From Cylicocyclus nassatus (taxonomy: Eukaryota > Nematoda > Chromadorea > Rhabditida > Strongylidae), in assembly GCA_958299035.1 (NCBI GenBank), contig CATQJL010000223.1:68628371-68692370 (forward strand): 64,000 bases of DNA, read 5' to 3'. Positions within the stretch are counted from its first letter, which is position 1; each line of letters opens with the position of its first letter. Below, one piece after another: positions 1-64,000 of this stretch. The notes beneath the pieces are model-generated. The model was not told the DNA's origin. It ran no database searches and saw only the letters and a program-made list of their open reading frames with translations. The position numbers and the translations under genes were made by a program.

Positions 1-363
1 TTTGTATCTTAATTCTACTCTAATGAACGAAGGCTATTGATTGCTTTTGCACTGTAAATGTAGAGTGAACCTAGCTCTACAATATGCAGTTTTAAAAGTC
101 CACAAGAGCTCCAAAGGCAAAAGAGCTGTAAATATTTGAATAGGGGGTACGTTTCCTTCGGCTTGTCTTCACGATTGTAGTATTGTTTGCTTCAAGAAGT
201 ATATCTCGAGAATGTACAATGGAAACGGTGTGATTTTCATGAATAATATTGGCAACTAGACGAAGAACTCAGGCAAAAGGCAAAATTTGGCTGAAAAGCG
301 AGGAGTACTAACAAAGTTACTACGTTGAAAAGTTAGGCTTAAGGACTTTTGGGACACCCTGTA
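1..363. repeat. Truncated repeat with CAGGGTGTCCC-type terminus
   Basis: The right edge reads TTTTGGGACACCCTG followed by TATA, matching the termini of the elements at 5821-6500, 6874-11210 and 45429-46103. The rest does not resemble the interior of those copies, so this is either a diverged subfamily or a different element sharing the end. No gene is visible here. The left end lies outside the window. Confidence 0.5.
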
Positions 364-1264
364 TATTAGGTTGTCCTAAAAGTTCTTGCGCCGGATTTTC
401 AAAAAATCATAACTTCCTTTCTTCCCAACGATTTTTCTCAAAATTATTTTTTTATGAAAGAGGAAACCTTTTTCTTCATAGCGGTGCCTTTGTCATGAAT
501 TAACGATGGTAAATTCGAGTGTTAAAAGCAATTGAAGGAAATTAGTCGAGATCGACATTTTTCGAGCTGGATCACGAAAAATTCTGGAAGTATTTTTATT
601 TGATAGAGAAAATTTTGCACATTACAGTGGTGCCTTTTCCATGGGTTAAAACGAAGTAGATCGAGAGAGAAGCAAATAAAGAGAATTTCTTCACTTTTGC
701 AATTTTTGAGCACGCTCAAAAAAGCTTGAAAACGTCACAGAAACGGCGAAAAAGTCATAAACATGGGTTTTGTGACCTTCCCTTTCTATCTGAGCGAAAG
801 TCGTGCCAATCGGGAGCAATTTTTATTTTCGTGATTTATTCGGATTTTCGGGTCTGCATTTTTCGTTTTTGATGTTTTCAAGCTTTTTTGAGCGTGCTCA
901 AAAATTGCAAAAGTGAAGAAATTCTTCCATGTGCTCTCTTCTTTAAACCTGGGCATTTCGTATTGTTTGTTAGTGATATTGTGCCGAACAGGTTTTTATG
1001 GTGGACCTTTATTGCCTGACGTTTCGATAAATATCGTCTTCTTCGGAGGCCTGAAAGGGATTGCAGTTTTGTCTCTGTCTGTCTACACGACCAAACGCCT
1101 CCTCAAGCTCGCGCGCGCTGACCTTGTCTAGAATCAACGTGCTGGGATCAATCCGAAGTAACAGTCACCAACCTTCGATCCACCGCTAAGTCAGTCAGCC
1201 CGCACGACTGTGACGGACATCACTGAGGATTGCCCAGTGTGCCAAAGATATATATAGTCTGCGG

Positions 1265-3402
1265 CTATAGTCGACATAATGATACGAATGGCAGAAGGTC
1301 ACTTGTCATCGTCAAGCACTCATTTTTATTGTTCATCCCCGGATTTCCGGCGGATATCCACGCTGCTTCCAAGGTCTTTCGTGCCGAGATCTCGGTCTCG
1401 TATGCTAGTATCGTGCATTTTACATTGAAATCGTCACCTTTATGTGCCTCGGCTCTATGTTTTCCCAACGGCGATGACATTGTCCCTCGCTTTTTGCTGG
1501 CCAAATGTTCTTTGACTCTAATGCTTAGTTTTCTTCCTATCTCCCCTACATACGTGGCTCCGCAGCGTAAGCGTTCTAGTTGGTAAACAGTACCTTCCTT
1601 TGCATAGTCGCCTAAACTTCCATATGGGCAAACGATGCAGTTGTCCGTTAAGCATTCTGTGTCATACAACCTATTTCTGATCAACCGCTTTTTTAGTGCT
1701 AGGAATGTTGACCAGCATTACCTCATCGTCTAACTGCGCTCGTGTTATGCATCGTTTGATTGCCTTGCTAAATTTATCGGACACAAAAGGCATGCAGAGG
1801 GGGATTCTGTTGTCGTTGCTTCGCAAAGGTTTATCTACGCACCGCGAAGATCTTTGTCGTAATCGCGTAACTAGGTGTCCATTGCTGCGAGCAATTTCGA
1901 ATGCTAGTTGCTGTGACTCCAATCGTTCGCTCCCGCCCGTACAGACATCTACAGCGGTTTTGTACATATTGCGGATGACAGAATGCTTCAGAGCTGTAGG
2001 GTGTGCTGGCGTGGCGTGGACAAGGATGTTTTTAGAGCTTTCTTTTCTGTACCATTTAATTCTAACAGCACCATCAGACAGGCATATCTGTGTATTCAGA
2101 AAAGAAAGCCAGCCACTATTCGGGGTTTCTCGTGTAAATTCTATGTACTGCGACTGCTGATTTAAAATTCTAAAACACTCATCCATTTCGGATTGTGTTG
2201 AGGTGACAATGAAGCAGTCATCGATGTAGCGGCAGTACATTGACGGCAAGCGTGCTAATACTGGCTCCTCGATTTTACTCATAAAACAAATCGTTAGGAC
2301 AGGCGCGAGCCTTTGGCCCATCGCAAGTCCTCTAATCTGGGAATAGTAATTCCCAGACCACCTAAAGATGTTACAGCTCAAACATTCTTTAACGAGGGTC
2401 ATTATGCACGCTTTGCTCAGCCCAAAGGTAACCATGGTGGAATGGTATTTGTCTAACATTTCCGAAATGGCTTGCAGAGCGGCATTGTTATGAACATTAG
2501 TGTAAAGTGATGTTACGTCGAATGACTCGACAGCACTACTAGGTTCAAAACTCATGCATCGCAGCTGCTTGACAAATTGTTGAGTGTTAGACAAATGTGC
2601 TGGTACCTTTACCAATAGTTGGCTCAGAGTTTTATTGAGGAACCACGATATTGATCTGTGGGACCGCCTACGCAGCTTATTCGGACGGATTTTATATGAC
2701 TCAGGTGACATCGACTGGAATTGCTGGCCTGCTACTTTAAGCGTCGTGATCATGTGGTAAAAAACCGGGCAGTTTGGATTATCTAGCTTCAGTCTGCTAA
2801 TCAACTTCTGATCGAGTCCTACAAATCTTCTAACTTTAATCCAAACTTCATTTAACTTTCTACACTGCGCCAGATATTCTCGTTTTGTAGCAGGTTGATA
2901 AAGCGTGGTATCGGAAAGATGCAATTGCGCATTTTTCGATCCAACGATTGTGGCATTATCACAAATTCCCCGCCTTTGTCACTTAAGGAGACTCGGATCG
3001 TTCCTTCGCGTACTAATTCACGCACCTCTCTAAAACCTTGCCACTGTCCTTGCGTTAGTTTAGTCTGATGTATACGCTCACATTGGCTCAAAACTTGCAA
3101 GATTTCGGTGGAAAGGATGCGGAATTTCGTATCTATCATAGGCACAGGCTCGGGTTCTTTATAGAATGATCGAGGGAATAGTAACATTGACAATGTCATA
3201 CTATCCGTTGGCAAGACTTTCTGAGCACTACTTTCTTTTTTAGCCTCGATCCTCAACGAATCTCGCAAACGATGTAAACTACCCATTATGCGGCACATAA
3301 AGGGACTTACGTTCTGCGATGGTGAAAACGATGGACCGAGGTTTGAAAACTCAACGGCTTGTGTGGATAAATGAACATCTCCGATGACGGTGACTCTTGC
3401 AA
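1265..3402 (-). pseudogene. Penelope-like retroelement ORF, minus copy (RT + GIY-YIG endonuclease), frameshifted
   Basis: Three overlapping minus-strand frames make one broken protein: 3402-2852 (N-terminal part), 2924-1671 (417 aa, reverse transcriptase) and 1684-1265 (139 aa, endonuclease). RT landmarks in the middle frame are FDVTSLYTN (about residue 135, palm motif A), GLAMGQRLAP (about 200, motif B) and YIDD (about 235, catalytic motif C). A downstream KWYRK block followed by a HSVIRNMYKTA stretch is typical of Penelope-like elements. The last frame has a cysteine cluster (CLTDNCIVCP), then the GIY-YIG nuclease core around CGATYVGEIGRKLSIRVKEH and a distal catalytic glutamate region near TLEAAWI. 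A one-base loss near 2925, relative to the plus copy, causes the first frame break; another break lies near 1680. Known role of the family: target-primed retrotransposition. This copy cannot make an intact protein. Confidence 0.88.
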
Positions 3403-4914
3403 GAAGAAAGCACATGGAAGCTACTTACCAATATACCGCCAAAGCTGTTCTTTCTGGTGTGCGAAGCACTATCGCTTCGTCAAAAGGTCGTTGCGGTTCG
3501 TCAATCTCTTGTCTTCCTCCGACGGTGCAAGAAGTCCAATGTTCTACCAACGTTCATTTCAAAGAAGAAAATAGGAAGTACCTGTTGTCTACGTGAAGAT
3601 GATATGCGAGTTATCAAGATCTATCATTCAATGTTGAATTTAGCTATCAAAGAAAAACAACGGGTTCTGTATTCCACATTGTTGAAGTGTTCGTGTAAAG
3701 AATCGAGTTGTAAACGTCTTCTGCCTGAAGATGTATGGAGGAGGATTGAGAGCGGGTCGAAGTCCATTTGCACCTCTATACGATTAAGGCTAAATCGAGG
3801 CTCTGCAAGAAGTTCGACCGACTCTCGGAGTCACTGCGTGGGAAACTTGATGATGATAAGACGATCCTTCCTCAGAACCACCGTTTCACTGATTTTTCCT
3901 CACAGAGTGGTACTGATGTTGCAAGAGTCACCGTCATCGGAGATGTTCATTTATCCACACAAGCCGTTGAGTTTTTAAACCTCGGTCCATCGTTTTCACC
4001 ATCGCAGGACGTAAGTCCCTTTATGTGCCGCAAAATAATGGGTAGTTTACATCGTTTGCGAGATTCGTTGAGGATCAAGGCTAGAAAAGAAAGTAGTGCT
4101 CAGAAAGTCTTGCCAACGGATAGTATGACATTGTCAATGTTACCATTCCCTCGATCATTCTATAAAGAACCCGAGCCTGTGCCTATGATAGATACGAAAT
4201 TCCGCATCCTTTCCACCGAAATCTTGCAAGTTTTGAGCCAATATGAGCGTATACATCAGACTAAACTAACGCAAGGACAGTGGCAAGGTTTTAGAGAGGT
4301 GCGTGAATTAGTACGCGAAGGAACGATCCGAGTCTCCTTAAGTGACAAAGGCGGGGAATTTGTGATAATGCCACAATCGTTGGATCGAAAAATTGCGCAA
4401 TTGCATCTTTCCGATACCACGCTTTATCAACCTGCTACAAAACGAGAATATCTGGCGCAGTGTAGAAAGTTAAATGAAGTTTGGATTAGTGTTGGAAGAT
4501 CTGTAGGACTCGATCAGAAGTTGATTAGCAGACTGAAGCTAGATAATCCAAACTGCCCGGTTTTTTACCACATGATCACGACGCTTAAAGTAGCAGGCCA
4601 GCAATTCCAGTCGATGTCACCTGAGTCATATAAAATCCGTCCGAATAAGCTGCGTAGGCGGTCCCACAGATTGAATATCGTGGTTTCTCAATAAAATTCT
4701 GAGCCAACTATTGGTAAAGGTACCAGCACATTTGTCCAACACTCAACAATTTGTCAAGCAGCTGCGATGCATGAGTTTTGAACCTAGTAGTGCTGTCGAG
4801 CCATTCGACGTAACAGCGTGGATATCCGCCGGAAATCCGGGGATGAACAATAAAAATGAGTGCTTGACGATGACAAGTGACCTTCTGCCATTCGTATCAT
4901 TATGTCGACTATAG
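3403..4914 (+). pseudogene. Penelope-like retroelement ORF, plus copy, internally deleted
   Basis: This is a head-to-head partner of the minus copy. It begins further upstream and so supplies an N-terminal region (frame from 3397) missing from the other copy, then shifts frame near 3770 into a 308-aa frame (3768-4694). A second shift and stop near 4694 lead to the frame 4711-4914. That last frame joins the start of RT motif A (EPFDVT) directly to the endonuclease C-terminus (AWISAGNPG). The missing piece corresponds to about 1366-2512 of the minus copy, roughly 1.15 kb, removing the RT catalytic core and most of the nuclease. The junction near 4812-4815 has a 2-base CA microhomology. GCACATGGAAG occurs at 3410-3420 and 5245-5255, a possible target duplication around this copy. 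Confidence 0.85.
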
Positions 4915-5820
4915 CCGCAGACTATATATATCTTTGGCACACTGGGCAATCCTCAGTGATGTCCGTCACAGTCGTGCGGGCTGACTGACTTAGCGGTGGA
5001 TCGAAGGTTGGTGACTGTTACTTCGGATTGATCCCAGCACGTTGATTCTAGACAAGGTCAGCGCGCGCGAGCTTGAGGAGGCGTTTGGTCGTGTAGACAG
5101 ACAGAGACAAAACTGCAATCCCTTTCAGGCCTCCGAAGAAGACGATATTTGTCGAAACGTCAGGCAATAAAGGTCCACCATAAAAACCTGTTCGGCACAA
5201 TATCACTAACAAACAATACGAAATGCCCAGGTTTAAAGAAGAGAGCACATGGAAGAATTTCTTCACTTTTGCAATTTTTGAGCACGCTCAAAAAAGCTTG
5301 AAAACGTCAAAAACGAAAAATGCAGACCCGAAAATCCGAATAAATCACGAAAATGAAAATTGCTCCCGATTGGCACGACTTTCGCCCAGATAGAAAGGGA
5401 AGGTCACAAAACCCATGTTTATGACTTTTTCGCCGTTTCTGTGACGTTTTCAAGCTTTTTTGAGCGTGCTCAAAAATTGCAAAAGTGAAGAAATTCTCTT
5501 TATTTGCTTCTCTCTCGATCTACTTCGTTTTAACCCATGGAAAAGGCACCACTGTAATGTGCAAAATTTTCTCTATCAAATAAAAATACTTCCAGAATTT
5601 TTCGTGATCCAGCTCGAAAAATGTCGATCTCGACTAATTTCCTTCAATTGCTTTTAACACTCGAATTTACCATCGTTAATTCATGACAAAGGCACCGCTA
5701 TGAAGAAAAAGGTTTCCTCTTTCATAAAAAAATAATTTTGAGAAAAATCGTTGGGAAGAAAGGAAGTTATGATTTTTTGAAAATCCAAGAACGCAAGAAT
5801 TCTTAGGACAGCCTAATATA

Positions 5821-6500
5821 CAGCGTGTCCCAAAAAAAATGTATCGAACGTTCGATCGAACGAATATCTCTCTCCTAAAGAAGTCTTTTTTCTAGCTTCA
5901 GATACCAATCTGTAGAGCTAGCTTCAACTCAGATTTGCATTATAGAACGAATCACTCATTTCTCTTCATTACTGTAGGATTACGGTAGAAACTTCAAAGA
6001 CGGTTTTAAGCAATAAAAAGCCATATTTTGCCTCAGAAAAGAAACAAAACAGCCTGAAAGCTTCTACACTAGGCTAATTAGAGTTGCTGATTATAACTGT
6101 AAAGTCTCCTATTATGATGCTTCATTGAAGAGTTATGCCAGGTAAGAGGTAGCGGCCATTTTTGCAATGTTCCTAAAAAGTGCGATTACACCGTTTAGAA
6201 AACTTCGTAACCCTGTGAACAGTTGAGTATTGAACTCGGCGTCCATAAAAATCCTATTACACAAGTTTTCACAATTATTTGAAAAATTTTGAAACGGCAG
6301 CTTTTTTCCACATTGACACCACGTGTTTCAAGTTTCTACCGTAATCCTACAGTAATGAAGAGAAATGAGTGATTCGTTCTATAATGCAAATCTAAGTTGA
6401 AGCCAGCTCTACAAAACGGTCCCTGAAGCAAGGTAAAAGACTTCTTGGGAAGAGAGATATTAACGATCAAACGTTCGAAATATTTTTTTGGGACACCCTG
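5821..6500. mobile_element. Miniature element, CAGGGTGTCCC family (copy A1)
   Basis: Inverted termini CAGCGTGTCCCAAAAA and TTTTTTGGGACACCCTG are flanked by TA (5819-5820, 6501-6502). The element is a foldback: the segment with CATTACTGTAGGATTACGG occurs in both orientations (about 5968 and 6340). No transposase is present. The TA duplication and terminal length suggest a Tc1/mariner-related non-autonomous family. Other copies are at 6874-11210 and 45429-46103. Confidence 0.8.
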
Positions 6501-6504
6501 TATA

Positions 6505-6867
6505 TTAGGTTGGTCCGAAAGTTCTGTCCCACCATTTTCAAAAAAACATAACTTCTTCCTAACACAACATTTTCGCATGATTAAAAGAGTATTCGAAAGA
6601 GCAATTCATGCGCTGTCCAAATCTACCTTGGCTGCTATCTACTAAGCTCTGACTGCAGAGATAAAATTGGGAAAAGGAAATAACTTCAAGTTCAAAATTT
6701 TTAAGCAAGCCAGTTAAAAAATCCAAAATCATGCCATAAAATCCAAAACAGCTAGTAGTTTAGGTTCTTTGATCCCCTCTTTCTATTCAAGCAAAATTCG
6801 GAAATTGTGTTAGGAAGAAGTTATGTTTTTTTGAAAATGGTGGGACAGAACTTTCGGACCAACCTAA
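6505..6867. mobile_element. Mariner-type miniature element (copy B1, internally deleted)
   Basis: Ends TTAGGTTGGTCCGAAAGTTC and its inverted copy GAACTTTCGGACCAACCTAA, with TA on each side. The left arm continues GTCCCACCATTTTCAAAAAA and the right arm mirrors it. It matches the full-length 44297-45018 element but lacks much of the middle. It abuts A1 and A2 with only a shared TATA between them. Confidence 0.82.
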
Positions 6868-7004
6868 TATATACAGGGTGTCCCAAAAAAATGTATCGAA
6901 CGTTTGATTGTTAATATCTCTCTTCTAAAGAAGTTTTTTCCCTTGCTTCAGGCACCAATCTGTACAGCTGGCTTCAATTTAACTTTGTACTATAGAACGA
7001 ATCA

Positions 7005-7012
7005 CTCATCTC
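7005..7012. repeat. hAT target-site duplication (left)
   Basis: CTCATCTC, repeated exactly at 10665-10672. Removing the insertion and one duplicate restores the sequence found at the same place in related copies (A1 near 5950, A3 near 45565). Confidence 0.88.
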
Positions 7013-7453
7013 CATAGGTGCGATAGGGGGAGCCGGGCTCTCCCCAGGTGAAGGGGGTCTCGGCTGTTTCCGACCTTCCAGGGTGAAGGGGGTATGTGAG
7101 TCTAGGGGGGGGGAGGAAGAGAGAAAAGGTAAGAAAGCGTGGTATGAAAAGCTCTAATTTGTACCTTATTTAGGCACAAATTGAAAAAGAATTTAAAAGT
7201 TTTCAGAAGAAATTTAAAAATTTTAAAAAAATTTATTATGAAGATCTGTGCTCCTGTTTCACTGCATCAACAAAAAAAAGCAATAAGGTTTATCCCAAAA
7301 GATGTACAAGTTAGGAACAACTTCATTTCCTGCGCATCATCATCAACAATATCACTATCGCTAACGTCAGAGACAACAAATTCGGTGCCTGAAAAATCTT
7401 CTTCTTCCTCCAAAAGGTCATCGGAGTGGAAGTAGAATTGCGTGCAAAGCGTT

Positions 7454-8478
7454 CTAAGTCAAAAATGGATTTGAAACTTTCTTCTTCTTCTGAGCACTTT
7501 TGTGATTTTTTTCCTGGCCCTCTGGTAGCATCAGGAAGTCAGCAGGTAGGTGACCAGTTTCTTCATACCATCTTTTAGGATATTTCAAAAAGTCATACGG
7601 TAACAGCCTGTCTGGACCGCTTATACCAATCCTTTAAATGAAGTTTTTAGATAACGATGTGTTTAGTAGAAGGTTGACAAATCTTAAGTATTTGCTTAGA
7701 TGCTCTATCGTTGTACGACTTCTGCGTTGTGTTCTGATAACAGAGTAGATAGAAAATTTCTTTCTTCACCTCTGCCGTGCTAGTCGGAATGGAAACTAGC
7801 TTTGCTAGTAAGCCCATCAGATTTCTGCGGTAACTAATGGGAAAAGAGCCAGATCGCATATGCTTTCGCAACACGAGAAGGAAATAGTGCATACTTTTTT
7901 GGGCCTTTTCGAACTCTGGCTTCACCTCCTCTGGCATACTTCCTGTTAGACGAGAAAGCTGCTCAACTTCTTCTTCAACAGCATCTGCGGAACAGCCGAA
8001 AAAAAGTAGATACTATGCTGCGCGTTGGTTTTTTTTCAATATCATAGGTCATAATGTCACAAGGCGAATAACTTCCAAAAGCATGAAGCACAGAGTTGGG
8101 TTCGCACTCCAGCCGGGATCTAAGTGCAGTAACTATGCTTTGTACTAACACCTTCCTTTTGTTCATATCCATGTTTGTGAATTTAGCAGCCTTGAATTCT
8201 TCAGCAACCTGAAGATCAGCAATGGACTTCCTGGACATTTCCTCATTGAAACTGGACAATCTGCTTGGATTCCTTATGCAGGAAATCAGAGAGTTTCGCT
8301 CAATTGTCAACTCTGTGTCAATGTCGACAACATTTTCGTCGGAGTAAGATTCTCCTTCTGCCTCGCTATTGAACTGGAACACATGCGAGTCATCTGCGAT
8401 TTTGTGAAGTATTCTGCCTACCGTTTCCTCTTCAAACTGCCAACCTTTCCAAAACATTGAGGGATAATTTAATAACAT
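7454..8478 (-). pseudogene. Decayed hAT transposase, C-terminal half
   Basis: Minus-strand coding runs from an ATG at 8478 to 7975 (167 aa), shifts by one base in a T-run near 8010, and continues in the frame that ends at 7647 with SIPTSTAEVKKEIFYL. This resembles the hAT C-terminal dimerisation block (the IP.SSA.VER.FS pattern of the family). A further shift leads to 7633-7454, which reads RIGISGPDRLLPYDF then KYPKRWYEETGH; this fits the LRI.I.GP...F...Y...W...GH tail of ZBED/ZMYM-like hAT transposases. Beyond the stop, in another frame, about 7440-7318 encodes an acidic stretch (DDLLEEEEDF). The DNA-binding domain and the catalytic core were not found in an intact form. Family assignment rests on this pattern plus the 8-bp target duplication. 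Confidence 0.72.
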
Positions 8479-8856
8479 GTTATTCTTCTGAATGTCTTAA
8501 AGTTTTTGATTCATTGAACCCAACCACCTTCTCTACAAATTAGGTAAGGTGAGTCTAGAGCGTTTTCATGAAAGTGAGCTTCTTCAGCACTAGGTTTACA
8601 GAGTATAGATTCCAGAAATGGGCAGGTTTTTGTGTGAAGGTGTGGAAATTTACCAATCTCCCATAGTTTTTTGAGTGTGCGCTAATAATGATGACATAAC
8701 TGTCAATCAAAAGCGCATTTTTTACCAAAAAAACATAAACATATAACAACGATAAGGACGCTCAAATAGACGCGTTTGCTCAAGTTCCGTTAGTGCTGAT
8801 AACGATGTCAATCCACAGCACATTTTTTACTATTAACTTGCTCCACCTCGCTCTTA

Positions 8857-9702
8857 TTAGGTCGTCCAGAAAGTTTTTGCGCATGAATTTCAAAATTCAT
8901 AACTTCTGATTTTTCCAACCGATTTGACTGCTTTCACTTTTATGTGAAAGGGTAAGTCATACTCTTTATAATGACTTCTCAGCTGCTTAGTAATGGTCAT
9001 CTGTTGCATAGAGAGGAGCGATAGAAGAAAAAAGAAAAAAAATTCATAACTTCTGAATTTTCCAGCCTATTGGAACGCTCTTATTTTTTTCTGAAAGAGT
9101 AAGTCATGCTCTTTATAACAACTTCTTAGATACTTGCTAATGATCTGTTGCGTAGATAGGAGCTGTAGAAGAAAGTCAAAATTCGACTTTTCTGTGTAAG
9201 GTCATAAAAAATCGGAGACTTGCAACAAAAATCGGAGCAGTCAGTATTGTAGGTTCTTTCACCAGCTCTTTCTAACAGTGCAAAGTTTGCGCCGATTGAG
9301 CGTCTCCATGAAAAGTTATGATTTTCCTGAAGAATGCCAAAATAAATCAAATTCGCCTTTTTGTACTGCTTGCTCGGAAATTATAACTTTTCATGGAGAC
9401 GCTCAATCGGAGCAAACTTTGCACTGTTAGAAAGAGTTGGTGAAAGAACTTAAAATACCGACTGCTCCGATTTTGTTGCAAGTTTCTGATTTTTTATGAC
9501 CCTACACAAAAATTCAAATTTAGAGTGATTTTGTTTTGAGCTTCTATCTATGCAAGAGGTGACCATTACTAAGCAGATAAGATGTCATTATAAAGAGCAT
9601 GACTTACCCTTTCACATAAAAGTGAAAGCAGTCAAATCGGTTGGAAAAATGAGAAGTTATGAATTTTTGAAAATTGTGCTCAAAAACTTTCGGGACGACC
9701 TA
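8857..9702. mobile_element. Mariner-type foldback element nested in the hAT element
   Basis: Left end TTAGGTCGTCCAGAAAGTTT and right end AACTTTCGGGACGACCTA are inverted, with TA on each side. The interior is a long palindrome centred near 9360: CTCCATGAAAAGTTAT on one arm mirrors ATAACTTTTCATGGAG on the other. No coding sequence. The related unit at about 10192-10226 lacks this element, so an empty site is available. Confidence 0.8.
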
Positions 9703-9704
9703 TA

Positions 9705-10452
9705 CAATGTGTTGGCTTTTATGGGTTACCGGAGAAAATGATTTTTAGAGCCGGGAAGCAAAGAAGCCCTAACATGCTGTATACCATTCGAAAGCTGAGA
9801 TCATGGAGAATCGACGTAGACCGTCGACTTTTTTCTAGGTCTTCTGTGCCGCGAGATATGAGGGATTTTATGTGCTTCAAAAATTAACTGATTTTGTGTC
9901 CTCACTTTCTGCTCTCCAAATGAATGCTACGAGAAAGTCGACGGTCTACGTTTGTTAATGAAGACTTGCTCTTTAACACAGATAGATAAGCAGCAGTGAT
10001 TAGGTCTTCATTTGGCAGAAATCTGCTGTTGAAAATGACCATGTTTTCAGATAAAATGCGGTGTATCTCTCGGTAGAGGGGGGCTAGAAAGAAGTCGACG
10101 GTCTAGGTCGAATCCCCTTTTCCTGAGCTTTCGAATGGTATATAGGTTGCTGGGCGAAAAGACGGACCAGTTTTCAAAAATGGGGTGGAGATATTTACTA
10201 TTAGCTTGCTCCAATCCGGCTCCACCAATGTATTGGCTTTTATCGGTTACCGGAGAAAATGATTTTTAGAGCCGGGAAGCAAAGAAGCCCTAACATGCTG
10301 TATACCATTCGAAAGCTGAGATCATGGAGAATCGACGTAGACCGTCGACTTTTTTCTAGGTCTTCTGTGCCGCGAGATATGAGGGATTTTATGTGCTTCA
10401 AAAATTAACTGATTTTGTGTCCTCACTTTCTGCTCTCCAAAATGCTACGAGG
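9705..10452. repeat. Direct repeat of about 225 bp with a partial inverted arm
   Basis: About 9705-9932 and 10226-10450 are near-identical direct copies beginning AATGT(G/A)TTGGCTTTTAT and ending at CTGCTCTCCAA. Between them, 10080-10155 is a diverged inverted copy sharing TCGACGGTCTA and the TTTCGAATGGTATA block. The sequence just before each direct copy also matches (TTGCTCCA...CTCCACC), with the element 8857-9702 inserted in the first. No gene seen. Confidence 0.75.
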
Positions 10453-11215
10453 ATAAATAAATAATATAAATAAACATAAACACCGTTTCTTTAGTAAATT
10501 TATGAGTGTACTTGTTGTTTGAGGTGCTTAGCCTGCTTTTCATAACGATTTTTATCATATTCTCAGAGTACGATACCAATCTCAGCCCAGGTGAAGGGGG
10601 TCATCGGGAGTTTGGCCTCAAAGTGAAGGGGGTAAGATCCATCACTCCCCCTATCGCAACTATGCTCATCTCTTTTCATTACTGTAGGATTACGGTAGAA
10701 ACTTCAAAGAAAGTTTTGAGCGATGAAAGGCCATATTTTACCCCAGAAAGGAAACAAAGCCCGAAAACTTTTACACTAGGCTAATTAGAGCTGCTGATTA
10801 TAACTGTAGAGTTCCCAATTTATTATGATGCTTCATTGAAGAGTTATGCCAGGTAAGAGGTAGCGGCCATTTTTCAATGTTCCTAAAAAGTGCGGTTACA
10901 CTGTTTAGAAAGCTTCGTAATCTTGTGAATAGTTGATTATTGAACTCAGCGTCCATAGAAACCCCAATGCACTAGTTTTCACATTCTTTTTGAAAAATTT
11001 TGAAACAGTCGCTTTTTCCACAATGACACCATATGTTTCAAGTTTCTACCGTAATCCTACAGTAATGAAGAGAGGTGGGTGATTGGTTCTATACTAAAAA
11101 TCTAAGTTGAAGCCAGCTCTACAAAACGGTACCTAAAGCGAGGCAAAAGACTTCTTGGGAAGAGAGATATTAACGATCAAACGTTCGATACATTTTTTTG
11201 GGACACCCTGTATAT

Positions 11216-11502
11216 CAGTGCCCAGGATTTCCGCTCGGGGGGGGGGGGGGGGGACAAAAATTTTTTTCGAATGAAGGTGCGTGGCGTTAACCACGCACTC
11301 CGAAAAAATTTTAGGGGTGCTTCTCAAAATTTTTGCGGGTCCCCAACCCCTAAAATCTGGAAAAAGTTTTTTTACAAGGCTAAACTGAATTTTCAAAAAT
11401 TATAAACAAGTTACTTGCACATTTTTATAACCCATATAAGTAACTTTCAAAAATCTCGCGACCCATTTTCGGCTCCCCCCCCCCCCCCTCGGTACGCCAC
11501 TG
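11216..11502. mobile_element. Small hAT-like element with poly-G/poly-C subterminal tracts
   Basis: The right end, read on the other strand, is CAGTGGCGTACCGAGGGG; the left end is CAGTGCCCAGGATTTCCG. CAGTGGCG ends are common among hAT miniature elements. Runs of G (about 11236-11255) and C (about 11475-11488) lie just inside the two ends. No clean 8-bp duplication is visible (CTGTATAT versus ATTATATA). A related one-ended copy begins at 41066. Confidence 0.6.
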
Positions 11503-11510
11503 ATTATATA

Positions 11511-12530
11511 TTAGGTCGTCCCGAAAGTATTTTCGCTTTTTTCAAACATTCGCCACGGTCCGCAGAACAAACATCCTTAGAAGATTTTGGAACCGTTCGA
11601 TGCAGTTTTTTATGCTCTTTCAAATGGTCATCTTCACATTGCAGTTTAACAAATGAGCTCTTAGAAAATAACCAAAAACTGCTACCCACGCTTTTTATCA
11701 AGGTCAAGTTTCGCTATTTTTCTAAATTCTTGTGCTGATTCTCCGAAGAAGTCCAAGCAACCTGCGGGTAGAGCAAACCAAGTAGGATACAAAACAATTT
11801 CCGCCCCTTCCAAATCTTACTTTACAAAATTTTTAGAAATATTTTTTTGATGCTATCAAATTCTATATTTCGTCAACTTAAACCTCATAGAGCATCACTC
11901 GGGAAGCAACTAGGGTGTTATTCGATGCAGCACCTTCTCCTCTTTCAGACATGTTTTTCGTTTTTGATTCGTAAACTTTCAGAGGACAAAATCGACAAAA
12001 TTCATGTTTTTGATGGCCTCCCAAGATGTACCCGAAAAATTCAAAATCTGATATTTCGAACCTGGAAACGCTCATTTGTCTTGTAAAACTAGTAATGAAT
12101 CTTAATCTATCTTTAAGAGTATCAAAAACTGAAAATTTATCAGAGTTTGACGAGTCTTCGTCTGGTATGGGTCTGCTACAATTCGATAGTGTTGTTTGAA
12201 ATTTTGTCAAAAAATCATGGAGAGCTCTGGGAAGGAGAAGGAAATTGTTTTGTATCCTGCTTGGTTCGCTCTGTCCGCGGGTTGCTTGGGCTTCTTCGGA
12301 GAATCAGTACAAGAATTTAGAAAAATAAAGAAACTTGACCTTGGTAAAAACTGCGGGTCGCAGTTTTTGGTAATTTTCTGAGAGCTCGTTTGTTAAATTG
12401 CAATATAAAGATAACAGTTCGAAAGAGCATAAAAACTGCATCGAATGCTTCCAAAACCTTTTAAGGATGTTTGTTCTCCGGACCGTGGCGAATGTTTGAA
12501 AAAAGCGAAAATACTTTCGGGACAACCTAA
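11511..12530. mobile_element. Mariner-type foldback element, family C (about 1.0 kb)
   Basis: Inverted ends TTAGGTCGTCCCGAAAGTAT and ATACTTTCGGGACAACCTAA, TA on each side. The arms stay paired for several hundred bases: GCTTTTTTCAAACATTCG and CGAATGTTTGAAAAAAGC, then TTTTGTATCCTGCTTGGTT mirrored near 11780. Open frames in it on both strands reflect the palindrome and are not genes. Related sequences are at 14130-14163 and 60063-63876. Confidence 0.82.
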
Positions 12531-13146
12531 TATATATACATATATCATCAGCTCCACGATTCGTGTAGAGGCGGAGTCACAAGCGCGCCTGCGTACGGAA
12601 CATGTTAACATACGGCGCGGAAATCAGCTGTTGCGTTTCAGCAGCTGAGAACAAAATTAAGCTCCCTATACGTTTTTTCAATGTTTTTCTTTCGTTCTTT
12701 ATCTGAGTTCTCATCTAAATTGCTTATTAGGTCTTTCTACGGTTATTTCTCGTACAATTTCTTTTTTCTCTCGCCATTAGATGCCGTATGCTGCGAACTG
12801 ACACTCTTCGCCGATTTTTTTGCATTCTAGTCTAGTTTTCGTTGCTGTTCGTTACTCTCGTTGTAGTATTCTCATCACTTTACCTGTTTTGATACTGTGC
12901 ACCATTCGTTATCGTTCTGATTGCGGTTTCCGTTTTCTTTCATGTAACCACAATCGTCGCATATTGGTGAGTTGTTGCCATTTCGATTCCGTCAAACTTT
13001 TTTTTTATTTTCTTCTTTATTCAGCATGCTTCAGTTCAAGCATTCATATATGTGATGTCATAATCTGCTTTTATCCCTAAAGCTCCCCTCCCCCTACACG
13101 CTGCCTCTGCTACGGTTTTTCACCGATCGTTTCACTTCTTTTTTAA
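12531..13146 (+). other. Unassigned stretch with two weak exon candidates
   Basis: Not part of a recognised repeat. 12867-12966 is preceded by TTGTAG and followed by GTGAGT, and is open in one frame; 13025-13051 is preceded by TTTATTCAG and followed by GTGATG and continues that frame in phase 0. The joined product is short and hydrophobic and does not join in phase to the exon candidate starting near 13147. Recorded as possible upstream exons only. Confidence 0.2.
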
Positions 13147-13746
13147 GAAAGTGAACCCCTCGGTGCTTTAACTGAAAGAGCAGCATTTCCAAAAAGACTC
13201 TCACCTACTCTTTCTAGCTCGCTCATGCATGCTGTGATCAAATTTAATGCATTTAGGAAACAAGGTCAAGTGAGTTTTTCTTTCTGTTTATTTCTTTTCC
13301 TTATCCTTGTTTGAACGTGTAGCCACGTCATGATGTGGCTGCTGCAAACGAAGAGTTCAGTCTCGAATTATTTGATCTGAGGCTTGTACTGGCTTAGAAT
13401 CTTTCAGTCTTCGAGATGCAGCGCAACGATTTTGTGAGTTGAATGGAATCTGAATGGAAAGAGGAAAATAGTATTATTTAGTCTGCTCTTGCTTGCCGTT
13501 TGATCCTTGGCAAGCACACATTTGGCGCGGTAAAAGTTCCTTGCTTAAACCTTCTTTCTTGATAAATTAGAGCATTTTTGCAGACTTCTTCACCTCAACA
13601 AACAACCAATCATCCTAGTGACAGGGTAACCATCTCTCATTTGCAATTTTGTTGTTGTATTTCTGATTCCTTTCCTCTTTACATTGCAGAAAATGCATCT
13701 AACTTCATCTGGATGCTCCAGAAAATTTTGGAACCATTTTTTATAA
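13147..13746 (+). CDS. Candidate multi-exon gene fragment, unknown function
   Basis: Six short open segments can be joined in phase: up to 13269, 13323-13359, 13408-13433, 13482-13529, 13584-13625 and 13690-13746 (stop TAA 13744-13746). Introns are 53, 48, 48, 54 and 64 nt, a nematode-like size. Acceptors include CTTTCAG, TTTTTGCAG and ATTGCAG; donors include GTGAGT, GTGAGT, GTAAAA and GTAACC. The donor at 13360 (GTCTCG) is weak, the acceptor before the second segment is GTGTAG, and the 5' limit at 13147 follows TTTTAAG and is uncertain. The predicted peptide includes KFNAFRKQGQ, FEMQRNDF and ILGKHTFGA; no family is recognised. Four consecutive phase-0 joins between consensus sites are hard to get by chance, but this could still be a decayed gene. 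An ATG at 13416 would give a 54-aa product from the last four segments alone. Confidence 0.35.
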
Positions 13747-14129
13747 CGGAGCCTTACTATCATAAGTAAAAACTGCTGAGTCAACCGAATTCATCTTGAC
13801 CTTGTTTCTACAATCCAGTGTTGGCTCTAACTGTATACGCGCTGCTTCTCGTCCACACAGTTCGAAGACATTTTGAGTATTATCAGATTTCACTCTGTAA
13901 AGTATTGGTCGCCTTTTTTCTTGGTGAGATATTACCTACCACATTAATATCTGAACGCTGCTTAGCAAACCTATTTTTGTTTATCGTAGTTCTATAAAAC
14001 TTTCAATAGTGTGGGTAAAATTAGTTACACAAGTTTGAATTCACTAGTAAGAATTAGCACTCGTCTTGAACGTAGAGAGTCTTTAGATTTCATTACAAAA
14101 ACCTTTGTTCTATCAAATGTGGCGCCCAT
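13747..14129. other. Unassigned sequence
   Basis: No recognisable gene or repeat. It contains ATTAGTTACACAAGTTTGA near 14021, which resembles part of the nematode SL1 leader but is not followed by a donor or an Sm-site structure. Confidence 0.4.
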
Positions 14130-14163
14130 TGAAAAAAGCGAAATTACTTTCGGGATGACCTAA
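14130..14163. repeat. Isolated right end of a family-C mariner-type element
   Basis: TTGAAAAAAGCGAAATTAC then TTTCGGGATGACCTAA before TATA matches the right end of 11511-12530. A convincing left partner was not found; TTAGGTC near 12728 is too diverged to claim. Confidence 0.6.
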
Positions 14164-16689
14164 TATATAATCAGCACAAGTCAATTGACACTAGAAGCTT
14201 GGTACCATCTCTCTTTCACTTCTCCTCCCACCTTACCAGCCTTTCGGTCCACCACTGATAGATAAATATAGCGGCATAAAGCTCCAGTTCAGTGTATTAT
14301 ACACAGTTCTTGCTTTAAAAAATTCACAAGAATTCATAAAAATTTAATGCAGGTACTATAAGAAAAGTTCTGTAAATTTCTTACTCTTTCAAAGTAGGAG
14401 ATGTGCTAAAAGCTAAAATCAAACAAATATAGCATCTGAAAAGCATCAATTGCAACAGATTTCAATAGTAAATTTTACTCTAAATCCGCTACTCTTTAAT
14501 TAATTACCGTTTGAAATCATCAGTTGTCATAAGGTAGAAGTATCCGCCTGTCATTCTGTTTACCACAGTTTCTTCTACAACGTCAGCATTATTTCGAATT
14601 TCATTTAGAAACCTTCTTGATGTGCTAACCTTTCCTCAATGTCAGGAAGAAACAAGGATTGTCCTGAGGTTAGCTAATTCATCTCCGCTATCTTTTCTTT
14701 ATTTCCAGCTATACACTGATTGAAACAATGACGTAACCAGCTTCCAATCAGTACTTTCCAAAAAACTGAGAAAATTGTGTACGGCTTAGAAACTGCGGTA
14801 GTACTCTCTTTGTAATATAACTTTCAAAAATTTCCTGCAATTATTAGTGTAGAATTTTTCTTTTGCAACGCAACAAATATGCAAGAGACTAAAAACAACT
14901 TTTGCAAAAAAAGATGAGGACTCACAATGCACTGCAAAAGAATTTGTGTCAAATCTTTTGATGCCCTTCAGAAAAGTGGAGAATCAGATTTTATTTGAGA
15001 CGCCGAAATTAAAAAAACAGTTTGAGAAGTATTCATAAAAAGCTAGAGATTGCAGCCCGCTAATCAATTCGAAAAAAAGAAAGATCTTGAGGCGTCACGA
15101 AAGGTGTTTTAGCAAGTAAGAGAAACTAAAGGCCAGAATTTTAGAGTAATGAAAAACAAAAAATTTTTGCAAGAAAATTGGAAAGAATCTGCAAATGTTC
15201 CTAAAAAAACTTCGTGGGACAAAGGAAGAAGTGCTATACTCAAGTTTCACATCGAAAGTTCAGTGGTTTGTTTTTTCTAGAAGTGTGAAGTCAGAACCAC
15301 TGCTTTTACTAGAAGGATTACTGAAGGATTGACAGTGACTTACTCAAGAAGGCTTCGTGGTGATTTTTTAAGATACAAAAATACTTAAGGTGAATGGGAG
15401 CTTGAGAGGAAACCATTAAGAGCAGCATTTTGAAGTTTGGTTTTCTAGAATAGTAAATATTTGATGAAAAAAATGTCACCAAAGAGTAATTAAATGAGGG
15501 ACGATTCAATACTTTTCCACTAAAAATTAGGATAAATTCAGATAAGACGGAACCTAGCAATTGCTATGAACATACAAAAAGTCGGTAGAAAGCGAAGAGA
15601 GAGTTGCAACAGGGGCAACAGTTCAAAAAACTTTTCGGTTGAAGAAAAAGCAGAGACTTGTGGCTTGTGTTTATATCGTGTAAAGACTATTAAGTTGTTC
15701 GCCGCAAATTGGCTCAAAAATTTTTTCTAACTTAAAAATTTACCAACCACTCATCTTTACTACCCATCGGACAGCGGCCTTTTGCATTGATCCACTCACA
15801 CTAGGAGGAGAAATTTCTTACATATAACAACAAAGAATAGTACTTACATAAACATTGCAAGTTGTATACAATCGAAGAAAGAAATCTTAGACTGGATCTT
15901 TCATGCACCATAGGTTTTGAGCGGATTTTATACTAAAGAGCAGCTTCTTAAATTCACGCTACAAATTTAACATGTCCAGATGTTGGAGCTACAAAAAAAA
16001 ACATAAAAAAAACGTTGAAAGACACAAAAACTTCACAACTCGGACTGCAAAAGGAAATAACAAAAAGCTATGAAAACGAAGATGAAGACATTCAAAAGTC
16101 AACGAAAGCACACCTCATTTACTGTAGATTAGATAGATACTGATTGAGCAGTATACAAAAAATAGAATGCTGTGATCGCCTATGGCACTTACGCATAAAG
16201 TGACGTGGCAGTACGAAATGCGAAACCTTAAACGTTTTTTGTTTGAAGTCCTCAAAATTCTGCATTTTGGGAAATTTTCGATGAATTTTTTGGGAAGTTC
16301 CTAACCGCGATGTTCTTGACGTCAAAGCTCACGGGAAATTCCCATGTTTCCGCTTCCATTCACTTCTGTGCTATAGGAAAACTTTCGGGGAAATCAAAAT
16401 CGCTTGTCCTCAGTTTCCATGAATTGTTTGAGAACGTCCCAACAGGAACTAACAGGAAAGACAACGCGGGACTAAGAATTCAAAAAATTCAATGTAATTC
16501 ATGAAAAACTAGAAGCCTTTGACGTGCTCTTCGAATTTATAAAAGCAAAACTTAGCGTTTTTATATCTAATTCTTTTCTTTCTTATCTTCTACTTGATAG
16601 TCATCACTTTCGAAACATGGTTGTTTTTGAAACAATCTTCAATTAGTCTTTCCTCGTTTTCCTCCCATGTTGTGGATTGCCTGCTCTCG
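14164..16689. other. Unassigned AT-rich sequence
   Basis: No protein family, transposon end or RNA gene was recognised on either strand. Open frames here are short and have no splice context I could support. Confidence 0.4.
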
Positions 16690-16885
16690 GAGGGAGAATC
16701 TGGAATTTGAAATGCCGCCAAATAAAAAAAATTTCCCATTTTCTGCGGCTTTTATAAGTTTTCGAGAGTCTCTTTTGCTTTTGTTAATTGCTCTGCTCTT
16801 CTTTCTTTTCTATTTTCTATAAACAACTTTTCTATTTTCTATAAACAACCTTCACTTTATATAAGGGCAGGTATTGAAAGAAACA
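16690..16885. repeat. Dispersed repeat related to 21165-21390, with a 22-bp tandem duplication
   Basis: Shares with 21165-21390 the order AAATGCCGCCAA / GAAAAGCCGCCAAGTGAAAG, then GCTTTTATA, then a run ending TAAACAACCTTCACTTT. The 22-bp unit at 16806-16827 is repeated exactly at 16828-16849. No coding potential seen. Copy boundaries are approximate. Confidence 0.45.
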
Positions 16886-18300
16886 TCTCTTTTGACCTAT
16901 CTTCAAGCTATTAAGGTTATGCTTTCAAGTCATCTGAAAAGGTCTCGTACCTCACTTGAAGCGATCTCGAAAAAAAATATATCGAACAGAACCAAAACGT
17001 TTTAGTTTTTTCTGATATGTGGGAAGATGTTAGTCCTCGTAGACTCTACGGAAGGAATTTTTGAACCAAAGCACATTTTTTGCGAATATTTCTCAAAAAA
17101 TAATTCTGGATAACGGAAAGGTAGCTCAAAAAGCATTGCGTTCAGCTCTTCATGGGCCTCAGCGCACTGCCAAGGGAGCGAATGTTCTAAAATGAATTGG
17201 TTTGAGGACGTTTTCTCGAGAAAAGAGCATTCTTTGCCATTTGTGCAGGTTTTGTCAAGTGGAAAGAACCAATGCCTTCAATCGGCAGAGCTATTTCAAG
17301 TGCAGCTGGCGACACAATTTTTTGCAGCTTAGGCGTGCGAATCATGAATAGCGGCCACTATCGAAAAATTGATAATGAACGCTCTTACATCACCTAGCAA
17401 ACAAGATAAAACAAATGGCAATATTCAGCCATTCATACGGAGAAGAGTTATAATTGTTCAAAAAGGACTAGAAAGATAATATATTTACAATCTCTTCATT
17501 TGAAGCGATTTTTCTGAAGAAAAAAACACACAATATATACAAAAAAAACGCTGAAAAACGTTTTTTCCAACTTTGTGACCGCTCGGCTGTTAAAAAAGAA
17601 CTCATTTGCGGTCTTCTCCACCTTAGCACACCATCTATTGCAGTTCATCTCCTGATCCATCCTCAACTTATGCCAGCGCGGAAAAGTCGTTGCGGCATTC
17701 ATACTGATGTGGCAAAGTCGCTGCGGCAGGTGATCGGCCGGTATTTTAAAGCATAGGAAAATGGGTGTTCGACAATTCAACTGAGGAATGTGAAATAAGG
17801 GCTTCAAGGGATATCATATAGCCTGAGAAGGATTTACCATGGGCTTAATGTTACGATTTGCCACACTAACTCATATTTTCTTTCTTTTACCTAGATTCTA
17901 TTGTGCAGACGTGTTTTGCGGTAAAACAGCGCACATAACCCATAGATGACTAGTAAGTACTGCTCAATGAAGATTTTTCTGAACGAGCGTTTTTTTCAAA
18001 CAAAGAAAAGGCCGAAAAGAATATTTGAAGCATGCGAAATACACCTGAGGATTTTCACCGTTGAAACAGTGACTTTGTTATGATTACTGTAACCAGCGTG
18101 CCATTTGCCTTAATGAATTTTTGCGTCAATCTAAGGTCTTCAAATATTATACTATATATAAAACGCAAGCACCCCCATCTGACGTTATCGCTCGCGACAG
18201 GGTTGTCGACACCGTCCGTCGTCTCGTGCCGGTGCAAGCACACCAAGCTGAAGACTCACAATGATAGTGATGCCTGTCTTAGACGATGTTGATCAAGTGG
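16886..18300. other. Unassigned sequence with a TATA-like motif
   Basis: A minus-strand frame at 17496-17807 (103 aa) and a plus-strand frame at 18080-18292 (70 aa) are not recognised. TACTATATATAAAACGC near 18150 resembles a core promoter and is followed by a locally GC-rich stretch (18170-18250); no supported gene structure follows. The short direct repeat GTCG(T/C)TGCGGCA occurs at about 17688 and 17716. Confidence 0.25.
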
Positions 18301-19386
18301 CATGACCAAAAAAGTACTATCATTAAACAAGCTAGTCTTTCGTAAAGTTCGAATCGTTTTACACATTAGAGCAGGTTAGTTCACAACTACTCTCAAACCT
18401 TTATATTCCTTCACCATTACTAGATTGCAAATCTAGATACAAAATTCCATGACTGAGAAATTTACACACTCTTTTATCCCACTCTTTTATCCCACATCAC
18501 ACTCTTTTATAACTTTGCAAGAAGGATGATTCAGGAGGACTCCTTATTAGGATGATTCACGATTAACAGTTCAGTTTATTTCAAAAGCTCTGATAAGTTC
18601 GCACAGAAAACTGCATCGCCAATCCTTTGGTTTAAGCACGAACTCCTTGAGGACTATTATATGAATAGCTTTTTTTTGTTCCAACAAGTGCCGCAGAAAT
18701 TGTTGCTAGAAGATTAATTTTAATTGTTATCTAATATCTCATTTCTACTCTGGAGCGTATAATTGAAATGCACCCTAAGTTTTTCAAAAAATTCAAATAC
18801 TTCAGCAAAATATTGCGGTTTCCCATAATTTATTTCTTGAGTGCTTAATATGTTTCTCACCCCCAAAACAGTTGGCCAAATCTATATTCGATATTTATTC
18901 TGCACCCAAATTTTTCTGCTAACATATTACAGCAAGAAATTTAATGTTCTCCAGATTCTTTCATGAAACGCTTAGCAAATGTTTTATCAAACAAAGTGCA
19001 CTAAATGTTTCTGGAAATTCCCCGAAAATATTCTTAGTTTCCTCAGACAGTTTATGTCAATGATTTTTTGAGTAAGTACTTTGTTTGAAATGCCCATGTC
19101 ATTCAAAAAATTGCCAGGTATCAGCAGAACAGTTGCAGTCTTTAGATATTCAATTATTTTACTTCTCAATATTGCCGACACTGATCTGCTCACTCAAAAG
19201 CAACTTTATTCTGTGTTTTAGCAGTAATTTGATACAGTTTTGATCGTGCAACACTATGGTGAACAGTGCGTTACTTTGTTTTCTTGAAAAACATTGTTGT
19301 CTGTGCAAGAGATCAGTGATTGATACAAATTCCTAAGCCAGATATTAAGCATTTCTGATAATTGTGACATGCCATTTAAGAGGTAT
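18301..19386. other. Unassigned AT-rich sequence
   Basis: Only a short imperfect tandem of CACTCTTTTATCC near 18466-18510 was noticed. No gene or mobile element recognised. Confidence 0.4.
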
Positions 19387-19406
19387 TTAGTTCGACTGAG
19401 CATGCT

Positions 19407-19634
19407 TTAATTGCGAGAGGCTGGCGATAATGGCAATAAGTCGATGGCATCGTATATTTTGAACAAGGGATCTTGAGCTTTTGATATCGTGCGATAGTAG
19501 GGCCTTCCTATCAAGCCAACGATCAAGTCGCGGCTCAAAATGTCGCTTCGGAAAAGAGAATACCTCTCTGGGATAAGAAAAAGACAAGAGTACCTCCAAG
19601 TTGGCATCGCTCCCCTCCAGTAAAGCCTGCCCAT
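19407..19634 (-). CDS. Unrecognised open frame, possibly a relic
   Basis: A 75-aa minus-strand frame with plausible protein texture (SDILSRDLIVGLIGRPYYR, then AIDLLPLSPASRN). The overlapping minus frame 19599-19387 is also open. The region just upstream (19640-19740) is more GC-rich than its surroundings and open in a third frame, which could mean a frameshifted relic. No family is recognised and no splice sites support it. Confidence 0.2.
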   Translation of the reverse strand: MGRLYWRGAMPTWRYSCLFLIPERYSLFRSDILSRDLIVGLIGRPYYRTISKAQDPLFKIYDAIDLLPLSPASRN

Positions 19635-19740
19635 CGTGCCAGCCTGCTCAACATCACCGTTTGTCCCAACAACCCCGCGGGTGCTCCTAAACGGGGATGG
19701 TGGGGTCTTCGCGAATCGCCTTTAAATTCAGAAACAAGGA

Positions 19741-20504
19741 CATGGTAAGGCTCAGGAACGACAAAAACATGAATAGAGAGTTTGCGTGCTTTTAAGAATG
19801 ATATCAGGTTGATATGTTTAGTGATGACGTAGGTTGATATGTGTCATGACACAAAAGATGAGCTGTATGTCCCATAATTTGCTGAGAGGATACTTCAAAC
19901 TTAGTAGAAGTGATCTTATGTGTTTGCTATTTTTGAAAAATTATAAAGCTACACTATATGGCCTTTAATTGACTGAGTTGCAAAATACGTGTGGTTCTTT
20001 TTACTTCTTTCTAATTTTTTTTGGAATGATATCGTAAAGCGTTTGCCACAATGCGTACATGCAAAAAACTCTAAGTCATACCCTCGATACATAGAGCCAC
20101 GTACTCTGGTAACCTTCACTTTGAGGGCTATGTGGGGACACAACCTTCACCTGGAAAAAACAGAAGTCATCCGGGGCTTTGCCCCGGATGTTATTATCCT
20201 GACTATATCGGAACGAATGTTAAGGAAGCAAATGTAGGGGATAATATCTCTAACTTATCTCAGCGAAACTAAAAATTTGCGTTTTCATAGCCTTTTTTAC
20301 CTTAAAAAGAAGGTTTCGGTGGAGTTTTCGCCGGCATTCAAGACAAAATTCCTCAGTCATCCTTTTATTTGAACAAAATCGAGTTTCACAAGTCTAGGAA
20401 AGCTATTGGAGTTAATTAAAAACGAGAAACTGCGCTCAAATCTTGCATAGAGACTCGCGCACGAAATTGCTGGTCTATCTCGTTAATGAGCGATTTTTAA
20501 CGCT
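19741..20504. other. Unassigned sequence
   Basis: A minus frame at 20143-19949 contains CTHCGKRFT, which looks like half a zinc finger but lacks correctly spaced histidines. A strong hairpin is at 20168-20190. Nothing else recognised. Confidence 0.3.
20168..20190. repeat. Perfect 10-bp hairpin with a 3-base loop
   Basis: CATCCGGGGC, TTT, GCCCCGGATG. It is very GC-rich in an AT-rich stretch. Its function is unknown; it could be part of a Helitron-type 3' end or a relic of another element, but no CTRR terminus follows. Confidence 0.6.
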
Positions 20505-20800
20505 TGGGACGTTGTCAGTGCTCCTGTTCGTGTCATGACGATCGGAATGGTATATAACGTTGCAGGGTTTCGTTGAGACCCCGCGGAGATCTACGACCAG
20601 AGCCAAATGCCCCGTTGGCTCTGGTCTGTCTCCGCTGCTTGTCTGCGTCTCCGCGCGCTGCGCGCTACCTCGCAACCCCAAACGCGGGGCGCGGGGCATT
20701 TAGCTCTGGTACCCTTTTCTTCGCTGTTTTGAACCCAATTTCAGCAAGCTATATATCATTTTAAAGTTTTGATCTCTATTTTCACGCTGACAACGTCCCA
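20505..20800. mobile_element. Small foldback element with TGGGACGTTGTCAG ends
   Basis: Perfect 14-bp terminal inverted repeats (20505-20518 and 20787-20800). Inside is a second inverted pair, ACCAGAGC.AAATGCCCCG near 20597 against CGGGGCATTTAGCTCTGG near 20694. The interior is GC-rich. An isolated GACAACGTCCCAG at 21097-21109 is another end of the same family. No clear target duplication was found, so the superfamily is unassigned. Confidence 0.65.
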
Positions 20801-21164
20801 GAATCACATTTTTTGATTTGATCGAGAAATCCGGCAAAAACCTTGTTTTAGAAAATCTCTTGTTTATCTTCTAGTTTAACTATTTTCACGCGGTTTTTTT
20901 GTGCATTCTATAGATCTTGCCTCTATTCATAATGCAGACAACCACCCAGCCCCTACCTCCTCGATTATGGTGGAATTTTTTGCGAAAAATTGTAAAAGGT
21001 GGGTTTTTTCTTTACCTTGTTCTGTTTCAGTGCTTTCGCATCGATTTTCTTCCAGCTTGGGCGATTATTGCTCAGAACAATAATCGCAACAATCCAGACA
21101 ACGTCCCAGGAAACAGGAACGTCATTGCGGGGGTAAAAATTTAAAGGACGCATCAAAAATCAAA
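20801..21164. other. Unassigned sequence
   Basis: Open frames at 20901-21144 are short and mutually overlapping; no family recognised. GACAACGTCCCAG at 21097-21109 is a stray terminus of the element type at 20505-20800. Confidence 0.35.
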
Positions 21165-21390
21165 ACCCCGCGTTGTGAATTGCTGGTCCTGGAGCGAAAA
21201 CTTGCACTTGAAAAGCCGCCAAGTGAAAGATTTCAGACCTCTTCGCAGCGTTTTTATCCGGTTTTCAGCAGTTTATTTCGCTTTTTATATCTGTTTTATG
21301 TCATATTCTCTTCTCTGATCTTCTTTAAACAACCTCCACTATTTATGACCTCAGATGTTCAAACAACCTTCACTTTTGACGCCCTGCCTC
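21165..21390. repeat. Dispersed repeat related to 16690-16885
   Basis: Contains GAAAAGCCGCCAAGTGAAAG, TTTTTATATCTG and TAAACAACCTCCACT in the same order as the earlier copy. Boundaries approximate. Confidence 0.4.
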
Positions 21391-21678
21391 TAGACTATCG
21401 AAGGTATGCTCTAAGTTAACTCCACAGAAATGTTCGTATCATTTTCCATCTAAAGTGGATCGGCAAAATGACCCCTCTCAGATTTCATTGCGCCAGAAAC
21501 TATCAACATACAGCACCTTTCTAAAGCATTTGCCGATTCAAAGAAATCTTATATAATTCTAACAGGTTGTGTACTAGAAAATACACGGAAATTCATCTGA
21601 CCATTCAACTTTTCAAATTCCAGCTATCACATTTTGCAAAAGCTCTGATAAAATGAATGTTACGATACACTTGCAAAG

Positions 21679-21831
21679 CAGTGGCGGTCCCAGGATTGGC
21701 TATGAGCCAGGAGTCACACTGCTCGCGGTGCCGCTCTCCGCGCCCAAATTTTGTGCCTCTTAAAAACTCTTCAGTGCTAAAGTGGCACGGCGTTATAGCA
21801 GGGGGGGGGGGGTGAGGGGGTGGGGGTGGCG
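21679..21831. repeat. Possible hAT-like terminus with G-rich tract
   Basis: CAGTGGCGGTCCCAGGATT resembles the termini at 11216-11502 and 41066, and a long G-rich tract lies at 21800-21831. No matching inverted end or duplication was identified. Confidence 0.3.
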
Positions 21832-22306
21832 GATACATGATTCGATGCCCGTAAGTAGCAGTGTGACAGGAATATTTATGGGAGATGAGTCTTGCACTGC
21901 TTAACTTCGCTTCGCGGCGTCGTCTCGCGAAAAATCTTGACTCCTGAACCGTACCCCAGTTGCGGTGTTTATCAATCTCCTATATGGAAAGGGGTTTCTG
22001 TACAGGTTACAGCCCGTGTGGGCGCGGGCACTGGCGCCCGCGATATATGAAGCCAAGCTGGTAATCGGGCAACTGTCTGTTGGAAGATACGGTCATCTGG
22101 CAAGTTTAGCCATGTCAGGCATGGCAGCTGCCTGATGGTGCCGATCTCAACAGGTCAGGTTCTGCTGCTCGTTTGGGCCACGCGCCCCAAACTTTTACAA
22201 ATCAATGGGCGGTGCTCTCGCCTATACTCATTATAATGGCCCGAACAGAGAATGGGATATGAATAAATACCGCCCAAGAATTTTAGTTAGACGGAAAAGG
22301 CTTACA
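21832..22306. other. GC-rich unassigned stretch next to a retroelement relic
   Basis: Several local hairpins: GGGCGCGGGCACTGGCGCCCGC near 22019 and GCAGCTGCC near 22124. GGGCGGT near 22207 and ACCGCCC near 22270 are inverted. The stretch adjoins the Penelope RT relic at 22307-22609 and could be part of the same old insertion; this is inference. Confidence 0.3.
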
Positions 22307-22609
22307 TTAAGCAGTGCTAACTGCAATGAACACTTTTAGAAACAAAAACACAAGGCTTTTCTGTTCAAATTCGTATGAAGTAGCATAGAGGCAATTATTG
22401 AATTCGGTTGGTAGTTCGGATGTCATTTTGCAATTATTTTTCTCTCCTTCGCTGCAAGCAATGGTTGCTGTCAGGAACACGTGACCAATGACTGAATGAT
22501 TTATAAAAGTTGGATGAAGGGATGTGGCAGGTATTATGGATTTTTTTCTGCAGCTTCTTTTCCGATACCACTCAACATGTACCGCGCCGCTAGCCAGTAA
22601 CATCTGCAT
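22307..22609 (-). pseudogene. Penelope-like RT fragment
   Basis: The minus-strand frame contains SGAVHVEWYRKRSCRKK, then ATSLHPTFINHSVIGHVF. This aligns by eye with the block after RT motif C in the element at 1671-2924 (DGAVRIKWYRK, then ATPAHPTALKHSVIRNMY), with the same spacing between the WYRK and HPT...HSVI motifs. No catalytic motifs or endonuclease are visible nearby. It is much more diverged than the 366-5816 copies, so it represents an older or different Penelope-like lineage. Confidence 0.68.
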
Positions 22610-22929
22610 AACACTATAAGGTATTCAGTGCGTACTCATCAACGAGCCCATAGATAAGATCGATTTACAAGTGCTCCGCTGGGTTCGCTAACCACTACGT
22701 CAGCAAAGTCTCTCGGGATCCCTTTTAGGCTCAGTACAATAGATATTAGATTGTAACACAAGTCTTGTTACATTTCAACTTTCTGCAGCAATAAGACGTA
22801 TACTTTCTATTATTATTGATAGGGATTCTGTGTAAGGGTGAAAACAGAATAGCCTCGTTTTTGCATAAGCATGGAGATTTTGATTTTCTTGATTTCTAGA
22901 TGAGGAAAAGACTCTGTAGCGGCACATAT

Positions 22930-23130
22930 AAGTGTCTGATATGGGTGCAATTTGTGTGAGCAGATTGGAGAAGCGTAGGATTTGAATGAAGATATGAATT
23001 TTCCCTTACATTCAGTAGGACTCAGTTTTCAAATACAAACATACGGTGAGTCAAAGATGGTGCGAACTTGAACATACCATCTTGCGGAGCTTACTTTGCT
23101 CTATCGAATGGTGCCCAGTATTCCCATCAA
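22930..23130. repeat. Relic of the foldback family at 35594-37448
   Basis: Contains GATATGAATTTTCCC, then GGTGCGAACTTGAACATACC and GAGCTTACTTTGCTCTATCG, matching in order the right arm of the 35594-37448 element (near 37235-37365). Ends have been lost. Confidence 0.55.
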
Positions 23131-23994
23131 AAATAAGAGTATACGTCTTATGCAGTAAAAAGTTAAGTGTTAAAAGGCTTATGTTACATCATGCTTATGT
23201 AAGGGCCATCTCTAAGTTGTCCATCAAGGCTTGCGCATACTCGAGCGAACTATCCGATCCGCGTAGCATGCAACAATCGTAATTAATCAGTAAATGGATG
23301 CGGATCAATGAAATTTTTTGATCTAGTGAGGTCAGCAGACAATCGCTTTGAAAGAATAATGAAATTTGATAAAAAAACTTGGTTTGAATTCTTGTTTGTG
23401 TTCAGTAGAATGATATATCACAAAGAGGAGAAAGGAAATAAGTGAACGTGGTAGTTACAAACTTGCATGCGTCAAAAGGACAGAATTTTTATTGGTAATC
23501 TCTTTGCACATTTGAAGCTAAAAAAACGTACTCTCATACCATTTGAGCGTCCCTTCAAGACATCCAAAAATGGCTAGTCTAGATATGTAGGTTTGATAAC
23601 GGCTGTCCTAATTGTGATCACCAAATTCGCTTCACTCAAAGTACTGTGAGATTAAATAATTTATCTTAGCATCATGGTAGTTGCTGTAGCGAACGCCCGA
23701 AATGCTACTTTGCAAGATTGTTGCACAAAAGATTGTTGATATCCATTCTTCGGAACATACGAATTCCCGAAAGCGTATCAAGCGTGTTGCGCGCTTTTAG
23801 GATAGTGGCATACATGTGTGTCGAGAGATTAAAATTGTGAACAGGGATTGCAAGGGTCGCGGAGAGCGGTCGCCGAACGACCGTCTGGGCGCCATTTTAA
23901 GGAAAAATAGAGCGGCGCTAAGCGATCGGAGGAATTCTTCTAGCTTTGGAGTTGTATTGTTTTCACCTCACCTGTCCTCCATCTTTCAATTTTA
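23131..23994. other. Unassigned sequence
   Basis: No gene or complete repeat recognised. Confidence 0.4.
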
Positions 23995-24547
23995 TTAGGT
24001 TGGCTAAAAAGTAAGTTCGTTTTGGCAAAGAAATTGTCATAAAAAAGTTTCTTGTTGTTTTCAATCTATGATTCTTTGTGGGAAAATAGTGCGAAGCTTC
24101 CTCTATCATATATCAAATAATCAGGATTTTCTATCGTCATTAAAGACAGTTATGCCTCAGCATAGCAAAATTTCCAAAAGCTCAATTTTTTGACTTCTTG
24201 AGCTTCGTTTTCATGCTGTAATGGATGTAAAGAACAGCAGTTTGGTGTTTGGATACAGAATAGTTATCCCTATTTAGTGAACAACAAAAAGAACTGTGAT
24301 CTGCCATTTTGAAAATGTTTCACTAAGAAAACCAAATTTCCTCATATTTGCGCATTATGGGAAAATTGCGATTTTTCACTTCATTGCGGATTTTTTTCCT
24401 GGGAAGATAAGTTTTACTTAAACAGAATACACGCTCCAATACCCAGTGAAGTGCTCTTTTCAGAGGTACCAAACATTTGGCAAAAAATTGTCCACAGCAT
24501 TTGTAAGAGCTGAAAAAGCGACCGAACTTATTTATTAGCCAACCTAA
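23995..24547. mobile_element. Mariner-type miniature element (TTAGGTTGGCTAAAAAG ends)
   Basis: Left end TTAGGTTGGCTAAAAAGTAA and right end TTATTTATTAGCCAACCTAA are inverted, with TA flanks. TTAGGTTGGC is the commonest start of mariner terminal repeats in animals. 553 bp, no transposase. Confidence 0.82.
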
Positions 24548-24717
24548 TATTTTTTTATCGATGTTCCTTCTTTTGTTGAAAGAAAGTGTTCCGTGATTTT
24601 GTGTATTGTTGTGGCAAGAGGCTGAAGAGCCATTCTATCTACTGTGCCGAGCCCGAAAGGGATTACATATGGGGCGAACCGGTCGATAGATAGAAAGTCG
24701 CGTCGTCGTGTTCCACA

Positions 24718-25141
24718 ATGGAAACTGCTGTGGAGAAAGGAATCAAATTGATTGATATTAGCGCCGAAATGGCGAAAGCTGATGCCGCCAAAGACAGTGC
24801 GAAGAAGGGAGCAAAAACCAGAGCAGCCCGGATACAAAGACGAGCACTGAGAACATAAGAGAAAAGACAAGAGATATGATAAAAGGAGTAGATGAGTTAA
24901 TGAAGAGGTTCAAGCAGGGCTCGAGGGGATAGGGAGAGAAATTGGAGAGGCAAGAATAGCGGAAAAGAACAGAGATCAAATTGGTAAAGTTATAGGAGGT
25001 AAGGGGAAAATGGAAGAGATAGGAGACTTTATAGAGTAATTTTGGTTTCTTTTGCTAAAGAAGGATAATGGAATAGTTGAGGGTTTGAGGGAATACATTA
25101 CCACAATGGAAAGAGATACACAGATAATAAATGACATGTAA
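24718..25141 (+). pseudogene. Decayed gag-like coiled-coil coding sequence
   Basis: No single long frame exists, but four consecutive frames on the plus strand read as highly charged helical protein: from ATG 24718 to TAA 24856-24858 (METAVEKGIKLIDISAEM, then AKTRAARIQRRALR), then REKTRDMIKGVDELMKRF, then EEVQAGLEGIGREIGEAR and KVIGGKGKMEEIGDF, then KKDNGIVEGLREYITTMER ending at 25139-25141. Frame changes fall where each would be broken by small indels. Basic-then-heptad-like composition is common at the N-terminus of nematode LTR-retrotransposon gag ORFs, but no zinc knuckle or protease is present, so the family is not established. It could also be a host coiled-coil pseudogene. Confidence 0.5.
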
Positions 25142-25858
25142 TCTGACATTTTGGACGTCTTAAAGGCAGCGTCCCACCAGACTGGAGGGTAACCTGGCTC
25201 TGGTTGTAATGTAGCAGTAGACCCCCTAACTAAGCGATGTCAGAAGTTTGCAGCACGAAAGACGGTCTACGAAGTCTACAAATCGCTTCCAAGTGGCCCG
25301 GATCTTACCGGGGGCTCGGGCGAGTACGAGATGCATGCAGGGTAGAGGCGCAGATCGAATACGTTGCCGGACCCTGCGCTCGTGACTGTATGTGCTATAC
25401 GTACTCTGGCTTTGCAGTTCGGAATTGCTGTGTGCGGCGTCTGGGCCCTGCCGTAGTATTCGGGCCACTTTCTAGGCAAATTTTAGGCTTAGTAGACCCC
25501 CTTTTTCGCTCCTGACTTCAGCTATCGCCCAAGTAGGGGGTCCACTATAACGCGCTACAAAGCCCGGCACTCTCATTTTGGTAGGATGCCGCCTTTAAAC
25601 ATACACCAAGGAGCTGTTTTCGTCGTCTCAAGTTCTGTGGTCACCCAGTTTGATGCGCGCAATGCCGTATTGGACACAAAATTGAGGCCTTGTTCGATGG
25701 TCTTTGACATATGAATATGGTACAGTAGTCCGAGTACGCAGGAGTTGAATGCCTTCTAAAATGAGGGTTTCTGAACAAAAATTGGCCACGCTTTAGCCTG
25801 GAAGTTTGAATTTCAGGTAAGCAATGATGCGTGATGAAGACTATCTTGAATTGCGCCT
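25142..25858. repeat. Fragment of repeat unit T (third copy)
   Basis: ATCTGACATTTTGGACGTC, the enclosed TTAA-type element (25160-25598), and the following AGGAGCTGTTTTCGTCGTC to TGATGCGTGATGAAGACTAT match, in order, 46905-47640 and 51283-52475. It is interrupted at about 25858 by the foldback that follows. Confidence 0.7.
25160..25598. mobile_element. TTAA-flanked miniature element (family L, copy 3)
   Basis: Left TTAAAGGCAGCGTCCCACCA and right GGTAGGATGCCGCCTTTAA are inverted. Both boundaries contain TTAA, consistent with a TTAA target as in piggyBac (a TA target cannot be excluded). Other copies: 46928-47361 and 51296-51729. Open frames inside are not conserved as protein. Confidence 0.65.
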
Positions 25859-28170
25859 GAAGACACCACTGCCGCAGGGTCGAGGCAGACGCAAAGAGCT
25901 GAGCCGCTGGACTTATGAAGGCAGCCTATATGTCAAGATCCACATTTTACAAGAGGGGATAAGTGGGATCGTAGCCTTTTGAAATTTAATATACATCTGA
26001 ATGCTCTCTTAGAACGCTGATCTCGAAACTGTGCTCGATATCTGCCGAACGCTTTTCTGAGAAAAAGCAGTGCTTGTGAAAGCGAACATAAAATTGTTTG
26101 GACTAACAGAGTTCAAACCAGCATTCGTTGTGCAGTAATCCACAGCGTCAACCGCTAGACCATTCGACACCTTTAGCACCTAGAGTCTTTCCATGGTCGA
26201 AGTGGCGTTTCTGTATGAAATGTATACAGTCTTATAGAGCATGGAACGCTTTTGCAGATTTGAAATCAGCGTTCCATGCTACTCTTTTTCTATTTTTGGG
26301 AAGGGAGTTGTGGGAGTTTTTGAAGCAAAAAATTGAATTTATGGCCACAATGAAATCATTCATTGCAGTAGTCTGTGAGCTCAAATGGGGCCATAATTAC
26401 TGCCTTGGCGCCTTATCTAATCACTACCTCCAGTCTAATAAACTCATGTCAGTCATTACTTCTTACAAGCGTCGAAAGGACCATAACGCCTGTTTTTACT
26501 CCGACCAAACCCTCCAATTTTTGACTCAAAAAAATGCCCATAAATCCGTTCCCAGAAGCGTTTTGCAGATAACGGAAACAGATATGGAATCAGTTTCATC
26601 TTATATATAAAGCTGAATGTCTGTTTGTCTGTATGTCTGTATGTCTGTATGTCTGTCTGTATGTATGTACGTATGTTCCGAATAGAAAATTCCATTTCTG
26701 AACCGATCGGGACCAAACTTGGCACACATACACTTTGGGCCCCGGCGGGTGTCATAGGCTACTTTTCGTCATCGATCGATATCGATTTTATCGAATTTTT
26801 GGAAAATTGGAGCTACAGGGCTGGGAGTTGGCACAGGGGGGTAATCGAGCATGCTGATCACCCCCGTGGGGGTGATCAGCATGCTCGATTACACCCCCCT
26901 GCCAAATTCCAGCCCCCTAGCTCAAATTTTGCAAAAAATCGATAAAATCGACATCGATCGATAACGAAAAGTGGACTGTGGCACCCGCCGGGGCCCGAAG
27001 TGTATGTGTGCCAAGTTTGGTCCGGATCGGTTGAGAAATGGAATTTTCTATTCGGAACATACGGCGGAGCCGGGTAAGCCAGCTAGTGCTCTATAAGACA
27101 ATTTACATTTCATATAGAAACTCCACTTCGGCCAAGTACCATTTTTTGAAGTAAAAATATAAGAGTATGGCTAAGGTAAAACCAGATTTTGAGGCCTATC
27201 CTGAGCTTGAAAGAATGAGTTTGAGCATGAGTTTATTATAACAAACATATCAATTGCGTAAAGCGCCCTGGCAGTAACCACGGCCCCATTGGCATTCACA
27301 GATTACAGTTCTGAACGGTTTTATGTACCCGTGCGTTCGAATTTTTGGTTCAAAAATTTTCCATAGCTCCCCTCCTAGAAGCGCTTTGCAGATGCCAGAA
27401 GCAGATTAGGAATCACCGCTTTATGCTCTATAAGAGTGCATACATTTTATGTAGAAACGCCAATTCGACCAAGCATCCTTCCCTTGTGAGTGGAGCAGCG
27501 CCTCCGCACCGCCACGGGCTCAGCGAGATATATTGGAATAAAAAGACGCAGACTGCAAAGCTGCGCGAGTCATTGCGAAGCGGACTCCCGCCAGTTCAAT
27601 TTCCGCCTAAACGGAGTTGAAATTTACTATAGCGACTCGTACTCTTGTGCAGGCACATTCGATGCGAGGAGATACGATCTTTTTGAAGACTGGTTTCGCA
27701 GATAACGCACACAGTTTGAAGATCAGCATTTTACGAATGTCATGACGCATGTCACATATTGAAAAGCCGCGGCAACCAATCATCCTTTTCCCGTTAGCTG
27801 CATTTATAACCAGACGAGCTTAAAATTGAATATTTCGTGTTTATGAGTTCATAACTGTTGTAAAGCTCATCTTATTCCAAGAACAATTTTCTCAATGATT
27901 TCGCAGGCGGATATCGAACACAGTTTCGAGATCAGCGTTCTAACACGAGCATTCAAATATATAACAGATTTCAAAAGGCTACGATCACCACTTATTCTTC
28001 CTTTGTAAGAAGTGGCTCTTGACATATAGGCTGCCGTCATAAGTCCAGCGGATTTATGACGGCAGCGTATATGGCTCAAGTCTTTGCGTCTGCTTCGATC
28101 CTTGTGCTGCGTTAGTATCTTCTGGGTATTTTTCTGCGAGTTGCGATTGAAGACAAGTAGGGACTCCAGG
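25858..28170. mobile_element. Large foldback element enclosing a Helitron-like insertion
   Basis: Outer arms are inverted: GCAGACGCAAAGA..TGAGCC, then CTGGACTTATGA and GGCAGCCTATATGTCAAGA near 25890-25940, mirror the region 28020-28110. CTCGAAACTGTGCTCGATATC near 26032 mirrors GATATCGAACACAGTTTCGAG near 27911. A second segment (AGAAGCGTTTTGCAGAT...GCTCTATAAG...CCACTTCGGCCAAG) is present directly at 26550-27135 and 27375-27475, and inverted near 26190-26260. No transposase. The ends are approximate because the outer arms decay. Confidence 0.6.
26602..27087. mobile_element. Palindromic Helitron/Helentron-like insertion
   Basis: Starts with TTATATATAAAGCTGAATG and a TGTCTGTA-type microsatellite (26610-26660) and ends CCGGGTAAGCCAGCTAGT; a CTAGT end is compatible with the Helitron CTRR-T rule. 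From about 26680 to 27063 it is a near-perfect palindrome centred at about 26870 (GCATGCTGATCACCCCC against its complement). The related segment at 27385-27430 has the same flanks (TTTGCAGAT..., then GCTCTATAAG) with no insertion and no extra duplicated bases, which suits Helitron integration. No Rep/helicase ORF. A relative lies at about 40075-40240. Confidence 0.55.
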
Positions 28171-28517
28171 GCGAAGGAACGAATGCTGCCAATATGTACC
28201 GCTAAGGACATGCTTATGCAATTGTGAAGAACAAGTGGTCGAAGGCGGAGCCTAATGGCGGTATTTGCTTCTTTACCCAGGCCTAAAACTTGGAGTTATG
28301 TGCGCTTGACATCTCAGTTTTCTGTAGCGCAATCTCTAGAGGAGGGTCTACCGCTTAAAAATACTATGCACAAGACTTGTAACCACTATGCTCTGGTATA
28401 ACTCGCAGTTGCCTTAGAAAAGATTGAATTGTACTGGTCATTCTATCTTTTGATCATTCATTTGAGATCGATGAACAGGGAATATATTAGGTTTGCGAAT
28501 AATTTCGAATATATTTT
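28171..28517. other. Unassigned sequence
   Basis: No gene or repeat recognised between the foldback and the following mariner-type element. Confidence 0.4.
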
Positions 28518-28519
28518 TA

Positions 28520-29437
28520 TTAGGTTGTCTCATAATTAATGCACGTTTCTCTAACCTCTTTTTGAGAGAGCTGATTTTCAAAGAAAAAACATTTTTTCCC
28601 AAAACCCTTTACAATGTCGGAGAGCCCGATTCCTCTAGTTTCCAATATGTGCTTTCGTTTTCGCAAATCTTTGTTGACGCCAAAGTTCCATGCCTTCAAA
28701 GACAAGTGATTTAAATTAGAAATTCTTCCCCTTTACTCTCCTTGCTCTAAATCCATGAAAAGTAGACGGATTTTCTTTTAAAAATATGCACAACGATCGC
28801 AAAGTTTTGTGCTATAAAAAAGCTTGTCTGATTGAAATTTTTGAGAAGTTCCGAGCTGTGAAATCTTGCCCCAAACTTGGCTGGTCGCTGAGGCTCACCT
28901 AAGCTGCATAAGAATCTCAAAAAAAGCGACTGTATGAATTTCGCTATGTACACGTAGAGTAGACCTAGTATAACTGATGCTAGAAAAAACGCAGCATTTT
29001 ATCGTTTTTTCGAAGAGAAAAAATTCAAAAAATCCCAAATAGGCAGTTTTTTGGATCTTCCATAATACTGAAAAAAGTGGGTACTTTTAGTTTTTTTACA
29101 AAATTTTCTCACAGGAAAATGGGGTAAATCTTAAACTACACTCTATGCACAACCGACCATCGGCTATATAATGAGCAAAGTCCGCGCGATCCTATTACAT
29201 TTGAGCGAAAGTTAGGCTCTCTCAAAGTATAGATTTCTAAAAAAAATGTTTGGGAATTTTTTAGGCTGTAAAATCTTTCTTAAAGTGGCTGCGATCCAAC
29301 AAAAGCATGCGTTCTATAGTCAAAGGTTTGTTGTTTGCCGTAATTTTTATTGCGCTCAAAAAGATGGTTTGGGAAAAGAGTTGTTTTGATTAGAAGTTGA
29401 AATTCATAAAACGTGCATTAATTATGAGACAACCTAA
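28520..29437. mobile_element. Mariner-type foldback element (TTAGGTTGTCTCATAATTAA ends)
   Basis: Left TTAGGTTGTCTCATAATTAA and right TTAATTATGAGACAACCTAA are perfect inverted copies, followed by GCACGTTT and its mirror AAACGTGC. TA flanks. 918 bp with no transposase; short frames inside are not genes. Confidence 0.85.
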
Positions 29438-29439
29438 TA

Positions 29440-30109
29440 TTTTGAGTTATTGGAAATCTAGAAAGCTTTTGAAAAATTTATATGGCCATGGAGTGTTGGC
29501 GAGGTCTACTGCCAGAACGGTGTTCGTGCGCAAAACAGCCACCTCATAGGTAAAAATACGTTTTATGAAGATTTTCATCAACGGGCTGGCATTCTTCTAG
29601 GTTATCAGGGAAAGACCGGGCGATGTGTCAATCGGGCAGAGCATGGTCCATAGTTTTCAGCGGATGTAAGGGTTGGCGCGATTATATACGCACACGTTCA
29701 CATGCGCTAATAGTGCGCTATGTCAACAGCGTGAAGATCATTTTCAAGAATTCAAAAATAATTATTTCCAACCTCTCAATATCAAATCCCGATGATAGTT
29801 GGAAAAGGGAAGTTTTTGCCAAGCATCGATGTGCTGTCATTAAGGTGTGAAAATGTGTTATGGAAAAAATTATGGGAGAGAAAAAACAATTAGACGCAGA
29901 GAAAAAAGATCAAAGAATAGATGACATTTTTGATTTGTGCTTACAAATTTGTCGTAAATTTTCTAGCTCTCTGTGCAATTGCGACATTGGTTATATTTTC
30001 TGTACGCCCTGTCGTGCGCTACATATAAAGCAAATTTAAAGATTTTAGAGAGTTTTGGAATTTTCAGAATTTTACGAAAAGTGTAACAGAAATTAATAAA
30101 GCCAACCTA
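29440..30109. other. Unassigned sequence
   Basis: No gene family, RNA gene or transposon end recognised. Confidence 0.4.
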
Positions 30110-31150
30110 TATCATAATATTTGAACACAGTGCTCGATTAGTTGAAGTATTATTCGGTCATCGAACATTTGAGAAAGCGGTGTTTCTTATTCGAATATTC
30201 GAATATACTGAGTTACAGCCGAAAGTTCGTTCGCACCATTTTCAAGAAATCATAACTTCTTTCCGTCACAACGATTTTGCAGAATTTAAATTTTATTTGA
30301 AAGCGTGAAGCATGTAGTTTCCAAAAATGCCCTGGCAACTTTCTAAGATGCTCAGGTTGCAGAGATAAAAATGAAAGAACGAGAACATCCGAAATTCGGA
30401 ATTTTTAAGCAAGAATTCTAAAAATGCAGAAAATGTGCGATAAAATCCAGAATAGCTGTCATCCGAAGTTTTCTTGTAGTTTATCACCAACTGAGTTAAG
30501 TTTGTGCTCATCGAGCTCTTCTTTTAAAAGTTATGATTTTTTGAAAAAAATTCCGAAAAATCAATTTTTTAAGAAATCTCGGAATTGATTTTTCGGCATT
30601 TTTTTTTCAAAAAATTATAACTTTTCAATGAAGAGCTCGATCAGCACAAACTTATTTCAGTTAGTGATAAAATATAAGAAAACTTAGGCTAATAGCTTTT
30701 CTGGATTTTATCGCACAGTTTCTAGATTTTTAGAATTTTTGTTTGAAATTTCCGAATTTCGGATGTTCTCGTTCTTTCATTTTTATTTCTGCAACCTGAG
30801 CATGTTGAAACGTATCCAGGGGACTTTTAGAAACTATGTGCTTTACGCTTTCTAATAAAATTCAAATTGCGCAAAATTATTATGATGCAAAGAAGTTATG
30901 ATTTTTTGAAAATAGTGCGAACGAACTTTCGGTTCAACCTAATATAATCGAACATTCAAACATTCGATGAAGTTATTTTTCCGAATTGTTGATGAGTAAA
31001 TGCGCGAATAAGGGCCTGATTTATTCGACTCTTCGATTAAACGATAAATGATCTTTTTCGAATATCCAACTACTCGAATAATCGAATAGATAGACTTTTT
31101 TGGATGACTGCTCGAATATTTGAGCAGTCGCATATTTTGAATAAATTGTT
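30110..31150. repeat. TTCGAAT-rich degenerate array interrupted by a mariner-type element
   Basis: Both flanks of the element at 30208-30942 are rich in the self-complementary word TTCGAA and variants (GAATATTCGAATATA near 30193; CGAATAATCGAATAG near 31075). Similar arrays form the arms of 39083-40567. Open frames here result from the simple sequence. Confidence 0.6.
30208..30942. mobile_element. Mariner-type foldback element, family B
   Basis: The right end GAACTTTCGGTTCAACCTAA is intact. The left end is decayed (CTGAGTTACAGCCGAAAG) but continues GTTCGTTCGCACCATTTTC as in 43546-44284. TA flanks. The palindrome is centred near 30580, where ATTCCGAAAAATCAATTTTT is mirrored. Confidence 0.78.
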
Positions 31151-32690
31151 CAAATACGAAAATTTGGTTCCAACTATAATGTTAATTACGAACAACCATT
31201 TATCCTCTGATCTGTGCGGTTCGCATTTGCTTTGCATGTATGTTGATTTTTCTTTTAAACTGTAACAGGTTATATGCTCTGGCATGGAGAGACCAAATAT
31301 GTTGTGTTAGGCAACTTTAGAAGTTTTTTCAACTCTGTATTTCTCTCGCGATAAGTTATACATTTTTGAATTCTGTTTAGGGTATAAGGTATTTCAATTC
31401 AAGAACAAAGCAAGATCTATGATATGTTTTCTGTGTTTTCACACCACCTTCAGTACACCTAGAGTTAAAATCTAAGATCTAAAAAGATTCGGATGCTCAT
31501 AAACTCAAGAAGAGTTTACATTGGTCCAAAGAAAACTTACCCGATCTCTCACTTGTTAACCCATGTACATTTCACAGAGACATTCGATCTGTCGCTGCTG
31601 TATTTCCATCTGGGCTAAGAACCGAAAAAATTAGTTTCAGAGCAAAATTCTACTTCCAAAAAACGATGCTGTGTTCTTCTCACTTAAGTAAGTGTGAACT
31701 AAGTCTTCAATTGAAAGGTGAATTTTCAGCTTTTTAGAAGCACCAGTTTTTGAGAAATATCGAATACAGCTCTTTCTTACCACAGTTTTCTATGTTAAAA
31801 TCGATAATTTTCGAAATTTTTCTCAAGCTTTTAGGAAGCATACATTTACTTATATAAGAACAGCACAACAACGCTTTTCAAAAGCTCGAAAATTCTGATT
31901 TTCTCGAACCAGCGTCATATATAAACGTTTTATGCATAATGTATCGTGGGATGTAGTGAAGCTGCTGAGAACTCTTTCTAGCATCTTCTAGAGCGTGGTT
32001 TGCTGTATGAAAAGCACTTCAATTAGAATTGGGAAATATACTACCTATTGCGTAAAAAATTCAAAATTGATTAAACTTATGAGATAGTAGATAGTGTAAT
32101 AATTTGTCTACAGCACATGTTTATTAGTTGTTTCTTGCAAAATGCAAGCCATCTGATATTGAAAAAGGAGTAGGTAGCTCAGCCTTACTTAATCTTTCAA
32201 ATGGTAGTGATATAACAGTTTGTTAGTGCTTTTATGAAGATAAATTTGACACAGACTTTTTTGACAAAAATCTTGACATCGCAAGAATTGAGTCCTCGGA
32301 CTCGAAAACATCCAGTTGCACTCTACTTTTAATTCTCTTTGCAAGGCGAAAGTAAGATACATAAGCACCTCAAATGTTGCTCTGAAATGTACTGCGCACC
32401 TTCTGATAATGGTATTGCATACGGTGCATCGCATTCAGCTGCAAAGAGCGATTAAAGGCAACGCGCGGGCGGATCTAAGCTTTTTTGGCTACTTTTGTAA
32501 TAAATAGGACCTCGAACTAGAACTAACACGCCTAGAATCTTCAAAACTGCCTAAGCAGGAGAAAATCGGTGCGCAAGCTACTAGAGCTACTGTGCAATGC
32601 CTGCTCGCTTTCGTGTGGTGCCGAGCTCTTGAGCAGAAGCACCATAGCCCTTGGCGCGCCTTCATACGGCAATCACAACTGAATACATAT
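31151..32690. other. Unassigned AT-rich sequence
   Basis: No supported gene. The last 150 bases (32520-32690) are more GC-rich and open in one plus frame, but this runs into the repeat that follows and has no recognised homology. Confidence 0.35.
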
Positions 32691-33180
32691 TGTCAAAAAA
32701 ATATCTCACCAAAATTTAGTTGTCGAAATTTTTGCAAGCCTTTCCGTCCCTATCTAGCTCAATGCGGCGCTTCAATGCGACTGCAGAATCGCCTAAAATG
32801 CACGAAAACCTCGTTTTTTGAAAGCCCCGTGGAAGCAAATGTGCGAAATAGGTTTTTTCAGCCGAACCTTTGCCACAGTGGCAACACACCGTGGAGGTGG
32901 ATGCCAAGGGCAATGTAGTGTCGAAACGCGTAAGGAGGATATCGGGAGCGTCGGCTGTGCGAGCGAATCGTACTTTGCGGACCATTTTGAGGGCAGATTT
33001 TCGGGCGCAGAAGCAGAGGTGCGATGGATGGGGCCGGCCCTCCCCCTCTCCCTCCCCCCCCCCCCCCAATGGAAGGTGGTTCCAGCTACCACTGGCCGGC
33101 AAAAGTGAAGGTGGTAGTGCTAGATGCTCACCTCCGAAGAACTTCGACAGGGGGGGGAAGCACAGCTCGACGTCACTTTC
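32691..33180. repeat. Diverged, one-ended copy of family J element
   Basis: TCTCACCAAAATTTAGTTG, TTTTTGCAAGCCT, GCCACAGTGGCAACA and GTGGATGCCAAG..AATG, AACGCGTAAGG occur in the same order as in 54001-54426. The right end differs and includes a run of about 15 C (33055-33067). Overlapping frames on both strands are byproducts of the GC-rich repeat. Confidence 0.6.
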
Positions 33181-33500
33181 GCAAAAATTTTTTTTTCTCA
33201 AATGCTTCATAGCTTTCTCACGGACTAATAAAATGGAAAAATAAGAAAAACAAATTCAAAGAATAGAACCTATTTTTTGCTTATTTTACTATTAAAAAAT
33301 CGCCGTAGCCTACTGCGATCACCCGAAGGCCATACTGGCACGGGCGCATCTAAGCCTCAGCACTTCCCAGCAAATTCGGATAACAAAGTTTTTGATAAGT
33401 TTTAAAAGTTCTAATTCAGCGGTGCTTTTAGGGCCAGCAACTGTGACCCAACGGCCCTCTTTGAGGCCTATATGAAATAGCGTTAGGCCTTTTTGAAATA
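33181..33500. other. Unassigned sequence
   Basis: Nothing recognised. Confidence 0.4.
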
Positions 33501-34853
33501 GTGTTAAATAAATGGTGTATTTATCAATTAAAATCGGCTAGACTGTACGTATTTTATTAAGTAAATTTTGTTATAACGTACTGCGAAGGAAGTAGGTCGA
33601 TCCCGGCAGTAACCGTCGACAACCAGAACTTCGAATGATAAAATAACGAAAAATCATGCGAAATTTCCACTTTATAAATCTGGGGATTGAAGATATCAGC
33701 AATTGCGAGTCCATAGGTTTGGCAAATGTTGTTCTACCATATCTGAAAGAATCATGTCAGTTTGATCAGTGGCCGCCGAGAGCGAGAATTTTGCAAAATT
33801 AGGCGGTTTTAAGTTGCTTAATAACAGCTGACGCTTAGATTCTTATAAATCTGGAATGTGAAGATGTGCAATGTTGCGACTTCATAGGCTTCTTAAAGTT
33901 TGCCCTAACAGAATATGTCTCATTTGTATCGATCCATTCAAACGCCGCTGAGGTTCAGGCTCTCAAAGAAACAGGTAAAAACCGCTTTCTAGGATTCAAC
34001 AGCTCGCAACTTCTTCAGAATTGCATGAGTCATGTTGCGACTTCATAGGTTGGATTCTCTTTAAGAGTTTTTAGATGATGTGTGATATGTGGGGGTTTTG
34101 CGCCTCTCACGGCATGTGCCTGGGATGGAGACTTTTTATCACAAAGTCCCCACTGGCGGCCTCCAGCCAATAGATTGATGTGGGCGAGGTGGAGACTTTG
34201 TGACGAAGTCTCCACCCCCGGGCATATGCCGCGAGATGTGCGAGACCCCCACATATTTTATATATATATATCATCTAAGAGCTTTTGAAGAATAGGATCC
34301 AACCTTCAAAGTCGCAACATGATTTATGCAATTCTGAAGAAGTTCTAAGCTGTTGAAGTCTAAAAAGCGATTACCTGTTTTTTGAGAGCCTGAATCTCGG
34401 CGGTATCTTAGTGGATCGGAATAGCTTAGACATATTCTGATAGTGCTTACCTTACTCTACAAAATCTATGAAGTCGCAACATTGCACACCTTCACATTCC
34501 AGATTTAAAGGGGTCTAAACGTCGGCTGTCACTAAGCAACCTAAAACCGCTTAGTTTTTGAATACTCGTTCTCGGCGATCACTGCTCAAGTCAACATGGT
34601 TCCTTCAATGTCTGGTTAAACAGCACTTACCTTTCAAAACCTGTAAAATCGCAATTGCTGACATCTTCAACCACCAGATTTATAACAGTTATAATTCGCA
34701 TGGTTTTTCGCTGTTTTATTATTCGAAACTCTGCTTCGGTGGTTACTCTTGGATGGACCTACTTTCTTCGCAGTACGTTATAACAAAATTCACTCAATAA
34801 AACACGTAAAGTCTAACTAAGTTTTAGTTACAAATACATCATTTGATTAACAC
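33501..34853. mobile_element. Foldback element of about 1.35 kb (GTGTTAA ends)
   Basis: Arms are inverted throughout: GTGTTAAATAAATGGTGTAT at the left mirrors ATACATCATTTGATTAACAC at the right. TTTTGTTATAACGTACTGCGAAG is followed by GATATCAGCAATTGCGA and GATGTGCAATGTTGCGACTT, and all have mirror copies. No coding sequence, and no clear target duplication. A second palindrome (34085-34258) sits exactly at its centre. Confidence 0.75.
34085..34258. repeat. GC-richer palindrome at the centre of the foldback
   Basis: ATATGTGGGGGTTTTGCGCC mirrors the end near 34238-34257; GGAGACTTTTTATCACAAAG mirrors CTTTGTGACGAAGTCTCC. Base composition differs from the host element, suggesting a separate insertion or a captured end. 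Confidence 0.65.
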
Positions 34854-35593
34854 GTTTATTTCAAATATCTATGCCGCTGTACTCATCGTATTTGTGGCCC
34901 TAAGGAGGGCTGTTGTTTCACAGTTGTTGACCTTAAAGATTACCACTGGGTTAGAGCTCTTGAAATTCATCAAGAAGCTTTGTTCTCCGAATTTGTGGGA
35001 AGGGCTGAGGCGTATAGATGCGTCCATGTCAAGATGGCCTTGAGGGGCTCGCAGTAGGCGACGCCGAGTTCCTAAAAGTGAACTACATAAAAACATGCTC
35101 ATAATACTTTCTTTTGCGTTCGTTTTGCTTATTTTCTTTTTTTTAGCTTCAGCAAAAAAATTCCAAAACCCAAAAGTGAAAGTGGTCGCCCAGTACCAGC
35201 TCAAAAGTGAAGGTAAGCGGAGACTCAACACCGACTATCGCACATCTGCGTAGAAGGGTCCGGATCGGGTAGGACTGGGGCGGTACCGTTCCTGGATGCT
35301 TAGGGGATAATATAACGAAATGTGTAGAGACCTGCTTTACCCCAATTTTGGTGCGAACTCCTTCAAAGGATCATGCTTCTTTCTACATGATTAGCGTTTA
35401 GTTCACTCTTCTAAGCCCTTGAAAGACGGTATCAGAAAGAAATTTTTGAATAGATTCTGCGCAAACATTGGTTTCATGAATAAGCTTTGTAAGCTTGACA
35501 GCATCACTTTCCTTCTCATTACGGCAATTCCAAATGTAGGCATAGTAGGAACAGCCGAGATTGTCAAATTTTGAGAAAAAAATTTTTTTGGCA
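34854..35593. other. Unassigned sequence with one long minus frame
   Basis: The minus frame 35231-34869 (120 aa) is open but not recognised, and a second minus frame (35706-35398) overlaps the start of the next element. No splice context supports either. Confidence 0.25.
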
Positions 35594-37448
35594 TTAGGCT
35601 GGCTCGAAAGTTCTTGGATTCTTGGACATCTCCAGACGAAATCCTCTTTTTCGAAACCTAATGCATGTATATCCGATAGAGATAACCATACAATGGAGCA
35701 AAGCAAGCTCTACAGGTAGGTATGCAAATGTTCGCACCAGCTTCGACCCACCGTAAGTTTACATTCAGAATCCAAATAGTAATGAAGACTCGAAAAATTT
35801 GGGAAAAAATGCGTATCTTCGTTCAAAGAAAATCCTACGGACCTCCAACTCACTCACGCAAATCACACCACATCAGGCACTTATATGTACCGCTGCTGTA
35901 ATTTTCTTAGATATCGAGAAAATGAAAGTTCTTATGCTTACAAAAACGTAGTAATTGTATACTACAAACCCTTAATAATATAACACTAAATTTTCAGCTT
36001 TCTACAGGCCCTAGTTTCCAAAAAGTACCGAGTTGAGCTATCCTCACTCTGGTGTTCCATGCTAAATCAATATTATTCAATATTATGGCTTAGGGAAAGC
36101 TAAAAATTTATGGTTACACTTCTAAGAGCTTGTACAGTACAATTACGTGGGTGGAAACAGCACATCTTCGTTGTAAATGAAAAGAAAATACAGGAACGGT
36201 ACATATGAATGTCTAATGTATTAGGTTGTCAAGAAAATAATGTCGTTTTTTATTTGCTTGCTTTAACAAAGACACCAGACTCAACCCAACAAAGGATGAT
36301 ATGTACTGTTCGATAGAGCAAAGCAAGCTCTACAAGATGGCCTCCATGATTTTGCGACAAACTCGATCCACGGAAAGTTCGAACTCAAAATCTGAAGATC
36401 TCCAAATGACCAAAAAATAGAAAAAAAAATCAGATCTTCGTCCAAATAATTTCTACGGACTCATTAGTACTTAGTTTCGCACTCATTAGTACTTACGATT
36501 AGGTTACCGATATGTGCAGTTGCTGTATTTTCTCCTTGACTAGAAACTAAGAAAACGAAGATTTTCGTGTTTTTCTAGAAGCAATGCTGAGCCGTTCTTG
36601 CATATGTGATTCTATACCTACAAGCCTAGGTAAGTATAACTGTAGATTTTCAGCCCATTCCGAGCGGTACTTTTCGAGAAATGCCGCTTTCAGAACTGAA
36701 ACTGAAACGAAGAAAGCTGATTTCGATATTTCTCGAAAACTACCACTTGGAATGGGCTGAAAATCCACAGTTATACTTACCTAGGCTTGTAGGTATAGAA
36801 TCACATATGCAAGAACGGCTCAGCATTGCTTCTAGAAAAACACGAAAATCTTCGTTTTCTCAGTTTCTAGTCAAGGAAAAAATACAGCAACTGCATATAG
36901 GGGTACCACTCATCGGAAGTACTGATGACTGCGAGTGGGAGGTTCACCGTAGAAATTATTTGGACGAAGATCTGATTTTTTTCGATTTTTTGGTCATTTG
37001 GAAATCTTCAGATTTTGAGTTCGAACTTTTCGTGGATCGAGCTTGTCGCAAAATTATGAAGGCCATCTTGTAGAGCTTGCTTTGCTCTATCGAACAGTGC
37101 CTTTTACTCTTTGTTGGGTTGAGTCTGGTTGCTTTGTTAAAGCAAACAAATAAAAAACGACATTATTTTTTAGACAACGTAATAGTATGCAATTATGAGC
37201 AAGTCGGAGATCCGTAAAATTTTTTTGAACAAAGATATGAATATTTCCCAATTTTTCAAGAATTCAGTACGACTCAGATTCTGGATGCAAACTTACGACG
37301 GATCAAAGCTGGTGCGAACTTATGCAAACCATCTTGTAGAGCTTGCTTTGCTCTATGGAATGGTATCTCTCTCGGATGTACATGTTAGGTAGAAATAATT
37401 CTAGAAAAGAATTCTAGAAAATGACCGAGAACTTTCAAGCCAACCTGA
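35594..37448. mobile_element. Mariner-type foldback element interrupted by a relative (family F)
   Basis: Left TTAGGCTGGCTCGAAAGTTC and right GAACTTTCAAGCCAACCTGA are inverted. The arms share AGAGCAAAGCAAGCTCTAC-type and TGCAAATGTTCGCACCAGC-type blocks. A complete element (36222-37182) of the same broad family sits inside. Confidence 0.75.
36222..37182. mobile_element. Foldback element nested in family F (family E)
   Basis: Left TTAGGTTGTCAAGAAAATAA and right TTATTTTTTAGACAACGTAA are inverted with TA flanks; the next bases (TGTCGTTTTTTATTTG) are also mirrored. The arms pair nearly to the centre at about 36700. Two near-identical frames on opposite strands (36768-36547 and 36681-37073) are mirror images of the same arm, not genes. 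Confidence 0.82.
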
Positions 37449-37937
37449 TAGATTGCAGCAAATGCATAGCAGAACAAATGAGGTTTTTCCTTACACCTTT
37501 CATTAATGGTTCAAATTAGCCAATTTTTTCGATCAAAAACCAACAAACATTGACCTACAACTAAATTCATCAAAATTAAACAAAGTGCGGGAGAAGCACT
37601 TTCATGAAAACTGCTCAAAATGGGGGACTTTTATTAGACTTTGATGCTCATATGCTTGGCTTTGACAAAATGAAAGTACAAGTCATTCAAATTTGGTAGT
37701 GAAATTTATTAAGTTCAACATTTTCGCTTATGGGCAACATTCTCCGAGTGTAATATTGTACATATTTTTGTGAGAGAACGACTGATGCACACTTTTGACG
37801 AGCGATTGCGCTTTGTACTCCACGCGTTGTAAATATACCTGCTCTGATGAATACCAAGTTTATCGAGTTATGACTAAGTATAGTTAAGCAGTGAGGTAAT
37901 CAAATCGTTGAGGGAGTGTACTGTTTCTGAATTGCAG
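37449..37937. other. Unassigned sequence
   Basis: No gene or repeat recognised. GTAATC at 37893 could be the donor of a 45-nt intron ending at 37937. Confidence 0.3.
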
Positions 37938-38182
37938 CTGCCCCGGTATGGAACTGTATGATTACTTTTAACTTGCAAGATTTTCGCAAAAGCTTTCAAA
38001 CATCATCTTCCAAATCAAAAGCAGGACATACGTTTGAAAAATTACTTAAAGAGGTTAAAGCACATGATGTTACTCACTCTATAAATTATTTTATGCCAAG
38101 AAAAGCTTTCCTAAATTTGTGGCACAAGATTAGGAATTCAATAGGCTCAAAGCAAGGAAGAATATTTTTGTGGTGTTATTAA
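37938..38182 (+). CDS. Candidate terminal exon, unknown function
   Basis: A consensus acceptor (TTTCTGAATTGCAG) ends at 37937 and is followed by one frame open for 81 codons to a TAA at about 38180. The peptide is charged and helical in texture (FNLQDFRKSFQTSSSKSK, KLLKEVKAHDVTHSINYF, KAFLNLWHKIRNS). An ATG at 37958 would give 74 aa on its own. No family is recognised, the sequence before the acceptor is closed in all frames (it could be an untranslated first exon), and no poly(A) signal was checked with confidence. Confidence 0.3.
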
Positions 38183-39082
38183 ATACCCAAAAAGGCCATG
38201 ACGTACGCCAAGCCACGTTCCTTACCAGTTTTAGCAGTTCGTATAGTGATACTCTTATTGGTAGCTGTTAGAGCACCTCTTCCTAGCTCGTTTCACCGTT
38301 GACTCTGTACCTGCAATTTTCTTCAGAACAAAGGCTGAAAATTCGCAGGCGATTTGTCATTTGAGACCTGTTGCACACCCGTTCAAAATGAGTTATAAAG
38401 GCTCTGAGACGAAAGGGAGGGAGGGGGTTGTAAAAGCGCAGGGGATTGAAAGATATGAGCTTACAATTAGTTAGCAAAAGGAAACCCAGTAGCATTTGCA
38501 AGCACACCAATTAATGCAAATGGTTTTGTATAAAGTGATAGCGCGTAATCTGTCTACAGAATGTTGCTGTTGTACTAGATGTGTGAGGAGCGAGATGCTA
38601 GATGGTCTCGAAAGTCTACGACTTCGATCTCACTTTTATTTGAAGCTGCAAAATGCACAGGAATTGAGATAGTCAAGCACTAAGAACAATTCTCTGTGGG
38701 TATGGAAGAGTTCATCGTATTTGCGACTCAAAAGCCAGATTGATTTTGCTATGTCTTTTGCATCACATTGGTTATTTCTCAGCAGTGGTTCAGCATGCTT
38801 TTAGTTTTTATTTCAATATGCTTAACTATGCACCTTTGCTTCAACCAATCGGGAGCTCCGTGACCTAAATAAGGCTAAATGATTAGAGAGCATGTTCGCG
38901 AGGCAGGCGCAGTCTGCATCGCGGACGCGAGCAGTCCCCTAGATCATGAAGCCCCGCCTACCATCAGCCAATCTAATTGAAGCAAAGGGTATAGTAATTG
39001 CAGCGCGGGCAACCGAAACTCTAAACTAGCAATGCGTGTTCTTCTAGCTTGTGATGTTAACTCTGCAATAGTAGAAATTATA
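38183..39082. other. Unassigned sequence
   Basis: No gene recognised. CGTGACCTA.ATAAGGCTA...AGAGAGCA near 38868-38892 recurs in diverged form at 41408-41445 and suggests a dispersed repeat. Confidence 0.35.
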
Positions 39083-40567
39083 CTTGGGTCCGAATCGAAT
39101 AGAAATTCGATCATTCGAATAAAACATTCGAATGTATTCGTATTCGAAATTCGATATTCGGAGTTCTTCCACTTTCTAATAATATTCGAAACTCGAATAA
39201 TTGAGAGAACGGGGTTTCGAATAAAATTCCAAACTCGGATAATCAAAAAACAGGGTTTCGAATAAAATTCGAAAACTTGAATAATCAAAAAACGAGGAGT
39301 CGAATATTATTCGAAAACTCGAACAACCAAAAAACGGGGTTTCGAATGGATTTTATTCGAATGTTTTATTCGAATGTTTATTCGAATTCGTATTCGAATG
39401 AACTAGTAGTCAGAGCTGAGTATCAAGCTCACTTCGTCCGCGTTTTTTTTTTTCGCAAAACTCGGCAATGCATCTTTTGCTACCGATATGACCTCTGAAC
39501 TGTAAGGAGAGTCGCATTCTTTCGACTGCTTGCGACAGTAAAAAAAATCATATGTGATTTTAATTGATGCTTTTTCGATCAATGAGGTTGTTCGCACTGC
39601 TATTGGCACCAAATCAGCAAAGAAGCCATCAAATTCAAGCTCATGTTCCGAGTTCTCCTGTTTCATATATTAGAAGTGTTTTGAAATGCCTATTTTTTCT
39701 TTCTTTGCATCGCTCATGCTTGTGGCACGCAAAGTCCACGCTAGTGAGCATCTTGCTCGCAAATTGCACAACTGCCTCTATTCGCTACCTTAGAGATTTT
39801 TTGCGAATTGTATTTTGAGTAAAGGAATCGCAGTTGTAATGGAGGATCAGACGGTTTAGATCGCCGTACGCGATTTGCCAGTTACGAGGTGTCTTCAAAT
39901 ATAACGCCAGCTTACCACAAATGTTTAGCGTGTACAACTCAATAAAAATATAAATGCTTTGCATTCCGTACTTCTAGAGTAAGTTTTGATCAAAATATAT
40001 TGACTGCTTTTTTAGATCGTCCAATAATGGGTAAAATACGACTGCTTGCTGATGTATAGACTAGTTGCCAACCGACCAACTTCTTCGATTTTTGGAAAAT
40101 CTCGAACTACGAGGTTGGGAGTTGGTAGAGGGGGGTAAATGAGGATGCTGATCAAAATCGAAGTCTATTTTATCGATTTCAGCGATTTTTGGAAAATTTT
40201 GAGCTAGGAGTTGGTGTAGGGGATACAAGGGTGCTGATTATGAATGGATCGGCTTGAGCTAGATATGTCGGCAAGTTTGAGATTTGGTTGCTCTAGTCGT
40301 TCGATAAATCATTCGAATATTTATTCGAAATTCGACTTCCAAAGTTCGAATATATTCGATATTCATTCATTCGATAGTTTTGATTTTCCGAATTTATTCG
40401 GAGTTCATTCACTCGAGAAGTTTTGAACCTCGAATTTATTCGATATTGGTTTATTCGAGATTTTTTATTTCCGAATTTATTCGATATTCGTTTATTCGAA
40501 ATTTTTCGTTTTCGAATTTATTCGATATTCATTCATTCGATGAAAAATTTTCGAATTACCCAAGTAT
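39083..40567. repeat. Unit with TTCGAAT-rich inverted arms
   Basis: Left arm 39083-39410 and right arm 40300-40567 consist largely of TTCGAA-containing words (CATTCGAATGTATTCG; ATTCGATATTCATTCATTCG). The outer boundaries are inverted: ATACTTGGGT near 39081 and ACCCAAGTAT near 40559. The middle (39411-40299) is not recognised except for a Helitron-like fragment at 40075-40240. Similar arrays are at 30110-31150. Confidence 0.6.
40075..40240. repeat. Diverged fragment of the 26602-27087 Helitron-like element
   Basis: GATTTTTGGAAAAT, AGGTTGGGAGTTGGTAGAGG and GAGGATGCTGATCA occur twice in tandem-like fashion and match the left half of the palindrome at 26780-26860. Confidence 0.5.
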
Positions 40568-41065
40568 AGTAGAAATGCTCTTGCAGAAAATGTTTGTAGT
40601 GTACGTGTTTGCTTTACGTTGTAAAAAAATATCACGTACCTTTTTATCGCATCTCGAAGACGTCTTCCAAAAAATTTGAAGTAAAGGCAGCAAAGAGGTG
40701 GGAAGCTTGAGGATTTGAATGAATGGGTGTCTAGTAGAGTGCTCATAGACTCGAAAGATAGGGTTGCAGTCAATGAAGAGCAGCGAGCTTGAAAAATGTG
40801 ATTCTAGCAGATTAGCACACGTTTCAAAGTTATAAAAATTTGAATTTGCGCCCAAAAAATGTTAGGTACTGCAAAAATGAAAACGAAGCAGCGCAATTTT
40901 CTTGAATAGTAAGGAGAAAAGGGTAGTGCGGATCACGATTTAGAGCAAGCAGGCTTTATAGACTTAGTAAATTTAGATGCAGCCCATTTTTTGATTTTTT
41001 GTTGACATATGAAACCTTGAGAAATGTTCAGCAGAAAAGACCGAATCTTGCAGTAATAGCAGAGC
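40568..41065. other. Unassigned sequence
   Basis: Overlapping open frames on the minus strand (40492-40855) extend into the AT-rich array and are not recognised. No repeat ends seen. Confidence 0.35.
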
Positions 41066-41240
41066 CAGTGGCGGACCGAGTGGAGCCCCCCCTCCCCGAA
41101 TTGGGTGGCGAAATTTTTGAAATTCAATTACATGGGTTATAAAAATGTGCAAGTGACTTGCTTATTCTTGTAAATGATCGAAAAACTTAAATTTTTAAAA
41201 AATTCAAATTAGCCTTCAAAAAAATTTTTGCGCTATCCAA
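41066..41240. repeat. One-ended copy of the small hAT-like element
   Basis: CAGTGGCGGACCGAG, then a C-rich tract, ATGGGTTATAAAAATGTGCA and AGTGACTTG match the complement of the right half of 11216-11502. The other end is missing or too diverged. Confidence 0.6.
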
Positions 41241-41912
41241 TCATGTGGTAACCAAAATCATATCAAAATTCCAAACAACTGATGCTTACCACTGCAGACA
41301 GCTTCGCTTCTGTGGGTTGTGTCGACTTCAGAATCGGATGCTCTTAGGTAAGATCCAACCAGAAGTACCCTTTGATTCAACTGGAATGGCGGCTGGGAGG
41401 CGGGGTTTCGTGACCTAGTTAAGGCTAGAGAATGATCAGAGAGTACGAGCGCGAAAAAGATGCCGACTGTGTGTGTTTTGTTTTTGATCTTGTTTTGTGT
41501 TGTTTTCGATGTGTTTTTGATGTTTTCTATCCTTTTTAGGTACTACACTTTGAAATGATGTAAGCTATAACAATCAGCCAGTCTCTCTAATTTTGCGATT
41601 GCAAATTCGGACTGAGGACGCCCAAAGATGGACGGTGTGTGTAATGCACACATAATCGTATGAAGTGAATCGACTGTTTACATATAAAACTCATACACTG
41701 TAACTTTGTCTAATAGGATGCTTGTGACTTATCTCCTTTGTATGTAAGCGAAGAGGCTGAAATTTTCTTCCCTATAAACAAGCCACGACGCAAAAGATAG
41801 GCTACTTTTCGCGGCGATTTGCTGGGTCCCTCTATCAATTTATTGATGTGTACTTGCAATTCAAGAATAAAAGCTTATTAAACCATCGAATCATTTTCCC
41901 AAATAAAGCATT
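41241..41912. other. Unassigned sequence
   Basis: Contains a diverged copy of the CGTGACCTA repeat (41408-41445) and a run of TGTTTT-type words (41480-41530). No gene recognised. Confidence 0.35.
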
Positions 41913-41913
41913 A

Positions 41914-42784
41914 GGGTGATCGGTGAAAAATGGGGCAGCTTAATTTTTATTAGATTTTGAGATTTTTTTGTTCTCACCAACAGCAAGCAGGCTGCAACTT
42001 AAACGTCGCTTACATAACCGACCTTACCTAGCCTATTATTCTGGCAACGCGTTACCGCTCCTCTCTCATAACCGTACGCGTGGCGCCGTGAAAAACTCAG
42101 ACAGGGTTTTTGAAACAATTCTCAATTTTGCGCTACTATACTGTAAAGTCGTAAAGCAATTGACACACCATTCGAAAGAGCTCTTCATGCTCTTTCAAAA
42201 AATATATTAAACATACAGTATTTCCTTCTATCTCTGGATAAAAAAACCGAAATACCTGAAAAGTCGCAGAGAATTTTTTTGGCGCAATAAAAATCCAAAA
42301 AATCATGTTTTGCCTTGTATTTTCCGAAGATAGACAAAATCTGAGGTAATCTGCATATGGATGGATAGAGCGTAAAAAGCTCTATCAGATGGTGCTTAGA
42401 AAACATGCGTTCACCTGCAAAGAATTGAATAATGCGTATTTTTGTTCTCAGAGGTGCTAAAGGTCATATCTCCTGACTTTAAAAGTTGAGGCCATCGAGC
42501 CGTCGTGAGTCTGGTGACTGTCCCACCACCCACTTAGCAGTGGTACTTTGGTTGGTCACACATGTTTCACTGCGCAAATACTGCCCAAATATAATTTGTC
42601 AAAATGACTAACTTTGCATTTCAGCCACTATAAAAATTATTACGTAGGTATGACCTTATATAGATATTTTCTGAAAGAGAATAATTTATTCTAACATCTT
42701 TTAAAACTGGGAAGTTCAATCATCTTTCTTTTTTGAGAAATCTACAGTTATTCTCTAGGGGCCCCTTTTTTCTACCGATCACCT
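41914..42784. mobile_element. Tc1/mariner-like miniature element with GGGTGATCGGT ends
   Basis: Left GGGTGATCGGTGAAAAATGG and right, on the other strand, AGGTGATCGGTAGAAAAAAG; both are bordered by TA. 871 bp. A minus frame (42406-42185) and a plus frame (41968-42210) are not recognised as transposase. Confidence 0.65.
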
Positions 42785-42786
42785 TA

Positions 42787-43479
42787 ATAGAAAGAGCGGT
42801 GAAGACCATTTACATTTCATGGCGAGGGCGATGCTGTTTCACGAAAAGAGGTGATCAAGAAGGAGGACAAAAACTAGGGTGCGCTGGAAATCAGAAGCAG
42901 AAGCAGGAATGAAGAAAGAAAGAGGTTACAAGATTAAAAATGAAGAGATGAATTGTGAGTTACAAAATTCTTAATAACCATGCTAGGCGGTTTACTCATT
43001 GAATCGGGAACGTCGGTTAGTATAGAATGAATTTCATTCGCAAACAACAAAGCCGTTAGGGTATAGAAAATTAATGCTCACATAGCATACCTAAGGAATC
43101 ATGAAAAACAGTTTTTTCCTACTTTGTAATTGCCAATATGAAAAGTTCTTCTTTATCCATAAAGAATTTTTTCTATTATTTCATCGAGTCTTGTAGATTG
43201 TGTGCGTCGACACAGAAGGCAATTTCTTCTTGTGAGGACGAGATCAAAGCCTTCTGCTTTCGAATCTTACGCTACTACAAGTCTTTGCAATACCTCGACT
43301 AGAATACCGCGCGTACTTTTTGAAAAAAAAAAGACGCGAATCGAAGTAGACCTACGCGAGATCGCCTGACTCATGTGACATTACGGTAGCGTGGCCATTT
43401 CTCGCTTCGGATTGGAGGAAATCTCCAAAGACTGCATTCGACTCAACTCGGCCGCCTAGCGTTTTTTGATATATTGGAA
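42787..43479. other. Unassigned sequence
   Basis: No gene recognised. 43330-43450 is locally GC-rich. Confidence 0.35.
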
Positions 43480-43541
43480 GTGGGAGTACGGTAGGTAACG
43501 GGAGAAAGTCAATTTACACGAACACGCATGAAAAATATATA
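43480..43541. repeat. Isolated terminus of repeat unit T
   Basis: GATATATTGGAAGTGGGAG then TACGGTAGGTAACGGGAGAA match the right terminal repeat of the unit at 46104-48168 (48065-48110). The adjoining mariner-type element begins at 43546. Confidence 0.65.
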
Positions 43542-43545
43542 TGTA

Positions 43546-44284
43546 TTAGGTTGGTCCAAAAGTTCGTTCGCACCATTTTCAAAAAATCATAACTTCCTTC
43601 CCTCACAATGATTTTGCGCAGATCAAATTTTATTGGAAAGCGTAAAGCAAGTAGCTTCTAAGAGTTTCCTGAGGAGTTTCCAATGTGCTCAGATTGCAGA
43701 GATAAAAATGAAAGAACGAAAACATCCAAAATTCAGAATTTTTGAGAAACAATTCCAAAAATCTAGAAACTGCGCGATAAAATCCAGCAAAGCCATTATC
43801 CTAATTTTTCTTATATTTGATTACTGACTGAGTTAAGTTTGTGCTGATCGAGCTCTTCTTTCAAAAGTCATGATTTTTTGAAAAAAAAATGCCGAAAAAT
43901 CAATTTCTTAGGAATTCTTAGGAAATCGATTTTTTGGCATTTTTTTTTCAAAAATTCATAACTTCTGAAAGAAGACCTCGATCAGCACAAACTTGACTCA
44001 GTCAGTAATCAAATGTAAGACAAATTAGGATAATGGCTTTTCTGGATTTTATCGCGCAGTTTCCAGATTTTTGGAATTGTTTCTCAAAAATTCCGAATTT
44101 CGGATGTTTTCGTTCTTTCATTTTTATCTCTGCAATCTGAACATGCTGGAGAGTAGCCAAAGGACTGTTGGAAACTACATGCTTTATGCTTTCCAATAAA
44201 ATTTGAGTTGCGCAAAATCATTGTGAGGGAAGGAAGTTATGATTTTTTTGAAAATGGTGCGAACGAACTTTCGGACCAACCTAA
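43546..44284. mobile_element. Mariner-type foldback element, family B (copy B2)
   Basis: Left TTAGGTTGGTCCAAAAGTTC and right GAACTTTCGGACCAACCTAA with TA flanks. The palindrome is centred near 43915 with mirrored AAAAAATGCCGAAAAATC. Two similar 64-aa frames on opposite strands are arm mirrors. 739 bp. Confidence 0.87.
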
Positions 44285-44296
44285 TATATAAATATA

Positions 44297-45018
44297 TTAG
44301 GTTGGTCCGAAAGTTCTGTCCCACCATTTTCAAAAAATCGTAACTTCTTCTAAACACAATGTTTTTGCAAGAGTAAAAACATATTAAAAAGAGCAATTCG
44401 TGTGCTTTCTAAAACTGAGTTAACTGCTATTCATTAAGCTCTGAGTGCAGAGATAAAATTGGGGAAAGGAATTCATTTCAATTTCGGAATTTTTAAGCAA
44501 GCCCGTTAAAAAATCCAAAAGTGTGCCATAAAATCCAAAACAGCCAGTATCCTAGGTTTTTTGATCCCCTCTTTCCAGCTGAGCAAAATTTGCGCTGATC
44601 GAGTTTTTTTGAAAGAAGTTATGATTTTCAGGAAAAATGCAAAAAATCAGTTTCTTAAAAAATTAATTTTTTGACATTTTTTTCAAAAAATAATAACTTT
44701 CCTAAAAACAGCTCAATCAACGCGAGCTTTGCCCAGCCAGAAAGAGGGGGTGAAATAGTCTAGGATAGTGGCTGTTTTGGATTTTATGGCACTGTTCTGG
44801 ATTTTTTTAACGGGCTTGCTTAAAAATTCCGAAATTGAAATGAATTCCTTCCCCAAATTTATCTCTGCATCCAGAGATTAATGAATAGCAGCCAACTCAG
44901 TTTTAGAAAGCACACGAATTGCTCTTTCTAATATAGTTTTATCCTTGCAAAAACATTGTGTTAGGAAGAAGTTACGATTTTTTGAATATGGTGGGACAGA
45001 ACTTTCGAACCAACCTAA
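44297..45018. mobile_element. Mariner-type foldback element, family B (copy B3)
   Basis: Left TTAGGTTGGTCCGAAAGTTC, right GAACTTTCGAACCAACCTAA, TA flanks. Twelve bases separate it from B2. The arms continue TGTCCCACCATTTTCAAAAA, as in 6505-6867, of which it is the longer relative. Confidence 0.87.
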
Positions 45019-45022
45019 TATA

Positions 45023-45428
45023 TATGTTCGAAATTTTGCTCAGTGGGGCGATTAAATGCGCTGATTATAATAAATGCATTTGGTCATGGAGGCGAATACG
45101 GTAGGTGTATGATGGTCTGCCAGTTTCAACGAATCTTTTCAAATTTCTACTTGAATGAGTTGCTCAATGCGCTGATTACATGCATTAGCTGTTGGTGACA
45201 TTTTGGAAATTTCGAGGGGATCCCACAAAATAACCTCCTTAGTATACCTACCGTATATCTGTCTATGTCAAAGCATGTAATCAGCGCACTGAGTAGCCCT
45301 TTTAAGCAAAAACCTGGAAAGATTCGTTAAAACTGGTAAACTACAGTGCACCTACCGTACCGCCTCCATTGCCGAATGAGTAAGCTTACTATAGCTAGCG
45401 CATTTTATAACACAAATTTTCGAACATA
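45023..45428. mobile_element. Foldback element with TATGTTCGAAA ends (copy I1)
   Basis: Left TATGTTCGAAATTTTG and right AAATTTTCGAACATA are inverted; arms of about 150 bp pair (GGAGGCGAATACGGTAGGTG against CACCTACCGTACCGCCTCC; ATGCGCTGATTACATGC in both). The second copy is at 50034-50467. The CAGGGTGTCCC element A3 is inserted at the last TA of this copy. Confidence 0.75.
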
Positions 45429-46103
45429 CAGGGTGTCCCAAAAGTATGTGTACACTGTTTGATCGTTAATATCTTTCTTCCCAAAAAGTTTTCTGCCTTG
45501 CTTCAGGTACCGTTTTGTAGAGCCGGCTTCAACTTAGAGTTACAGTATGGAGAGAATCACCAACCGCTCTTCATTACTGTAGGATTACGGTAGAAACTTG
45601 AAACATATGGTGTCAATGTGGAAAAAGGTGTCGTTTCAAAAATTTTCAAAAAATGTGGAAACTTGTGTAATAGGGTTTTTATGGACGCTGAGTTCGATAG
45701 TCAACCATTCACAAGGCTGCGAAGCTTTCTAAACGGTGTAACTTTTCATGAACATTGAAAAATGGCCGCTACTGCTAAACCTGGCATAACTCTTTAATAA
45801 TGCGTCATAATAAGTTGGGAATTTTACAGTTAGAATCAGCAGCTCTAATTAGCCTAGTGTAAGGGTTTTCAGGCTGTTTTGTTCTTTTCTAAGGCAAAAT
45901 TTGTCCTTTTATGGCTCAAAACCCTCTCTGAAGTTTCTACCGTAACCCTACAATAGTGAAGAGAAATGAGTGATTCGTTCTATATTGAAAATCTAAGTTA
46001 AAGCCAGCTCTACAAATGCTCTTGTACCTGAAGCAAGGCAAAAGACATTCTGGGAAGAAAGATATTGAAGATCAAACAGTGTTTACATATTTTTGACACC
46101 CTG
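45429..46103. mobile_element. CAGGGTGTCCC-family element (copy A3)
   Basis: Ends CAGGGTGTCCCAAAAG and TTTTTGACACCCTG flanked by TA (45427-45428, 46104-46105). The paralogous junction at 50466-50472 lacks it, showing that it inserted at TA and duplicated TA. Interior as in A1. Confidence 0.88.
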
Positions 46104-48168
46104 TATATGTGTGAAAATCCTCACCGTGTTTAAACCTAACTCTACAGTACGCCACCACTGCAAAGAAAGAAGAATATTTCTGTAATGAGCACATCGAATA
46201 AGTCTTCTATGCAGAGCTTTAGACGTACCCCTGTAAATGGCTTTGCATCGTGTACTTAGCGTAGTTCCCACTTCCAAAAAATCAATATATACTCCGCGCT
46301 GAGCTGAGTCGGATGGTATCTTTGGATTCAGGGTTCATTTACTATGAAGCGAGATATGGCCACGCAAAGGTATCTAGACAGGTCTAAGAATATGGAATCT
46401 TGATGTTTTTGCTCAGTTCGAAATCCTGTCGCTAAATTCCAACCAACATGATCAAAGGAGCACTTCTGAGAAGATTCGCGTTGAAAGATTACCTGCATCT
46501 TAAAATCTGCTTTGCTCAAATCGTACTTTTTGATCTCGACATGCTGTTTCATGTTCCACCAGCAGTCACCAAATGCAATGTAGGTAAGCTTTACCTGACC
46601 TTACATCTCGAACTGCGGGAAAGGGTGAGCTCACCCTCGGCATCTAATGGGTTAACAAATCAAACTTGAAGAGTTTTCCTTGGGAAGAGTGGACTCGGAT
46701 TTGCTGTGCTGCTGTAACGGATGTGATGTTTTGAAAGTTAGTTTGCAAAATTACATCAAAGGGAGCAGAAGGATGTATGTGAATATGACTCATCATTTGT
46801 TACGGCATTTTTGGATTTTACAGATGCCTTGTCAGTATAGCTTTCTCTCAACTAGTTAACAAAACGAACTATTTCGAAGCATCACTCAACATGGCGCTGT
46901 TTTTCGCAATCTGACATTTAAGACGTCTTGAAGGCAGCGTCCCATCAAACTGGGAGGTACCTGGCTTTGGTAGTTATGTAGTAGTAGACCCTCTAGCTAA
47001 GCGAATGCAGAAGTTTGCAGCACGAAATGGGGTCTACGAAGTTTACAAATCGTCCCACAAGTTGCACGGATCTCACCGTGGGCTCGGGCGAGTACGAGAT
47101 GATGCAGAATAGAGACGCAGAGTCGCTGCGGGACCCTGCACTCATGACTGTGTGTGCTGTACCTACTCTGGCTTCGCAGTTCGAAATTGCTGTGGGGCGG
47201 CGTCGGGCCCTACCGTAGTATTCGGGCCACTTTCGAGGCAAATTTTAGGCTTGGTAGATCCCTTTTTCGCTCCTGACTTCGACCATCGCTCAAGTAGGGG
47301 GTCCACTATAACACCGCTACAAAGCCCGGCACCATCCAATTTGGTGGGAAGCTGCCTTTGATCACGCACCAAGAAGCTGTTTTCTTCGTCTTAAATTTTG
47401 TGGTCACCTAACGTGATGCCCTCAATGCCGTATTGAACACAAATTTGAAGCCTTGTTCGATGGTTTGTGACATATGAATACAGTAGTCCGATGCCCAGTT
47501 GGGATAAAGCGACTGAACGAGAACGCAGGAGTTGGATGCCTTCTAAAATGAGGATTTCTAAACAAAAATTTTCCGTTGGTCACGCTTTGACCTAGAAGTT
47601 TGACCATTTCAGGTCAGCAGTGATGCGTGATGAAGACTATCATAAATTGCGCCAACTCGCCATTTTTCCCATCCTAAATGCGCAAGGAAACAAAAGACGC
47701 AGACTTTTCGAAGAAATGAAAAATAAAAGCCTTTTTTGCAAAAACAGTCAAGAGAGATTTTGAATTGAAGGTATTACCTTGAATATTTCAATCTCTCGAA
47801 ACTACTCATCTTCTTCCGACAGACCGAAGGAAGAGGTAGAATACATTTGATCTTTGGGCAACATATGCATGCTCATTCGATTTATCGTCTAGCCTAATCT
47901 GAAAGCGTGTCAGCAGCATATCGTTCCTTCCACGGTTTTCGATACCCTGGGTCTGCGTTTCTGACCTGCCGCACTCGTGACCAATATACATGTTAACAGC
48001 ATTAGCAACACGCGGTAACTGCTCCTCTCAGCTGGTAAGGTAGGTGCCAGAGTAAGCATTTTTGATATATTAGAAGTGGGAGTACGGTAGGTAACAGGAG
48101 AAAGTCACTTCACACAGATACGCCTGAAACTCTGCATAGAGGGCTTATTAGATGCACTCATGCAGAAA
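46104..48168. mobile_element. Repeat unit T, copy 1 (about 2 kb, inverted termini)
   Basis: The two ends are diverged inverted copies over roughly 115 bp: TCTATGCAGAGCTTTAGACGTA and TAGCGTAGTTCCCACTTCC on the left mirror TACGCCTGAAACTCTGCATAGA and GGAAGTGGGAGTACG-type sequence (48065-48145) on the right. The interior holds a TTAA-type element (46928-47361) and no recognisable protein; the 82-aa frame on the minus strand at 46993-47241 is identical in copy 2 but lies within the L element. From about 46520 to 47460 it is nearly identical to 50895-51840. Confidence 0.6.
46928..47361. mobile_element. TTAA-type miniature element inside unit T (family L, copy 1)
   Basis: TTGAAGGCAGCGTCCCATCAAA on the left and TTGGTGGGAAGCTGCCTTTGA on the right are inverted. 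Each border is one change from TTAA. The same element is in copies 2 and 3 of unit T at the same place, so it inserted before T was duplicated. Confidence 0.6.
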
Positions 48169-48170
48169 TA

Positions 48171-49958
48171 TTAGGTTGATGCAAAAGGAATGGCCGATTT
48201 GCGAATTCTCACTTTGACGTATAACTTTCTAAAAGATCCCATTTCTGAATGCTGTAAAGCAGAAGCAGCAAACCATTCGCAATACAGCGCATACTTATTT
48301 ATACTCAAACCATAAACGGGAAGAGAAATACGGACTAAAAGACAAAAAAGGTTCTTCTGCTAGGACCTTGTTTTTGACAATTCGTAAATTCCTTCAAAAT
48401 CTCTTATTATGAATGATAAGTGGCTTTCTTGTAGCCGTTAGTTAGTAGTACAAATTACAATAAAAAGAATTCGAACAGAAAAGCTTGCGAGAAAAAAATT
48501 GAAATTTAAAAATTTTCAGTTTTTTCAAAAAAATTTTAGTGTGCCTCAAAGTCCGGAATATGGAATTTCTGATTTTCTACCTACTGAACAGCTAAATATT
48601 AGGTTGTCCCGAAAGTTTTGTCGGTTTTTTCAAACCACTATAAAACCACGCACAATGAAGACCTGAATGAGTTTCAACATGCATTCGATGCAGCTTTTCC
48701 TTCTCTTTCTTATGGTTACATCTAGGAGCCAAGATCCTGTATGGTTTTTTTTGATAATTGCCAGAAATCTTCACTCGTCATTATTATCGGCTCAAAGTTA
48801 GGCTAATTTTTAAAAAATTTATTCCAAAGTTTTGGAAAGGACTAAGCATGGTACAAATAGAACAATTCTCGGGCTATACAGTAATGTTTTTAGATTCCCC
48901 TAAGTTGTTGTTTCTAGTTTCAAAGAATTATTTTTTCGGAGGTCTCGATTTTTGGCAAAACCATGGAACACGCAACTGCGGCAAAAACATGAAAGGTTCT
49001 GGAATCTTTGCGAATTGAAACTTGATTGCTAATAAGCATTATTTACGAAGCACATCCAAGTTTGATTTGTTTTGAAAAAGCAGCTTTTTGGAATTTTTGG
49101 TGATTTTACGTGGTAAACATCATCAAAAAGCGGTGATTTTTTTAAAATAAATAATTATTTAGGACTTGATAAGCGTGACCCATGTAATCTAAGAGAAGTA
49201 TAATGTAGCCGAAGAATGGCTCTACATAATAGTTATTAGCGCTTTTCGAAAGTAGCAGGAAAAAAATCTTTAAAATTCAGAAAAGATTTGGGGTTACTGC
49301 TGAGCTGCTCAAAAAGCCATGGCGATAACATTGCGAAGACAGGGTAGGTCAGAGAGCAAATATAGCTGTAAGAAAGATGAAAATCTGTTTCAAATATTAC
49401 CTAGATCTTCCATGGGTTGGTGTTCTGTGGGCTTTAGTGAGCGATGGAAAAAACCGACAAAACTTTCGGGATAACCTAATATTTTTGCAAAAACTGCTAA
49501 TAAATATCCTAAATGCGCTTACAGAATTGAGCCAAACTCCGGCGGCTGACTTCCTCAGAAGAAAATTATGGTCATAAAATGACCGCAACAGTTACCCATG
49601 TTTAGGCGCCGATATCTCAGTCTGGATAACTTCAAAGAATGCAGTTAAGTATGCGTAATGTAGATAATTTCTATTATATACAACAGCTAAATTTTCGAAG
49701 AAATCCCACTGATACGCGCTTGAATTCTGGCCGGAAAAGTGAATGCAGTGAAATTCTGAATTAGGATGCGGTTATTTGAAGCTCAGTAGCTTTATATGAG
49801 AGATGAGGATGAGAGCCCGCTCCAGGCACCATTAGATAGAGCATGAAAACAGCTTCGCGATGGTATACTACGTCTACTGTAAAGAATAAGTATTGATAGA
49901 AAAAAGTTGCCCTGAAAAAAAGCTCGGAAGATCGGCCATTTCTTTTGCATCAATCAAA
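48171..49958. mobile_element. Mariner-type element interrupted by another (family N)
   Basis: Left TTAGGTTGATGCAAAAGGAA and right, on the other strand, TTTGATTGATGCAAAAGAAA followed by the shared TGGCCGAT; both have TA flanks. The element at 48599-49479 separates the arms. No transposase. Confidence 0.7.
48599..49479. mobile_element. Mariner-type element nested in family N (family M)
   Basis: Left TTAGGTTGTCCCGAAAGTTT and right AAACTTTCGGGATAACCTAA with TA flanks; the next bases TGTCGGTTTTTTC are mirrored by AAAAAACCGACA. 881 bp, no transposase. Confidence 0.82.
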
Positions 49959-50033
49959 TAATATTTATCTGTTGCAGTGGTATATGTAGAGTTACGGTAA
50001 GTGTACTGTTGAAGTCACTTTTGCATATATATG

Positions 50034-50467
50034 TATGTTCGAAATTTCGTTCTGTGAGGCGATCAAATGCGTTGATTATAATGAATGCATTCGGCAATGG
50101 AGGCGAGTTGGTTTTCATATGATGGTATGTCAGTTTCAACTAATTTTTTCAAATTTCTGCCTGAATGAGTTGCTCATTGCGTTGATTACATGCACTAACT
50201 GTTGGTGACATTTTGGAAATTTCAAAGAGATCCCACAAAATAACCTCCTTAGTATACCTACCGCATTACTGCTTATGTCAAAAGCCACCCCCCCCCCCTT
50301 GTCAAAGTAGATAATCAGCGAACTGAGTAACCCTTTTAAGCAAAAACCTGGAAAGATTCGTTAAAACTGGTAGACTACACTACATCTACCGTGCCCGCCT
50401 CCATCGCCGAATAAGTAGTTTATTATAGCTAGCGCATTTTATAACACCGAGCAAACTTTCGAGCATA
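50034..50467. mobile_element. Foldback element with TATGTTCGAAA ends (copy I2)
   Basis: Matches I1 over its length with both arms, plus a short C-rich insertion near 50287. Unlike I1 it runs directly into unit T with no A-family insertion. Confidence 0.75.
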
Positions 50468-51295
50468 TATATGTGGAAATTGATTCTCATCGTTGTTTAA
50501 CCCTAACTCTACAGTATGCCATCACTCAACAAAAAAAGAATATTTTTGTAATGAGCACATCGAATAAGTCTTTATGCAGGGCTTCAGACGTACCCGTGTA
50601 AATGACTTTACGTGACATTGTAACGTATACCTAGCGTACCACCACTCCCAAAATATCAGAATGTCGAGCTGAGTCAGATGGTATATTTGGATTTAGTTCA
50701 TCCACTTTGAAGCGAGATATGGCCACGCAACTACACACGTATCTAGACAGGTCTGAGAAGATGGAATTTGATGTTTTTGCTCAGTTCGAAATTCTGTTGC
50801 TAAATTCCACCAACTTGATCAAAGAAGCACTTCTGAGGAAATTCGCATTGAAGGGTTTACCTGCATCTTACAATCTGCTTTGCTCAAACCGTACTTTTTG
50901 ATCTCGACATGCTGTTTCATGTTCCACCAGCAGTCACCAAATGCAATGTAGGTAAGCTTTACCTGACCTTACATCTCGAACTGCGGGAAAGGGTGAGCTC
51001 ACCCTCGGCATCTAATGGGTTAACAAATTAAACTTGAAGAGTTTTCCTTGGGAAGAGTGGACTCGGATTTGCTGTGCTGCTGTAACGGATGTGATGTTTT
51101 GAAAGTTAGTTTGCAAAATTACATCAAAGGGAGCAGAAGGATGTATGTGAATATGACTCATCATTTGTTACGGCATTTTTGGATCTTACAGATGCCTTGT
51201 CAGTATAGCTTTCTCTCAACTAGTTAACAAAACGAACTATTTCGAAGCATCACTCAACATGGCGCTGTTTTTCGCAATCTGACATTTAAGACGTC

Positions 51296-51729
51296 TTGAA
51301 GGCAGCGTCCCATCAAACTGGGAGGTACCTGGCTTTGGTAGTTATGTAGTAGTAGACCCTCTAGCTAAGCGAATGCAGAAGTTTGCAGCACGAAATGGGG
51401 TCTACGAAGTTTACAAATCGTCCCACAAGTTGCACGGATCTCACCGTGGGCTCGGGCGAGTACGAGATGATGCAGAATAGAGACGCAGAGTCGCTGCGGG
51501 ACCCTGCACTCATGACTGTGTGTGCTGTACCTACTCTGGCTTCGCAGTTCGAAATTGCTGTGGGGCGGCGTCGGGCCCTACCGTAGTATTCGGGCCACTT
51601 TCGAGGCAAATTTTAGGCTTGGTAGATCCCTTTTTCGCTCCTTACTTCGACCATCGCTCAAGTAGGGGGTCCACTATAACACCGCTACAAAGCCCGGCAC
51701 CATCCAATTTGGTGGGAAGCTGCCTTTAA
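51296..51729. mobile_element. TTAA-type miniature element inside unit T (family L, copy 2)
   Basis: Virtually identical to 46928-47361, including the internal 82-aa minus frame. The right border here is TTAA rather than TTGA. Confidence 0.6.
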
Positions 51730-51915
51730 TCACGCACCAAGAAGCTGTTTTCTTCGTCTTAAATTTTGTGGTCACCTAACGTGATGCCCTCAGTGCCGTA
51801 TTGAACACAAATTTGAAGCCTTGTTCGATGGTTTGTGACATATGAATGTAGTACAGTAGTTTAATACCCAGTTGGGATAAAGGCGACTGAACGAGTACGC
51901 AGGAGTTATATGTCT

Positions 51916-52378
51916 TTAAAGGCAGTGTCCGGGCAAAATCTCGATTTTGAGATTTTGTGCTTACCCGGGCCTATTCGCTATGCTGAATTTGAAAATCCAC
52001 ATTGGAGAGCGCGAAAACGACGAAAAAGAGCTCTAAAACTGGAGGGAAATCAGCAAGTGGGCGGGGTGTTCCCCACGGTGAATCCACGCTCCCAGCTTCG
52101 GAGACAATCTTTTTAATTCCGGTTTTAAGTCATTCGTTTGCACTTGATCGGTAGTTATGTCAGGGCGGCTAACGGATTCGAGAAAATTGCTCTGGAAGCT
52201 GGAAGCGTGAATTCACATTGGGGAAGACCCCGCCCACTTGCTGATTTTCCTCTAGTGTTAGAGCCCTTTTTCGTCGTTTTCGCGCTTTCCAATGTGGATT
52301 TTCGGATTCAGCATAGCGAATAGGCCCAGGTAAGCACAAAATCTCAAAATCGACTTTTGCCCGGACTTTTGCTTTTAA
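51916..52378. mobile_element. TTAA-flanked foldback element (family K)
   Basis: Left TTAAAGGCAGTGTCCGGGCA and, on the other strand at the right, TTAAAAGCAAAAGTCCGGGC. About 185 bp of each arm is inverted and nearly identical (AACGACGAAAAAGAGCTCTA mirrored; TTGCTGATTT mirrored). The paralogous sites at 25750 and 47535 (ATGCCTTCTAAAATGAGG) lack the element. Several 60-70 aa frames inside are palindrome artefacts. Confidence 0.8.
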
Positions 52379-52730
52379 AAATGAGGGTTTCTAAACAAAA
52401 ATTTTTCGTTGGCCGCGCTTTGGCCTGGAAGTTTGACCATTTCAGGTCAGCAATAAGGCGTGATGAAGACTATCATGAATTGCGTCAACTTTCCCAGCCT
52501 GAATCCGCAAGAAAACAAAAGACGCAAACACTTTTTAAAGAAATGAAAAATCAAAGCTTTTTCAAAAACAGCCAAGAGATTTGGAATGGTAAGGTATCAC
52601 CTTGTTCACAAATTATTTCGAAGATTCAAAGTTCAATATTTCAATCTCTCGAAACTCATCTTCTTCCGACAGACCGAAGGAAGAGGCAGAATACATTTTA
52701 TTTTCGCGCAACATGTGTAAAGGCTACTGC

Positions 52731-52870
52731 ACGACGAAGGCGAACAACAGTATTAGTTGCGCGGTTGCGAACGCGGCGTGCGCGTGTCGTCACCATTGTA
52801 AATCCTGTGCCTCATGCGCTCTGCGATTAATAAAGCCGCGTTCGCGCCTAAAGATATTTCGCCTTCGTCA
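52731..52870. repeat. GC-rich foldback of about 140 bp
   Basis: ACGACGAAGGCGAA is mirrored by TTCGCCTTCGTC, and GCGAACGCGGC by GCCGCGTTCGC. It is present in copy 2 of unit T only. Confidence 0.55.
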
Positions 52871-52942
52871 AGCAGCAGCCCATAGCAAACGGCATACAGC
52901 ATTAGCAACACGCAGCAACATGCTCGCTCTCAGCTGGTAACC

Positions 52943-53302
52943 AAAATGTTCTGTCAACAGGTTGTTGTTTGTTGCAGACATGTTGTTGCACGTTGTTAAT
53001 ATGTTAGCTATATGTACCGCAGGTCAGAGACAGGATACACGGAATACAAGGAGGAGTAACAAGGTTACCAACTATACAGTAATTGCGAATATTGCGCCCA
53101 ACACAAATACTGGAAATTAGCCAATACGCTAGCAGCCGCTAACTTTCAAATGAAAAAACAAAACTCATGATTTTTGCTTTCCAATGAAAATAACTTCAAA
53201 GCTCAAGCATTCTTAATCAATTTAACCAGCACTGTAATCTTCAACGTAATGCAACTCTTTCTGAGCGCCGAAATAAATGGTCACATTCAAACTTTGTATA
53301 TA
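52943..53302. other. Unassigned sequence
   Basis: TTGTTG-rich words (52958-52998) then unrecognised AT-rich sequence. No gene seen. Confidence 0.4.
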
Positions 53303-53519
53303 CCCTAATTTCACGCGCACAAGTCGCAGGAGATTTTTTTCTAAAATCCGCCTGCTTAAACACGCCACAACACTTCGCGACCAAAGAAGCCTATACCGGG
53401 CTCCGTATTGCCTGAGAGAATTGAACGGTCTAAGATTCGCTTTCCGAAACAGGTTGAAACGGTTGAGCGGCTTGTTTGAAAAATCGAAAAAGGTGCGCCT
53501 TGTACGCGTGAAATTAGGG
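53303..53519. mobile_element. Short TA-flanked miniature element
   Basis: CCCTAATTTCACGCGCACAAG-type left end and CTTGTACGCGTGAAATTAGGG-type right end are inverted with one mismatch and have TA on both sides. 217 bp. The two open frames that cover it on opposite strands (53222-53551 and 53277-53522) reflect the inverted ends. Confidence 0.75.
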
Positions 53520-54000
53520 TAATAGCAGTTTAGGTAGTGAATCTTGGTCACGCATTATAACCAATATCTTCTTACATTTTCTACTTTAGTCATCAATAAT
53601 CCCTTAATTTAATCATCTCCTTCAATCTCCGTAAGGGATCAAACTATTTTTGTAATCAAGTCACTGACAATTTTTGCAGCTTTTTTGAGAACTACAAAGA
53701 AAGGCAACAAGAATGCAAAGCTACTCCACCGGTCTAGATCTAAGCCTCGAAACCGGTTGAGCGTAAAAGAGTGACATCAAATTCGAATTTATGTCTAAGC
53801 ATAATGTAATCAGTACTCTTTCTTTCTTCCGTTCCCTTTCAGATTTACAAGGTTAGCAGCAACTGTAGGAAACAACACTGCAGTAGGCCTTCCATCAAGT
53901 CCCTATCCAAACAGTGCGCCGCGAAAGGTTGCTTTCAGGGGTAACGGAAGCCGAAGAATAGCAGTGCCCCAAACTCTGTCCGCCTACCCAGCAATTTCCC
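53520..54000. other. Unassigned sequence
   Basis: No gene or repeat recognised. Confidence 0.4.
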
Positions 54001-54426
54001 TTAAAGGCAGTGTCTCACCAAAATTTAGTTGCCCAGATTTTTGCATTTTGCAAGCCTGTCGGACCCTGTTTAGCGCTGTATGGGCTTGAAATCGCACGAA
54101 GTTCCCAAAAAACCCCGTTTTCTGGAGGCCTCGCGGAAGCAGCGTGGACGAGTTGTACCTTCCAACTTCAGCCTCAGCCACAGTGGCAGCAGTAGAAGGC
54201 AGGTGGATGCCAAGTAGAGGGACATGTTCAAACGCGTAAGGGGGGAAACCGAAGGAGTCGTCCGCGCGTACCCAGTCGCTCTGGGCGTACCACTTTGAGC
54301 GAATTTTTCTCAGCGTGGAGGGGGTCAAATTGAATGGGACTTGTTGCAATGGCCTATTTAGAGGTCCCCATGATAGAATATGTGGAGATCCGCGCGACCT
54401 CAACTTTGGTGAGACACTGCCTTTAA
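54001..54426. mobile_element. TTAA-flanked miniature element with perfect inverted ends (family J)
   Basis: Left TTAAAGGCAGTGTCTCACCA and right TGGTGAGACACTGCCTTTAA are perfect inverted repeats extending two further bases inward. TTAA lies at both borders. The 160-aa minus frame through the middle is not recognised as protein, and the diverged copy at 32691-33180 does not preserve it. Confidence 0.8.
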
Positions 54427-54444
54427 CGCATTGAACCTGGCATG

Positions 54445-54735
54445 GGAAATGACACGTATCATTCATTTTCTGAATGAGAGATGCGTACGCCTTGCGTACG
54501 TTTGATCAGCAAGAGTTCATGTGTGCGTTCACGTTTTGTTAACTTACAGTCAGCAAACCATAGAAGAACATGTTCAAACTCACATTGCTTGACAAGCTCG
54601 AACATATGAACCTAATAATAAATCATCCAAAATTAGAATTCACATATGAATTTGTTAACCAAAAGTACGCAAAGCGTACTCGCTCCTCTTAGTCGGAGAA
54701 TGAATGAATGATACATATCGTGCATACCCCGGAAT
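54445..54735. mobile_element. Foldback repeat (family V, copy 1)
   Basis: GTATCATTCATTTTCTGAATG on the left mirrors GAATGAATGAATGATAC on the right; GCGTACGTTTGATCAGCAAG and AAAGTACGCAAAGCGTAC lie just inside. A second copy is at 56262-56520. Confidence 0.6.
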
Positions 54736-55613
54736 TGTTCCCATATGAGCCATCAACGTGCCTTTCGATCGCTTTAACACGTTAACTCCAGCAAATTTGA
54801 GGCGCTTATTCAATGTTGACGTGTTAGAATGATCGAAAGACAGCTACGTGGGAAACGGCCCTTTTGAACCGCTCGCATCACGGCTCGCCTCTGATTGGTC
54901 AACGCGTCCACTGCCATAACGAGTTAATGCTCGTTCATTTTTGTACATTTTTCGTGTCCAACATGATGATAGGTCTCGGCACAGGTATATTGCATGCTTC
55001 AAACTAAGAATTTTCCCGTTGACTGTAAATGCTACTTGTTAGTTTGCCAGCGGCGCCGCACGCGGCGAAAAGTGCATCGCGCGCGAACGGCTCAAAAAGG
55101 CCTACACCCCAGCTACGTTGATGTTTTATGTAGAAACAATTTTGAAAGATGCAGCGTAAATAGTGTAGCGAATATGCTTGCCACGTCAGGACGCGTTTCA
55201 TTTGCACAGAGGATGCACCGAGTTGGGTAGAGATTTACACTCGGATTCAAGTTTGCCCCTTGAAATGGAGTTCATGGCGTCTGGAATGAAAAAAAATCGA
55301 TAAAAGAATGCAAGGTGCAACGAACTTTGCGTTCTAGGGCGAAATGCGCTGGCATCCCCTATCGTTTTTCACTTACAATGAGCGTAGAAGAACCCATCGT
55401 GTTTCTTGTTCTTGAACTACCTCCAAAAAGAGAAAATCAATCATGTATCAATTCATTTCCATCAAGGCTTACTGAATCACTGTTGAATACAATATGTAAA
55501 AAGAAATGTAGTATCCTTTTAACGACTTCATCGTTCAAAAGGAGGATGCAGCACATGGGCTATACACACTACGTGACAACGTCACATATCAAGGAAAATA
55601 TTGTTCAGTCTTT
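54736..55613. other. Small foldback then unassigned sequence
   Basis: CCTTTCGATCGCTTTAACACG near 54772 is mirrored by CGTGTTAGAATGATCGAAAG near 54821. The remainder includes a GC-rich patch (55050-55110) and a 123-aa plus frame beginning at 55315 whose end lies inside the next repeat; no family recognised. Confidence 0.4.
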
Positions 55614-56262
55614 GACTAAACAGGAAACGATCCCAACTAGGTGGCAAATCGGATTGAGCCGCAAATCATTAGATGCTTCTCGATGACCTGATTCCAAATC
55701 TGGCTTCCATATCTATGATGTCGCTCTCCGGAAAGCGTTATAAGCGTTCAAATCTCCAAATGTAGCAATTTCAGCGCCACATTCTCAAGAACTGTAGTTG
55801 AAAACACTTATCTGTGTCTCTGGTAAATATGAACATCTCCTGAAACCAGTATGGATATCTTAATAGTCATGCCTTTTGAGTTGAATTTTAAAGTTCATCA
55901 CGCGTTAGAAATTTTGTGAATTCGCACATTTAGCCTCATTTGAATGCGTGAAGGCACTGGAGCTGTAGTGCATGACGTGTTCCAAAATCTAACTTGGAAG
56001 TGTGTATGACTAGCAAAATATTGACTTTACTGATTCCAGAAGATGCTCATATCTATTGGGAACACAAATAAGTCTTATTGAACAGCTGTTCTTTTGATGT
56101 GTCGCTGAATGCTTGCCATTTTTGGACATTTGAATGCTTATAACTTTTTCCAGAGTACTGTATCGCAGATAAAGAAGATAGATTTGGAATTAGCTCATTA
56201 AGATGCATCTAATGATATGCTGTTAATTTTGAATGGTTACCATAGGCTGGGATCGTTCCCTT
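55614..56262. mobile_element. Foldback element (family W)
   Basis: GGAAACGATCCCAAC, CATTAGATGC, ATTCCAAATCT and TATAAGCGTTCAAAT on the left arm mirror, in order, the right arm up to GGGATCGTTCCC at 56248-56260. It abuts family V copy 2. Confidence 0.65.
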
Positions 56263-56520
56263 GTTAGAGACGCGAGCGCGCTTTGCGTACGTTTGAACTA
56301 CAAGTTCATAAACGAGTTTCAATGAGTTTCGTTAATTACTATTAGGGTCGTGAAAGAATGTAGCCAGCGTGGGATAACGAACTCAAATATGTTCTTCCAC
56401 AAATTCTAATAATAAATCGACCAAAATGCTTCAAACCATTCATGAACTTGTCAATGAGATGCACACAAAGCGTGGTCGCGTCTCTTAGTCAGAGAATGAA
56501 TGATATGTATCCGCGATAGG
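56262..56520. mobile_element. Foldback repeat (family V, copy 2)
   Basis: Matches copy 1 in order: GCGCTTTGCGTACGTTTGA, TTCATAAACGAG, TCTAATAATAAATC, CTCTTAGTCAGAGAATGAATG. Confidence 0.6.
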
Positions 56521-56912
56521 CAATTTACTAAGATAGAGGAAAATTTAAAAACAAATGCTATAATTTCGCTTTGGAGCATCAGGACTGAAAAAAAGCGGAT
56601 CACGTGCAAGTACAAAGTTCGATAGAGTAGTAAAAATGTTGTAACATAGATCAAGAGGAAGGCCACGGTTCTGAATTGATGGAGTGGGGTAAAATCAATC
56701 AAATCCAAAAATTGTTCAGTGAGGAAAAAATTATAAAGATTTGATTGAATACTTCTCACAGTCTCAACAGTAGGGCACACTTGAAAACCAGTCCTGGATT
56801 AGATAGATAGACTTGACAAAGGTAGGCAGAATGGTATGGCTGAGCTTTGTAGAAGCTTTCGCGCAAGAGGTATGCAACGCTCATAGGCGGTGGTGATGAA
56901 ATACCAGGAATA
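56521..56912. other. Unassigned sequence
   Basis: A minus frame (56780-56451) is open but hydrophobic, repetitive and not recognised; it overlaps the preceding repeat. Confidence 0.35.
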
Positions 56913-57345
56913 TTAGGTTGCTACATTTTGCAGCTTATTTCGTTTTCTTTTTTTAACTGTGACACATTCATCTTTGGTAAAGTAGGTTTAGGCAGTACGC
57001 TACAAAAATGTCCAGAGTGTTTGCTTTCAGATGGCGAAGTGGAAAAAATTCACGCATTTTTCTGAAGCTGGTCAAATTCAAAGTTTCAAAGGTCGGGAAA
57101 CCAAAAAATAAAGCCTTTCCAGTCTAATCAAACGCATCCGAAACTGTAAAGATCATTAGAGATTCCCTTTAACAATGTGGGTAAAATTTCGTCTTGATGT
57201 GATTGACTCAGACTGAGAACGGCAGTATTTGCGGTTTTCCGACCACTGAAATTTTGAATTTGACCAGCTTTTGAAAAGTGCGAGATTTCTCTTCGCCTTC
57301 AAAATCAAACTGCTTGCCCATATTTTAGCTACTCCTAGTCTACAA
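56913..57345. mobile_element. Decayed mariner-type foldback
   Basis: The left terminus TTAGGTTGCTACATTTTGCA follows TA. Arms from about 56985 pair with sequence up to about 57345 (GCTGGTCAAATTCAAAGTTTC against GAAATTTTGAATTTGACCAGC). A matching right terminus was not found. Confidence 0.5.
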
Positions 57346-57739
57346 TATGCCCAAAAATGAATGCGTCACAATGGAAGAGAAAAATCAAAAAATTAGTTGA
57401 AAACTTATGTGCCAACCTATTACTTGGCTTGTGTGACTTGCGAATGATGAATTCAATGTCTTGTGAAATCTACGACAATCAGGAGTTTTTCAATTCCAGC
57501 ATGCTTGTCTTCCGCATTACATTTTCCTTTTCCGTTAGATGTTTTGCAATGATCTTGTATGGCACTCTTTTGTTTCCAATTTGATCGATAAGCAGCAGGT
57601 CAAAAAATTAATACTTGGTTGATACACTTTTGATTTGCGACTCCAGTATTTCTGAGAGCAAACACTGTCGGAGAGAACAGCCTAAACAATACCGCCACTG
57701 TCGGACTTGCTTTGTAATAGATAAAGCGTCTTACGCTTA
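57346..57739. other. Unassigned sequence
   Basis: A 75-aa plus frame (57357-57584) is not recognised. Nothing else supported. Confidence 0.35.
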
Positions 57740-57745
57740 TTTATT
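57740..57745 (-). terminator. Poly(A) signal AATAAA of the candidate gene
   Basis: Exact AATAAA on the minus strand downstream of the stop codon at 57813-57815. By itself such a hexamer is common in AT-rich DNA; its value is the position. Confidence 0.4.
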
Positions 57746-58812
57746 AAACACATTCACGACAATACGACTCACCGGTGGGTCGTAAGATTCCTGAAACTCC
57801 AACTTTGCCATTTTACGGTGGGATTTTACGAGGTTCTGGTACATGATCGGGAACAACTGGGCGAAGCTCCAGCCAGGGTGGTCCAGGCTTGGGATACTGT
57901 AATGTGATGTTACCTTAGGTACACCGCAGATAGAGATAAGGCACAGATTTTAGCTCAAATTCTTTACAGCATAAAGCTGTTTCTGAAAATTTAAGTGACA
58001 AGCACAGAAAATACGGGCGGGCAAGAGACTGATGTCAGCCCATCAGAGAATTGTCGATTTTCTTGACTTTATTGATTTTTTACATTGTTTATCCAAGCAA
58101 GCTCAAATTTTACATATGTGGCTTTTTTAGCATGCTGATAACGGAAATGTTACTCTCAATTTCTAAACCGCCTTTTCATATTAGTTTTTTTGTTCTTTAC
58201 GAAATTTCTACATTAGTGAACAAAGTAGACCTTGTAATCGTGATCAGCAGGTGAAATAACTCCAAAACACGATTCTTGAAAATCTATGACATTGGGTTGT
58301 GCAGAATGACTACACAACTTTACCGTTTTATACCAAAAACTAAAATAAATCATATTTTTATAATCAGCGCCTTCGATAAACCCTCTGAGAAAATTCTCGA
58401 AGTCAAGTTTTGATTTTGTCCGAAAACACTAGCATTTCGGACATTACGCCCCAAGGGTGGGTATGGTAGTGTTTTTGGATAAAGCGAAAAGGGCTCTGGT
58501 CCCCAACGGCAGTTACCGAAAAACCGCCCTCGTCGTGAATGTAGTAAACTCTAGTTTGGATGTATGCAGTAGTATCAAAGAATTTGATAATAACAAATTT
58601 GAAAAAGCGAATAACAGAGAAGGTATAGAACATTTATAGGTTTGCTGGTTTTTCAATTGCAAGAATCTGATGTTGGATTTCAAAAGGCGTAACAAGAAAG
58701 CGGATTGCAAATGTGTCCATATATTCTACATGCAACCAAGCTTTTGCTTCTGTAACTTCAACTCAAGTAGAGGAATTTCAGTCAAATTTTGTTGCCTTTT
58801 CTCGACAAACAT
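57740..58812 (-). CDS. Candidate three-exon gene, small protein of unknown function
   Basis: Minus-strand exons 58812-58730, 58550-58448 and 57896-57813 join in phase to give 89 codons plus TAA (57815-57813). Exon 1 starts at ATG 58812 (MFVEKRQQNLTEIPLLELK); its donor is CAT then GTAGAAT, and exon 2 follows AAACTAG. Exon 2 ends HYHTHPWG before GTAATG, and exon 3 follows ACATTACAG and begins YPKPGPPWLELRPVVPDHV. A poly(A) signal AATAAA lies at 57745-57740, about 70 nt after the stop, which supports exon 3 as terminal. Introns are 179 and 551 nt. The frame is closed 12 codons upstream of the ATG. No signal peptide, membrane segment or known domain was recognised. Weak points are the TAG acceptor of exon 2 and the non-consensus donors. 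Confidence 0.4.
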
Positions 58813-59232
58813 CTCCTTCGTAGCACAATATATAACAGCATGACATTAATGCTGATTTTTCAGAATCTTTCCAAAAATCTTAGTGTAAGAGATATTTTCC
58901 TAATCCGCATCAAAATGACATTGTTGAATGTCTGCAGTGATTGTACTCTACATTAGCAAGTTCATCGCAGAACCATGTCAGTGTTATGGTACGTATCTTA
59001 CAATGTCAGTTATCTTACAATGTATTGCTTTCTTAAAGCTACAACTTTCATGAAAAAAAGCCAGTCTGAACGTGCATTGCTCAGTGAAAAAGATAGTTCA
59101 TGAGAATCAGACAATCAGAAAATCAAACTGTTTACGGATTCTATCGCAAGTAGAGTATTTTTGGCAGCTAGTAGTAAAAAATGTTGAAATTCGAGTAATA
59201 TTCTTCCATCATTTCTATCTCTGCAATCTGTA
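58813..59232. other. Unassigned sequence upstream of the candidate gene
   Basis: Nothing recognised. If the gene model is right, its promoter or a trans-splice acceptor would lie here. Confidence 0.35.
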
Positions 59233-59921
59233 CTAGATTGCCCTGAAAGTTCTGACATACCATTTTCAAGAATTCGTAATTTCCTTCTTTCTCAACCGAT
59301 CCGCACCTGTTTACTTTTATTCAAAAGGGAAATTTATGTTATTTCCAAACGTTACTTGAAGTATCTTTAGAAAAGCAAGCTTTAGAGATTGAAGCCGAGA
59401 AAATTACTCAATTTTCGAGTTTTCCGTGTTTGGACGTAAAAAACTTGAACCATGCAACAAAAACGGCCAAAAATAGACTTTTTGGAATTACAGGTTTATG
59501 TTTCTATGACAACAAATCTTGCGCCGATTGCACATCTTTATTTAAAAGAGATTTCTGAGCGAGTCGTACAAAACAGCGAATTCGATTTCTTGACATTTTT
59601 TTTGAAAATCGCAACTTTCCATAGCGAAATTCAATCAGCGCGAACACAATTAGAAAGAGAGCAATTAGTGTAACCTATAATATTGACTGCTCCCATTTTT
59701 CGTTGTAAGTTTCAGACTTCTTACGACCAAACACAGGAAATTTCAAAATTGATTAATTTTTATCACAGCATCTGCGCAGCTTGCTTTTTTCAGAAATAAA
59801 TTCAGGTACTGCTAAAAAGAACAAGTTGTTCTTTTTCGAACAAAACGAAAAATTTGCAAATTCGTTTGAAAAGATGAAACTTATAAATTTTTGAAAATGG
59901 TGCACAGTTGGGTCAACATAA
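59233..59921. mobile_element. Decayed mariner-type element, family B-like
   Basis: Left CTAGATTGCCCTGAAAGTTC with CATACCATTTTCAAGAAT inside, right TTTTTGAAAATGGTGCACAG and GGGTCAACATAA; TA lies at both borders. It is a diverged relative of 30208-30942 and 43546-44284. Confidence 0.6.
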
Positions 59922-62118
59922 TAAAAAGCCGCTCTAATGCTGTAAGTATTTGGAAATCACACAATTTGAAAATGGTGCAGATTGAGACTTTTTAGGAAAA
60001 CCACATCGCGATTTGTATACATCATGGAACCATTTGGTTATAAAATTTCTGAAATTTACATATTAGGTCGTCCCGAAAGTGTTTTCACGCTTTTCGAACG
60101 ACTCTTACAATGCAAGTCACTTATTTGCAGTATATCTTAGTAGCATTTGGTGCATTTTTTAATTCATTTTTCAGTGGCTATGCTTCTATTGCAGTGCAGT
60201 AAACGTGCTTTTGAAAAGTCAAGTATTTGGAAACCGAAAAAAGATAAGACTCTATTGGATACAAAGCAATTTTTTTCTTTCTATCTCGTTACAGTTTTTG
60301 ATAAAAATACCACATAAGCAGGACAGGACAACGCCGCCACCAGTAAAACGTCAAACTTTGGAACTTCCAAAGGTTGATATGATTTAACACTATTTTAACG
60401 AGCACGTGTGTTGAGAATTTAAAGTTTTGAATCACTAAATTTTGAATTCCATAATCTAGCTCCGCGTTTTTTTTTAAAACATAGCGTTTATTTTATCCTC
60501 AGACTTTATGGATCAAGAACAAGAAACACTTGTTGAAAAGAGAAAAAGTGCGGCGTTGAATGACCATGGGATAACTCTATTCACCGTTCACTTGGTTCTC
60601 GGGGAACCAGTAACAAGACTCAGAAAAATTACGAGAATTCGGTGTTTTTTTAGAATCTCTTCACTGCATTACAGAGGTATGTAGCAGAACCGACTGAAAG
60701 AGAATACAAAGATGCATCAAAAGCCATTGAGATCTTTCGTTAATCCTTATTTTGGAAATTCTGACAGCTCAAAAACCAAAAATATCTCGGATTCAAAGAA
60801 GGTCGCATCCAGCAGAACAAAAATCCTCAGAAGTTCTCGCTTGCATTCGGCACAACTTTTTGATCCTCTTCAAAATTGCATTGCACTTTGCTTGAGGGGC
60901 TCTCAGAAATTTACCGGGAAAATGCTACACATGTTTTCTGCTATTGTCGAGTTTTTCTATTTTTTTTTTCAAATTTTTATTCCGAATCCCCGAGGTAGTC
61001 CAAGCACACGATTGATAGGAGGATTTCTCATGGATACAAAAATTGTTTTCCCGCCATGATTTTATCATAAAGTTTTATTCAATGCTAGTCGAATCCAAAT
61101 TTTGTGGGTTTAACAAACCTTATTCAACAAAAGGCGGGCAACTTGGTGTCATCCGATGCAGCTTTTTTCCTCTTCCTAATAAGCATTCAAAAACTTCATC
61201 GAATTCGCATTTTCAAAAGTTCCCCATGCGGTACTTGAAAAACTCAAAACTTGATATCACGAATGCATGAGTGCTCATTTGTTCTATAAAATCACTCTTT
61301 ATTCATAATCCATTTTTGGAAGTTTCCAATTTCAAAATTTGTTGGTGTTTGTTACGTGCGTCTGAGGCAGGTTTGAAATACTGTTGATTCAATAAAACAT
61401 TCATAGAAGCTTATGATCGGATAGATTTAGGAGAAACAAGTTGCATTGTATCCTGTGGAGTTTGCTCTAATCTTGGTATTTTAAAACTATTTGCGAAACA
61501 TAACTTTGCCAAAAACTATGGTTTTCGGTTGTTCTGAGAGCCCGATGATTGATTTATTATGCGAAACAACAATTTGACCCCTTCCAACCTGAATTCTCCA
61601 GCGTAAGCGGGAAAGTCTCATCCCTATTCATTTTTATTAATTACTATTCAAATAATACCACAGCGGAGTTTGGAGTCTTTTCAACAATGCAAACTATTTC
61701 TTTTCTGTACTTAAACTTTTGGTTTAAGTATAAAAAAGTTTTGCCTTCATTTCAAATTTTCAGCTACCTCTATACCTGTGGATCCGCAAAAAGTCAGCTA
61801 CTACACTTGCTCGACATTGTACTCAATGTCTCTAATAATATTATCAATATTTTTCAACGCCAAGATTATGACACATCCCAAGCCGGCGCAAGTTATTAGC
61901 TGGTTGCACTTCACTTGTATGCAGAAATGATCCTATTGCTGATTAGAAAACAAATGAAAACACCATCAGAGCTAAAATTGGAGGGAGAAGGTTACATGAA
62001 GAGATCCGTAGCAATGAGTAATGAAATAATTCTTTGCGCCGGTATAGCAGGCTGTCTGAGTTGGTAGTGGCAATTGATAAATCAAATGCGCCTGAAATCT
62101 TCCTAGTCTTGTCCTGCG

Positions 62119-62330
62119 TGTCGGGACACAACTAGCTACAACAGCTGCTCGAGAAGGAGGTTGGTCGAAGACAGCCAACCTCTGGCAGTGACCTGCGACC
62201 GCCGGCAGTAGCCGGTCGTCTTTCCCTTCCCCCTTTCCCCCTTTTGTATATAACTATTTATAATAAACATTATAGTAAGGCTTAAATCCGCTACACATCA
62301 GGTAAGGAAATCGCGAACCCTTAGACCTGA
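62119..62330. repeat. Left long terminal repeat
   Basis: Starts TGTCGGGACACAACTAGC and contains the palindrome-like CCGGCAGTAGCCGG. If the left repeat is taken to end at the CA (62332) it would be a canonical TG...CA, but the right repeat then reads TGATG, so the end is uncertain by two bases. Confidence 0.8.
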
Positions 62331-63360
62331 CATGGAGGTCCCGGGGAGATTTTTTTCTTTTGTGAGCTATAGTCAAAATTTTTGTTCCTATAAAAAATAA
62401 AAATATAAGAATTTTTCACCCCCTCGACCCATATCGACAACAACTCCCACCCAAATCAAGCGAACGAACGTGTGAGTGTTTTTTTTATTTCTGATAATAA
62501 TGATGACTAATAGTGTGCTGTGATTATAAAGAAATTTCCTTCCTTTTCTTGAAGGAAAACTAATGTCTCGGAAAAAAGGTACCGAAATAAAGGCTGCATT
62601 CATAAATGTGGTGATGGTCTTTGATTGAGTTAATCTCAAAGTTACCAAATCAGCCAACATACTGATGATTGACTGAATTATTTCATAGATACATCTTACC
62701 ATAGTCCAGCGAGCAGTCCCATTTGTCCCAATTTTTTTTTGATAATGATGCATCATTTAGCTCTATATATCTTACCACGAAGCGCAAAATTGATATTTAG
62801 CAAATTATATGTAAGTGACTGAAAAATGTTAATTTTTTTCAGAAACAGTTCTGCATAGTTATAACTGGGTCAAATCTGTGTATCTTTAGAATCCTTTTGC
62901 AGAACTGAACTTTAGCAAAGAAAACTCCTTCTTCTGCGGTTTTCTCGTATATTTGAAGTTTTGCACTAGTTTACGTTTTTCTTTAGAATGCTTCACATAG
63001 TTCCGTAATTTTTGGAGTATTGCGAATTTATTGCATCATCTTTTTAGACCACAAACGCATTTTCTTTTTAATTTTAGACATGGACTTGCTCGTTCGTAGC
63101 TACACTACAAAATCTGCAGTATAACTCGTCAGGAAAGATAGTATCTGCCGACGTATCACATACCCGGCTATTACAAATGGCTTAGAGCTCCAAATCCTTT
63201 ATGCTAACCCCTTCCAGCAACTGTCTGCGAGCGTTCAAAATAGCAGTAAATCTGGTGACAATTGTAGAAGCTAGCAACTGCTGACCTTAGGGCCTGACAT
63301 TCTAGGTAAAGGTCGTGTCTGCTCGCAGTCCACCGGATCCATATCCTCACATTCGTATAT

Positions 63361-63536
63361 ATTTCAATATATTACTACTTCAACTGTACGTTCTCGCCGT
63401 ATATCACGTGTAAATTCCAACACACGTTACTCGGAAGAACATCCGCCATATTTAATATATCACTACTTCAATTGTATGTTCTCGCCGTAAATTACGTGCA
63501 AACTCCAACGCACGTTACCCGGAAGAACGTCAACTA
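63361..63536. repeat. Two-copy 88-bp tandem repeat inside the LTR element
   Basis: Units 63361-63448 and 63449-63536 share ACTACTTCAA.TGTA.GTTC, TCTCGCCGTA and CACGTTAC.CGGAAGAAC. Located about 75 bp before the right repeat. Confidence 0.75.
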
Positions 63537-63611
63537 CGTCAATTGCAACTACAACAGTGACACCCCAACCATGCCACAAGCACGAGGACGAGCTTTTTGA
63601 AGGAATGGAGA

Positions 63612-63823
63612 TGTCGGGACGCAGCTAGCTACAACAGCTGCTCGAGAAGGAGGTTGGTCGAAGACAGCCAACCTCTGGCAGTGACCTCCGACCGCCGGCA
63701 GTAGCCGGTCGTCTTTTCCTTCCCCCTTTCCCCCTTTTAAATGTAACTATTTATAATAAACATTATAGTAAGGCTTAAACCCGCTACACATCAGGTAAGA
63801 GAATCGCGAACCCTTAGACCTGA
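63612..63823. repeat. Right long terminal repeat
   Basis: Near-identical to the left repeat with only scattered substitutions and no length change, implying a fairly young insertion. Confidence 0.8.
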
Positions 63824-63917
63824 TGCGCATGTTGCGCTTGTTCGAAAAAAGCGAAATTACTTTTCGAGCAGCCTAGTGCTTTCGAAACGCCTAATAATAT
63901 CAAAATTATTTTTCAGT

Positions 63918-63964
63918 ATGCAAGTCATCTCGAAAATCTTTCTCGCTGCGCTCTTGGCGGCAAG
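63918..63964 (+). CDS. Candidate first exon of a secreted or membrane protein gene (continues past the window)
   Basis: AAAATTATTTTTCAG, a textbook nematode-type acceptor, ends at 63916; the ATG is two bases later. The peptide MQVISKIFLAALLAA has the basic-then-hydrophobic pattern of a signal peptide. After codon 15 the sequence reads CAAG then GTTTTTG, a plausible donor at 63965; reading on without splicing gives a stop at 63978-63980. An acceptor immediately 5' of the start codon is what a spliced-leader trans-splice site would look like in a nematode, but it could also be an internal acceptor. Product unknown. Confidence 0.4.
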
Positions 63965-64000
63965 GTTTTTGAGGGAGTAGCTGAGCGGCAGAGTCAGGGG

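Follow-up and report, generated by a model that had tools for sequence, protein, structure and literature searches.

Organization of the locus

Does a palindrome with mariner-type ends in the nematode Cylicocyclus nassatus carry a pair of Penelope-like elements (PLEs) as one mobile unit, or was the structure built up in another way? Comparison of the window, the whole 64,000-nucleotide stretch analysed here, with the rest of the genome favors nested insertion with a single subsequent repair event that mirrored the left side onto the right, to which we assign a probability of roughly 0.6. The locus looks like a one-off scar, and not like a new kind of mobile element.

The sequence TTAGGTTGTCCTAA begins at position 366, and its imperfect inverse, TTAGGCTGTCCTAA read inward, finishes at 5816. 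TA is present beside both ends (364–365 and 5817–5818, each in the context TATA), and the inverted, TA-flanked ends described in the first-pass annotation are real. Inverted repeats occupy most of 366–5816, far above chance: 393–1365 is matched by 4814–5786 (973 nt), and inner inverted blocks within 2511–3402 and 3919–4815 show 97–99% identity.

The left part of the outer MITE, consisting of an arm and the loop, lies within 366–924 on the plus strand, and runs from MITE positions 1–499 through a private deletion of ~90 bp to ~56 bp of the opposite arm. It is followed by a 5′-truncated PLE arm on the minus strand (925–3402; the border near 924/925 is uncertain by 1 base), with a tail of ~35 nt at its outer end (925–959, minus strand), corresponding to where the PLE reading frame begins. 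The right PLE arm (3401–4813, plus strand) extends to the PLE 5′ region, but is without the equivalent of ~1366–2510. Its breakpoint, with a 2-bp (CA) microhomology, lies at 4811–4815. The mirror of 393–1365 (4814–5786, minus strand) then contains the PLE 3′ end and tail, the MITE loop and the arm, and is closed by the right MITE tip (5787–5816, minus strand).

The outer element is a foldback MITE

By its sequence, the outer element, ~970 bp long and with Tc1/mariner-type ends, is a foldback MITE. A pattern search for the same outer ends, proposed as a check in the first-pass annotation, found 318 MITE ends across the 514.7-Mb genome. Copies elsewhere have inverted ends at TA at many dispersed loci, as in Tc1/mariner-type MITEs, and their tips are likewise preceded by TA. 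TA targets, inverted ends, a near-full-length palindrome and dispersed copies are all features of Tc1/mariner foldback MITEs; the window copy differs from these in being split by the PLE pair and in having one altered end. The arms within 15 MITE copies show 5–69 differences per ~469 sites, and the tips of the other copies are nearly invariant. In contrast to these tips, the right tip of the window is aberrant, and with up to 3 mismatches allowed it has no second match in the genome. The outermost 27–30 bp of the two window ends are 5 substitutions and 3 inserted bases apart.

A related element (L061) contains a broken Tc1-like transposase, with the gene in pieces, between ends matching those of the MITE. 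Its Pfam matches are DDE_3 (E 1.3e-8, above the cut-off) and HTH_Tnp_Tc3_2 (E 0.0016, below the cut-off), and the mariner transposase family PF01359 has 104 matches in the genome. Given the broken L061 copy, movement by a transposase acting in trans is conceivable. The first-pass annotation proposed that a mariner-type transposase supplied in trans could carry the retroelement coding DNA between the outer ends. The locus does resemble a composite transposon, in that two transposon ends, both present with their TA flanks, enclose unrelated coding DNA, and L061 and the PF01359 matches are consistent with such a scheme. Unlike a composite transposon, however, the window unit was found at no second site. 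Genome-wide, a 28-nt pattern for the MITE/PLE junction, with up to 3 mismatches allowed, matched at two places, which are the window's own two sides, and among the matches listed for a 1000-base arm no other one spans this junction (at least 158 matches; 40 of 2432 candidates scored). The right tip is altered, and nesting with repair already explains the mirrored private deletion and loop. Carriage as a composite found no support in these comparisons, and we regard it as very improbable.

PLE copies in the window

In the left copy, Pfam identified RVT_1 (E 6e-9) in an open frame at 1671–2978 on the minus strand, and YIDD was found in the translation. A GIY-YIG match on the same strand (1331–1594, residues 42–129 of the ORF 1265–1717; E 4e-4) scored 21 bits against a cut-off of 22.6, and is thus sub-threshold; it lies in another frame than the reverse transcriptase (RT). 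The right copy has neither YIDD nor the GIY-YIG match; the segment that it lacks is the one that in the left copy includes YIDD and almost the entire GIY-YIG match. Both copies are broken, with pieces falling in different frames, and the left copy is missing ~500 nt at its 5′ end. The inverted arms, RVT_1 and YIDD bear out the two head-to-head Penelope-like copies of the first-pass annotation, but its assignment of YIDD and GIY-YIG to both copies applies to the left one only. As both PLE arms are broken, the whole unit is probably without function.

Two copies elsewhere, L009 and L010, have an intact frame containing RVT_1 followed by a C-terminal GIY-YIG, the order in one frame that is found in GIY-YIG PLEs of the Penelope/Poseidon type (Adineta vaga Pen, Anolis PAc). 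The available portions of two papers describe tandem and inverted copies, 5′ truncation, a short target duplication and an optional tail of ~31–40 nt at the frame start in PLEs (PMC3846280, PMC11167929), and the present family resembles GIY-YIG PLEs in all of these. The window copy is unlike them in having a tail at each end as well as a mirrored flank. Rfam gave 5 matches up to E 10 for positions 1–7000 of the window, where the copy is a broken one, and no hammerhead was among them. MIR821 matches in the window were far under the family gathering score, and were taken as chance matches to the palindrome. A sequence search found no relative with a solved structure, and our literature search found no paper on Penelope with nested insertion and palindrome, with Nematis, or with DKG.

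In a trimmed alignment, the inner PLE arms have 15 differences across 890 sites, a count that depends on the borders chosen (18 mismatches in 899 columns with wider borders). Compared with outgroup copies, the arms have 8 derived changes in common, and 9 and 4 private changes. Measured against L009 and L010, which are mutually identical there, 12 differences are common to both arms, 4 of which are changes in L009/L010. The two arms therefore come from one source, and the 8 common derived changes disfavor two independent PLE insertions from separate sources.

Head-to-head pairs at related loci

Inverted PLE pairs with their 3′ ends outward were present at 25 of 39 other fetched loci, a set partly picked for its inverted look. 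Such pairs are common for the family in this genome, so the inverted pair is no peculiarity of the window; as judged from these loci, a head-to-head pair with 3′ ends outward is the usual product of this PLE family. Twenty pairs could be scored, all at sites other than the window's MITE/PLE junction. Left out were pairs in which an end was absent or truncated (L014/L060, L017, L019, L052, L053), tandem arrays (L009, L010, L016) and 11 copies treated as single, among which L045, L049 and L054 show short inverted pieces. A common sequence of 9–14 bp was present at both junctions in 12 of the 20 pairs; for a common sequence of at least 8 bp, the 12/20 compares with 9/420 mismatched controls. The other 8 pairs had no common junction sequence of this length.

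The ~35-nt tail was found on exactly one end in 19 of the 20 pairs, the exception being L048 with two tails, compared with a tail in 5 of the 11 copies treated as single. Loci for this count were taken from PLE match lists, the first eight being picked for their inverted appearance, and the tail threshold was passed by 16 of 2000 segments of 120 nt sampled at random across the fetched loci and the window. The window pair has two tails and no common junction sequence of at least 8 bp. These features alone prove nothing, since L048 is also two-tailed and 8 of the 20 pairs also have no common junction sequence.

Nested insertion also occurs elsewhere. At L008, a PLE pair with its own 9-bp junction repeat lies inside another mariner-ended MITE, and two copies of the window's MITE type (L063, L064) carry other inserts. 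Among these three loci and the window, a mirrored flank is present in the window only, and the three serve as unmirrored controls for nested insertion with later repair. There was no sign of a rule by which PLEs prefer MITEs among the 39 other PLE loci.

Origin of the mirrored flank

Identity between the outer arms is 99.6%, rather than 100% (4 mismatches in 973). On the right flank, the MITE loop and also the private 90-bp deletion recur as in a mirror image. A long target duplication within the palindrome was rejected as the source, since after a duplication the loop and the private deletion would read the same way left and right, whereas here they are mirrored. If a foldback read or a collapsed palindrome had made the mirror during assembly, the arms would not be expected to show the scattered mismatches, the tip differences and the 1.1-kb deletion that set them apart; among the 25 longest of 35 inverted pairs, the inverted match beyond 366–5816 is only ~19 bp, in the tip of a neighbouring MITE. 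An artefact of this kind is very unlikely. The outer tract has diverged less than the inner arms (4/973 versus 15/890; Fisher p = 0.009, superseding a first test with 16/897 inner differences, p = 0.006).

We propose that the MITE first entered a TA, and that a GIY-YIG-type PLE then entered the MITE as a head-to-head pair, formed by two reverse transcripts with 3′ ends outward and 5′ ends joined. A later break or gap would have deleted the right end of the pair together with the MITE flank. The leftover right MITE tip could then have annealed to the inverted left MITE arm and primed synthesis-dependent repair, with extension on the left side from 393 to 1365, across the arm and loop of the MITE and on through the tail and 3′ region of the PLE. 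The new end would finally have been ligated to the broken right PLE arm by end joining at the 2-bp microhomology. The single copy number, the nesting, the microhomology, the mirror copy and the common origin of the PLE arms can be read from the sequence itself, whereas the order of events, synthesis-dependent repair and end joining are inferred. Two points count against this scheme: the right tip is more diverged than would be expected if it were no more than a leftover MITE tip, and the lower outer divergence depends on 4 versus 15 differences, with part of the inner differences possibly due to reverse-transcription error, in which case mirroring and insertion could date from the same time. 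The alternative offered in the first-pass annotation, a retroelement in a foldback followed by a palindrome-forming event, fits well, except that most of the PLE inversion arrived with the PLE, and later mirroring is needed for the outer 973 bp only.

Long inverted repeats readily undergo gene conversion. Conversion between the inverted arms might have evened out the outer 973 bp, with the 1.1-kb deletion in the right arm arising independently and doing no more than marking where the tract stops. This general property of inverted repeats is in its favor, as is the bounding of the tract by two heterologies, the tip and the deletion. However, conversion requires two events with borders coinciding within 1–2 bp at 1365/4814, compared with one event under the repair scheme, and we consider it unlikely.

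Alternatively, mirroring may have occurred during PLE integration, if one target end was extended on the finished left arm instead of on PLE RNA. No later break would be required, reverse-transcription errors could account for the greater inner-arm divergence, and, in the portion of the source available, a PLE enzyme is described as cutting and extending both target strands in vitro (PMC11167929). Against this, the outer tract has diverged less than the inner arms. Inverted flank matches were found at 5 of the 39 other PLE loci (L003, L005, L008, L011, L048), all among the 20 scored pairs; the flank available to this survey was truncated at L013, L014, L019, L045 and some further loci. L005 is located in a different inverted repeat (139 bp, 83%). 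The listed matches are short or diverged, and none is long, near-identical and starting at the PLE end. Mirroring at integration appears quite improbable.

Nested insertion with repair suggests that a palindromic MITE may template repair in such a way that part of an adjacent insertion is mirrored, and mirrored ends of this kind call for caution before they are read as a new composite transposon.

One-tailed pairs and PLE integration

The near-strict one-tail rule and the many head-to-head pairs are relevant to the question of PLE integration, and offer a more interesting lead than the locus itself. Tentatively, and with less than even odds, the pair may be built asymmetrically, each target strand priming its own reverse transcript from a different RNA site, giving one tail. 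For one PLE studied in vitro, the available portion of the source describes initiation at two sites and cleavage of both strands, and the start site did not appear to differ between the strands (PMC11167929). Under an asymmetric start, the two-tailed pair of the window would be an exception made by mirroring.

Elements of the nested locus

The 366–5816 interval begins with TTAGGTTGTCCTAA and ends with an imperfect inverse of TTAGGTTGTCCTAA, with TA flanking both sides, in agreement with the inverted ends reported in the first-pass annotation. Within it, 393–1365 forms an outer inverted repeat with 4814–5786, and inner inverted repeat blocks lie within 2511–3402 and 3919–4815. The two Penelope-like element (PLE) copies had each been credited with an RT domain (YIDD) and a GIY-YIG domain. 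This holds for the left half, whose minus strand encodes a YIDD-containing RT domain (Pfam and translation) and, in a different frame, a GIY-YIG match just under the Pfam cut-off. The right half has no counterpart of about 1366–2510, and therefore lacks YIDD and most of the GIY-YIG match.

A search of the genome (514.7 Mb, 369 contigs) with 366–1365 gave at least 158 matches (best 40 of 2432 candidates scored); counts from sequence searches, as distinct from pattern searches, are lower bounds. Among the matches listed, several contigs carried a foldback of about 970 bp, consisting of query positions 1–499 followed by 469–1 reversed, and TA preceded the tip in matches extending that far. A 50-nt pattern of the MITE end, allowing up to 3 mismatches, matched 318 times, and its reversed control had no match in the whole genome at the same threshold. 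A 3.1-kb element (L061, C223:68143950–68147150) shares its ends with the window MITE and carries a transposase in pieces across several frames, with DDE_3 over the Pfam cut-off (E 1.3e-8) and HTH_Tnp_Tc3_2 under it (E 0.0016). The foldback copies, the TA targets and the ends shared with this transposase element identify the outer element as a Tc1/mariner-superfamily MITE.

The broken Tc1-like element L061 is possibly related to the mobility source of the MITE family. A 7.5-kb cluster (L062, C326:33900950–33908500) contains three near-complete copies of the window MITE and fragments of related tips. Sub-threshold minus-strand matches to MIR821 (Rfam; 60.8 and 66.5 bits, gathering 249) at 653–949 and 5215–5535 probably arise only from the MITE foldback.

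PLE pairs in the genome

PLE copies are numerous, as seen with a 3'-region query (best 40 of 929 candidates scored) and an RT-stretch query (best 40 of 1346). The comparison set consisted of 39 other loci (among L001–L020 and L041–L060, L014 being the same as L060): 25 inverted pairs whose 3' ends point outward, 3 tandem arrays (L009, L010, L016) and 11 copies treated as single. L009 and L010 contain intact 896-codon frames, with RVT_1 and GIY-YIG both over cut-off. The loci came from the best matches and the first eight were picked for an inverted look, which can raise the share of pairs and should not produce the one-tail pattern.

Both outer ends could be scored in 20 pairs. A junction sequence of at least 8 bp was common to both sides in 12 (9–14 bp), compared to 9 of 420 mismatched junctions, as expected of a target duplication; none of this length was found in the other 8. 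A tail of about 35 nt, corresponding to the start of the PLE reading frame, was present on exactly one outer end in 19/20 pairs (P = 2e-5 for at least 19 if ends are independent at one half), the exception, L048, having two. The tail occurs in 5/11 of the copies treated as single, a difference that suggests coupling of the two ends during integration.

These features match those published for Adineta PLEs, where head-to-head is the inverted form seen most often, target duplications are 8–10 bp, and an optional 31-bp tail is present at one of the inverted pseudo-LTRs (PMC3846280). They also match an Anolis PLE, for which cutting of both strands is described, as is reverse transcription from two start sites that bound the tail (PMC11167929). 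Since the other pairs and the published anatomy agree, the window pair is, as a pair, ordinary. It is unusual in carrying tails on both outer ends and in having a common junction sequence no longer than 6 bp.

Mirrored flanks of the window locus

The first-pass annotation proposed a composite in which mariner-type ends carry the PLE pair. This was not borne out: a 28-nt MITE/PLE junction pattern had exactly two matches in the whole genome at up to 3 mismatches, both in the window. Positive support for the composite consists only of the ends and the related transposases. L063 and L064 hold other inserts in a window-type MITE with flanks in normal order, and at L008 a PLE pair, bounded by a 9-bp junction repeat of its own, lies in a different mariner-ended MITE; all three are plain nesting.

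The two MITE flanks of the window are mirror images, loop orientation included, and share a mirrored 90-bp deletion absent from 15 other aligned copies. Among these 15 copies, extracted at full length, the loop of about 30 bp keeps a single orientation in the alignment rows listed, and each copy has between 5 and 69 arm-to-arm differences over about 469 positions. The mirrored tract (393–1365/4814–5786) has 4 mismatches in 973, compared to 15 in 890 for the inner PLE arms (p = 0.009, Fisher's test); mirroring at the time of insertion is, alongside these values, rather improbable. The inner arms share 8 changes that are derived relative to outgroup copies, which indicates, at the sequence level, that they are from one source; 9 and 4 changes are private, 4 more differences from L009/L010 are changes in L009/L010, and two further sites are ambiguous.

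The inner border of the tract, 1365/4814, coincides with the start of the stretch missing from the right arm, and CA is common to both sides of the join. Gene conversion with an independent deletion, which would treat tract and gap as separate events, is unlikely. Beyond the outer border (393/5786), the right tip carries 5 substitutions plus 3 inserted bases; it had no other genome match at up to 3 mismatches.

The simplest account is that nesting came first, followed by a single repair event on the right side. The right MITE tip would have annealed to the inverted left arm, synthesis from this tip would have continued for 973 bp and entered the PLE, and the new end would then have been joined by microhomology to the broken right PLE arm. 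The donor was probably the left side, whose tip belongs to the common type and whose PLE arm lacks such a gap.

Neighboring elements

A second MITE family with TACAGGGTGTCCC-type ends and many dispersed copies is represented by a 689-bp element at 5817–6505, adjoining the right end of 366–5816, and by a tip at 347–363 adjoining the left end. A 363-bp inverted-repeat element at 6506–6868, with related TTAGGTTGGTCC ends, sits between two second-family tips, and the two types thus alternate along 347–6890.
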